DNA from: Acaryochloridaceae cyanobacterium SU_2_1 | GTDB taxonomy: Bacteria > Cyanobacteriota > Cyanobacteriia > Thermosynechococcales > Thermosynechococcaceae | NCBI GenBank assembly: GCA_012030735.1 | Contig: JAAUUW010000007.1 | Coordinates: 1-46,218 of the forward strand | Reading direction: 5' to 3' | DNA: 46,218 nt | Part shown: piece after piece, positions 1 to 46,218 of the stretch | How the letters are laid out: each line of letters begins with the position of its first letter | Position numbering within the stretch: the stretch's first letter is position 1 | Made by a program: the position numbers and the translations under genes | The notes under the pieces: model-generated | Told to the model about the DNA's origin: nothing | Database searches by the model: none | The model's input: the letters and a program-made list of their open reading frames with translations, nothing else

Positions 1-461
1 GAGGCGAACCTTAGCGAAGGCTCGATGACTTGGCCCAAAAGAATAAAATCCCACTTGCCAAGGCCAAGGTGGATGGCATTGAAGTGACTCAATGGCAAAC
101 CCCTGCCAAGGAAACCGTGATGGGACATGGTTGGTTAGATCAAGAAACTGTTTTTCTAGCGGTGGGTGACCCGATTATTAAGGTAATGACCTCGAAACCC
201 AATCCGGCTCTTGATCAAAGCGAGACCTTTAAGTCAATCACCCAGTCATTGCCTCAATCTAATAATGGCTACTTTTATATCAATATGGATGAAGCACAAA
301 AGGTATTGTTGAGTAACCCTACCCTTGCTGGTTTCGGACTGATCACCCCTGAGTCAGAATCGATTCTCAAGTCAATTCGCGGCATTGGCGGTGCGGGGAT
401 GCAAACAGATGACTCAACCTTTAGCACTGACTTTTTGATTGCTCTGAAGCCCAAAGCTTAA
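1..461 (+). CDS. DUF3352 family protein, C-terminal part (runs off the left edge)
   Basis: Only the last ~150 residues lie in the window. The segment GHGWLDQETVFLAVGDP, the later FYINMDEAQ and the glycine-rich SIRGIGG near the end are typical of the C-terminal half of cyanobacterial DUF3352 proteins, which are ~550-residue, probably exported proteins of unknown function. The first ~20 bases read EANLSEG in frame 1, and the rest reads LDDLAQKNK in frame 3. The two join smoothly if one base is missing near position 20-21, so I treat the locus as one gene with a single-base deletion rather than starting it at the TTG at 30. It ends in TAA and is followed ~105 bp later by a strong bidirectional terminator. 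The function is unknown. Confidence 0.7.
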
Positions 462-566
462 GGAGATTGCCAGTCACGCTTTGCGCATGCCCTTTAGGCT
501 ATGCCATCCCCTAACCTTACGGGTATAGACGCAACACTGCTAGGTTCCTTGTAGAGAACTCTGGTT

Positions 567-607
567 ATTAAGGCAGCAACATCCCTCTGAGGCGTTGCTG
601 CCTTAAT
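567..607. terminator. Bidirectional rho-independent terminator
   Basis: A perfect 14-bp inverted repeat (ATTAAGGCAGCAAC at 567-580 and its complement at 594-607) encloses a 13-base loop. T-rich sequence follows on the plus side and A-rich bases precede it. It sits between the convergent 3' ends of the DUF3352 gene (+) and the SLH gene (-), so it can serve both. Confidence 0.85.
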
Positions 608-630
608 ATTTTGTTCTTCGGTTGAGGTAA

Positions 631-1797
631 TTAGCTTTCTCCCTTGACGCAATTGAGCATTCTTAGGGTTGCTGCTGCTGCATAGTTGCGTTGGGCGGAG
701 GTATTGGGTTGAAATGCCAAGCCAGTTTCATTTAAAGAAGAGGCGACACCACAGTAGCTCGACATTTGGCTGACAATGCTGGCAGACCAATGACCCGATA
801 GATCGGTGAAATTGACTGGGGTTTGTTTCTGCGCCAACTGGCGGTCTAAGCCCCGCAAAGATTTGGCATATTCGGCTGCTCTCTTGAGGACAGCCATCAT
901 TTCTGCACGGGTGACTGGGCGGGTGGGCTGGAAGCTACCATCGGGATAGCCGCTGACAATGTTATTTTGACGGGCAAACTCGATCTTGGCGGCGCTCCAG
1001 CGAGAAGCAACCACGTCGGGATAAGGATTGGTACTCGTTTGGCTAGGAACTTGAAAGGTAATGCCTGGAATGTTTTTGAGGGACTCTAAAATCATGGAGA
1101 CCAGTTGTTCTCGAGTTAGAGGCTCTAGGGGGCGAAAGGTATTATCTTGAAATCCAGCGATGAATTGAAGGGCAACGGCATCACGAATTTCCTTCAGATA
1201 GATGTCGTTAGCCACGTCGGGAAAGGGAATGACGGTGACTCCTTTGGATATATAAAGGTGACCGGTGGGTTTCTCTTTAAAAGTACGTCTAGTCATTTGC
1301 CACTCGGGCTTAAGAACTATTTTGGCAAATCCTGTGGTCGGGCCATTGGTGCGACCAAGTTCTATTTCTTGATCTCCTGATGCTTTAGAATCTGGTACCG
1401 CTACGAGTACTAACTCGTTATTGCGCTTTTGGACTTGGAGTAGGTATCGCAGACCTAAATCTTCACCATCGATGCGCAGAGAATAGCCATTGCTATCGAC
1501 ACTGCGACCGCAAAGACCCGTGAAATCAAATTTAAGCAGTAAGGGGTCGACGAGGACAGGATTGCTGCCACTTTCGCTCCAGCATTGTTGGGTGGGTGAG
1601 ATTTGCTCTAGAATCAAAAGCTGATGAAGACCACTATTCCCCACTGGCGCAGCAATCAACACAAATTTTGAGGCATTGACCTGTTGTTCGTTATAGGTGA
1701 CGGCCATGGCCTGGTCTATAGACATACCCGAGATTGATGCTGTTGCCATGATAGCGCCAGCCAAAAGATTGAAGAAAGGCCGTATCGAATGTTTCAT
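631..1797 (-). CDS. DUF3747 / S-layer-homology domain secreted protein
   Basis: The 388-residue protein begins with a Sec-type signal peptide (KHSIRPFFNLLAGAIMATASISG, cleavage probably near the AMA at ~30-32). Residues ~35-170 match the DUF3747 pattern of cyanobacteria, with LLILEQ followed by a CW and another conserved Cys. Residues ~193-380 hold three SLH-type modules: FPDV...YLKEIRDAV...GFQDNTFRPLEPLTREQ, then YPDV...AKIEFARQNNIVSGYPDGSFQPTRPVTRAEM, then a weaker one beginning FTDLSGHW. SLH modules anchor proteins to cell-wall polymers, so this is likely a periplasmic or cell-envelope protein. The final module is divergent. Substrate or partner is unknown. Confidence 0.8.
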   Translation of the reverse strand: MKHSIRPFFNLLAGAIMATASISGMSIDQAMAVTYNEQQVNASKFVLIAAPVGNSGLHQLLILEQISPTQQCWSESGSNPVLVDPLLLKFDFTGLCGRSVDSNGYSLRIDGEDLGLRYLLQVQKRNNELVLVAVPDSKASGDQEIELGRTNGPTTGFAKIVLKPEWQMTRRTFKEKPTGHLYISKGVTVIPFPDVANDIYLKEIRDAVALQFIAGFQDNTFRPLEPLTREQLVSMILESLKNIPGITFQVPSQTSTNPYPDVVASRWSAAKIEFARQNNIVSGYPDGSFQPTRPVTRAEMMAVLKRAAEYAKSLRGLDRQLAQKQTPVNFTDLSGHWSASIVSQMSSYCGVASSLNETGLAFQPNTSAQRNYAAAATLRMLNCVKGES

Positions 1798-1969
1798 ATA
1801 TAGTCAGCAGAGAAATGAGTTACCAAGGATCTGTGTCTGGATGGAGTTAAGGCTCGTTCCTTATCCAGTCAATGATGACGATGGAGAGAAGCTAGCTTGT
1901 TCCAAATCAGGCGTAAATCCGTCGAGAGTGTAACATGGCCATTCCATCGATGGCCCTCACGGTACAAAA

Positions 1970-2665
1970 CTATAACTCAGAGGGACGGCTCGCTCCCAGA
2001 GGCTGCTGAGGGGGACGATACCATTTGGCTAATTGATGAGGGCTGTAGCCCCAGGTAAACAGTCCTAGCAATAACCAATTGCGTAGGGTACAGCGGAGAA
2101 TGCCTTCTGTTTCCCAGCGACGCGCTGAGATTAACGCGCGATCGCGCAGAATTGAGATCGGAATCTGCTGCTTTTTCAAGCGGCGCATGAAGACCACATC
2201 TTCCATAATTGGAATATCAGCAAACCCACCTAGGGCATCGAAGGTGTCACGATTCATAAAAATAGCTTGGTCGCCATAGGGAACACGGGTCAGTCGTGAT
2301 CGAAGGGAGGCGACTCGGCTGATCCATCGGAGGCTCAAGCAGGTGGCATTAATCTCTAAATCAAAGGCTCCCGCTGCATAGTGATCCAAAACCCTGCACA
2401 GTTTCACCAGAGCGTTCTGGGGTAACAACACATCCGCATGCAAAAACAGCAATCGAGTGCTACGGGCAATGACCGCACCGGCATTGAGTTGAATCCCTCG
2501 ACCAGGCTGACTCAGAATACCGCAAACTAGAGGGTCTGAGGGAGATAGCTTCGCCAGGGTAGAACCTAAGGGATCTCCATCCACCACAATTACTTCATAA
2601 ACAGCTCCCTCAGCAATCTGTTCAAGATGGTCAAGGGTTTTGAGAATATTATCTGCCTCATGCAA
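1970..2665 (-). CDS. TIGR04283-type family 2 glycosyltransferase (start uncertain)
   Basis: GT-A fold features are visible: EVIVVDGDPLGST near the N-terminus (nucleotide-sugar loop), LFLHADVLLP (DxD-like region), and a downstream segment GDQAIFMNRDTFDALGGF followed by MEDVVFMRRLK. Together these match the TIGR04283 glycosyltransferase family, often found beside TIGR04282 proteins as here. The first beta strand SIIIPVL is encoded in frame just upstream of the TTG at 2665, but the only codons there are CTA-TCT-ATT after an in-frame TAG at 2687-2689. No standard start is available. The real start may be the ATT near 2680, or an indel near the adjacent G8 run has removed it. The annotated TTG start would cut off the conserved first strand. 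Confidence 0.7.
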   Translation of the reverse strand: MHEADNILKTLDHLEQIAEGAVYEVIVVDGDPLGSTLAKLSPSDPLVCGILSQPGRGIQLNAGAVIARSTRLLFLHADVLLPQNALVKLCRVLDHYAAGAFDLEINATCLSLRWISRVASLRSRLTRVPYGDQAIFMNRDTFDALGGFADIPIMEDVVFMRRLKKQQIPISILRDRALISARRWETEGILRCTLRNWLLLGLFTWGYSPHQLAKWYRPPQQPLGASRPSEL

Positions 2666-3408
2666 GACTGGAATAATAATAGATAGCTAGCAGGGGGGGG
2701 TGAGCCAAAGAGTTGGTGCTCATGGTGCTGGAGATACAGCAAACTCGCCGATAAGGTGCCAGCTTTTCTCAATCGCTGATATAACTGGCGCAGGTCTGTG
2801 AGGGTATCGACATCATACCAAGGTGGCAGAGCATGGATCGAGCGTTGCTGCTCCTTTAATTCGTGAAGGGTCTGTTGATAGACCCTGGAGGTACTCCAAG
2901 CGATACCCTCAAATACTTGAGGAGTAAAATTCTCAGCCGTAAACCCTAAGGTATAGTAGCCACCATCTTCACTAGCACCCACCACCACCTGCTGATCACT
3001 GAGGGCCCTTAATCCCTCCTCCAGATAGGCAGCGGGTAAGTCGGGACTATCACTGCCGATAATCAGCACACCGCTATAGCCCAACTCAAAGCAATGAGTA
3101 AAGGCATGGGCCATCCGCGCACCTAAATCTTGCCCCTGTTGCGGGTGGTAGACATATTGCGGACCCAGCCAAGCTTCTACCCCTTTGCTATCTGTGGCTG
3201 GGGCATAGAAAATCAATTGATCGACGGATAATGTTTGAGTGATGAGCAAGATATCTTGGGTAAAGCATTGATATAGCGCAGTGGCGGCCATCAAGCCGAT
3301 TGACCTGGCTAGGCGTGTCTTGACCTGGCCAGGAATCGGTGATTTAACAAACAGCAAAAGACAGATCCCCTGGGTCTGGCTAGCTTTAGCTGGTAACCTA
3401 TCGACCAT
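2590..3408 (-). CDS. TIGR04282 / DUF2064 family glycosyltransferase-like protein
   Basis: LLLFVKSPIPGQVKTRLA near residue 18-35 is the nucleotide-binding signature of DUF2064/TIGR04282 proteins (a CofC/MobA-like nucleotidyltransferase fold). LIIGSDSPDLP at ~117-127 and GASEDGGYYTLGF at ~144-156 are the other family motifs, and WYDVDTLTDLRQL marks the usual C-terminal end near residue 210. The remaining ~50 residues, beginning at the C8 run (2693-2700 on the plus strand), read through the start of the next glycosyltransferase in another frame. They are probably an artefact of a wrong homopolymer length, and a natural stop TAG lies at 2687-2689. The gene therefore likely ends near 2687, immediately before its TIGR04283 partner. 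The biochemical product of this pair is not established for this organism. Confidence 0.75.
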   Translation of the reverse strand: MVDRLPAKASQTQGICLLLFVKSPIPGQVKTRLARSIGLMAATALYQCFTQDILLITQTLSVDQLIFYAPATDSKGVEAWLGPQYVYHPQQGQDLGARMAHAFTHCFELGYSGVLIIGSDSPDLPAAYLEEGLRALSDQQVVVGASEDGGYYTLGFTAENFTPQVFEGIAWSTSRVYQQTLHELKEQQRSIHALPPWYDVDTLTDLRQLYQRLRKAGTLSASLLYLQHHEHQLFGSPPPASYLLLFQSCMRQIIFSKPLTILNRLLRELFMK

Positions 3409-3452
3409 TCTGTTCCCTCACCGCAATGGCCTAGATCGCCCAAGATCAGGGA

Positions 3453-3920
3453 CTAGGCAGCCTTCATTGTGGCTGATCTGGGCACCATCATACCCAATCG
3501 ATTTCGATATTGGCCTAGGCTATAGCATAGCTTGGCTTCGAGGGTCCGCTGAGTGCAGCAGGTAACCTGCGACTGCTGGGTATGGGTAAAGAACCAGTCA
3601 CATCCCCAAGTTTTTCTTTGACAGGTTAAGACCCATTGTTGGCCTGCAAAATCAAATTGAGCGATAAAACGCGGATAGGTTAGGGACTGTTCATCTAGGT
3701 ACACGGTGATTCCCAATCCTGATTGTAGTTTGCTGCTCAAGGCCCGATCCAGTTCATGCTGAAAGGCAGCTCTTAATAAAACTAAGCGGCGTCGATGCCG
3801 CAGGGCCGTTTTGAGTTTTTTCTGGTGATAGTGGTGGCGTTGTTGGTAATAGACCTGATCAATTTTGGCTAAAACTTGAGCGTGAGGATTAGGGGGTATG
3901 CAAATATCTATCGACATCAC
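3453..3920 (-). CDS. Hypothetical protein, basic, no recognised domain
   Basis: A 155-residue reading frame fills the gap between the TIGR04282 gene and the ftsH terminator, on the same strand as both. The N-terminal half is strongly basic and His-rich (QRHHYHQKKLKTALRHRRR), followed by a likely mixed alpha/beta region with CQRKTWGCDWFF. I recognise no family and see no signal peptide or membrane segment. It starts 45 bases upstream of the TIGR04282 gene, so the two could be cotranscribed. Coding status rests on length, strand consistency and lack of a competing frame. Confidence 0.5.
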   Translation of the reverse strand: MMSIDICIPPNPHAQVLAKIDQVYYQQRHHYHQKKLKTALRHRRRLVLLRAAFQHELDRALSSKLQSGLGITVYLDEQSLTYPRFIAQFDFAGQQWVLTCQRKTWGCDWFFTHTQQSQVTCCTQRTLEAKLCYSLGQYRNRLGMMVPRSATMKAA

Positions 3921-4022
3921 TTACATCTCCAGAGAATTGCTGTCATTATAGTACAGATGTACTGTATTAGCAAGAGCTGTCCATTAGAGCAATGTTGGAC
4001 AGTTTTTGGCAGCGCGCGCTAC

Positions 4023-4058
4023 AAAAAAGGCTTTGCTCAACAGAGCAAAGCCTTTTTT
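4023..4058. terminator. Rho-independent terminator downstream of ftsH
   Basis: A perfect 16-bp inverted repeat (AAAAAAGGCTTTGCTC at 4023-4038, complement at 4043-4058) encloses an AACA loop. The arms themselves supply a T6 tract in either direction. It lies 18 bases after the ftsH stop codon on the minus strand. Confidence 0.9.
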
Positions 4059-4076
4059 AACGCAGGCATGGGGCGA

Positions 4077-5960
4077 TCAAAGAAAGGTGGTCACCGCCAA
4101 GGGAGGATTTGAGGAAGACTTATGCGATCGAGCCATCTTCACGTCACTCCCATTAAGAATTTCCTGAAGCTCATCAGCATCAACCGTTTCTTGCTCCACG
4201 AGCCGCTTAGCAATCTCATCCAAAACAGAGCGGTTCGTGACCAAAACATCCTTCGCCCGCCGGTAGGCCTGATCCACCAGGTTACGAACTTCATCATCAA
4301 TCGTAGAAGCCGTTTCTTCAGAGAAATCTCGTTCACTCATGATGTCTCGGCCCATAAAAGGATTACCCTGTTGGCGGCCCAGGGCGACAGGGCCAAGGCG
4401 ATCGCTCATGCCAAACCGCATAATCATTTGACGGGCCACCCGTGCCACTTGTTGGAGGTCATTAGAGGCCCCCGTGGTAACCTCCTCTTCGCCAAACACA
4501 ATTTCCTCAGCAATTCGACCCCCTAAGGTCACTGCCATTTGGTTTTGTAAATAGCTACGGCTATACAAACCCGAATCCATTTGGTCTTCGTTGGGGGTGA
4601 ACCAAGTCAACCCACCGGCACGACCACGGGGGATAATGCTGATTTTTTGGACTGGATCATAATCTGGCATGAGGGCACCCACTAGGGCATGGCCGGCCTC
4701 ATGATATGCCACCAAAGTTTTGCGACGCTCGCTCATCACCCGATCTTTCTTCTCAGGCCCCGCCAAAACACGATCAATCGCATCATTGATCTCATCCATT
4801 GAGATCTCAGTCAGGTTGCGACGAGCCGCCAAAATTGCCGCTTCATTCAGTAAATTAGATAAATCTGCCCCCGTGAACCCCGGTGTCCGCCGCGCCATTT
4901 TTTCTAGATCAACATCCTTGGCTAATGTTTTACCTCGGGCATGGACCGTCAGAATTTCATGGCGACCTTTATAGTCAGGTCGATCCACTACGACCTGCCG
5001 ATCAAATCGTCCTGGGCGCATCAAGGCTGAATCCAAGACATCCGGTCGGTTGGTGGCAGCAATAATAATAATGCCTGTATTATCCTCAAAACCATCCATT
5101 TCAGTGAGGAGCTGGTTGAGGGTTTGTTCTCGTTCGTCATTTCCACCGCCCAAACCGGCACCCCGTTGACGGCCCACAGCATCAATTTCATCGATAAAGA
5201 CAATGCAAGGAGCGTTGGACTTGGCTTGCTCAAACAAATCTCTCACCCGAGAGGCACCCACACCCACAAACATTTCGACAAATTCTGACCCCGAGATCGA
5301 GAAAAAGGGGACACCGGCTTCTCCGGCAACGGCCTTTGCTAGCAGAGTTTTACCTGTTCCGGGAGGGCCAACGAGCAATACCCCCTTGGGAATCTTGGCA
5401 CCAACAGCCGTGAACCGATCAGCATTTTTGAGGAAATCTACAACTTCCGTCAACTCTAATTTGGCCTGCTCAATCCCTGCTACATCGTTGAAGGTCACTT
5501 GAGTTTGGGGTTCCATTTGGACTCTGGCCTTTGACTTGCCAAAGTTAAGGGCTTGGTTGCCTGGCCCTGATTGTGCTCGCCGAAAGAGGAAGAACAACCC
5601 AAACAGCAAAATTACTGGCAGGAGAAACGTGCCCAAAGCCTTGAGAAGTTCATTGTCTTCGGGTTCTGGGCGGACTGAAATATCGACATTGTTGGCGGTC
5701 AAAATATCGATAAAGTCAGGATCAGGCGCTAAGTTGACAAGAATCGGAACATTGCTATCTTCAGACTTCACCTCTGCTGTCGTCCGGTCAGCACTAATCC
5801 GAATTTTTTCAACTCGGTGATTCTCAACTTCATCAATTAATTTGCTATAGCGCCAGGTGTCCTTTGGCTCTGACTGAGGGCTGAGCAAGGCCGACCCTAA
5901 GGCTATTACCACAATGGCTAACAGTGCATATAATCCTGCGTTTCTCCACCGCTTATTCAC
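4077..5960 (-). CDS. ftsH: ATP-dependent zinc metalloprotease FtsH
   Basis: FtsH is a membrane-anchored AAA+ protease of the thylakoid or plasma membrane that degrades damaged membrane proteins, including photosystem II D1 in cyanobacteria. With the chosen GTG start the product is 627 residues, the usual family length. A first transmembrane segment is at ~8-25 ([16 protein letters not shown]) and a second at ~110-128 ([18 protein letters not shown]). Walker A GPPGTGKT is at ~198-205, Walker B is [11 protein letters not shown], the second region of homology is [22 protein letters not shown], and the zinc site HEAGH is at ~420-424. I prefer the GTG at 5960 over the upstream start at 6056 because cyanobacterial FtsH proteins start at (M/V)NKRWRNAG and a GGAGG ribosome site lies 10 bases upstream. 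It is followed by a strong terminator. Confidence 0.95.
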
Positions 5961-6068
5961 GGGACTCAATCCTCCAGATTCAGAATGGGCTGATGCGATC
6001 GCTTCATTAATTAATGTTAACTCATTCTTCGAGAAGGGATATTGGATTGCAGCCAAGTCTGGCTATTA

Positions 6069-6517
6069 TTAGGGCAAGAAATGATCTTGATCTGCTTCTG
6101 TCGGCATGCGGCAGGCTGAGCGTCGTCCAAACCAACGATATCGATTGCTCGCAATCAGTCTATATATCGGATCGCGGCAAGGCCCTGGCAGCAAACGGAT
6201 TAAACTCAGAACAGACCATAGCCCGCCCAACCGCTTCAGCACTTGTAATGCAGCATCGGATTGGCTGTACAGTTGCTCTTCGTCTAAATAAAACATCGAC
6301 CATGATTCTCGCTCAGTCGGCAAGGGCGGGAGAAGTTGGGCGGCTGTTTGGCCCTGCAGGGGGCTGAGACGAAAATACCTTGTTGATCGACTTTCAAGAT
6401 CCAATCCACAAAGCCATTGCAGAGCACACAATCTCCATCAAAAAAGATAATGGGTAAAGGCTGACCAAGGGTTGGACGGATGCTAGGAGTGGTTGGCCTT
6501 GGATCTACAGGGGACAT
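6069..6517 (-). CDS. DCC-family thiol-disulfide oxidoreductase (DUF393), one frameshift
   Basis: The N-terminal part contains PIIFFDGDCVLCNGFVDW, the CxxC-bearing DCC motif that names the family. The C-terminal part (FRLSPLQGQ ... SALQ-like helix, LWSVLSLIRLLPGPCRDPIYRLIASNRYRWFG) is the conserved remainder in another frame. The frames meet at a T4 run (AAAA at 6372-6375 on the plus strand), and adding one T gives GIFRLSPLQGQ, the family-typical join. The intact product would be ~149 residues, the usual length. Members are predicted thioredoxin-fold-like redox proteins of unsettled function. It lies 51 bases after pstB on the same strand and may be read through from the pst operon. Confidence 0.75.
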
Positions 6518-6568
6518 CTTTACCGCTTTGAGGTCGGCAGATATTTGAAGCAGACATAGAATTGCAGG

Positions 6569-7390
6569 TTAGCCAAATCGACCGGAAACATAATCTTGGG
6601 TGGCCTCTTGGGAGGGTTGAGTAAAAATCTTGGTGGTTTCATCAAACTCAACCAAATAGCCCACCTTGCCACCCTGCTCTGCGGTTGCTTCGGCATTGAA
6701 AAATGCAGTCATATCCGAGACCCGAGCTGCTTGTTGCATATTATGGGTCACAATTATAATTGTATACTTCTCCTTTAAATCCTTCATCAGCTCCTCAATT
6801 TTCAGGGTAGCAATGGGATCTAAGGCTGAGCAGGGCTCATCCATCAGTAAGACTTCTGGATCCACAGCAATGGTGCGCGCGATGCTGAGTCGCTGCTGCT
6901 GCCCCCCTGAAAGGGAGAATCCATTCTCTCCGAGTTTGTCTTTGACTTCATCCCAGAGGGCAGCGCGGCGTAGAGAACTTTCTACCAGCTCGTCTAAGTT
7001 GCCTTCATAATTGTTGACCCGTGGACCATAGGCAACATTATCGTAGATAGTTTTGGGGAAGGGGTTGGGCTTTTGGAATACCATGCCAATATGCCGACGC
7101 ACTGACACTGGGTCGATGTCCTTGGCATAGAGATTATGGTTGTGATAAGTAATCCGTCCTTGCAGTCGAAAACCCTCAATCAGATCATTAAGGCGGTTAA
7201 AGCAGCGCAGAATCGTACTCTTGCCGCAGCCAGATGGACCAATAAAGGCAGTAATCTGCCGAGGCGGAATATCTAAGAATACATTGCGTACAGCGAGGTT
7301 GCTGCCGTAGTAGATATTGACATTTTCAGCCTGGATGACTGTTTCAGTAGCTGTCATCGTTGAAATTTGTTGTGTCATCAGAATATCCAC
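6569..7390 (-). CDS. pstB: Phosphate ABC transporter ATP-binding protein PstB
   Basis: This cytoplasmic ATPase energises high-affinity phosphate import. The 273-residue sequence has Walker [10 protein letters not shown], the PstB-specific [13 protein letters not shown] and [21 protein letters not shown], the ABC signature LSGGQQQRL, Walker [17 protein letters not shown] and the H-loop [14 protein letters not shown]. The start could be either ATG of MDIL or the ATG four codons later. It is the last gene of pstS-pstC-pstA-pstB and follows pstA by 11 bases, so cotranscription is almost certain. Confidence 0.97.
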
Positions 7391-7401
7391 TCAAATGCAG
7401 T

Positions 7402-8295
7402 TTAGTAAGTTTTCTGTCGAGTCGCTAGCCGTGCTGCAATGCTGGTCATCAGTACCATCAGCACTAAAATTAATGCCCCCGCCCATGCCAACTGTTTCTG
7501 AGGTTCATAGGGAACAGTTGCAAAGTTATAGACCAATACAGAGAGCGAGGAAATCGGCTCCAGCACTCCACCCGGCCAAAAGGAAGAATTCAGAGCGGTA
7601 AAGATTAAAGGTGCCGTTTCACCAGCGGCACGGGCGATCGCAAGAGTCACCCCCGTAATGATCGAGGGAACCGCCGCCGGCAGCACAATCTTCAAAATAG
7701 TTTGATAGTTAGAGGCGCCAAGGCCCACGGAAGCCATTCGCACCTCCTTGGGCACAATTTGCAAGGCCTCATCAGTGGTACGGATGATTGTAGGTAGCAT
7801 CAACACAGAGAGCGCCACGCCGCCCGCTATGGCGGAATATCCAGTTAGACCCGTTTTGACCAGCAGGCCATAGGCAAAAACCCCAGCCACAATCGAAGGG
7901 ACGCCACTGAGCACATTAGTGGCAAACCGCACCCAACGGGCGAGCGGATTGCCCTTGCCAAATTCAGCGAGGAAGACTGCTGCTAGGACACCAAAGGGAA
8001 CAGAGATTATGGCCGCGATGCCCACCACAATTAATGTGCCAAGAATGGCATTAGCAATGCCGCCCTCGGTTAATCCGGGCGGCGGTGGGAGCTGGGTCAA
8101 TAGTGGCAAATTAAAGCGCCGAAAGCCTTGCAAAAAGACATAGGTTAAAACTGCTATCAGGGGAATAAGCGTCAGCAACATGCAGGCAGACGCCAGAATT
8201 GTCATCGCGATAGTAAACAGAGACCGTCGGCTGGAGTGATCGATTTTGAGATCACCTAAATCCACGGATTTTTGGGGTTGAGCTGCGGGTATCAT
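7402..8295 (-). CDS. pstA: Phosphate ABC transporter permease PstA
   Basis: This inner-membrane permease subunit has 297 residues. After a hydrophilic N-terminus there are about six transmembrane segments, including an early TM at ~30-55 (MTILASACMLLTLIPLIAVLTYVFL) and a last one near the C-terminus (LAWAGALILVLMVLMTSIAARLA). The EAA-loop region reads EALQIVPKEVRMASVGLGASNYQTILKIVLPAA, with the usual spacing for binding PstB. GGIANAILGTLIVVGIAA and SVPFGVLAAVFLAEFGKG are PstA-typical. It sits between pstC and pstB with short gaps (48 and 11 bases). Confidence 0.96.
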   Translation of the reverse strand: MIPAAQPQKSVDLGDLKIDHSSRRSLFTIAMTILASACMLLTLIPLIAVLTYVFLQGFRRFNLPLLTQLPPPPGLTEGGIANAILGTLIVVGIAAIISVPFGVLAAVFLAEFGKGNPLARWVRFATNVLSGVPSIVAGVFAYGLLVKTGLTGYSAIAGGVALSVLMLPTIIRTTDEALQIVPKEVRMASVGLGASNYQTILKIVLPAAVPSIITGVTLAIARAAGETAPLIFTALNSSFWPGGVLEPISSLSVLVYNFATVPYEPQKQLAWAGALILVLMVLMTSIAARLATRQKTY

Positions 8296-8343
8296 ATCGC
8301 TTACAGATTAATCGCCTCAAGATATAAAAGGGCAGGAACCAGA

Positions 8344-9345
8344 CTAGTCATACTTGGCTTGAATCTGACCGACAATATACTCCGCTAGAATATTAACGAT
8401 TAGCGTCATAATCACCAAAACAAGCGCTGCATACATGAGGGCTGCAACTTGCAGGTCCTTCGCTTCCGCAAACTGATTGGCTAGTAGGGAAGAGATGGTA
8501 TTGGCAGGGGCCAAGATAGAAAGATTAAGCTGATTGGCATTACCAATAATCATCGTCACTGCCATGGTTTCACCCATCGCTCGCCCCAAGGCCAGCATAA
8601 CAGCACCGACAATTCCAGAGAAAGCAGCAGGAATCAAAACCCGAAAAATAGTGCCCCAACGAGTTGCTCCTAGGCCCAAGGAGGCTTGCCTTAGTTCCGG
8701 TGGCAGAGAGGCCAAGGAATCTCGGGAAATCGCTGTAATGATGGGCAAGATCATGATCGCTAGCACCAGCGCTGCCGGTAACATCCCGGGTCCCCTCGGC
8801 ATTGTTGAGAAAAAGGGAATCCAGCCTAGGGTATTGTGTAACCATCTGCCAATCTCTTTGGTAATTGGGATTAGGACAAAAATGCCCCAAAGACCGTAGA
8901 CCACGCTGGGGATGGCTGCCAACAGCTCTACCATAAAGACCAGTACAGTGCGAAAGGCGAGGGGGATAAAATTCTCACTAAGAAATATGGCGGTGCCGAC
9001 ACCCAAGGGGACGGCAATCAGTAGAGCCAAGATCGCACTCACTAGGGTGCCATAAATCATCGGCAGTGCCCCGTAAGCCTCCCTCCCTGACACAGGGTTC
9101 CACTCGCTCGTGATCAGAAACTTTAGTCCGAATGCTTGGATGGCTGGCAGCGCATTAATGGTGACGACTAAGCCAATGGACAATAGCAATACACCAATGG
9201 AGATCGCAAACCCTGCAGTGAGGCTAAAAAAAACTCCATCAATCCCCTTCTCAGTACGAGAGCGAAGACGGGAGGCATACTGACCCTGTGGTGTAACAGT
9301 CATGGACCTAAATAATGGATAATATTTGATCACAGCCAAAGCCAT
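8344..9345 (-). CDS. pstC: Phosphate ABC transporter permease PstC
   Basis: This second membrane subunit of the phosphate importer has 333 residues and six or more hydrophobic segments. The permease motif SLASLPPELRQASLGLGATRWGTIF is followed by AAFSGIVGAVMLALGRAMGETMAV, a PstC hallmark. KFLITSEWNPVSGREAYGALPMIYGTLV near residue 75-102 is also diagnostic. An ATG at 9303 (MTVTPQGQ) would give the more typical N-terminus, and the 14 extra residues from 9345 may not be translated. No strong ribosome site distinguishes the two. It follows pstS by 51 bases. Confidence 0.95.
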   Translation of the reverse strand: MALAVIKYYPLFRSMTVTPQGQYASRLRSRTEKGIDGVFFSLTAGFAISIGVLLLSIGLVVTINALPAIQAFGLKFLITSEWNPVSGREAYGALPMIYGTLVSAILALLIAVPLGVGTAIFLSENFIPLAFRTVLVFMVELLAAIPSVVYGLWGIFVLIPITKEIGRWLHNTLGWIPFFSTMPRGPGMLPAALVLAIMILPIITAISRDSLASLPPELRQASLGLGATRWGTIFRVLIPAAFSGIVGAVMLALGRAMGETMAVTMIIGNANQLNLSILAPANTISSLLANQFAEAKDLQVAALMYAALVLVIMTLIVNILAEYIVGQIQAKYD

Positions 9346-9396
9346 AGGGAGAGGCGGACAAAAATCTTTGTTTACTTCTCCCTATTGATAGGAAAC

Positions 9397-10513
9397 CTAT
9401 TTTAAGGTGAGCTTATAGTCAGGGGAAATAGCATCCGCTGCTATGGCCACCTTTTCGCGCACCTTGGGGGGCAAGGGTACATAGCCTAAGGTCGTTGCCA
9501 TCTCCTGCCCCTTCGTTAAGCCATTTTGAATCATGATTTCCATGGCCTTAGCCTTCTCTGGTGCATCATAAGTTTTATAGGCCAACAGCCAGGTGTAGCT
9601 GACAATCGGGTAAGAATCGGCCCCCTCAGGATCAGTAATAAAAGCCCGCAAGTTATCAGGCAACACTACTGCGTCAAGGGTTGCCGAAGCACTCTCTGGG
9701 GTTGCTTCAATATATTTCTTAGATTGATTTTCTAAGGCCGCAAAGGTTAGATTGTTGTTCTTGGCATAGCCATACTCAATATAGCCAATCGCACCCTCTG
9801 TTTGCTGAATCTGAGCGGTCACCCCTTCATTCCCCTTGTCCTACACTGCCAGAGGCCGGCCAAGAGACAGTCTTGCCGTCGCCAACTTTTTCTTTCCACT
9901 CTGGGCTAATGCTGCTGAGATGCTTGGTGAATACTCCCGTTGTACCGCTGCCGTCAGAGCGATGCACGACGGTGATAACTTTGTCAGGAAGTTTCAGATC
10001 AGGATTGATGCTCGCAATTTTGGGGTCATTCCATTTCTTTATTTTCCCTAGGAGGATGTCCACATAGGCTTCTCGACTTAATTTTAGCCCCTCAACCCCA
10101 GGCACATTATAGGCCAACACAATACTCCCAGCCGTCATTGGCAGGAGTAAAACCCCCTTAGATACCTTGGCAATTTCTTCATCTTTCATGGCAACATCGC
10201 TGGCCCCAAAGTCGACGGTGCCCGCTGAAAATTGCTCAACGCCAGCGCCGCTGCCCACTGATTGGTAGTTAACCTGTAGCTTCGGTACGTCTTTGTTCAG
10301 TTGTACAAACCAGTTTTGGTAGAGAGGGGCCGGGAAGGTAGCACCTGCACCCGTCAGGGCTACATTTTGAGGTAACGCAGTATTAGCGGCGGTTACGATC
10401 TCGGATGTATCAGTACCCGGTTTATCGGTTCCCGATTGCGGGCTACCTGTTTCTCCAGCTCCGCAGGCTGTCACGCTTGCCAGACAAGCAAGAGGGACAA
10501 TAACGCGAAGCAT
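9397..10513 (-). CDS. pstS: Periplasmic phosphate-binding lipoprotein PstS, one frameshift
   Basis: PstS captures phosphate in the periplasm and delivers it to PstCA. Starting from the ATG at 10513, the sequence opens with a lipoprotein signal (LACLASVTAC, lipobox VTAC). It continues with GAGATFPAPLYQNWF, the phosphate-binding SVGSGAGVEQF and FGASDVAM, and HRSDGSGTTGVFTKHL. The frame then stops after SGSVGQGE, and the family-typical continuation (KGNEGVTAQIQQTEGAIGYIEYGYAK) follows directly in another frame. One missing base near 9836-9843 restores the join, so I read it as one gene. The open frame also extends to 10600, but those residues precede the signal peptide. A Pho-box-like repeat lies ~260 bp upstream. 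Confidence 0.9.
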
Positions 10514-10600
10514 TGAGCCGATTTTGGCTGACTTAAAAAAAACAGCTCCTAAATCATCAGTATGCAAAGAATATCTGATGTGGGAAAAGATATTTACCAA

Positions 10601-11441
10601 AATACATGTTCTCCAAAAAACATAATTTTAGTCCTTGTTGATGCTAGGTCTTTGGGTCACCCATCCCTAATCAGCCCACTTACTATAGCCTTGGCAATGC
10701 GAGAACGATGCCAGAGCGTAAATAGCAGCAGAGAAACAATCAACAACAAAGGAGCAGGACAGCAAGATTATAAGGTTGCAAGGTAAAGGGAAGGTTATCA
10801 AGAGCCATTAATATTGCTGTCAGAGAATATAAGGCCTTACCCCGTTCAGGATAAGAGGGCCAGAATCATTTTTTGTATGACTTCGCAAGATTACAGCTTG
10901 TCTTGATGTTCAGGAACCCTTCTCAATATTATGAGTATTCGCAATGCCCAGGCAACCAGTGACTGTAAACGCTTCACTACAAGTAGTTTGAGCTTTATGT
11001 CGCCTCTGCTAAGGTCAGGATACTCGCGATGAGACCGTCTTATATTGCTCCATCTTTTGGTGCTCTGTTGGGTTGAGCAGGGACCGGTATTCCTCACAAA
11101 AGATTAAACAAAGCGTTAATTTGCTTGTCTAAGGGGGAACGCTAACTTCTAGGTACGTAATTTCACCTTATTGGTCCACCCACATAAAAGTGACTCCGTT
11201 GATCCCTGGTGACAAGGGTCATGGGGCCTGAGAAAAATCTTTTTTACTCATCCTGGCCCTCAGCCTAATAATAATGGGCTACTTCCAATGCTTGGTCCCA
11301 TCAAGCGCTATTCCAGGCTTTCTAGCAGAACTCGAGTAGGTGGTACTGCTACTCATCTATTGATAGTGATAGACAATCTTCAGAAAATCAAAGAACAAAT
11401 ATGATGCGACGACTAAATGCCCCCCATGGAGGATACCTAGA
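10601..11441. other. Long intergenic region between pstS and the repeat-protein gene
   Basis: About 840 bases hold no convincing gene. The pstS-proximal third contains the Pho-box-like repeats (10770-10799). A minus-strand open frame at 10891-11097 (68 codons) resembles nothing I know and has no ribosome site. The right end carries GGAGG nine bases before the GTG of the next gene at 11442. The divergent promoters of pstS and the 11442 gene must lie here. Confidence 0.6.
10770..10799 (-). promoter_or_regulatory. Pho-box-like direct repeats upstream of pstS
   Basis: On the minus strand the sequence reads GATAACCT, 3 bases, CTTTACCT, 3 bases, AACCTTAT. The first two 8-mers match the cyanobacterial Pho-box unit (CTTAACCT-like, repeated every 11 bases) at about 6 and 7 of 8 positions, and the third is weak. 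The SphR/PhoB response regulator binds such repeats under phosphate starvation. It lies upstream of pstS in the right orientation, about 260 bp before the start codon. Confidence 0.6.
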
Positions 11442-11801
11442 GTGAGTGAGATAAATTCTTGGGAATATTCACTAGTTGGTGATTTTTTCGCAAAGTTCAA
11501 CTGGTCGGGCAAGGAGATCGCTTTAGCCGCACCAAACTCTGGCAGTGAAATGCTAAATTGGCAACTGCAAACGGTCCAAACCTTTCTGGGTCGCTTGAAC
11601 TGGACTGGAGAGTCTGTCAAGCATCTGGAACATCTATCTGCCTTGCAAGGATTGTCGACCAGCTTAGCTGTCAAAGACTTTTTTCAGCTTTTTGCATGGG
11701 AAGGTCAACCAACGATTGGTGCCGTACCTGAGGTACCGACAGGATATCCGACCGAGCCAGAAGATGATTTCAGGCTTAATGATTTCTCGGATATGTTTTG
11801 A
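11442..11801 (+). CDS. Small repeat protein of a photosystem II assembly-type cluster (function unknown)
   Basis: The 119-residue protein contains three spaced copies of a motif F-F/L-x-x-F/L-x-W-x-G: DFFAKFNWSGKE (14-25), TFLGRLNWTGES (47-58) and DFFQLFAWEGQP (79-90), spaced 32-33 residues apart. It ends in an acidic tail FRLNDFSDMF. I recall similar W-G repeat proteins in the slr0144-slr0152 region of Synechocystis, which also contains ferredoxins and has been tied to photosystem II assembly. The ferredoxin 300 bases downstream fits that context, but the assignment is from memory. GTG start at 11442 with GGAGG nine bases upstream. There is no signal peptide or membrane segment. Confidence 0.6.
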   Translation: MSEINSWEYSLVGDFFAKFNWSGKEIALAAPNSGSEMLNWQLQTVQTFLGRLNWTGESVKHLEHLSALQGLSTSLAVKDFFQLFAWEGQPTIGAVPEVPTGYPTEPEDDFRLNDFSDMF

Positions 11802-12058
11802 AACCTTGAAGTCGACGAATTAATCGATTTGAATCGTGGGTTACGCTATGCCGCCAATACTATTGGGCTCAACGATTTAAACTATCTCTGTGAGAATTGA
11901 TTACTTTGGTGCCGCAGCATTGTGCATTCCTTTGGTTTTCTTTCTGATGTTGATTTAACCTATAAGATTTTCTCGAGATTGTGAAAGACTATCTCACCAC
12001 TGAGGAAATGGATCTAGCCGTACCTGTTTTTCAAGCCTATAGAAGCGCTCTTAACTAG
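11802..12058 (+). pseudogene. Broken small gene between the repeat protein and the ferredoxin
   Basis: In the same frame as the preceding gene, after its TGA, the sequence encodes a coherent stretch, DELIDLNRGLRYAANTIGLNDLNYLCEN. This is interrupted by TGA at 11898-11900 and resumes as LLWCRSIVHSFGFLSDVDLTYKIF. It then shifts frame at a T4 run (11968-11971) into EIVKDYLTTEEMDLAVPVFQAYRSALN and TAG at 12056-12058. Adding one T gives KIFLEIVKDYL, a natural join. The whole looks like one ~85-residue helical protein. I cannot see its start codon. The T deletion fits the error pattern seen throughout the window, but the TGA is a substitution-type lesion and suggests true decay or a base-call error. 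Confidence 0.55.
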
Positions 12059-12103
12059 AGTCTTGATGCATTGTTTTTTTTGGTTGCTTTTTCAGATTAA
12101 ATC

Positions 12104-12424
12104 ATGAACTCTTCCTCCTGTGGCTATTGCGTCACCTTAGTGGACCCAGAGCAACAACTCCAAGTCAAGATTGATGTGGGGCAAGACGAGCTGATTCTTG
12201 ATATTGCCGAAGAAGAAGGGATTGAACTGCCCTATTCTTGTCGATCAGGGAGTTGCTTTGATTGTCTAGGCAAATTGATCCAGGGAGCGGTGGAGCATAC
12301 GGCTAAATCTGCTAGTTTTCTGCAGCCAGAAGAAATAGAGGCAGGCTATGTATTACTCTGCTCATGCTCGCCTAGCTCAGACTGTACGATTCAAACTCAT
12401 CAAGCCGAAGAATATCTCAAGTAA
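12104..12424 (+). CDS. Plant-type [2Fe-2S] ferredoxin
   Basis: The 106-residue protein has the cluster ligands of plant/cyanobacterial ferredoxins: CRSGSCFDC (C-x4-C-x2-C) at residues ~46-54 and a fourth Cys in YVLLCSCSP at ~86. LILDIAEEEGIELPYSC and the Q-PEEIEAGYVLLC region complete the fold. It is longer at the N-terminus than photosynthetic PetF, and the loop reads RSGSCFDC instead of RAGACSTC, so it is probably a specialised ferredoxin rather than the main electron acceptor of photosystem I. Its position after the W-G repeat gene recalls slr0148/slr0150 of Synechocystis. ATG start. Confidence 0.9.
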   Translation: MNSSSCGYCVTLVDPEQQLQVKIDVGQDELILDIAEEEGIELPYSCRSGSCFDCLGKLIQGAVEHTAKSASFLQPEEIEAGYVLLCSCSPSSDCTIQTHQAEEYLK

Positions 12425-12431
12425 GACTAGC

Positions 12432-12463
12432 CTGACCTTCCCCCGAAGAAGTGGGCAGGTCAG
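12432..12463 (+). terminator. Possible hairpin terminator after the ferredoxin gene
   Basis: CTGACCTtCCC (12432-12442) can pair with GGGcAGGTCAG (12453-12463) with one mismatch around a 10-base loop, eight bases after the stop codon. No T tract follows, so termination is only likely. Confidence 0.4.
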
Positions 12464-12823
12464 TTAAGTTCCGTGGGTTGTTCGAGAGTGCTCCAGTAAT
12501 TTTCTTTAAATTGAACAGAGGTTAGGCATCGAATCATCGAGTATCGCCTCTGTTGGTTTATCTATTGACAGACTATATCCATTGAGGGCTTTTCTACTGC
12601 TTAGATATCCTCTGAGCAAGGGCAAATCCAGCCTTTTAGAAAACTGGTCCTTGAGTATTTCGGCCGATTGGGACATAGTGGGAGGTGAAATATTTACGCC
12701 CTGTAAGCTCTTGATCCTATTATTTATCAAGTCTTGCAGCCTATTTCTACTTTCTTACGCCAGGGCCATTGATTTGATCAAATAGCTATAAAGGCTCATC
12801 AATTCAATCTACTCACTCAATTC
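12464..12823. other. Intergenic region before msrB
   Basis: About 360 bases without a supported gene. Open frames on both strands (12506-12730 minus, 12582-12785 plus) overlap each other, lack ribosome sites and give unfamiliar products. The msrB promoter presumably lies at the right end. Confidence 0.5.
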
Positions 12824-13237
12824 TTGCAGGTAAGCACTCCTATGGAAAAAATACAAAAAACCGACCAGGAATGGAAGTCTCAATTGACCCCAGAACAGTT
12901 CCATGTGACCCGCAAGCATGGGACGGAGAGGGCCTTTAGCGGCGAGTACCATGCCTTAAAAGATGCTGGCAGCTACGAATGTATTTGTTGTGGAATTGAA
13001 TTGTTTAGCTCTGAGACTAAGTTTGACTCTGGGACTGGATGGCCTAGTTTTTGGGCTGCTGTGGATCCAACCCATGTGCAGGAAAAAAGCGATCGCAGCT
13101 TATTTATGACGCGCATGGAAGTTCTCTGTGCAGCTTGCGATGCTCATCTTGGCCATGTGTTTAAGGATGGTCCTCAACCGACGGGGTTACGCTACTGCAT
13201 GAATTCTGTAGCCCTCAAGTTCGTTCCAAAACCCTAA
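12824..13237 (+). CDS. msrB: Peptide-methionine (R)-S-oxide reductase MsrB
   Basis: MsrB repairs the R-epimer of methionine sulfoxide in proteins. The 137-residue sequence shows [27 protein letters not shown], with the first zinc CxxC as CICC and the substrate-binding GWPSFW. The second zinc pair is in [14 protein letters not shown], and the catalytic cysteine is in [12 protein letters not shown] near the C-terminus. ATG at 12842 (MEKIQKTD) is a more typical start than the one at 12824. Length and motifs are complete. It is on the same strand as the lipoprotein and hydrolase genes that follow; the 17-base gap to the next gene suggests cotranscription. Confidence 0.95.
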
Positions 13238-13254
13238 CAGATTTCTCAGACCAG

Positions 13255-13911
13255 TTGTCTCACCATGGTGGTCATCCCATGCCCAAATTAGCCAGGGACA
13301 AACCTTACCCTTCTGCCCTGTCCGTGCAGGGGTGTTGGCTACTGGCAATCATGGCAATCATGGTCGGCTGTGTTCCCAGTGTCGATCTCAAGCCCATTGA
13401 GAATAAAATCAAGGCAGAGTTTGAAACTAAAACAGGTCGTTCTGTCAAGGCTATTACTTGCGAGCCAGGTGCTAAACAAGCCAAAGGAGAACGTGTCAGC
13501 TGCGATCTCTTCCTTGCGCATCAGCAATTATCTAGCTCGCCAGAGCAACCCTCTCCCCCTTCTGCTCCTCAGTCCCCAACATCCTCGGCACAGCCTGATC
13601 GAACCCCAGCTGATGCTCTGAAGGTCGAGGTGGAGCTGACCGATAATCAGGGCAATTTTAACTGGAAGCTGCAGGACTCCTTGATTAATGTGGTGGAGGT
13701 CGAAGCCAAGATCAAAGAAGAGTTTGACAAGCAACGCCGAACTACACCCGAGGTTGACTGCCAAAAGCAGTTGATTATTGCCCGAGCAGATAACAGTTTC
13801 ACTTGTACAGTCGAGGAGCTTGAATATGGCCCCAGTACTGTTAAGGTCACGGTCAAGGATGGCCAAGGAACTGTGGATTTTGAGTTAGTTGATGGGCCTG
13901 AAAATCGTTAA
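13255..13911 (+). CDS. DUF4333-like lipoprotein with a duplicated domain
   Basis: The 218-residue protein begins with a basic segment, a hydrophobic stretch and a lipobox (MAIMVGC), so it is probably lipid-anchored outside the cytoplasmic membrane. Two similar halves follow. Residues ~46-140 contain VDLKPIENKIKAEFE, two cysteines and a DNQGNFNWKLQD strand. Residues ~145-215 contain VEVEAKIKEEFD, two cysteines and DGQGTVDFELVD. This is the DUF4333 pattern repeated, with a Pro/Ser-rich linker (SSSPEQPSPPSAPQSP) between the halves. ATG at 13279 is a likely alternative start. Its role is unknown. Confidence 0.7.
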   Translation: MSHHGGHPMPKLARDKPYPSALSVQGCWLLAIMAIMVGCVPSVDLKPIENKIKAEFETKTGRSVKAITCEPGAKQAKGERVSCDLFLAHQQLSSSPEQPSPPSAPQSPTSSAQPDRTPADALKVEVELTDNQGNFNWKLQDSLINVVEVEAKIKEEFDKQRRTTPEVDCQKQLIIARADNSFTCTVEELEYGPSTVKVTVKDGQGTVDFELVDGPENR

Positions 13912-13950
13912 GATCAAGAACATAGTATCTTTTGAGGGCGGGCAATACGC

Positions 13951-14937
13951 GTGGTGACTTCTTCACCTTGGCAAACCCAGGTTGGCCATCAACGAGATTG
14001 GGTATGGCGAGGGTGGCAAACTCGCTACAGTTTTCTGCGGCCTCAGCCCTCAGCCAAAGCCCTCGCTCAGCCGCCACTGCTCTTGCTCCATGGCTTTGGC
14101 GCCGCCATTGGTCAATGGCGGCATAATATACCGGTTTTAGCTCAGGGTCGAACGGTCTATGCTCTGGATATGTTGGGCTTTGGCGCGTCGGAAAAGGTGA
14201 TCACCGATTATTTAGTCACCCTATGGGTCGAGCAAATTCATGATTTTTGGCAAACCTTTATTCGTACTCCAATCGTTTTGGTGGGCAATTCCTTAGGATC
14301 CTTGGTCAGCTTGACGGCGGCGAGCCTCTATCCAGAGATGGTGACCGGTTTAGTGATGCTGAATTTACCGGATTCTTCGGTGTTAGAGAACCCGAGTTGG
14401 GTGAAGCCTGCGATCGCACCCTTCAAAATCGCGCTGAATCCTCTCCTTTTCCTCGCCAAAGCACTGCTCACCTCTCCCCTTGTCTTTAATCCCTTCTTTC
14501 GGTTTATCCGGCAGCCCCAGGTGATTCGAGCCTGGGCAAAAAAAGCTTACCTAGATACCACAGCCGTCAATGACGATCTGGTGGAAATTCTATCTAGTCC
14601 GGCCTATGACCTCGGCGCAGGTGCCGCCCTTAGAGCAATGGTAAACACCAAAGCCAAAGGCCAGCCTCATTACCGAGCAAAGGATATGCTGCCCGCCTTG
14701 CAGATGCCTATCCTCCTGGTCTGGGGGCAACAAGATTTGATGGTGCCGCCCCGCTTAGGACCCTTATTTGCTAAATGCAATCCCAAGATTCAGTTAATCG
14801 AACTCGAACAGGCTGGCCATTGTCCCCATGACGAATGTCCTGATCGGGTCAACACCCTTCTTCTGCGTTGGCTAGAAACCAATTTTACTGAACCGCACCT
14901 TGCCTCACCACAAGAAGTTGCTCAGCCCCTGAATTAG
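13951..14937 (+). CDS. Alpha/beta hydrolase
   Basis: The 328-residue protein has the hydrolase fold landmarks: oxyanion motif LLLLHGFGAAIGQW at ~44-57, nucleophile elbow LVGNSLGS (Ser in GNSLG) at ~110-117, acid residue in LLVWGQQDLMVPP and catalytic His in EQAGHCPHDE near 294. The long middle region rich in leucine and proline (FKIALNPLLFLAKALLTSPLVFNPFF) is a cap domain. Cyanobacterial and plant homologues of this shape are sometimes annotated as chlorophyll or pheophytin-related hydrolases, but the substrate is unknown. It starts with GTG, 39 bases after the lipoprotein gene. Confidence 0.8.
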   Translation: MVTSSPWQTQVGHQRDWVWRGWQTRYSFLRPQPSAKALAQPPLLLLHGFGAAIGQWRHNIPVLAQGRTVYALDMLGFGASEKVITDYLVTLWVEQIHDFWQTFIRTPIVLVGNSLGSLVSLTAASLYPEMVTGLVMLNLPDSSVLENPSWVKPAIAPFKIALNPLLFLAKALLTSPLVFNPFFRFIRQPQVIRAWAKKAYLDTTAVNDDLVEILSSPAYDLGAGAALRAMVNTKAKGQPHYRAKDMLPALQMPILLVWGQQDLMVPPRLGPLFAKCNPKIQLIELEQAGHCPHDECPDRVNTLLLRWLETNFTEPHLASPQEVAQPLN

Positions 14938-15010
14938 AGATACGCTAAGCTAGAAAACACTTGATTTATCTGGTCCGATTAGCCCCAATGCCCTGAGCCG
15001 CTATTCCTCT

Positions 15011-15543
15011 ATGCCATCGATCATGAAACATACCCTCTCGGTCTTAGTCGAAGACGAAGCCGGTGTGCTGACGCGCATTGCCGGATTATTTGCCCGTCGT
15101 GGTTTCAATATTGAGAGTCTGGCAGTGGGACCTGCCGAGCAACTAGGGATCTCTAGAATCACCATGGTTGTGCCTGGGGATGACCCCAGTATTGAGCAAT
15201 TGACCAAGCAGCTTTACAAGCTGATAAATGTGCTCAAGGTACAAGATATTACCGAGGTTCCCTGTGTTGAGCGCGAACTCATGTTGATTAAGGTCAACGC
15301 GGTTGCGGCCCTACGCTCTGAGATTGTTGAGATTGTTCAAATCTTTCGCGCCAAGGTGGTGGATGTATCGGAGGAATCTCTGACCATCGAAGTGGCCGGC
15401 GATCCTGGCAAATGGTGGCGATTGTCCAGATGCTTAACAAATTTGGCATTCAGGAAATTGCCCGCACGGGCAAAATCGCCCTAACACGAGAATCGCGGGT
15501 CAATACCGAGTTTCTCAAATCGCTAGAATCAAAGCTTTTGTAG
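15011..15543 (+). CDS. ilvN: Acetolactate synthase small (regulatory) subunit, one frameshift
   Basis: This subunit confers valine feedback control on acetolactate synthase, the first common step of branched-chain amino acid synthesis. [33 protein letters not shown] is the N-terminal ACT domain, and [16 protein letters not shown] starts the second half. The open frame then drifts after EVAGDPGK, but the next frame reads [20 protein letters not shown] and continues to a TAG at 15541-15543. The missing base is an A in the AAA at 15410-15412. Restored length is ~177 residues, typical of the family. The MKHTLSV methionine at 15023 is the probable start. Confidence 0.92.
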
Positions 15544-15607
15544 GCGATGGTTGATCTGACTCTGGCCCAGATAGCGAAAGGGATAGGAGGTTAACTCCAT
15601 CCTAGGC

Positions 15608-16525
15608 TTAATACTCACCATCAAAACCACTTCGATCCCCTGAGTTGGGCCTTGGTCCCGGCGGCTTAGGCAAATCTAAGGGCTTATAGTCTGCATAATC
15701 GTCGGGCTTGAAATTGCTACCATATCCATTGCCAGGACCTTGCTCATTCCTGTCACTTGAATCTGTACCATTTTGTTGGCGACGGCGATTACGCAAGGCT
15801 TTGACTGCCGAGGAATAATCATCTGGGGTATAGGTTTTATCCTCAATTTCGCCCTTCAGTTGGAGGGGACGGCGCCGTCGAGGCTGTTCTTCAATGTTGG
15901 CTTGATTGGCACTATAGCCAGAAGAGATAGCTGGGTCACTCTGGTAGCTGCTGTTATAGGGGCTAGATCCTTGGCTGGAGAGATCTTCATCTCCAGGGCT
16001 AGGGCGGCGTCTAGAGGGACGACGACGGGATGAGTCTTCGGCATACTCATCATAATCTTGATAGGAATTATCTCGATAGGAGTTGAGATCGCCCCCTTGG
16101 CCCTCGGGACGAATTCGCCGGGCACGGGGAGATTGACGGCTGACAGGGAAAAACTCTTCCTCTCGCTCTAGCTGTGCCTCAGCCCGCTCACTCACGCGCG
16201 ATCGCCTTGGAGGATAATCCTCATCACGCATTCTGCCTCGATTATTGACGGGTTTGGTGGGACGGTTTCCCGGTACACGATTACGGACGTTTTCAAACAA
16301 CAAGGTAACTAACATCCCCACCACCATCAGTTGCTGTAGAGACAGAGCAAAGCCCATAGTTAGGTCTGTCAACAACATCACACCCGACAGCAGGCAAAGA
16401 AATGCATAGATAATATCTGCATCGCGCTGATAACCGGGCTTGATTTTGTCGAGAAAAAACAGACTAATTGCCCCAACAATGAGGACAACGCCAACAATCA
16501 ACGGAACAGGAGTACCAAAATTCAC
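15608..16525 (-). CDS. ycf66: Ycf66 family membrane protein
   Basis: The 305-residue protein begins with three predicted transmembrane segments (VPLIVGVVLIVGAISLFFL; IIYAFLCLLSGVMLL; FALSLQQLMVVGMLVTLLFE), the conserved Ycf66 core. A long hydrophilic tail follows, rich in Arg, Ser, Pro and acidic residues, including RRRPSRRRPSPGDED and repeated KPDDYADYKPLDLPKPPGP-type motifs. Family members are found in cyanobacteria and some plastids and have no proven function. It lies directly downstream of psbX on the same strand, with a terminator between them. Confidence 0.88.
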   Translation of the reverse strand: MNFGTPVPLIVGVVLIVGAISLFFLDKIKPGYQRDADIIYAFLCLLSGVMLLTDLTMGFALSLQQLMVVGMLVTLLFENVRNRVPGNRPTKPVNNRGRMRDEDYPPRRSRVSERAEAQLEREEEFFPVSRQSPRARRIRPEGQGGDLNSYRDNSYQDYDEYAEDSSRRRPSRRRPSPGDEDLSSQGSSPYNSSYQSDPAISSGYSANQANIEEQPRRRRPLQLKGEIEDKTYTPDDYSSAVKALRNRRRQQNGTDSSDRNEQGPGNGYGSNFKPDDYADYKPLDLPKPPGPRPNSGDRSGFDGEY

Positions 16526-16835
16526 TGTAGATGTCTCTCAAGATGACGACAGGCCAAGCAGAGCCGGACTGGCTCGGGTATCAAGGCTAATTATATTTCA
16601 AGGGTTAGTCTGAGTGGAGGGGGAGCGCCCCTGATCTGTCCCAGTTCGATCTAGCACATCTTCATGCTAGCGACTTCTAAAAAAAAATGGCAGTGGCCTT
16701 GTGCACCTTGCTGGAGAACCACCGGCCCTATAAATCTTGCGACTCGGCTATGTTGATGCTCCCAGCATGGCAAACAGACTAGCCTGACTAGGCAATGCTG
16801 TATGACATTTCCTTAACACTACTGCCCGGCCCGTA
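16526..16835. other. Intergenic region upstream of ycf66
   Basis: About 310 bases between the ycf66 start and the psbX terminator hold no open frame of note. The ycf66 promoter is expected here. I see no clear repeat or RNA gene. Confidence 0.5.
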
Positions 16836-16871
16836 CAAAAACAAAGAACGGCTGAAATGATCATTCAGCCG
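16836..16871 (-). terminator. Rho-independent terminator of psbX
   Basis: On the minus strand CGGCTGAA pairs with TTCAGCCG around TGATCAT, followed at once by TTCTTTGTTTTTG. It lies ~140 bases after the psbX stop codon and upstream of ycf66, so the two genes probably have separate transcripts. Confidence 0.75.
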
Positions 16872-17008
16872 CATCTGCATATCAAGAATAAACAAGTTTG
16901 CCGTCACAAGCGTAGAGACTGTAGACTCAACTAATCATATATTTGGGCTAATCAAGAGGAGCTTCACTGACAGCAGATCAAAGGCTCAACCAATTAGCCG
17001 CTCTAGAT

Positions 17009-17146
17009 TTAGCGCCGTACAACTTTATCTCTTTGGCTGAGAATGATAAATCCAGCACCTAACGCGCCTAACACAAGGGCACCAAAGAGCAGACTATAAA
17101 AGAAACCCGATAAAGAAGGGGTAATTGTCATTAAGGTGGAAGTCAT
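17009..17146 (-). CDS. psbX: Photosystem II protein PsbX (very short gene)
   Basis: The 45-codon frame encodes one transmembrane segment (SLSGFFYSLLFGALVLGALG, AGFIIL) followed by the polar end SQRDKVVRR. The initial TPSLSGF, the single hydrophobic span and the SQxDxVxR tail fit PsbX, a ~40-residue subunit at the periphery of photosystem II. The second ATG at 17131 (MTITPSL) gives 40 residues and may be the true start. It neighbours ycf66, with a rho-independent terminator ~140 bases downstream. It is too short for ordinary gene calling and was found by reading the intergenic DNA. Confidence 0.8.
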   Translation of the reverse strand: MTSTLMTITPSLSGFFYSLLFGALVLGALGAGFIILSQRDKVVRR

Positions 17147-17426
17147 ATGCTTTTACTATCACGACAGTACTCTTAATCTTAAAGGTATGTCACAACATTG
17201 AGAAGCCTTTTTGGATCACAAGTTCAGGTTGGTATCAATTCTGCAAGTTTTTAGAGACGCTTTGATTGAGGTGATGGCTCTACTATTCTTGACTAAGAAA
17301 ATATCTAAAGAAACAGGCCCTCAGCAGATCTGAGGATCGTTTTTCAGCTCTCTGTCTTACAATTCTCTGCCTCGGTGGCTGCTCTAAGGGCTAAACTGAG
17401 AAAACCGTTACGTTTTACCAAATTCT

Positions 17427-17711
17427 ATGACGATGGAACTAGTGTTGAACTGGGGACTCAGCCTTTTCTGTGGTCTGTTTATCCTGCTCTTCATCTTTCG
17501 GATTATTTTGACCTGGTATCCCCAGGTGAACCTCAATAGTCTGCCCTTTGCCTTGGCGACCTGGCCAACGGAGCCATTTTTAATCCCAACCCGTAAACTG
17601 ATCCCACCCATGGGTGGTGTGGACATTTCCCCAATTATCTGGGTGGGCATCGTGAGTCTGATACGAGAACTGCTAGTGGGTCAACAGGGCTTGCTAAAGA
17701 TCTGGCTCTAG
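17427..17711 (+). CDS. YggT/Ycf19 family membrane protein
   Basis: The 94-residue protein has two hydrophobic segments, at ~8-29 (NWGLSLFCGLFILLFIFRIILTW) and ~66-84 (VDISPIIWVGIVSLIRELLV), with the family hallmark ILTWYPQVNLN between them. PTRKLIPPMGGVDISPI is the usual second motif. Members are small thylakoid or plasma membrane proteins linked to photosystem or membrane organisation in phototrophs; the exact role is not settled. It is convergent with accC, 30 bases away. Confidence 0.9.
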   Translation: MTMELVLNWGLSLFCGLFILLFIFRIILTWYPQVNLNSLPFALATWPTEPFLIPTRKLIPPMGGVDISPIIWVGIVSLIRELLVGQQGLLKIWL

Positions 17712-17741
17712 ATACCCATCCGCCATTTAGCTAGCAGAGTG

Positions 17742-19088
17742 TTACATGCCCATCACTTGCTGCACGAAATCTGTATAGACATTCCCTTGATTAAATTCTG
17801 GAGTATCTAGAATTTTCTGGTGAAAACCGATGGTGGTGGGTAAGCCAGTAATGGCACATTCTTGTAGCGCTCGCTTCATGCGTGCGATCGCAATCGGTCG
17901 GTCGTTGCCCCAAACAATCAGCTTGCCAATCAAGGAATCATAGTAGGGGGGAATATCGTAATCCGTATAGACATGGGAATCGACTCTGACTCCTGGCCCG
18001 CCTGGAGGCAGATAGCCATTAATTCGACCCGGATGAGGACGGAAATTATGGTCTGGATCCTCAGCATTAATCCGGCATTCAATGGCATGGCCCCGCAACT
18101 GCACTTGCGCTTGGGTGAGACTGAGGGGCTCCCCTTGGGCAACGCGAATTTGCTCAGCAATTAAATCTAACCCCGTGGTCATTTCCGTGACAGGATGTTC
18201 CACCTGAATACGAGTATTCATTTCCATGAAATAAAACTCGCCCGTTGCTGAGAGCAAAAATTCGACAGTACCTGCCCCCACATAGTTAATGGATTTAGCT
18301 GCTCGCACAGCCGCAGAACCCATTGCTTGCCTAAGTTCAGGTGTCAAAGCAGGGCTAGGAGACTCCTCTAGTAACTTTTGGTGCCGCCGTTGAATCGAAC
18401 AATCTCGCTCGCCCAAGTGAATCACATTGCCATAGCTATCGGCAAAGATTTGAAATTCAATATGTCGAGGCTTCTCAATAAACTTTTCGATATAGACACC
18501 CGGATTGCCAAAGGCAGCCTCAGCTTCGCCCTGAGCTGCAAGATAAAGATTCACCAAATCCTCTGGATCCCGCACCAGCCGCATCCCCCGTCCACCACCC
18601 CCCGCGGTGGCTTTAATCATCACAGGATAGCCCATGTCATCAGCGATTTTTCTAGCGGTAACCTCGTCCTCCACCAGGCCATCACTGCCTGGCACTGTCG
18701 GCACACCGGCCCGCTGCATCGTTTCCTTCGCTGTTGCCTTATCTCCCATGGCCCGCATCGCCTCTGGAGATGGCCCAATAAAATGAATCTGGTGATCCGC
18801 ACAGATTTCTGCAAATCGGGCATTTTCTGCCAAGAAACCATAGCCAGGGTGAATGGCCGTCGCGTCCCGAGTCAGAGCCGCTGAAATAATATTAGGGATA
18901 TTTAAATAGCTTTTGCTACTAGCGGGTTCCCCAATGCAAACCGCTTCATCTGCAAGTTGTACATTTAAGGCTTGTGCATCAACTGTGGAATGTACAGCAA
19001 CCGTGGCAATGCCCATTTCTGTGCAGGTTCGCAGAATCCTGAGAGCAATTTCTCCGCGATTGGCAATTAATATTTTAGAGAACCGCAT
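17742..19088 (-). CDS. accC: Acetyl-CoA carboxylase, biotin carboxylase subunit
   Basis: AccC carboxylates the biotin of AccB in the first committed step of fatty acid synthesis. The 448-residue sequence opens with [20 protein letters not shown]. It has the ATP-grasp lid [15 protein letters not shown], the substrate-binding [16 protein letters not shown], the metal/catalytic [27 protein letters not shown] and the C-terminal [12 protein letters not shown]. The length is exactly that of the family. The gene is complete and unbroken. The 190 bases upstream should hold its promoter. Confidence 0.98.
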
Positions 19089-19278
19089 GATTTAGCAGAG
19101 TCCTGATTTGGCTTGATAGTCTTCCATCCGTCAATGCCAGAGTTGATCCTAGCATGCAGTGCTGTCTTGTTTATGCTGTTGTTGTCTCTAGCAACTGTTG
19201 TTGCCCCATCCCTCATCCCTTAAAAGCACTCCTAAACGCAAGCCGCTCATCTAATAAAAAGCAAGCCCAGCCATGCTT

Positions 19279-21222
19279 TTACTGGGGAGCATCTTCAACT
19301 ACAGGCCTAGAAAGGTCTGCTTGGGGATCATCAGGATAGGTTTGGGGAGCTTGCTCTGGTGCCGGTTCTTCTGTATAAGGCTCAGGCGGGGGGGCCGCTG
19401 CCTCTGCTGGGGGCGGATTCTCAGACACTGCTTCTTGGCGAGCCTGCTGTTGACGTTGGCTGGCAAAGTAAGCTGCATCTCGGGCTGCAGCCCATTCTGA
19501 AATTCTGGATTGAGCTTCGCTATAGAGCACCCGATCAGAACCAATTTGGGATGCCACTGAAATGGCCTCAGAGAGTCTTCCCGCCCTAGCTAGAGATTCA
19601 GCTTCTTGCAAAATGGGCTTATCCTTAACGCCTTCAACTTCCCCTTTCCAGGCATAAATGTCATCTTGGGCAGTTTTATAGAGCTCGCGATCAGATTCAA
19701 TTTGAGTTGCAATTTTAATGGCATCCTCTAATTTGCCAGTTTTAGCAAGGCTACGGGCTTGATCTAAAATGGGCTGATCCTCAGCGATCTCAAGGGATCC
19801 TTGCCATTCAGCGATCAGGGTTTGTGCTTCGACGCGGAGGGGTTGGTTAAGACCAACTTTGCTCGCCTCTTGAATGGCAGCCTGAAACCCTAGCAGAGTA
19901 TTACGGGCAGCAAATTGCCGCGCCCTAGCAATGATTTGTCGGTCTTGGTAGGAATTAATCTGCTGATCCCATTGGGCAATCAAAGTTTGAGACTCAATTC
20001 GTTGGGGTTGCTTGGGATCTACCAAAGCAGCATGGTCAATGGCTAGTTGATACAGATGCACATTGTCAATATTGGCAAATAGCTTGGCCATTTGTAGTTG
20101 ACCTGCGTTTTGAATTTCGCCTTCCCAGGTCGCCAGTTTTTCTTTATTTTTTTCGTATTCTGGCGTATCTGGATTGATTTGATCAGCTAAAGCCCAAGCA
20201 TGTAAGTAGTTAACAAATCCTTTGGAAGAAGCGACTTTCTGGGCATTGCTTAACTGGATGAGGGCAGTCGCTTGATCAGAAATTGAGCTATCGGGAGGGA
20301 TGCTTTGAGCTGCTTCTATGGCTCGATCGAACTGGCCAGTACTTTGATATTCTTGCGACAACTCTAGAAGGGAGGCGCTCCATTTTTCTATTTTCGTCTG
20401 AACTTCTTCTTTCGCAAGACGTTTGGGATCGATTTTACTCGCCAATTGAATCGCTTCGGCATAGTCCTTGGGTTGGCCAGCATCAGCAATATATTGGGCC
20501 TGATAGAGATCTTGAAAAGCTTGACGCTCGATAGCCATGTCATTTAAGAGCTGGTCTGCTCTATCCTGCCAATAGTCATCGCCCAGTTGGACAAGGGCAC
20601 GGACTTCTAGGGAAGCAGCAGTCCAATCTTGTTTTTTAATTGATTCTTTAGCTCTGTCAAGGGAATCTCGACCTTCCTCCCAATTCTGCTGCCATTGTTC
20701 GATCAAGGCATCAGCTTCGGGTTTAATATCACTGCCTGGTTCTACTTGCTTGGCATAGTCGATTGCCTTTTGCAGATTGCCATTGTCAATCTCTTGACGA
20801 GCCACCCCTAAGAGGGATCTTGACCATTCGTTGGACAAAGTCATCGCCCGTCCATGGAGAGGATGGTCTTTACCCCAAGCGTTAACAAGCGCTAGGGCTG
20901 CTTTAATGGCCTTCGGATCTCCTGTGCGGGCAGCATGGTCAGCACAGTCAAGACGCTCCGATTCTGATAGAGTTGTCAGCAGCTTGTTGCAGTTTGCCGT
21001 CGGCGGCAGGCTAGACAACCATTGCAAAGCTGTGGCGCCTGTCAGCCAGGAAACTAAAATCACGAAAACCCAAGGCCAACCTTGAAAGGTTTTCAGTCGC
21101 AACAGCAGTTGGTTAATACCTTGGAGTCGAGACGGTTTTAAGGTCACTGCTGCAAGGTTGCCTGAGTCGGGACTCGGGATTTCGGGTAAAGAGTCACTAT
21201 CGACAGGTTTTTTACTGGTCAT
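19279..21222 (-). CDS. Large membrane-anchored repeat protein (TPR-like), function unknown
   Basis: The 647-residue protein has an N-terminal cytoplasmic tail of ~50 residues and one transmembrane segment at ~51-69 (WVFVILVSWLTGATALQWL). After that come about ten helical repeats of ~55-65 residues. Each ends in a variant of AxxLIxxWQxxxE or IxxWxGE and is followed by an AxxLAxxGxLxxAI helix, for example LDQARSLAKTGKLEDAIKIA and LQEAESLARAGRLSEAISVA. A Pro/Glu/Ala-rich tail (ENPPPAEAAAPPPEPYTEEP) closes it. The repeats resemble TPR/coiled scaffolds. Similar proteins in cyanobacteria are often labelled chromosome segregation ATPase-like with no ATPase motif; none is visible here either. Possibly a periplasmic or lumenal scaffold. 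Confidence 0.75.
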   Translation of the reverse strand: MTSKKPVDSDSLPEIPSPDSGNLAAVTLKPSRLQGINQLLLRLKTFQGWPWVFVILVSWLTGATALQWLSSLPPTANCNKLLTTLSESERLDCADHAARTGDPKAIKAALALVNAWGKDHPLHGRAMTLSNEWSRSLLGVARQEIDNGNLQKAIDYAKQVEPGSDIKPEADALIEQWQQNWEEGRDSLDRAKESIKKQDWTAASLEVRALVQLGDDYWQDRADQLLNDMAIERQAFQDLYQAQYIADAGQPKDYAEAIQLASKIDPKRLAKEEVQTKIEKWSASLLELSQEYQSTGQFDRAIEAAQSIPPDSSISDQATALIQLSNAQKVASSKGFVNYLHAWALADQINPDTPEYEKNKEKLATWEGEIQNAGQLQMAKLFANIDNVHLYQLAIDHAALVDPKQPQRIESQTLIAQWDQQINSYQDRQIIARARQFAARNTLLGFQAAIQEASKVGLNQPLRVEAQTLIAEWQGSLEIAEDQPILDQARSLAKTGKLEDAIKIATQIESDRELYKTAQDDIYAWKGEVEGVKDKPILQEAESLARAGRLSEAISVASQIGSDRVLYSEAQSRISEWAAARDAAYFASQRQQQARQEAVSENPPPAEAAAPPPEPYTEEPAPEQAPQTYPDDPQADLSRPVVEDAPQ

Positions 21223-21422
21223 GACTAAGCATAGAGGGGTAGAGCAATGCTAAAGCTTCAACTTACTTGCAACAACGGGGAACAACTGCCAAGGAATCTG
21301 TTCTGCACAAGGTTGATCTGGAATATTAACTCAACCCATGGAAAAACAAGCAACCTATGGTAAATAATAGGCCACTCCATAGTGGATTGTCAGTTTTTGA
21401 GTAGGCAACTGTGAGTAGTCAC

Positions 21423-21453
21423 AAAAAAAGGCCAGCAGAGAAACTCTGCCAGC
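21423..21453 (-). terminator. Rho-independent terminator after rplT
   Basis: On the minus strand GCTGGCAGAG and CTCTGCTGGC pair (10 pairs, two of them G-U) around a TTT loop, followed by T7. It lies ~65 bases beyond the rplT stop codon. Confidence 0.8.
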
Positions 21454-21517
21454 TCTTCCTTCGCGAGATTTATGTAGCTCTGAATCTTGGCTAAGAATGA
21501 CTTGCGATCGCGCGCGA

Positions 21518-21865
21518 TCAAGCCTTACCCGCTAACTCAACCACTTTACTAAAAGTATCAGGGTCCGTGGCTGCCAACTGAGCTAACATTTTACGGTTTA
21601 ACTGAATATCAGCGCGCTTGAGCTGACCCATAAAGCGGCTATAGCTGAGGCCATGTTGACGGGTAGCTGCGTTAATGCGAGCAATCCAAAGGCGACGAAA
21701 ATCACGCTTACGTTTGCGGCGATCGCGATAGGCATTACGCAGTGCTTTCATCACTTGCTGGTTGGCAATGATGAACAAGCGCGAATGGGATCCTCGGAAT
21801 CCCTTTGCCAATTTTAAAATCTTTTTGCGGCGCTTGCGAGCAACGTTACCGCGTTTAACCCTCAT
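21518..21865 (-). CDS. rplT: 50S ribosomal protein L20
   Basis: The 115-residue basic protein starts [24 protein letters not shown] and contains [28 protein letters not shown], both diagnostic of L20. It binds 23S rRNA early in 50S assembly. It follows rpmI by 71 bases on the same strand, the standard bacterial pair. infC is not next to them in this window. Confidence 0.98.
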
Positions 21866-21936
21866 GTTCTCTAGTCCTTAGTGATGGGCAGGTGAAGATG
21901 TCACCTGTTGTTAAGCAGGTAACCAGCATAAATAGC

Positions 21937-22131
21937 TTAGGCGTAGGGCATCATCAGGCGTACATTCTCTGCATCGCCCTCGCTGACGACATTTTTCTGG
22001 GAAAGTCGTCGCTTGCGATCGGTTCCCTTATGCTCTAACAGATGATTTTTGTAGGCTTTGCGGCGCATGAATTTGCCGCTGCCGCTGCGTTTACGCTTTG
22101 CAGCCGATCGACGTGTTTTGAGTTTGGGCAT
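21937..22131 (-). CDS. rpmI: 50S ribosomal protein L35
   Basis: The 64-residue protein [19 protein letters not shown] ... [22 protein letters not shown] is a standard L35. It is cotranscribed with rplT. The leader upstream should contain the promoter; I could not fold it into a recognised L20-binding leader by eye. Confidence 0.98.
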
Positions 22132-22690
22132 GTCGAGTCCAAATATTCACAAATAACTATCCTAGTGTATAACCCTAGCTGCTGACAATAGCTGTACTCC
22201 GGTGATCAGGGCAAACAGATACTCCCAGAGCCAGTATTTTCACTAGATAGCCATCATTCCATCCAGTCTTGGCCAGCTATAAATGCAACAATTCAAGAGG
22301 TGTTTGGCGCTACCCGAGGTCCTGAAACGCCCTTCGTTCTAGCGGAATTTGTGGTGTAAGGCTGAAGCACTTTGCCTAATAGAGTTCAAGATGCCCTCAC
22401 CCTAGGTCATCATGGAAATCAATCATTGGTGTCGTTCTCACTGGGGCCACCGTTGCCAGCGCATCCCTGTGCTGATAACGGGTTTCATTCAAGGGCTAGT
22501 TGAGGTTGCCGAGATATTTGATGGACATGAGGTTTTGAATGCGTCACTTCTGGATGGAATAGTGTCCCGTCAGGATGACCTGAGACGGAGAAAGCCAATA
22601 TCACTTATTACAAGTTCTAATCGATGAAGAGAGGAAGATGCGCTAGAATTGCAATATATCTTAACAACTTGAAAGAGATGGAGGTAGCTG
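22132..22690. other. Divergent promoter region between rpmI and flv3
   Basis: About 560 bases hold no supported gene. A plus-strand frame at 22412-22627 (71 codons) has no ribosome site and no recognisable product. The region must hold the rpmI promoter (minus) and the flv3 promoter (plus). A TAGAAT at 22644-22649 is a possible -10 element for flv3. Confidence 0.5.
22680..22684 (+). promoter_or_regulatory. Ribosome binding site of flv3
   Basis: GGAGG lies six bases before the ATG at 22691 and fixes the start of flv3. Confidence 0.7.
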
Positions 22691-24427
22691 ATGGTTGCTC
22701 TAAGCGATCACACTGTGCAAACCGAAAATCGATTAACAACCCAAAGCCTCGATATTGGCGACAATACCCTGGTGATGCGCTCCCTTGACTGGGACCGAGA
22801 TCGCTTTGATATTGAGTTTGGTCTGCAAAATGGCACCACCTACAATTCCTACTTGATTCAGGGAGATCAAGTCGCCCTAGTCGATACCTCCCATGCCAAA
22901 TTTCAAGATCTCTATTTCAAGCTATTAAATAAAGTCATTGATCCAGCTCAGATCAACTATTTGGTGATCAGCCATACTGAACCCGATCACAGTGGTCTGG
23001 TGAAAGATCTGCTCGCCCTCGCTCCTAACCTAGTGGTGGTCGGCGCCAAGATAGCGATTAGCTTTTTAGAAGAGCTGATCAATGCCCCGTTCAAAAGCCA
23101 GATTGTTAAAAACGGGGACCAGATTGACTTGGGGAAGGGCCATGTCTTGGAGTTTTTGAATGCCCCTAACTTGCATTGGCCCGATACCATTTTTACCTAT
23201 GACCATCACACAAAAATTCTCTATACCTGTGATGCCTTTGGCGCTCACTTTTGCAAGGACGATATCTTTGACGAAGATTTAGAAGCCCTTTCTCCTGACT
23301 ATCGGTTTTATTACGAATGTCTGATGGGTCCAAATTCGCGCTCAGTGTTATCAGCAATGAAGCGCATGGATCAGCTGCCTGGCATTGACACCATTGCCAC
23401 AGGACATGGACCGCTGCTGCGCCATCATGTTGAAGAATTGACCGAACGCTACCGCAGTTGGAGTCAAGCCAAAGCGACGGCTGAGCAGAATGTAGCCGTA
23501 TTCTACTTGTCAGATTATGGATATAGCGATCGCATCTCCCAAGCAATTGCACGGGGCATCTCTAAAACTGGGGTTGCCGTGGAAATGATGGACCTCAAGG
23601 CAGCCGATGTTCAAGAAGTACAGGAATTGATCAATGATGTTGCTGCCTTCGTGATCACCACTGCTCCAGCAGCGGGTCCCCATGCCACTACCACCCAAGC
23701 CGCCCTCAGTACAATCTTGGCAGCGGCCAAAGACAAGCAGTTTTTTGGCGTGTTTGAATCCTATGGTGGCAATGATCAACCCATTGATCCGCTCTTGAGT
23801 CGATTCAAAGAGTCGGGCTTGCGAGAAGCCTTTACCTCTATTCGGGTTAAGGATACACCCTCCGAAGCTCTCTACCAAGCCTGCGAAGAATCAGGTGTTG
23901 ATTTAGGCCAAAAGCTAACCCTGAAAGAAAATATCAAAAAGATCAAGGCCATTGATGGAGACTTAGAAAAAGCCTTAGGCCGGTTAAGTAGCGGCTTGTA
24001 TATTCTCACCGCGGTGAAGGGCGGTCTAACAGGGGCCATGTTAGCCTCCTGGGTTACTCAAGCCAGTCTCGAACCCCTTGGGTTTACCGTTGCCGTTGCC
24101 AAGGACCGAGCCATCGAATCGCTGATGCAGGTGGGGGATGTCTTTGTCCTTAATGTTCTAGAAACCGATAATTATGCCAGCTTAATGAACCATTTCCTCA
24201 AGCGTTTTCCCCCGGGTGCTGATCGCTTTGCAGGTATCAAAACCCGCCAAGCCGAGAATGGCTCACCCATTTTGGCGGATGCCCTTGCCTATATGGAATG
24301 TAAAGTAGTGAGCCGCATGGAATGCAGTGACCATTGGTTGGTCTACAGCGAAGTCACGGTGGGTAAGGTCTCTAAACCTGATAGTCTAACGGCTGTCCAC
24401 CATCGACAAGTGGGAACCTACTATTAG
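22691..24427 (+). CDS. flv3: Flavodiiron protein, class B (Flv3-type)
   Basis: Cyanobacterial Flv1/Flv3 pairs reduce O2 to water using electrons from the acceptor side of photosystem I and protect against fluctuating light. The 578-residue protein has three modules. The metallo-beta-lactamase-like diiron domain carries the intact ligand motif HTEPDH (His95, Glu97, Asp99, His100) and a later GHGPLLRHH. The flavodoxin domain (~265-410) contains VAVFYLSDYGYSDRISQAI. The C-terminal flavin reductase domain (~430-578) contains LASWVTQASLEPLGFTVAVAKDRAIES. Intact diiron ligands place it in the class that includes Flv3/Flv4; adjacency to a class A gene favours Flv3. It is followed by flv1 after 78 bases. 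Confidence 0.92.
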   Translation: MVALSDHTVQTENRLTTQSLDIGDNTLVMRSLDWDRDRFDIEFGLQNGTTYNSYLIQGDQVALVDTSHAKFQDLYFKLLNKVIDPAQINYLVISHTEPDHSGLVKDLLALAPNLVVVGAKIAISFLEELINAPFKSQIVKNGDQIDLGKGHVLEFLNAPNLHWPDTIFTYDHHTKILYTCDAFGAHFCKDDIFDEDLEALSPDYRFYYECLMGPNSRSVLSAMKRMDQLPGIDTIATGHGPLLRHHVEELTERYRSWSQAKATAEQNVAVFYLSDYGYSDRISQAIARGISKTGVAVEMMDLKAADVQEVQELINDVAAFVITTAPAAGPHATTTQAALSTILAAAKDKQFFGVFESYGGNDQPIDPLLSRFKESGLREAFTSIRVKDTPSEALYQACEESGVDLGQKLTLKENIKKIKAIDGDLEKALGRLSSGLYILTAVKGGLTGAMLASWVTQASLEPLGFTVAVAKDRAIESLMQVGDVFVLNVLETDNYASLMNHFLKRFPPGADRFAGIKTRQAENGSPILADALAYMECKVVSRMECSDHWLVYSEVTVGKVSKPDSLTAVHHRQVGTYY

Positions 24428-24505
24428 GTTTTGTCCCTGGCCTGGTTGCCAGGGAGGCTTCAGCTTTAAGCCCTTGTTCATCCTTGCAGTTAGATCGATA
24501 TCGCC

Positions 24506-26386
24506 ATGACCTCCACCACCATGACCTCTCAACCGAGTTCTCAGCCTGCTAGCGCTAAAGCCAGAGATGTACAGGTGACAGCCATTGCGCCAGGGATATT
24601 GGCCTTGCGATCGCGCAGTTGGAATCGCCTCCGCTTTGAAATTGAATATGCCTTAGAGCGGGGCACCACCGCCAACGCTTACATAATCAAAGGCGACAAA
24701 ACCGCCCTGATCGATCCCCCTGGCGGTACCTTCACCGACATCTTTCTCCAGCACCTAGAGGAATTATCCAGCCAGACTAGCGAGGCGAGCTTTCAGCCTC
24801 TCTGGGGGCGGTTATGGTGTCAGTTGCAATGGGTTACCCAACAAGCTGTTGACTTATCAGGATTCGATTTTGATCTGCAACAGCTTGATTATTTAATTCT
24901 GGGTCATGTCAACCTAAACCGGATAGAGACCCTCAAGATCTTGATTGCCAAGCAACAGCAGGTTACCATTATTTGCTCCAATGCCGGTGCCGCTTTACTG
25001 CGAGAGTCATTTCCTGAACTCACACTCAACCTCCGTATCGTGCGCAGCAGCGCTGAGGATAAAACCTTAGACCTAGGCCAAGGCCATCGCCTGAAATTTA
25101 TCCGGGCCTCAACCCCCCGCTATCCCGATAGTCTGCTCACCTATGATGCTGGCAGCCGGATTCTCTTTTCCGATAAATTTTTTGGCATACATCGCTGCAG
25201 CAATCAAGCCATTGATCTTGATCGCGCCAGCCTGCAAGAGGATCGCCGCTACTATTTTGACTGCCTGATGGCACCCTATGCCCGCCAGGTCGCCACGGTG
25301 TTAGACAAACTCGCTCCCCTCAATATCCGCAGCTATGCACCTGGTCATGGTCCCATTGTCCGCTACGGCCTGCTTGAGCTAACCCGCAACTATCGAAAAT
25401 GGAGTGAGGCACAACAGAAGCAAACCAGCACCGTTGCGGTTTTGTATGCCTCTGCCTATGGCAATACTGCAACCATTGGTCAAGCCATCTCTCGGGGTAT
25501 TACCAAGGCTGGAGTGGCCGTGGAAATCATCAACTGCGAAACGGCCACCGCTGCTGACATCCAAACTGTGGCTGACCATTGTGAAGGGTTTATCATTGGT
25601 TCGCCTACCTTGGGGGGACATGCACCTACCCAAATTCAGATGGCCTTAGGAGTGCTGTTGTCTACAGTACCAAAACTAAGCCCGTCGGGTTTTGGGTCCT
25701 TTGGTTGGAGTGGTGAGGCCCTCGACCTCTTAGAGAACAAATTGCGGGATGCAGGGTATAGCTTTGGCTTCGAGTCAATTAAAGTTAAATTTGCGCCCAC
25801 GGATGTGACCCTCAAAACCTGTGAGGAGGCCGGCACAGACTTTGCCCAACAGATTAAGAAGGCCAAAAAGTCCAAATCTCGCCTGCAGACCTCGACTCAA
25901 TTGGGCAGCCAAACAAGCGCCACCGAACAAGCCGTAGGGCGCATTGTGGGATCTTTATGTATCTTGACCGCCAAGCAAGGGGATGTTAGAAGTGGCATGC
26001 TAGCCTCTTGGGTGTCTCAAGCGACCTTTAGTCCACCTGGTTTTACCGTTGCCGTCGCCAAGGACCGCGCGGTGGAGTCTTTGCTCTATGCCAATAGTCC
26101 CTTCGTTCTCAATATTTTGGGGGAAGATAACTACCAGGGCACTGTGAAAAAGTTCTTGAAACCCTTTGCTCCAGGGGAAGACCGCTTTGGTGATTTAGAT
26201 ACGGAGAGGGCCAGTAACGACTGCCCAATCCTCACGGATGCCATTGCCTATTTAGAATGCGAAGTCGAAAATCGGATGGAATGTGGCGATCACTGGGTTG
26301 TTTATGCTGTGGTTAAAGCGGGTAAAGTTTTAAGATCTAATGTAAAAACAGCGATCCACCACCGTAAGGCGGGCAATCGCTATTAG
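24506..26386 (+). CDS. flv1: Flavodiiron protein, class A (Flv1-type, diiron ligands substituted)
   Basis: The 626-residue protein has the same three-module layout as its neighbour, but the diiron motif reads HVNLNR (residues 134-139) instead of HxExDH. Class A partners (Flv1/Flv2) are known to replace canonical ligands with neutral or basic residues. The flavodoxin module shows VAVLYASAYGNTATIGQAISRG and IIGSPTLGGHAP; the flavin reductase module shows LASWVSQATFSPPGFTVAVAKDRAVESL. Residues ~88-117 (SSQTSEASFQPLWGRLWCQL and following) are an insertion relative to Flv3 between strand and ligand loop. It probably acts as a heteromer with Flv3. ATG at 24506, with in-frame ATG at 24521 as alternative. 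Confidence 0.92.
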   Translation: MTSTTMTSQPSSQPASAKARDVQVTAIAPGILALRSRSWNRLRFEIEYALERGTTANAYIIKGDKTALIDPPGGTFTDIFLQHLEELSSQTSEASFQPLWGRLWCQLQWVTQQAVDLSGFDFDLQQLDYLILGHVNLNRIETLKILIAKQQQVTIICSNAGAALLRESFPELTLNLRIVRSSAEDKTLDLGQGHRLKFIRASTPRYPDSLLTYDAGSRILFSDKFFGIHRCSNQAIDLDRASLQEDRRYYFDCLMAPYARQVATVLDKLAPLNIRSYAPGHGPIVRYGLLELTRNYRKWSEAQQKQTSTVAVLYASAYGNTATIGQAISRGITKAGVAVEIINCETATAADIQTVADHCEGFIIGSPTLGGHAPTQIQMALGVLLSTVPKLSPSGFGSFGWSGEALDLLENKLRDAGYSFGFESIKVKFAPTDVTLKTCEEAGTDFAQQIKKAKKSKSRLQTSTQLGSQTSATEQAVGRIVGSLCILTAKQGDVRSGMLASWVSQATFSPPGFTVAVAKDRAVESLLYANSPFVLNILGEDNYQGTVKKFLKPFAPGEDRFGDLDTERASNDCPILTDAIAYLECEVENRMECGDHWVVYAVVKAGKVLRSNVKTAIHHRKAGNRY

Positions 26387-26426
26387 AATTTAGCCTGACC
26401 CATTTTTTGCAACCAGGAGTGCAACT

Positions 26427-27158
26427 GTGCCCAGCCTTGGTGTCAATATTGATCATGTAGCAACTATCCGTCAGGCTCGCCGTACCGTCGAACCTGACCC
26501 TGTTGCTGCGGCTGTTCTGGCTGAATTGGCTGGTGCTGATGGGATTACGGTGCATCTGCGCGAAGATCGCCGCCATATTCAAGATCGCGATCTGCGCATC
26601 TTGCGACAAACGGTGCGTACCCATTTAAATCTAGAGATGGCGGCCACGGATGAGATGGTCGCCCTTGCCCTAGAAATCAAACCCGATTATATAACCCTCG
26701 TCCCTGAGAACCGACAGGAGGTGACCACAGAGGGGGGGGTAGATATCCTGAGTCAGCAGCAACGGCTTAAGGATCTGGTGCAAACCCTGCAAGGGGCTGA
26801 GATTCCTGTGAGTTTGTTTATTGATGCGGATCAAGCCCAAATTGAAGCAGCGGCCCAAATTGAAGCCCAATTCATTGAACTCCACACTGGTCCCTATGCG
26901 GAGGCCCAGCTAGGTAGGCCGCAGGCTGAAGCTCTCAACCATTTGCACCAGGCTTGCCAAGGGGCGATCTCACTTGGGTTACGGGTGAATGCTGGCCATG
27001 GTTTGACCTATTGGAATGTTCATCCGGTGGCTTGTTTAGCGGGGATGGAGGAACTTAATATTGGTCATACGATTATCAGTCGGGCTGTGCTGGTGGGTCT
27101 AGAGCGAGCCGTGCGAGAAATGAAGGCTGCGATCTCAGGACAGCTGCACAGAATATGA
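26427..27158 (+). CDS. pdxJ: Pyridoxine 5'-phosphate synthase
   Basis: PdxJ condenses 1-deoxyxylulose 5-phosphate with aminoacetone phosphate to form pyridoxine 5'-phosphate. The 243-residue protein begins [19 protein letters not shown]. It has [20 protein letters not shown], the phosphate/substrate strand [26 protein letters not shown] and [13 protein letters not shown], covering the family motifs in order. The start is GTG, 40 bases after flv1, so cotranscription is plausible. Complete length. Confidence 0.97.
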
Positions 27159-27181
27159 CAGTTTGACCGGGGGCAAAACCC

Positions 27182-27367
27182 ATGGAAACAGCCGACTATC
27201 AATGTGGCTACTGCGGTGAATACAACACCACCTTTGTGGACTTGAGTGCGGGGTTTTCCCAGTCCTATGTGGAAGATTGCCAGGTTTGTTGCCGCCCCAA
27301 TCTTCTCTCTTGCTGCGTGGATAGAGAGAGCTTAGCTGTACAGATCACCGCTGAATATAATGGCTAA
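27182..27367 (+). CDS. CPXCG-type cysteine-rich small protein
   Basis: The 61-residue protein has two CxxC pairs, CGYC near residue 8 and CQVCCRPN near residue 33-40, separated by the family-typical TTFVDLSAGFSQSYVEDC. The pattern matches the CPXCG motif-containing family, small probable zinc-binding proteins of unknown function. It lies 23 bases after pdxJ on the same strand and ends before a bidirectional terminator. Confidence 0.8.
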   Translation: METADYQCGYCGEYNTTFVDLSAGFSQSYVEDCQVCCRPNLLSCCVDRESLAVQITAEYNG

Positions 27368-27384
27368 ACCAAAATGCCTAAACC

Positions 27385-27422
27385 AAACAGCGGACCTCTT
27401 GTTGCAAAGAAATCCGCTGTTT
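27385..27422. terminator. Bidirectional terminator between the CPXCG gene and clpC
   Basis: AAACAGCGGA (27385-27394) pairs perfectly with TCCGCTGTTT (27413-27422) across an 18-base loop. It lies between convergent 3' ends. Confidence 0.75.
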
Positions 27423-27462
27423 TACCAAAAAGACGGTGGACCTGAAATAAGAGGCCCGAGAT

Positions 27463-29936
27463 CTAGATAGACTCTACGGCTTGGGGAAGTAGCTCCCGTC
27501 GATCCGCAGGAGAAATCTTGACCTGTTTGTCATCATCCACATCCACAATCGCCGTCTGTCCTTCCTTGAGCCGCCCTGAGAGAATTTCCTCAGCGAGGGT
27601 GTCTTCTAGGAGGCGCATAATCGCACGACGCAAGGGTCTTGCCCCATAGCTGGGGTTATACCCCTCTTCCACAAGCCGCTCCTTGAAGCGATCCGTGATT
27701 TCTATCGTGATATTTTTTTCTTCTAGGCGCACAAAACTTCCTTGAGCAACAGCTCAGAAATTTCCTTCACCTCATCCTTGGTTAGCTGCCTAAAGACGAT
27801 GATTTCATCAAGGCGGTTTAAGAACTCAGGCCGGAAATATCCCTTCAGCTCTTCGTTGACCAAGGAGCGAATCCGATTGTACTGAGAATCTTCTTGGTCT
27901 TCGCTGAACTCGAAGCCAAGGCCACCGCCCCCTTTCTCGATCACCTTCGAACCAATGTTAGAGGTCATGATCAAGAGGGTGTTTTTAAAGTCAACGGTCC
28001 GACCCTTGGCATCAGTGAGCCGTCCATCCTCAAGGATCTGCAACAGCATGTTAAAGACATCGGGATGGGCCTTTTCGATTTCATCGAAGAGCACCACGGT
28101 ATAGGGGCGACGGCGAACGGCTTCCGTTAATTGTCCCCCTTCGTTATAGCCAACATAGCCCGGAGGAGAACCAATTAGCTTAGAAACCGTATGGCGCTCC
28201 ATATATTCAGACATGTCGAGGCGAATCATGGCCTCTTCGGAGCCAAAGAAGTAAGCGGCTAGGGCTTTGGTCAGCTCTGTTTTACCGACCCCTGTGGGAC
28301 CAGAGAAAATGAAGCTGGCAATCGGTCGATTGGGATTTTTGAGGCCGACTCTCGCTCGACGAATGGCGCGCGAAATGGCTCGCACAGCTTCATCTTGACC
28401 AATGAGGCGCTGATGGAGTGTGTCTTCCATATGCATCAATTTCTCCGACTCAGATTCGGTGAGCTTGCTCACCGGAACCCCAGTCCAAGAGGCGACGATA
28501 TGGGCGATATCTTCCTCGGTCACCTTCGGTGAATCTTCTGTAATTTCGTCGCTCGACTTTTTGTTCTGGGCAATCGCTTTAATTTCCGCCTTAATTTCCA
28601 TTTCGCGATCGCGCAACTCTCCCGCCTTGTCGAAGTTTTGGGAGCGAACGGCATCGTCCTTATCCTTAAGAACTTTACGGAGTTCCTTATCCAGCTCCTT
28701 GGCTGCAGGGGGCAATTGAGAATTGATCAAGCGCACCCTGGAGCCCGCTTCATCAATCAAGTCAATGGCCTTATCCGGCAAGTAACGGTCTGAAATATAG
28801 CGATCTGATAGTTTGGCTGCCGCTTCTAAGGACTCATCCAAAATGCTGAGTTTGTGATGCTGCTCGTATCGTTCTCGCAGACCATAGAGAATTTCAATGG
28901 TTTCATCCACTGTGGGTTCACCCACCACCACGGGCTGAAAACGTCGCTCTAAGGCTGCATCCCGCTCGATATGTTTGCGATATTCATCGAGGGTAGTGGC
29001 ACCAATACATTGCAACTCACCCCTAGCCAAGGCCGGTTTCAAAATATTAGCGGCATCAATAGCTCCCTCTGCCGCACCGGCACCAATCAGGGTATGCACT
29101 TCGTCAATCACCAAAATCACGTTTGAGGCTTGGCGAATCTCATCCATGATTTTCTTGAGGCGCTCTTCGAATTCACCCCGATACTTGGTGCCTGCCACCA
29201 GCAGACCGATATCTAGGGTCACCACGCGCTTCTCTTCCAAGATGTCAGGAATATCCCCATTGGCGATTCGTTGGGCTAGACCCTCTGCGATCGCAGTTTT
29301 ACCCACCCCGGGCTCTCCAATCAGCACTGGATTATTCTTAGTACGCCGACCCAAAATCTGGATCACCCGCTCAATTTCCTTCTGACGACCCACCACTGGA
29401 TCGAGCTTACCCTCACTCGCTAGATTCGTCAGATTGGCACCAAACTCATCCAAAGTCGGTGTTTTGGTTCGACCTGAACCTCCACCCGCCGAGACTTCAG
29501 CCGTTTCACCCAACATGCGAATCACCTGGGTACGAACCTTAGCCAAGTCAACGCCTAGGTTTTCTAACACCCGCGCAGCGACACCTTCACCTTCGCGAAT
29601 CAAGCCCAGCAGCAGATGCTCTGTCCCAATGTAGTTATGGCCTAACTGACGAGCCTCTTCCAAAGATAGCTCTAAAACACGCTTGGCTCTGGGGGTAAAG
29701 GGAATCTCCACCGCCACAAAACCAGAACCACGACCAATGATTTTTTCAACCTCAACCCGAGCATCCTTAAGATTAACGCCCATGGATTTCAAAACCTTGG
29801 CAGCCACGCCTGTTCCTTCTCCAATTAGACCCAAAAGAATTTGTTCTGTGCCAACAAAATTATGCCCTAAACGCCGGGCTTCCTCTTGGGCCAGCATGAT
29901 GACCTTAATGGCTTTCTCTGTAAAGCGTTCAAACAT
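27463..29936 (-). CDS. clpC: ATP-dependent Clp protease ATP-binding subunit ClpC, one frameshift
   Basis: ClpC is the HSP100 unfoldase of the cytosolic Clp protease and is usually essential in cyanobacteria. From the ATG at 29936 ([20 protein letters not shown]) the protein has two Clp_N repeats. Next come a first AAA+ domain (Walker A GEPGVGKT), a UVR-like middle segment (EKEL...[20 protein letters not shown]), and a second AAA+ domain (Walker [16 protein letters not shown], with [32 protein letters not shown]). The frame stops after LLLKEVLCA. The family end ([37 protein letters not shown]) follows in another frame. One T missing from the run at 27733-27736 explains the break. Restored length ~824 residues is typical. 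Confidence 0.95.
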
Positions 29937-30324
29937 GGCTTTTTCCCACAACCTGCTGCTTGCTGGTAAACCCAATCTTAACACGAGAGATTTGCTAGAT
30001 TGGCCTTTTTTCAAGAGTTCCCTCTGTTCCTGAAGACTGATCTGTCAACTGAACAAATCAGCAATCTTTGGTAACATGGCGTAGCTCCTGAATTCATTGT
30101 AGGTTTATCTCTTAGATTAAGGGGGAGGCCGCCAACGCAATTTAGGTGTGGAAACTACGACCTTGAGACAGACCTCCCATGACCAACCCCTGTCTCTGTT
30201 TAATCATCATGGCGGACTGATAGCCTTTACATAAAGTCGCTTTTTTAGTGCGATCACTTGCGATCACTAAAGATAAACCCCAAACAAAATGCTAGATAAA
30301 GATAATCTGATGATGCCCTCCAAC
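29937..30324. other. Promoter region upstream of clpC
   Basis: About 390 bases without a supported gene. The open frame extending clpC upstream to 30014 lacks family similarity. An imperfect inverted repeat around 30246-30275 (TTTAGTG ... CACTAAA) surrounds GCGATCACTT and GCGATC. It has no T tract on the strand of the upstream gene, so I do not call it a terminator. Confidence 0.5.
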
Positions 30325-31902
30325 TTATGACAACTTAGTCAGCAGCTTGAGAAAACCCTTCGTTCTGGGCGTCAATAAACCTCGCCGATACGTATCAGCT
30401 GACTTCTTAATTGCCTCAGCTTGGGTTGGATAGGGATGAATCACACTCGCCATCTGACTCAGACCCACCTTGCCCACCATCGCCGTGGTGATCTCGCTAA
30501 TCATTTCCCCACCATGGCGAGCGACAATCGTGGCTCCTAAAATAGTATCGGATCCTTTTCCTAAGTGAATTTTGAGAAACCCCTCCTCTTCACCATCAGC
30601 CAAGGCACGATCCACATCATTAAACAAAACTTTAATGGTATTGAGATCCATCCCTCGATCATGGGCTTCATGCTCATATAACCCCACATGGGCAATTTCT
30701 GGATCTGTATAGGTCACCCAAGGCATCACTAAATCACTGAGCTTATATTTACCAAATCCCCAAGGCGAAAAGAGCGTATTCTTGAGGACAATCCGAGCCG
30801 CAGCATCAGCAGCATGGGTGAATTTCCAGTCCATACAGATATCTCCGGCTGCATAGATATGGGGATTGGTGGTTTGGAGATAATCATTGACTTGGACCCC
30901 TCGGTGGGTATCATATTCCACCCCCACAGCTTCCAGATTTAAACCCTCTACATTGGGTGCTCGCCCAGCACCCACTAAAATTTGATCCACAACGATAGAC
31001 TCTGTTTGGCCATTCCGGTCAAAATAAATGACCTTGCCCTCGGCAGTGGCTACCACTCGCTGAAGTTGGCAGCCCAAGACCAGTTGCAACCCTTCTCGCT
31101 GAAAGGTCTGTTGGACAATTTCGGCAGCATCGGCATCTTCTTTATTGAGCAAATGGGAACCACGATGGAGCAGCACCACTTGGCTTCCTAATCGATGAAA
31201 AGCTTGGGCCAGCTCACAGCCAATCGGCCCACCACCAATCACTGCTAATCGTTGAGGACATTCTGTCAGGGAAAAAACTGTTTCATTTGTTAAGTATCCC
31301 GTTTCCTCAATGCCTGGAATTTGAGGGTGCACAGCCCTTGCCCCCGTTGTAATCACCGCTTTCTTAAAGCGTAGGGTTCGACCACCAACCGCGATGTTAT
31401 GTGGCCCTGTAAAGCTGCCCTCACCGAGGAATAGATCAACCCCTACCTTCGCAGCGCCCGCAGCAGAATCCACAGGACTGATCTGAGCGCGAATGCGGCG
31501 CATCCGCTCCATGACCAAGCCGAAATTCACATCGATTTGGCTAGGAGGTTCAATCCCAAAGGGCTGGGCGTCACGCATGTCTGCGGCTACCCGAGCCGAA
31601 CGAATCAAACATTTAGAAGGGACACAGCCTACATTCAAGCAATCTCCTCCCATTAAATGTTTCTCGATTAAGGCCACCTTGAGGCCGACGCCTAAGCCAG
31701 CCGCACCTTTGGCGGTGACTAGGCCAGCAGTGCCAGAGCCAATCACAACCAGGTCATAGCACTCTGCCGGAGCTGGGTTAACCCAATCTGCTGGATGAAC
31801 ATGGGAAATTAAGGTGCGGTTATGACGATCCATGGGCTGGAGGGTCACTCCAGGGGTGGCAGATTGAGTCATCTTTGCTGTGGCTCCTAGCGAGTTGAAC
31901 AT
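30325..31902 (-). CDS. Mercuric reductase-like FAD/NAD-linked disulfide oxidoreductase
   Basis: The 525-residue flavoprotein has the FAD-binding GSGTAGLVTAKGAAG, the redox-active GGDCLNVGCVPSK (C-x4-C), the NAD-binding VIGGGPIGCELAQAF and the second FAD motif IYAAGDI. The C-terminal HPYPTQAE occupies the catalytic His-Glu site and is shared with MerA-like enzymes. It has no N-terminal metal-binding HMA domain and no C-terminal vicinal cysteine pair, which are needed for Hg(II) reduction in true MerA. I therefore call it a MerA-like oxidoreductase of unknown substrate. Several in-frame methionines are possible starts; MTQS (~31872) and MDRH (~31833) are alternatives. Confidence 0.88.
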   Translation of the reverse strand: MFNSLGATAKMTQSATPGVTLQPMDRHNRTLISHVHPADWVNPAPAECYDLVVIGSGTAGLVTAKGAAGLGVGLKVALIEKHLMGGDCLNVGCVPSKCLIRSARVAADMRDAQPFGIEPPSQIDVNFGLVMERMRRIRAQISPVDSAAGAAKVGVDLFLGEGSFTGPHNIAVGGRTLRFKKAVITTGARAVHPQIPGIEETGYLTNETVFSLTECPQRLAVIGGGPIGCELAQAFHRLGSQVVLLHRGSHLLNKEDADAAEIVQQTFQREGLQLVLGCQLQRVVATAEGKVIYFDRNGQTESIVVDQILVGAGRAPNVEGLNLEAVGVEYDTHRGVQVNDYLQTTNPHIYAAGDICMDWKFTHAADAAARIVLKNTLFSPWGFGKYKLSDLVMPWVTYTDPEIAHVGLYEHEAHDRGMDLNTIKVLFNDVDRALADGEEEGFLKIHLGKGSDTILGATIVARHGGEMISEITTAMVGKVGLSQMASVIHPYPTQAEAIKKSADTYRRGLLTPRTKGFLKLLTKLS

Positions 31903-31978
31903 TATTCAGGTTGAAATGGTATTCCCCATCGGTGGTAATAAGGTTATTCATTACCAAGGCTGATTATCAGGGTTGATT

Positions 31979-33061
31979 CTAAGATTCTGCTGAGAGCTGG
32001 GCTGCATAAAGGGCTGCCCCGATTAAGCCCAACTTAGGGTTCAAAACCACATGCACGGGCACCTTTTGAAGCAAGGGGCTGACTCGCCCTTTAAGCTGAA
32101 AATTCTCTAAGAATTTGCCTTGCTGTAGCAAGGGCAGAATTTTAGGGGCAATACCCCCAGTAATGTATAGTCCCCCATAGGGCAGCAGTTTGAGGGCCAG
32201 ATTGCCTGCTTCAGCACCATAGGTAGACACAAATAGCTCCATGGTTTGGATGCTCAACAGATCGGTTTGGGCGATTGCAGCTTGAGCAATAGCAGCCGAT
32301 GGATCAATCGCATGGTTAGCCTGCGGTGAAGATGCTGCTTGCCACCGTTGCAGAATCTGAGCAATCTGAGGTGACTCAGGGGTCTGGCCTAAGTCTCGTA
32401 AAAACTGATAAATAGACAAAATTCCCTGGCCAGATACCACCCGTTCCACGGAGATCCGAGTCGTTTGCTGTTGCTGGAGAAGATATTCAAGGAGCTGAAA
32501 TTCCAGAGAATTGCGAGGGGCAAAATCCGTATGTCCGCCTTCGCTGGCAAAAATCTGATAGCCCTGCCCTTGGGGGAGTAAGAAGCCTTCGCCTAAGCCT
32601 GTTCCTGCCCCTAAGAGGGCAATGGGGCTCGTGGGTTGGGCAGGAGCGGATTGCAGGGTAATAAAATCTGTCGGGGCTAAACCAAGAATGCCATAACTGT
32701 TAGCGGCAAAATCGTTGAGCAACCTCACTTGAGGAATGCCCAAGTCTTGCTCTAATCGGCTAGAGGTTAGAAGCCAAGATAGATTGGTGAGTTCGGATCT
32801 TTGTCCAATCACAGGGCCAGCAATGCCAAAGCAAGCTCGAGCAACGGAGGATTCGATTCCCCTGGCGTTGGCGGCCTCAGCCAAAAAGCGTTGGACTATG
32901 GGCGTTAAATCTGGATAATCTTGACTGGGATAGGTCTGTTCGTAGGGGGTGCTGAATTGAAGAATGGTCTGATCATCTGTTGCTGCATGGGTTTGCACCA
33001 ACTGTAAGGTTGTTTTTGTTCCCCCAATATCTCCAACAAGTAAGATGGTCATCTCTGTCAT
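31979..33061 (-). CDS. glk: Glucokinase
   Basis: Glucokinase phosphorylates glucose for entry into central metabolism. ILLVGDIGGTKTTLQL is the phosphate-1 motif, FGIAGPVIG is the family segment, LLGAGTGLGEGFL is the phosphate-2 region and EGGHTDFAPRN is the glucose-binding motif of the Pfam glucokinase family. The open frame extends to 33247 but those ~62 residues overlap the next gene and have no similarity. The ATG at 33061 (MTEMTILLVGD) gives ~360 residues, the usual length. It is on the same strand as the small membrane protein upstream. Confidence 0.95.
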   Translation of the reverse strand: MTEMTILLVGDIGGTKTTLQLVQTHAATDDQTILQFSTPYEQTYPSQDYPDLTPIVQRFLAEAANARGIESSVARACFGIAGPVIGQRSELTNLSWLLTSSRLEQDLGIPQVRLLNDFAANSYGILGLAPTDFITLQSAPAQPTSPIALLGAGTGLGEGFLLPQGQGYQIFASEGGHTDFAPRNSLEFQLLEYLLQQQQTTRISVERVVSGQGILSIYQFLRDLGQTPESPQIAQILQRWQAASSPQANHAIDPSAAIAQAAIAQTDLLSIQTMELFVSTYGAEAGNLALKLLPYGGLYITGGIAPKILPLLQQGKFLENFQLKGRVSPLLQKVPVHVVLNPKLGLIGAALYAAQLSAES

Positions 33062-33149
33062 GCAAGTTGGTAAAACCTTTCGGTACTCAGGTGCAGGTAG
33101 AGGAAGACAGCTATCCTCTTGCAAGGCGCAGTCAGTCGAGCCTTTGAGA

Positions 33150-33467
33150 TTATTCTGGCAGATCTGAATCTGACGCTGCATCAGTGGCGGTGTTGGGTTC
33201 TGCTGAGGGCTGACTGAGGTCTTGATCCGCACCGCTGTAGTCGGCAATTATAAAGACATAGAGTCCTTGCAGGGCAATCACGCCTAGCCAACCCAAAGTT
33301 AAAGGCTTGGCCCATGGCCAATCTAAGGATTTGAGGAGCAGCCAAAACCAGATGGCCGTGGTGGAGGTGGCGAAGATGGCAATGTTGAAGGCAAAGTTGA
33401 TGCGATCGCCCAAGCGCCGAAAAGCGGGATCACGACGATCGGGTTCACGAGGCCATTGGGGCGGCAT
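33150..33467 (-). CDS. Small two-transmembrane hypothetical protein
   Basis: The 105-residue protein has an Arg/Asp-rich start (PREPDRRDPAFRRLGDRINFAFN). Two hydrophobic segments follow (FNIAIFATSTTAIWFWLLLKSL and LTLGWLGVIALQGLYVFII), then an acidic Ser-rich tail. I recall similar cyanobacterial proteins of unknown function. It lies 88 bases upstream of glk with the same orientation. Confidence 0.65.
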   Translation of the reverse strand: MPPQWPREPDRRDPAFRRLGDRINFAFNIAIFATSTTAIWFWLLLKSLDWPWAKPLTLGWLGVIALQGLYVFIIADYSGADQDLSQPSAEPNTATDAASDSDLPE

Positions 33468-33623
33468 AGTTCAGTCTTGCTCTCTGAAAAGGGACCTAAG
33501 CTTCGTTCTCAGATTCGGTCAAGAGGTAGTCCTCTGTCAACTCTGTAATGTTGGCAAGTCATCATTTTGACATCAATGGAGCAGTCTTTGGAGCAATGAT
33601 CCGGATGTTGATTCTGAATCTTA

Positions 33624-34538
33624 TCAAGTCTGAATATCACTACTTTTGGAGGATAATGCCTGAAGCATTTGGCGAAGAGATGTTTGCCAATGGGGGGCTG
33701 ACTGACCTAACACCTGCATTATTTTACGGTTGCTGAGGACAGAATAGGCAGGTCGCACAGCAGGGGTGGGATACTCAGCAGTGGAGATCGGCAGTATTTG
33801 CTCAATTTGCAAGGGCAATCCTAAGCCTTTAGCTTCGGCAAAGAGGGCGACCGCGAAGTCATACCAACTGGCAACACCGCTATTTGTGAAATGGTAGGTG
33901 CCCGATATATTAGCAGTTGGTGCTAGAGCCAGCAGGGCTGTGATCGCATCCGCAATATCCTTTGCCCAGGTGGGGGTACCGATTTGATCCATAACCACTG
34001 AGATCTGACTTCGTTCTGCCCCCAGCCGTAGCATGGTTTTGACAAAATTCCCCTTACCATAGGCACCATAGACCCATGCCGTTCGCAAAATGAAATGGCG
34101 ATCGCAGCTGTTCCGCACAGCTTCTTCGCCCCGCCATTTAGAATGGCCATAAACATTTTGGGGATGGGGCAAATCCGTTTCCGCATAGGGATGGCTTTGC
34201 TGGCCATCAAAGACATAATCCGTCGAGAGGTGTACCAAAATGGCACCGAGATTTTGGGCCACCTCAGCCAGCAAAGCGGGAACCCTTGCATTGATCTGAT
34301 CGGCTAAATCCGGCTCTGACTCTGCCCGATCTACCGCTGTATAAGCGGCAGCATTGACAATCACTTGTGGTTGCACAGAAGCAAGCTGTTGATGCAGTTG
34401 TGTCGAGGTCGACAGCTTAGTCAAATCAAGATCTGTTCGATCCCAGACGGTGAGCTGGCCTAGCCTGGGTAATGTCAATTGTAATTCTTGGCCCACTTGG
34501 CCTTGGGCACCGATCAAGAGCAGGGATGGCATCGTCAA
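33624..34538 (-). CDS. rfbD: dTDP-4-dehydrorhamnose reductase
   Basis: RfbD makes dTDP-L-rhamnose, a precursor for cell-surface polysaccharide. The 304-residue protein has the NAD(P)-binding LLIGAQGQVGQEL, VNAAAYTAVDRAE, the STDYVFDG motif, and the catalytic YGHSKWRGEEAV (YxxxK). RTAWVYGAYGKGNFVKTML and RPAYSVLSN follow in the expected places. No other dTDP-rhamnose gene is nearby. Complete length. Confidence 0.95.
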   Translation of the reverse strand: MTMPSLLLIGAQGQVGQELQLTLPRLGQLTVWDRTDLDLTKLSTSTQLHQQLASVQPQVIVNAAAYTAVDRAESEPDLADQINARVPALLAEVAQNLGAILVHLSTDYVFDGQQSHPYAETDLPHPQNVYGHSKWRGEEAVRNSCDRHFILRTAWVYGAYGKGNFVKTMLRLGAERSQISVVMDQIGTPTWAKDIADAITALLALAPTANISGTYHFTNSGVASWYDFAVALFAEAKGLGLPLQIEQILPISTAEYPTPAVRPAYSVLSNRKIMQVLGQSAPHWQTSLRQMLQALSSKSSDIQT

Positions 34539-35024
34539 CAGCAGAAACTAAGCAGGGCTGGGACTGGTAATCTTGGCTATTATAAGGGACTGCCTGGACA
34601 ATCTTGGGATCGTGGCTTTAATAAGCCCGAGTCGTTAGAGAGGTAATGGTAGCCGAAGATCTATCCTCGCATCCTATGAATACCTTCCTAATACTCGTGA
34701 CCATGAGCAGCAGCTGTCTCGATGCTACACAGCCTTGTATAGAAGGTTTGTCCTCCTTCGCCTTTTCCCCATCTGATCTGTGTCTGTCAAGGTGTCATTT
34801 TTAAGGCTGTTGAAGTTGGCTAAGACTTGCTGGGAAAAGCGAAGACTAAAATGGGTCTAAAGGTTCTCACGACTCTCTTTGATAAAGCCTTATCCAACTG
34901 GCCGGCAAGTATCGACAGAGTTCAAGTAATCGATGGAAATCGCCTTTGATGATTGCTTACCCCAATGGAATGACATGGCACGTCCACAAAGCCTGTCATT
35001 CTAAACCTTAACTAATCCACCTTC
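34539..35024. other. Intergenic region between rfbD and nrtD
   Basis: About 490 bases without an open frame I can support. It contains the 3' hairpin of the nrt operon at 34968-35001 and presumably the rfbD promoter. Confidence 0.5.
34968..35001 (-). terminator. Hairpin downstream of nrtD
   Basis: GAATGACA-T-GGC (34968-34979) pairs with GCC-TGTCATTC (34991-35001) around an 11-base loop, with one bulged base. It lies ~24 bases beyond the nrtD stop codon. There is no T tract, so it may protect or process the 3' end rather than terminate. Confidence 0.45.
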
Positions 35025-35861
35025 CTAACTGACACCATGGGCATAGCGCTGAAAAAGAAACTCAAGGGCATGGTTGCGGAGGGAATAGTAATCAGGATTC
35101 TCGACAATTTGAGTGCGATCGCGCGGTCGGGCAAAGGGAATGGTCATAATCTCACCGATCTCGGCACCGGGCCCATTGGTCATCATAACCACCCGATCGG
35201 CAAGAAATATGGCTTCATCAATATCATGGGTTACCATCAGCACCGTCACCCGATGATCCTGCCAAATCTTGAGGAGCTCCTCCTGCATTTCTTCGCGGGT
35301 GATGGCATCTAAAGCTCCGAAGGGTTCATCTAAGATCAATAGCTTGGGGCGAATAGCTAAGGCACGAGCTATACAGACCCGCTGCTTCATCCCCCCCGAT
35401 AGTTCACTGGGCCGCTTGTCGGCAGCGTCAGTAAGGCCCACCATTTCTAAGTGCTCACGCACGATCGCAACTTTTTCCGCCTTAGATTTATGGGGATAAA
35501 CAGTTTTAACTGCTAGGTAAATATTATCGAAGGCACTCTTCCAAGGCAGCAGCGAATAGTTCTGAAACACCACCATCCGATCTGGTCCTGGCTCTTCAAT
35601 CCGCTGGTTTTGCAAACGCACTTCTCCAAAGGTCGGTCGCCGAAAGCCCGACACCATATCAAGTAGCGTGGACTTTCCACAGCCAGAATGGCCAATCAGA
35701 CAGACAAATTCTCCCTCAGAAATGGTGAGGTTGATACTGGTGAGAACGGTATAGGGGCCTTGGGGCGTTTCGTAGAGCTTAGATGCATTCTCAATGACGA
35801 GGTAAGGCTCTTCCGGACTGGGGCGCTTGCGACTAGTGGAATATTCAAGGGCTTGGTTCAT
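35025..35861 (-). CDS. nrtD: Nitrate/nitrite ABC transporter ATP-binding protein NrtD
   Basis: NrtD is one of two ATPases of the nitrate importer. The 278-residue protein has Walker A GHSGCGKST, GPDRMVVFQNYSLLPWKSAFDNI (Q-loop), signature LSGGMKQRVCIARAL, Walker B LLILDEPFGALDAIT and the switch His in MVTHDIDEAI. It lacks the binding-protein-like domain of NrtC. It follows nrtC by ~50 bases and is the last gene of nrtABCD. The reading frame is intact. Confidence 0.95.
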   Translation of the reverse strand: MNQALEYSTSRKRPSPEEPYLVIENASKLYETPQGPYTVLTSINLTISEGEFVCLIGHSGCGKSTLLDMVSGFRRPTFGEVRLQNQRIEEPGPDRMVVFQNYSLLPWKSAFDNIYLAVKTVYPHKSKAEKVAIVREHLEMVGLTDAADKRPSELSGGMKQRVCIARALAIRPKLLILDEPFGALDAITREEMQEELLKIWQDHRVTVLMVTHDIDEAIFLADRVVMMTNGPGAEIGEIMTIPFARPRDRTQIVENPDYYSLRNHALEFLFQRYAHGVS

Positions 35862-35912
35862 CTTGTCAGGTAGAGCAACGATAGGGAGTCAAGAGGAGAA
35901 AATGGAGGGGGA

Positions 35913-37912
35913 TTAAGCTGCGATTGCAGGTTCACCCATCTGCACTTCCTGAATCTGGATGTCTCGTTTAATGGCGAGGCGATCCAGATAATCAAGAGGA
36001 TAATCAGGATCAAACACGGTGCCATCAAAGAGCTGAATTTGATGGCGATTGGGGCCAACACCGGCTAGCCCCAGTTCCTGAGCCGCCTGAGCGAAAATCT
36101 CTGGTCGTCGAACTCGATCAAGCACCTCGATCCAGTTCCGGGGAAACGGAATTAGGCCCCAGCGAGCGAGTTGTGTCAAAATCCATAGCCCCTCGACTCG
36201 ATCGGGGAAATTGGATTGGCTGGTAAAAAACTGGTTGTACCGAGGCAAGACCTCAGGGGTTGCCTCGGTACCTCGGTCATAGGCCGTCAAAAAGCCTGGT
36301 TGCATCATTTCCGTCGCCCCTCCCACATATTGGGGTAAACAGAGCCAAGACAAAATTTGGCCCCGATGACGGGGATCATCACAATATTCGCAGGCTTCTA
36401 AGAGCGCCTTCACTAGGGCAAGTTGGGTTTTAGGATGCTGGTCGGCCCAATCTTCGCGCATCCCCAGTACCTTCTCAGGATGCCCCGGCCACAGCTCTAA
36501 ATCATGGGCAATCACAAACCCTAAGCCTTCTTTCACCGCATGGGAGTTCCAGGGTTCCCCCACACAGTATCCATCAATATTGCCCGCACCGAGGTTTGCC
36601 ACCATTTGCGGGGGCGAAATCACTCTCAAGTCCAGATCTAGATCGGGGTCAATGCCGCCGGAGGCCAGCCAATAGCGCAGCATCAGATTGTGCATAGAGG
36701 CGGGATGCACCATGCCCAAGGTATGACGTTTTGTGCTGGATTGGGCCAGGTATTGCTTAAAATCGGCCAAGGTACGGACACCCTGGTGATAGAGGTCTTT
36801 ACTAAAGGTGATGGCGTTGCCGTTGCGGCTTAAGATCATGCTAATTACCATCGGCACCGGGGCTTTACTGCCCGGTCCAACGGTCATAGCCAGGGCATCC
36901 CCGCCACCATCTGCGCGGCATCGAGACGGCCATTCGTGACCCCCTCTAGAATGGCTTTCCAACTCGGTTCTCGACTGAGGGTGACCTCTTCTAAGCCATG
37001 CTTGGCAAAAAAGCCCTGCTCCTTAGCAACCACTAAGGGGGCGCAATCCGTGAGGGGCACAAAGCCAAGGTTAAGGTTGATCTTTTCTAAGCCGTGGCGA
37101 GACACGACCAAGGGTTGTAGACGCTTCCGTTTTTTCTCTAGTTTTGCTGGTTGAGAAAGTAGAGAATCTCACTACGAAGGCTGTAGTAGCTGGGATGATT
37201 CACCACATCCATACGCTGCCGAGGCCGAGGAATGGGCACCTCTAAAATCTGGCCGACATAGGACTCAGGACCGTTGGTGAGCATTACAATCCGATCCGAG
37301 AGCAGCAGGGCTTCATCGACATCGTGGGTCACCATCATGCAGGTGGCTTGACTCTCCGCCAAAATCTTCATCAGCTGATCCTGTAGCCCCCCTCGGGTGA
37401 GGGCATCGAGTGCCCCAAAGGGTTCATCGAGCAGCAGGAGCTTGGGACGAATGGCAAGGGCGCGGGCGATCGCAGCCCGTTGCTTCATCCCCCCCGACAG
37501 TTCATGGGGAAACTTCTGTCTGGCCTGACGCAGACCCACCAGATCAAGATGATGCTCAACGATCTCGCGCTGTTCTGCCCTGGGCAAATGTTTGAGGGCC
37601 GTATTGACGCTTAGAGCAATATTTTGCTCCACCGTCTTCCAGGGCAGCAGAGAGTAGTTCTGAAACACACCATCCGATCGGACCAGCCCCCTTTACCTGA
37701 CGACCTTCGAGGATAATCCCCCCTGTTGAGGGCGGTTCTAACCCCGCCACAATATTCAAGAGCGTTGACTTACCACATCCTGAGTGACCCACAAGAGAGA
37801 CAAACTCACCTTTTTCGAGGGTTAAGGCGATGTTGCCAAGGGCTTTATACTGCTTGCCATTCGGCAAAGGGAAAACTTTTTCCACATGGTCAACTTCTAA
37901 ATAGGTTGCCAT
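35913..37912 (-). CDS. nrtC: Nitrate/nitrite ABC transporter NrtC (ATPase fused to NrtA-like domain), four frameshifts
   Basis: NrtC couples an ATPase (~1-255) to a C-terminal NrtA-like regulatory domain. The pieces in order are YLEVDHVEKVFPL with Walker A GHSGCGKST; VFQNYSLLPWKTVEQN with LSGGMKQRAAIARAL and LLLLDEPFGALDAL; LVVSRHGLEKINLNLGFVPLTDCAPLVVAKE; then AMTVGPGSKAPVPMVISMILSRNG and the rest of the binding-protein fold. They lie in different frames. Joins need two missing bases near 37665-37682, one A at the T4 run 37142-37145 and one C at 36893-36895 (MVAGMPLAMTVG). Each join restores family-typical sequence. The gene starts at the TAATG overlap with nrtB. Four errors in one essential transporter gene point to sequence error, not decay. 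Confidence 0.88.
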
Positions 37913-38747
37913 TAAGGCTGTCCTCCCGGCGTCAAACGTTTACCAATGGTGTCCACGAGCTTGTCGAGCAATAGTCCGACGATGCCAACATAGAGCAGTG
38001 CCAGAATAATTTCGCTAATCAACGAACTGTTCCAGGCATCCCAGATAAAAAAGCCAATCCCAACCCCACCAATCAACATTTCTGCCGCAACAATAGCCAA
38101 CCAAGAAAGACCGATCCCGATTCTTAGCCCAGTGAACACATAGGGCACTGTGGCCGGCAACAAAATTTGAGTGCAGTAGTCTAGTTTTGATAATTTCAGC
38201 ACCCGAGCGACGTTTTTATAATCTTGGGGAAGTTGCTGAACGCCAACGGCAGTATTGATCAAGATCGGCCAGATAGCGGTCATGAAGATCACGAAAATGG
38301 CCGAAGGTTCATTATCTTTCAGGGCGGCCAAAGAAATGGGTAGCCAAGCCAGGGGCGGCACCGTTCGCAGCACCTGAAACATCGGATCGAGGGCTTCATA
38401 AATCAGGCGATTGGCACCAATCAAAACCCCCACCGCAATGCCGACGATGGCAGCCAAAGAAAACCGATGGCAACCCGCTTAAGACTCGCTAAAATTTGCC
38501 AAAATAATCCGACATCGGTTCCACCATTGTTAAAAAATGGATCAATAATGAGTTCCCAAGTATCGGTAATCACCGTCAGAGGCGCGGGTAGGGCAGGGTT
38601 TTCACCCATGCAAAGCAATTGCCAAATCCCCAGAACGATAAGGGTGGCAACAGTAGAAGTAATAATTTTACGAGCACGGTCAACCCCAAACCATTGCGAG
38701 AGGAAGGGGAGAGTCAATGCACTGGAACGAGAATAGCTAATGGCCAT
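37912..38747 (-). CDS. nrtB: Nitrate/nitrite ABC transporter permease NrtB, one frameshift
   Basis: NrtB is the membrane channel. The N-terminal part has KIITSTVATLIVLGIWQLL (TM1) and reaches LASLKRVAIGF. The remainder, AAIVGIAVGVLIGANRL then TVPPLAWLPISLAALKDNEPSAIFVIF and the permease motif VARVLKLSKLDYCTQILLPATVPYVFTGLRIG, is in another frame. One missing T in the A4/T4 run at 38460-38463 gives GFSLAAIVGIAVG, the natural join. Restored length ~278 residues fits the family. The stop codon overlaps the nrtC start by one base (TAATG). Confidence 0.92.
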
Positions 38748-40179
38748 CGGTATTTACCAACTCAGAAAAAAAGCAATCACCCAAAAAAAGAAGCCGTAGA
38801 CAGAAGCGTGAATAGGAGACGACTGCATCATCACTCATTCTTCTGTCTAGGTTTGTACTGTCTAAACTTTTTTTGATTTTGAGTGACTTTAGGTACTCCT
38901 CAGGTTTCTCAGGATCAAATTTTGACGCCATCAAAAAACGTCTCGACCCCGCGAGAAGTGCTGCTCGGAATCTGGTCGGCAGGCACGCCCAAGGCCGTGG
39001 CGGCTTCCTTCCACAGATCTTCTCGGTTGACTTTATCAATGAGGGCCTTCGTGTCGAGATCGGGTTCAAAATAGCCCCAACGAATATCTTCTGTCAAAAA
39101 CCACAGATCGTGACTCTTATAGGGGTAAGAAGCCGAGTCACGCCAGTATTTTAGAAGCAAGTCAGGCTTCTCTTGCGGTTTGCCGTCACCAAAGTCATAG
39201 ATACCCTTGGAGCGATCGAGAATATCTTCTATAGGCACCTTAAACCACTCTCTCTTTGAGAGAATTTGACACATTTCGTCCTTGTTTTCGTCTTTGTCGC
39301 ACCATTGCTGAGCTTCTAGAACCGCCATCAGCAAAGCCTTAGCAGCCTTAGGGTTTTTGTCCACCCAATCGGCCCGCATGGCAAAGGATTTTTCTGGGTG
39401 ATCCTTCCAAATTTCGCCTGTGGTAAGCGCCTGAAATCCCACCTTTTGATTGACGGTCTGGAGCGGCCATGGCTCACCCACGCAAAAGGCTTCCATGGTG
39501 CCCGTTTTCATATTGGCCACCATTTGCGGGGCGGCACCACAATCGTCGCGACATCTGTCTCGGGATTAATCCCACTGGCCGCCAACCAATAGCGCATCCA
39601 CAGATCATGAGTCCCACCGGGGAAAGTGACCGCCACCTTCACCTCTTTGCCACTGGCTTTGGCTTTGGCAAAAGCATCCTTAAGGGGAGAACTATCTATA
39701 CCCACCTTCAGATCCTTGTAGGCATTGGCAACCTGGATCCCCTGCCCATTGGTGTTGAGGCGGGCCAGAATATACATGGGCACGGGCTTACCATTGGTGA
39801 CCTTACCCGTCGAAATCAGATAGGGCATCGGGGTCAAAATATGAGCCCCATCAATGCCATTACCGGCAGAACCCAATACGATATTGTCCCTTGTTGCCCC
39901 CCAAGACGCCTGTTTGGAGACCTCGACATCGGGCATCCCGTATTTTGCAAAAATGCCTTTTTCTTTAGCAATAATTAGGGGCGCTGAGTCGGTGAGGGCA
40001 ATAAAACCTAACTTGGCCGTCGTCACCTCCGGTTTCTCAAGGTTAGCTGCCGGACTTCCAGCAGGTGAAGGAGAACCCCCTGGCGTAGACTCTTGAGAGT
40101 TGCAGCCGTGAAGTAACAGGGCTGCTGCCGTGGTTGCCCCAGCGGTGGCAATAAATTTGCGCCTAGAAATCATGGACAT
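38737..40179 (-). CDS. nrtA: Nitrate/nitrite-binding lipoprotein NrtA, frameshifts
   Basis: NrtA captures nitrate or nitrite in the periplasm. It begins with a twin-arginine-like lipoprotein signal (SRRKFIATAGATTAAALLLHGC) and continues TAKLGFIALTDSAPLIIAKEKG. A missing C at 39528-39531 separates TIVVPP(P) from QMVANMKTGTMEAFCVGEPWP. Residues such as FCVGEPWP and PPPQMVANM match NrtA rather than bicarbonate-binding CmpA. Near the 3' end an extra base at ~38917-38923 separates FFDGVK from FDPEKPEEYLKSLKIKK. The open frame then runs to 38737, but the natural end is probably near 38862: removing one T from the T7 run at 38868-38874 gives a stop right after LKIKKV. The ATG at 40179 has an AGGAG upstream. 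Confidence 0.9.
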
Positions 40180-41195
40180 AGCAGGCTATTAAACTCCTCA
40201 CAGTAGGGATTTAGTGAATGGGAAATTCAGGAAAAAAGGGGAAAGACATAGTCACTTGAGATCAAAATCAAGTGAAGTTAGCAGATAGCTGCGATCTCTA
40301 TGAATTCAAAAAATTGCTGTCATTCAATCAGGCAAAATACCTCAAATAAAGGATAAGTAGATATATCAAAGTCCTCATTTATAAAAAAGAGAACTGAGTA
40401 TTGCAAATCCCTAGAGTTTGGAAACTTTAGAAAACGAATCCAAAGGATTGAATCTTTCAGATTTCTTTGTAGAAGACCTGTGGTAGTTGTATTCTTTTCA
40501 GAAAGACCAGTAGCAAGCCGATGAGAAGAAGTTTCTGGGGGCAGATAACGCCATTGGTAAAGAGCAGGTCGCTCTAACTGAATGGATAAAATTCCTAAAA
40601 ATAGGAGGGGAGTAATATCGAAAACTTAAATCAAGAAAGAGCTATTGTAGATTCATGGATTACATCTAAATTGTGACAGGACTAAAGGGTTTAACAGGAG
40701 GTGAAAAAAGAACTGTTGAAACGATTAAAGAGTACGAGTCAATCGCCTAACATCTAATCTTCTTAATCGTTGTAATGACCGATGCAAAAGTAATGACCGA
40801 TGCAAAAGTAATGACCGATGCAAATAATTTATTTGTCATGATGGTCAAATTCTATAAGGGGTATTTATAATTTTTTGTAGTCTAAGCTACTATTTTCTTT
40901 CGATGATGCTTTTTTATGCATGTTTGTCATGTGCATTATTTGTCCTTGGGGTTGCTGATGGGGTTGTTCCTGCTAAGTACTGCTATGTTGAACGATCAGG
41001 GCGACTCCAGTCATAGGCAGGTTGTCTTCGGTTTTAAGGAGTGCCTGTTGCTGGTCAGGCTCTGCCTGCCTGGAGGGATATGGGCGAAGGTTCTCTGGTG
41101 TTTCAAGACCCTGAGTTTGCGAAACAGCGGTTAATCGACGGGCAAAAAAGCTGACCCTACGGTTTTTACAGTATGAGAATATATAGGATGAGGAC
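40180..41195. other. Divergent promoter region between nrtA and the HemF-like gene
   Basis: About 1 kb without a convincing gene. Open frames at 40916-41134 (+) and 40973-41251 (-) overlap each other and lack family similarity. The region contains the 18-bp tandem repeats (40772-40825). I did not find a perfect NtcA site (GTA-N8-TAC) close to nrtA. Confidence 0.55.
40772..40825. repeat. Three tandem copies of an 18-bp unit
   Basis: The unit GTAATGACCGATGCAAAA occurs at 40772-40789, 40790-40807 and, with the last base changed, 40808-40825, without gaps. Each copy contains GTA-N8-TGC, one base off the NtcA half-site pattern GTA-N8-TAC. It lies ~590 bp upstream of nrtA and ~370 bp upstream of the HemF-like gene. 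Confidence 0.85.
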
Positions 41196-42287
41196 TTGAG
41201 CCTCCACCCAATGTCATTTAGGTTAGCCCCACAAAAGTTGTTTGAGATCATGGAAAGAACAAAAGCAAAGTCTCCCAGTGCAACCCAAGCCTATGCTCTT
41301 ATTGAGGCTTTGCAAGAACGATTTGTTCGAAAATTAGAAAGCATCAGCCATTCCATGGGGCGCGATCAGTCTTTTGAACCTAGAGAATGGTTCCGAGATC
41401 AAGGCGAATATGGGGGTGGCATCCGCTATGAGGCAACCGATGAACAAACCTTTAACCGAGCATCCGTCAACATTTCTCAGGTGAACTATGATAGCAATCC
41501 TGCCAAGAAACTAGGCTCAGCCTCGGCGATATCCACCATTATTCACCCCAGAAACCCCCATGCGCCGTCGGTCCATATGCATATTAGCTGGACTGAACTA
41601 AAAAACGGACGAGGCTATTGGCGAATGATGGCGGATCTCAATCCCTCTATCCCTAATCAAGACTTTAAGGACCGCTTCGCTGCCTGCCTGCAAAAAGTGG
41701 CTCCTGAGCAGTACGAAGAAGCAGCTAGCCAAGGCGATCGCTATTTTTACATCCCAGCCTTAGAACGCCATCGCGGCGTCACACATTTTTATCTCGAAGA
41801 TTATGCTACTGACGATCAGACCGCAGACCTCGCCTTAGCCCAGACCCTGGGTGAATCTGTGATTGATTGCTACACCAATCTTCTCCAAACGGCCCTTCAA
41901 TTACAGGCTGACCCTAGCCCAGAAGACTATGCCCAACAGCTTGCCTATCACAGCCTCTATCTATTCCAGGTGTTAATGCTAGATCGGGGGACCACTTCTG
42001 GGCTGTTGGTTCACGATCAAAATGATGTGGGCATTTTAGGATCTTTACCGGAAAAAGTGAGTAAATCACTGTTGACCACTTGGAAGCAAGCGGTTGAACC
42101 CCCCCAAGATCAGTTACTAACAGGCATCTTAGCTGCCTTGCCAGCAGAAGATCCCTGCTGGGTCGATGAACCCACCAAGAAAGCCTTGGCAAACTCTGTG
42201 CGCCACCATTATCAAACCTATCCCGAAGCCTTGAGTCTGCAGGCGAGGGGTAATGTGATCCCACCCACTGTTCAAAATCACGGTTGA
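41196..42287 (+). CDS. Divergent coproporphyrinogen III oxidase-like (HemF family) protein
   Basis: The 363-residue protein aligns by eye with HemF. EYGGGIRYEA and ASVNISQVNY match the N-terminal motif, IIHPRNPHAPSVHMHISW matches the substrate region with its conserved histidines, RGVTHFYLEDY matches RGIGGLFFDDL, and LMLDRGTTSGLL matches the C-terminal DRGT motif. HemF oxidises coproporphyrinogen III to protoporphyrinogen IX with O2. The usual GGGFDLTPF segment is replaced by MMADLNPSIP, and the flanking sequence is unusual, so it may be a diverged paralogue with altered activity. An ATG at 41211 (MSFRLAP) is an alternative start. I leave the symbol empty because it is probably not the main hemF. 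Confidence 0.65.
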   Translation: MSLHPMSFRLAPQKLFEIMERTKAKSPSATQAYALIEALQERFVRKLESISHSMGRDQSFEPREWFRDQGEYGGGIRYEATDEQTFNRASVNISQVNYDSNPAKKLGSASAISTIIHPRNPHAPSVHMHISWTELKNGRGYWRMMADLNPSIPNQDFKDRFAACLQKVAPEQYEEAASQGDRYFYIPALERHRGVTHFYLEDYATDDQTADLALAQTLGESVIDCYTNLLQTALQLQADPSPEDYAQQLAYHSLYLFQVLMLDRGTTSGLLVHDQNDVGILGSLPEKVSKSLLTTWKQAVEPPQDQLLTGILAALPAEDPCWVDEPTKKALANSVRHHYQTYPEALSLQARGNVIPPTVQNHG

Positions 42288-42376
42288 GGGTAGGCTCACT
42301 TACCTTAGGGGATCAATTGAGGATGATGGGCTGGAGTATAATCCACAGATAGACACTATAAGACCATGACGCGGCT

Positions 42377-42867
42377 TTGAGCATGACAGGGGTGGAATAT
42401 CCTGCCATTGATCTTAGGGATCAAGCGGCTACCCAACAGCTTGGGGTAAGGCTGGGCCAATTCCTTCAACCAGGGGCTATTTTGCTGTTGGAGGGAGAAC
42501 TAGGCAGTGGTAAAACAACGTTTGTGCAGGGGCTAGGTCAGGGCTTAGGCCTTGCCGATATTATTGCTAGCCCTACCTTTACTCTGATTAATGAGTACCC
42601 TGACGGTCGGGTCCCCCTTTACCATCTAGACTTGTACCGCTTGTCTCCCCAGCAAGTGGATGATCTGTATCTAGAGATCTATTGGCAAGGGCTGGAGGTG
42701 CCCCTCGGGATTGTGGCGATTGAAGGCCCGATCGTCTCAACTATCGACCACCGAATCATCTGAAGTTGCACCTCACCTATCAAGGGCAAGGCAGGCGAGC
42801 TCAATTGACGGTTGCAGGGGAATTTGATCGATTGCCTTTTTTATCCCTGGCAGGAGATCAGGGGTGA
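42377..42867 (+). CDS. tsaE: tRNA threonylcarbamoyladenosine biosynthesis protein TsaE, one frameshift
   Basis: TsaE is the small ATPase of the t6A-tRNA modification complex and is usually essential. The Walker A motif LEGELGSGKTTFVQGLGQGLG and IIASPTFTLINEY, YHLDLYRL and the DLYLEIYWQG segment are typical. The frame breaks after IVAIE. With one T restored near 42725, the next frame gives EWPDRLNYRPPNHLKLHLTY and continues to TGA at 42865-42867. The restored length is ~163 residues, typical of the family. Start either TTG at 42377 or ATG at 42383. Confidence 0.9.
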
Positions 42868-42986
42868 GATTCAGTGACCCACATAAGGTGAGAACCGATG
42901 CCTTGCGGTAGCGTCCCAGGATAGACTGGGTAAGCAAACTTTAGCTGTTAATGGTTGGCAACGATGGCGATACCTGGATCGGGTGA

Positions 42987-45154
42987 GTGATGGCAACATT
43001 TTTATTGGAAGTGGGTACTGAGGAGTTACCGGCTAGTTTTTTGGCCTCTGCCCTTGAACAATGGCGATCGCAGATTCCAGCCAGTCTGCAAACCCATCTG
43101 CTCGACGCCCAATCTATTGAGGTATTGGGCACACCCCGACGGTTAGCGATTCTCGCCCAGGGGATACCCAAGCAGCAGCCCAACCAAACTGAAGAAATTA
43201 AAGGGCCCCCGGCCCAAGCCGCCTTCCAAAAAGGCCAACCCACCCCAGCCGCTCTAGGATTTGCACGCAAGCAAGGAGTGAGTGTGGCTGACTTTGAGTT
43301 GCGGGATACCCCCAAGGGCGAATTTGTTTGTACAAAAACGACCCTGGGCCAAGAGGCAGAGTTGGTCTTGGCGGCACTGATACCAGAATGGATTTTGGCG
43401 CTAGAGGGCAAGCGTTTTATGCGTTGGGGAGACGGGGAACTGAAGTTTTCGCGCCCTATTCGCTGGCTCGTGGCATTAATGGATGATCACGTTCTGCCGA
43501 TTACGCTCCACAATTCCAGTAGCACAGTGGTGAGCGATCGCATCTCGCGGGGCCATCGCGTCCTCCATCCTCAACCCGTCACCATCAACCATGCCCAAGA
43601 CTATGTCCAAACCCTAGAAGCTGCCTTTGTTCAGGTTGATCCGCTTCAACGCCAAGCTACTATTGCCAACCAAGTTCAGACCGCTGCCCAAAGCTTGCAA
43701 GGCAAGGCCATCCCCTCGCCAGCACTCTTGGCGGAGGTCACCCATTTGGTGGAATGGCCAACGGCAGTGGTGGGTGAATTTGATGCGGCCTTTCTGGACT
43801 TGCCCCCTGAGGTGATTACAACGGAGATGGTCAATCATCAGCGCTATTTCCCTGTGCAAGCCTCTCAATCAGCCTCCTCCTCAGCGCCTGCTCAGGATTT
43901 GCTGCCCTATTTCATCACCATCGCCAATGGCGATCCAGCTAAATCTGCACTGATCTCCGCTGGAAATGAGCGGGTGTTGCGGGCTCGGTTAGCGGATGGT
44001 CAGTTTTTCTATCAAGCTGATCAGGCAATTGCCTTGGCAGACTATTTGCCCAAGCTAGCATCAGTGACCTTTCAAGCAGATTTGGGCTCTGTGGCCATCA
44101 AGGTGGATCGAATTGGCAAAAATGCCGCCGAAATTGCGCAACAACTGGGTCTTGATGCCTCGACCACTGCTACCATTACCCGAGCGGCACAACTATGCAA
44201 AGCTGATTTAGTAACCCAATGGTGGGTGAGTTTCCTGAACTGCAAGGGGTGATGGGCCAAAAATATGCCCTAGCCAGTGGTGAAGGCGAGGCGATCGCAA
44301 CTGCTATTTTTGAGCATTATTTACCCCGAGGGGCAACGGATCAGCTCCCCCAAACCTTAGCTGGGCAAGTAGTGGGCCTTGCCGATCGCCTCGATACCCT
44401 GGTGAGTATTTTTGGCGTGGGTCTCTTGCCCACAGGATCCTCCGATCCCTTCGCGCTGCGACGGGCGCCACGCCATTCTCAACATTATCTGGGCGGGAGG
44501 CTAGCCCTCAATCTCGATCAACTTCTGCAGCAGATCACCCAGAACTTTGCCCAAGACTTTGATCAACCAGCAGCAGCCTGCCAACAACTGCAAGATCAAT
44601 TGCGGGACTTTTTTGGGCAACGGCTGCGCAGTTTATTGCAAGAGGAGCGAGGGATTGACTATGACCTGGTGAATGCAGTCCTAGGAGAAAAAGCCCAGGA
44701 TCACCAGCGCATGTTGGCAGATATTGTCGATGGGCGGGATCGGGCTGAGTTCTTGCAGCAGATCCGCCAGGATGGCACCCTGGATAGTCTGTATGAAACC
44801 GTGAATCGAGCCGCCCGGTTAGCCAAGCAAGGCGATCTGCCCGATCACCCCCTTGATCCACGCGAGGTGATCCAAACAGAGCTGTTTGAGCAGCCCTCAG
44901 AGGCTGCTTTTTACGAGGCCCTTTTGCACCTGTTGCCCCAAACTCAAGCCGCCCAGAAAAACCGTAACTATCAGCAATTGGTCCAAGGGTTAGGGGCTAT
45001 TACCCCCACAGTCAATCAGTTCTTTGATGGCGAGCAGAGTGTACTGGTGATGGACTCCGATCTTGCCCGGCGCCAAAATCGTCTATCCTTGCTGGGGTTA
45101 CTCCGCAATCATGCCTTAGTGCTGGCGGACTTTAGCGCAATTGTTAAAGGGTAA
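42987..45154 (+). CDS. glyS: Glycine-tRNA ligase beta subunit, one frameshift
   Basis: GlyS is the large subunit of the tetrameric bacterial glycyl-tRNA synthetase. [15 protein letters not shown] at the N-terminus, [32 protein letters not shown] and GHRVLHP are diagnostic of the beta subunit. The first frame ends after LVTQWW. The next frame continues [29 protein letters not shown] and the C-terminal HD/anticodon-binding region to TAA at 45152-45154. One A is missing at 44218-44219 (adding it gives [12 protein letters not shown]). Restored length ~722 residues is normal. The stop overlaps the next gene's possible start by one base. The glyQ partner is not in the window. Confidence 0.95.
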
Positions 45155-46017
45155 TGGAGCGGATTGCCATGTCTAAGGAGCTAACTTGTCTGCAAGAAAC
45201 AACCTGCTTTGGCGGCAGGATGGGCTTCTATCGTCATGAATCCTCAACTTGTCGCACCTCCATGAAATTTGCGGTCTACCAACCGCCTCAAGCCCAGTCA
45301 GGGCCGTTGCCCGTGCTCTACTTTTTGTCGGGCCTCACCTGCACCGAAGAGAATTTCATGATCAAAGCTGGTGCCCAGCGCTATGCCGCTGACTATGGCC
45401 TGATCTTGGTGGCCCCGGATACCAGTCCTCGCGATGGTGAGACCCCTGGCGCTGAAACCGATTGGGACCTAGGCACTGGAGCGGGCTTTTATGTGGATGC
45501 CCTCCTTGATCCCTGGGCAGCTCACTACCAAATGTATCGCTACGTGGTGGAAGAGTTGCCCCAGGTCATTGAGCAATATTTTCCAGTCCAGATTGATCGC
45601 CAAGGTATCTGTGGCCATTCTATGGGGGGACATGGGGCCTTAGTCTGCGGGCTGCGCAATCGCGATCGCTACCGATCAATATCTGCCCTTGCTCCCATTG
45701 CGGCACCGATGCGTTGTCCCTGGGGCCAAAAGATATTTTCTCATTATTTAGGGCCAGATCAAGCCCTTTGGCGGGCCTATGATGCCAGTGAATTGGTGTA
45801 TGACTATCGTGATTCTCGGCCTCTTTTGGTTGATCAAGGAGCAGCAGATTCTTTCCTGGCGGAGCAACTACGGCCTGATCTCCTGCAGTCAGCCTGTGAG
45901 CAGGTGCAGCGGCCTTTCACCCTGCGCTTGCATCCTGGTTATGACCATAGCTACTATTTTATTGCGACCTTTATTGGTGAGCATCTGCGCTTTCATGCAG
46001 AACAGCTCCAGGGTTGA
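45154..46017 (+). CDS. fghA: S-formylglutathione hydrolase
   Basis: The enzyme hydrolyses S-formylglutathione to formate and glutathione in formaldehyde detoxification. The 287-residue protein has LYFLSGLTCTEENFMIKAGAQRYA (oxyanion hole), ICGHSMGGHGAL (nucleophile Ser in GHSMGG), a catalytic Asp in LVDQGAADSF and His in GYDHSYYF near the C-terminus. The open frame begins at an ATG overlapping the glyS stop (TAATG); the second ATG at 45169 (MSKELTC) is more typical. It probably shares a transcript with glyS. The thiol partner or formaldehyde dehydrogenase is not nearby. Confidence 0.94.
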   Translation: MERIAMSKELTCLQETTCFGGRMGFYRHESSTCRTSMKFAVYQPPQAQSGPLPVLYFLSGLTCTEENFMIKAGAQRYAADYGLILVAPDTSPRDGETPGAETDWDLGTGAGFYVDALLDPWAAHYQMYRYVVEELPQVIEQYFPVQIDRQGICGHSMGGHGALVCGLRNRDRYRSISALAPIAAPMRCPWGQKIFSHYLGPDQALWRAYDASELVYDYRDSRPLLVDQGAADSFLAEQLRPDLLQSACEQVQRPFTLRLHPGYDHSYYFIATFIGEHLRFHAEQLQG

Positions 46018-46157
46018 AGGAGACAGGGGTATGATGAAGCTAAGATTTACAGTGCGATCGCATCAGGGCAATCAACCCTCAATATCTTGCATAGGCTACG
46101 GTGTACACACAAGTCTGAATTAGACTGTAAGGAAGCCGTATAGAGCATCATAAAGAT

Positions 46158-46218
46158 ATGGAAAATCCCATTTTGATTCATGAAGACCTTATCGATGGCA
46201 CGACCTTTGGTGACCTTC
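46158..46218 (+). CDS. Possible start of a further gene, cut by the right edge
   Basis: ATG at 46158 opens MENPILIHEDLIDGTTFGDL and runs off the window. Only 20 codons are visible, with no strong ribosome site, and I do not recognise the product. Confidence 0.3.
   Translation, partial: MENPILIHEDLIDGTTFGDL

Follow-up and report, generated by a model that had tools for sequence, protein, structure and literature searches.

A WG repeat protein gene, a globin pseudogene and a Fed4-type ferredoxin gene as probable remains of a second slr0144-slr0152-type operon copy in a deep Acaryochloris lineage

Why should an intact gene for a small repeat protein and an intact ferredoxin gene stand on the two sides of a broken gene? 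The question is raised by a short stretch of contig JAAUUW010000007.1 of Acaryochloridaceae cyanobacterium SU_2_1, of which 46,218 nucleotides (hereafter the window) were analysed. The original prediction had seen in these three genes a small cluster. They are better read as the relic of a second copy of an operon of the slr0144-slr0152 type, the middle gene being a pseudogene, and the identity of the parts is well supported.

Parts of the locus

The first gene (11442..11801, + strand) begins with GTG, is intact and encodes a repeat protein of 119 aa, hereafter WG, which the ORF list, homology and motifs assign to the slr0145 position type. The motif F[FL]xx[FL]xWxG recurs at residues 15, 48 and 80, i.e., with spacings of 33 and 32 residues. 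The three motifs are thus evenly spaced, as had been predicted, but they do not all read F-F-x-x-F-x-W-x-G, since the middle one is FLxxLxWxG and only the other two are FFxxFxWxG. Among 200,000 shuffles of the sequence, one such motif occurred in 197 and two or more in none. The expected acidic tail was also found, the C-terminal 20 residues being net acidic by 5 and ending in LNDFSDMF. Both features of the wider family, a VxxF[FL]xxxxW repeat and a C-terminal tail resembling [LI]xx[LF]xx[LM]F, are present in the window protein.

Immediately upstream, positions 11407..11445 (+) appear to preserve the C-terminus of an slr0144-type V4R protein. The vestige, RRLNAPHGGYLE-stop, resembles ETRLHNGEYLE-stop of genome G003, and its stop codon overlaps the WG start; the same overlap is seen in G002, G003, G004 and G006. 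It is short and the evidence for it moderate, the pattern G.YL.-stop occurring twice in the six frames of the whole window, the vestige site included. Within the vestige, 8 bases 5' of the GTG, direct reading of the sequence reveals a Shine-Dalgarno-like GGAGGA (11428..11433, +). A promoter scan returned 5 sites against 3.3 expected, which is the chance level.

Between 11802 and 12103 there is no ORF of 50 aa or more. Protein comparison and trees identify in this interval (11826..12058, +) a pseudogene for a bilin-type globin resembling that of slr0149, of which the C-terminal half, residues about 79-155, is left. Its best match is a gene on contig C143 of genome G001 (66 % identity over 50 aa and 59 % over 29 aa, E 7e-21). 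The slr0149-type domain is not intact, given that the N-terminal half is gone and the remainder is interrupted by an in-frame TGA at 11898-11900 and a frameshift near 11969-11975. Of the two descriptions given earlier, that of a broken helical gene is therefore upheld and that of a small helical protein is not. The remnant aligns with the slr0149-position globin, one of the cyanobacterial bilin biosynthesis-associated globins (BBAG), and such genes are called Phycobilisome by Pfam; unlike these, it consists of a broken C-terminal half only.

The third gene (12104..12424, +) encodes an intact, plant-type [2Fe-2S] ferredoxin of 106 aa with the loop CRSGSCFDC, which profile matches, tree and loci assign to the slr0150/Fed4 position type. 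It scores 108.5 bits against TIGR02008 (cut-off 81.15) and 56.1 bits against PF00111, and has the plant-type C-x4-C-x2-C...C pattern. Both the ferredoxin and its RSGSCFDC loop had been recognised correctly, but the loop can hardly be called unusual: [SAC]CFDC is found in 17 of 19 Fed4-position genes, i.e., those between a globin (or Fd5) and a TPR gene, 19 being a lower bound because some contigs end before the TPR gene. In the loci of relatives of the window ferredoxin, from whose neighbour list ferredoxin matches were left out, CFDC occurs in 1 of 22 ferredoxin loops, namely that of G001. The closest relative found (63 % identical) likewise lies on C143 of G001, where the gene order is V4R-globin-ferredoxin-TPR and the ferredoxin adjoins the globin matched by the remnant. 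Among the genomes searched, these two are the only Fed4-type ferredoxins within the genus.

In a tree of 30 rows, the window ferredoxin falls into one clade with 14 operon-borne Fed4-position copies, apart from PetF (95/89). It thus shares with Fed4 (slr0150) the operon position type, the [SAC]CFDC loop and the operon clade, whereas the Fed4-position copy of Synechocystis salina lies outside this clade and has the loop CRAASCVAC, so that “Fed4” as a name reflects position no less than sequence. An assignment of the window ferredoxin to the slr0148-type Fd5 was rejected; no other ORF of loci L031-L058 gave a match at E<=1e-3.

The repeat protein family and its operon

WG genes were found in 36 of 58 genomes at E<=1e-3 and, by profile search at E<=1e-5, in 231 of 388 genomes of the class, the window's own genome being counted in both cases. 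The window protein matches the genes that follow V4R in G002, G003, G004 and G006 with E values of 1e-28 to 1e-33. F48, W54, W86 and F119 are invariant in 23 WG sequences and nearly invariant in a set of 57 chosen sequences. Motifs were counted by regular expression in 75 of 77 named homologues, the repeat proteins of L198 and L229 being left out for length: two motifs are present in 46, three in 12, one in 8, four in 6 and none in 3. A looser regular expression for the tail matched 43 of the 75; most of the other 32 end in some variant of this tail. About five motifs can be discerned by eye in the longest ORFs (221-257 aa), which come from relatives of the same family and whose true starts are probably further in.

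Searches of Pfam and NCBIfam at E<=1 matched the window protein to no family. The 57 chosen members had no match in NCBIfam and gave five stray families in Pfam (best E 0.0018), and membership of a family in these collections was rejected, as was kinship with a solved structure (best E 0.21). Structure prediction, proposed earlier for the three motifs, did place a short helix at each of them, at low confidence: the two AlphaFold2 models (pLDDT 58 and 61, pTM 0.21 and 0.27) both contain only four short helices, one per motif and one at the tail. The open PMC literature on the operon genes, globins and Acaryochloris, which mostly excludes subscription papers, yielded in the parts covered no study of the repeat protein itself; slr0145 appears there in one published list of predicted photosynthesis genes. 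For WG, slr0145 is taken here as a name by operon position, the comparison having been made with sequences other than Slr0145 of PCC 6803.

A likeness of the locus to the slr0144-slr0152 region of Synechocystis had been pointed out at the outset, with the conservation of gene order across cyanobacteria suggested as a check. Similarity to that region and a strongly conserved neighbourhood in related genomes were both found, and the globin remnant and the ferredoxin also belong to operons of this kind. Among the named V4R loci, which are the best 80 of 212, the first V4R gene is directly followed by WG within 1.5 kb in 76. The exceptions are L229, with WG 2.5 kb on, L223, where a globin follows V4R, L220, where V4R stands alone, and L250, where the contig ends. 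A further 28 loci, some from the same genomes as the 80, were fetched for having WG. The gene directly before WG belongs to the V4R cluster in 26 of them and the one directly after it to the globin cluster in 27; L035 is without either neighbour and L041 without V4R. For the neighbours in G003, Pfam returns V4R, Phycobilisome, V4R, Fer2, Phycobilisome and TPR, the first Phycobilisome match (21.7 bits) being just below the cut-off of 22.2. All seven loci of one family, including that of Synechocystis salina, have the order V4R-WG-globin-V4R-Fd5-globin-Fd-TPR, which is that of slr0144 to slr0152 in the descriptions taken from PMC6002478 and PMC4284462. A kinase comes next after TPR in four of the seven, and in one of them (L168) the Fd gene is in two frames.

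Further loss of the operon was observed in Crocosphaera watsonii WH 8501 (L220), with a lone V4R gene, and in Aphanocapsa sp. GSE-SYN-MK-11-07L (L223), where V4R is followed by an slr0149-type globin only. Moreover, many of the loci L232-L263 (Arthrospira, Microcoleus, Planktothrix and others) have a split operon: the second V4R gene and the kinase flank an slr0149-type globin gene and an Fd5 gene that are read from the other strand.

According to the sections of the papers drawn upon here, work on Synechocystis links this operon to the assembly and repair of photosystem II (PMC4853703, PMC9145668), photosystem I being mentioned as well (PMC4853703, PMC10151467), and Slr0144-Slr0149 interact at the thylakoid (PMC9880817). 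The redox-linked assembly put forward in the original prediction would fit such published work. Excerpts of two further papers deal with the ferredoxins: fed4 (slr0150) and fed5 (slr0148) were both dispensable in one study (PMC4284462), and in another fx5 failed to segregate and fed4 was again dispensable in Synechocystis (PMC8887894).

Set against the slr0144-slr0152 (pap, PSII assembly) operon of PCC 6803, as represented by the sequences of S. salina and its relatives, the window locus has the repeat gene, an slr0149-like globin and a Fed4-position ferredoxin in the same relative order as S. salina and the six other genomes of its family. It differs in being without equivalents of slr0144, 0146-0148, half of 0149, 0151 and 0152, and in that a partial second copy lies on another contig. 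The locus holds only 0145-, half 0149- and 0150-like parts and not the complete gene set in order. Its WG gene is not placed between V4R and globin genes but between a V4R vestige and the second half of the later globin, which makes it an orphan member.

A second copy and two operon lineages

The window's own genome is a MAG of 206 contigs, 87.5 % complete and with 3.6 % contamination; one reaction-centre (Photo_RC) match above the cut-off indicates that photosystem genes are present. Its contig C189 carries V4R, globin, V4R, Fd5, globin and TPR genes and then ends. No kinase was seen up to the contig end, and there is no Fed4, as in the other fetched Acaryochloris operons. The interval of about 110 bases between V4R and globin gave no WG match. 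An ATG overlaps the V4R stop there, placed as the WG start is in G003, G004 and G006, and after five codons reaches a stop, a short vestige. A profile search with 23 rows found one WG gene in the genome; another copy may be unassembled, given the incomplete and fragmented state of the MAG. It seems that in this genome the only repeat protein left is encoded away from the main operon copy. The Fd5 gene of C189 (L101:1667-2145) is in two frames, through either a frameshift or a sequence error.

Sequence comparison indicates that the genome is that of a deep Acaryochloris lineage. The window msrB is 78-82 % identical to those of other Acaryochloris, as against 84-94 % among the latter, and the C189 V4R is 76-80 % identical, as against 87-92 %. 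The order of msrB, DUF4333, hydrolase, acetolactate synthase small subunit and a next gene of 305 aa is kept in five genomes of the genus; from this shared order and the msrB identity, the possibility that the window contig is a contaminant was rejected. In a WG tree of 18 rows the window falls within the Acaryochloris clade (99/95) and is basal there, and the C189 globin and second V4R take the same basal place in the genus clade. A first tree of 21 rows was unresolved, with long branches for G005, G012 and G170; the 18-row tree omits these three together with G053, G034, G090, G224 and the plasmid-like second copy of G002, and includes five others. The WG, globin and ferredoxin trees were all built on chosen rows.

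The globin remnant, read through, behaves differently: it pairs with the G001 globin (100/99), and the clade that unites the other globins of the genus, that of C189 included, does not contain it. Since WG groups with the genus and the other two parts, globin remnant and ferredoxin, with a second lineage to which G001 also belongs, the window locus probably joins, on the evidence of these trees, pieces of two operon lineages. WG was not found in G001 by either the 58-genome search or the 388-genome profile search, and as there is none to show the source lineage, WG may have come with the second lineage as well.

Several copies of the operon are known in the genus. G002 has two, and A. marina MBIC10699 has one each on pREC2 (L270) and pREC3 (L269), both plasmids being typed as conjugative. 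The pREC3 copy has a WG gene with a frameshift and no annotation, and its globin is followed by IS genes; in G005, WG is cut off short and placed after a globin. In their annotated stretches the other Acaryochloris copies, those of pREC2 and pREC3 included, differ from the window locus in being without a Fed4-type ferredoxin. Passages of two papers had already described part of this picture, namely the Acaryochloris homologues of slr0144-0148 and 0151-0152 beside an slr0149 homologue misnamed apcA (PMC6002478), and the frequent loss of such clusters in many cyanobacterial genomes and their duplication in others (PMC10151467). In Acaryochloris, known above all for chlorophyll d, this photosystem-assembly operon is thus seen in duplicate, on plasmids and in decay. 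Several genomes of the genus (L102, L104-L109, L035) also contain a third and divergent V4R gene, with an identity of roughly 21-34 % to the V4Rs of the operon, and at least twice (L105, L035) it adjoins operon pieces.

Origin of the locus and a possible role for the repeat protein

The findings show the locus to be what remains of a second slr0144-slr0152-type (pap) operon copy, and it appears probable that the two copies decayed in a complementary manner and that WG now serves in trans. This second copy has retained the slr0145-position gene, the Fed4-type ferredoxin and, as a pseudogene, half of a globin. WG would still be translated, using a ribosome-binding site that remained when the V4R gene was deleted. 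It would work in trans, its place being the putative thylakoid V4R-globin-ferredoxin complex encoded on C189, for which the Fed4 ferredoxin may be an electron carrier.

That both ORFs are intact with the gene between them broken, that the conserved WG motifs and tail have been kept and that the profile search found no other repeat gene in the genome all speak against a rather unlikely alternative, according to which the whole locus is dying, WG and the ferredoxin being intact only since the decay is recent and neither being now of use. This alternative nevertheless agrees with the broken state of the adjoining globin, with the damage to WG in other Acaryochloris copies (short in G005, frameshifted on pREC3) and with the dispensability of fed4 in Synechocystis as given in the excerpts cited above. 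Nor do the codon-position counts tell WG from a pseudogene. Between WG and its G003 counterpart, positions 1, 2 and 3 differ by 42, 32 and 71 changes, and the globin pseudogene has 12, 9 and 25, with several dS values saturated and no dN/dS derived; as the pseudogene shows the third-base excess too, this sign of past selection is no proof of present WG function.

Two intact genes on the same strand, about 300 bases apart, might also be taken for a small working module in their own right. This is improbable, for in the 19 named operons the Fed4-position ferredoxin is several genes away from WG, and neither gene is found upstream of msrB in the fetched flanks of the five genus genomes; WG and the ferredoxin adjoin here only because the genes once between them are gone. 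Still less probable is an artefact of assembly or binning behind the split between the window and C189. A fragmented MAG with some contamination would lend itself to such an error, and the frameshifts in the window pstS and in the C189 Fd5 could be sequence errors. However, genes on both contigs are equally far from other Acaryochloris (the msrB and V4R identities given above), the GC contents are similar (0.494 for the window contig and 0.478 for C189), and single-base errors do not amount to an absent globin half and an absent C189 repeat gene.

If WG indeed acts in trans from this operon relic, it could be a mostly unfolded linker in which the helix of each motif and the C-terminal acidic helix each dock a partner, so that the complex, which would support the assembly or repair of photosystems, is held together. 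A chain that is unfolded for the most part and bears conserved helical motifs, whose number varies, suggests a multivalent linker; the idea rests on the motifs and on weak models, both AlphaFold2 models being of low confidence. We would go one step further only tentatively: the repeat protein might be the founding member of a family of multivalent linkers so far not described, in which unfolded spacers separate about one to five WG motifs. Cyanobacteria would have joined such linkers to a V4R-globin-ferredoxin complex that they had inherited, and the window would then hold a freestanding gene whose product assembles this complex in trans. For the ancestral bacterial globin clusters, the passages of PMC10151467 and related text that were covered mention no repeat protein. 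These results show that the little-studied slr0145-position protein is built of repeats, is widespread in cyanobacteria and occupies a conserved place. The window moreover provides a natural case in which such a protein has parted from its operon, so that its role becomes testable; should the complex depend on it, a copy standing free of the operon is expected to remain in use.

Two further observations concern the surroundings of the locus. A pstS-like phosphate-binding gene (window 9397-10600, - strand) consists of two ORFs in different frames, 9827-10600 and 9397-9822, as a result of a frameshift or a sequence error. The DUF4333 protein (13255-13911, + strand), encoded between msrB and the hydrolase gene, is 23-27 % identical to its syntenic counterparts in the five genus genomes, and its neighbours (msrB, hydrolase, acetolactate synthase subunit) are about 71-84 % identical to theirs in the same five.
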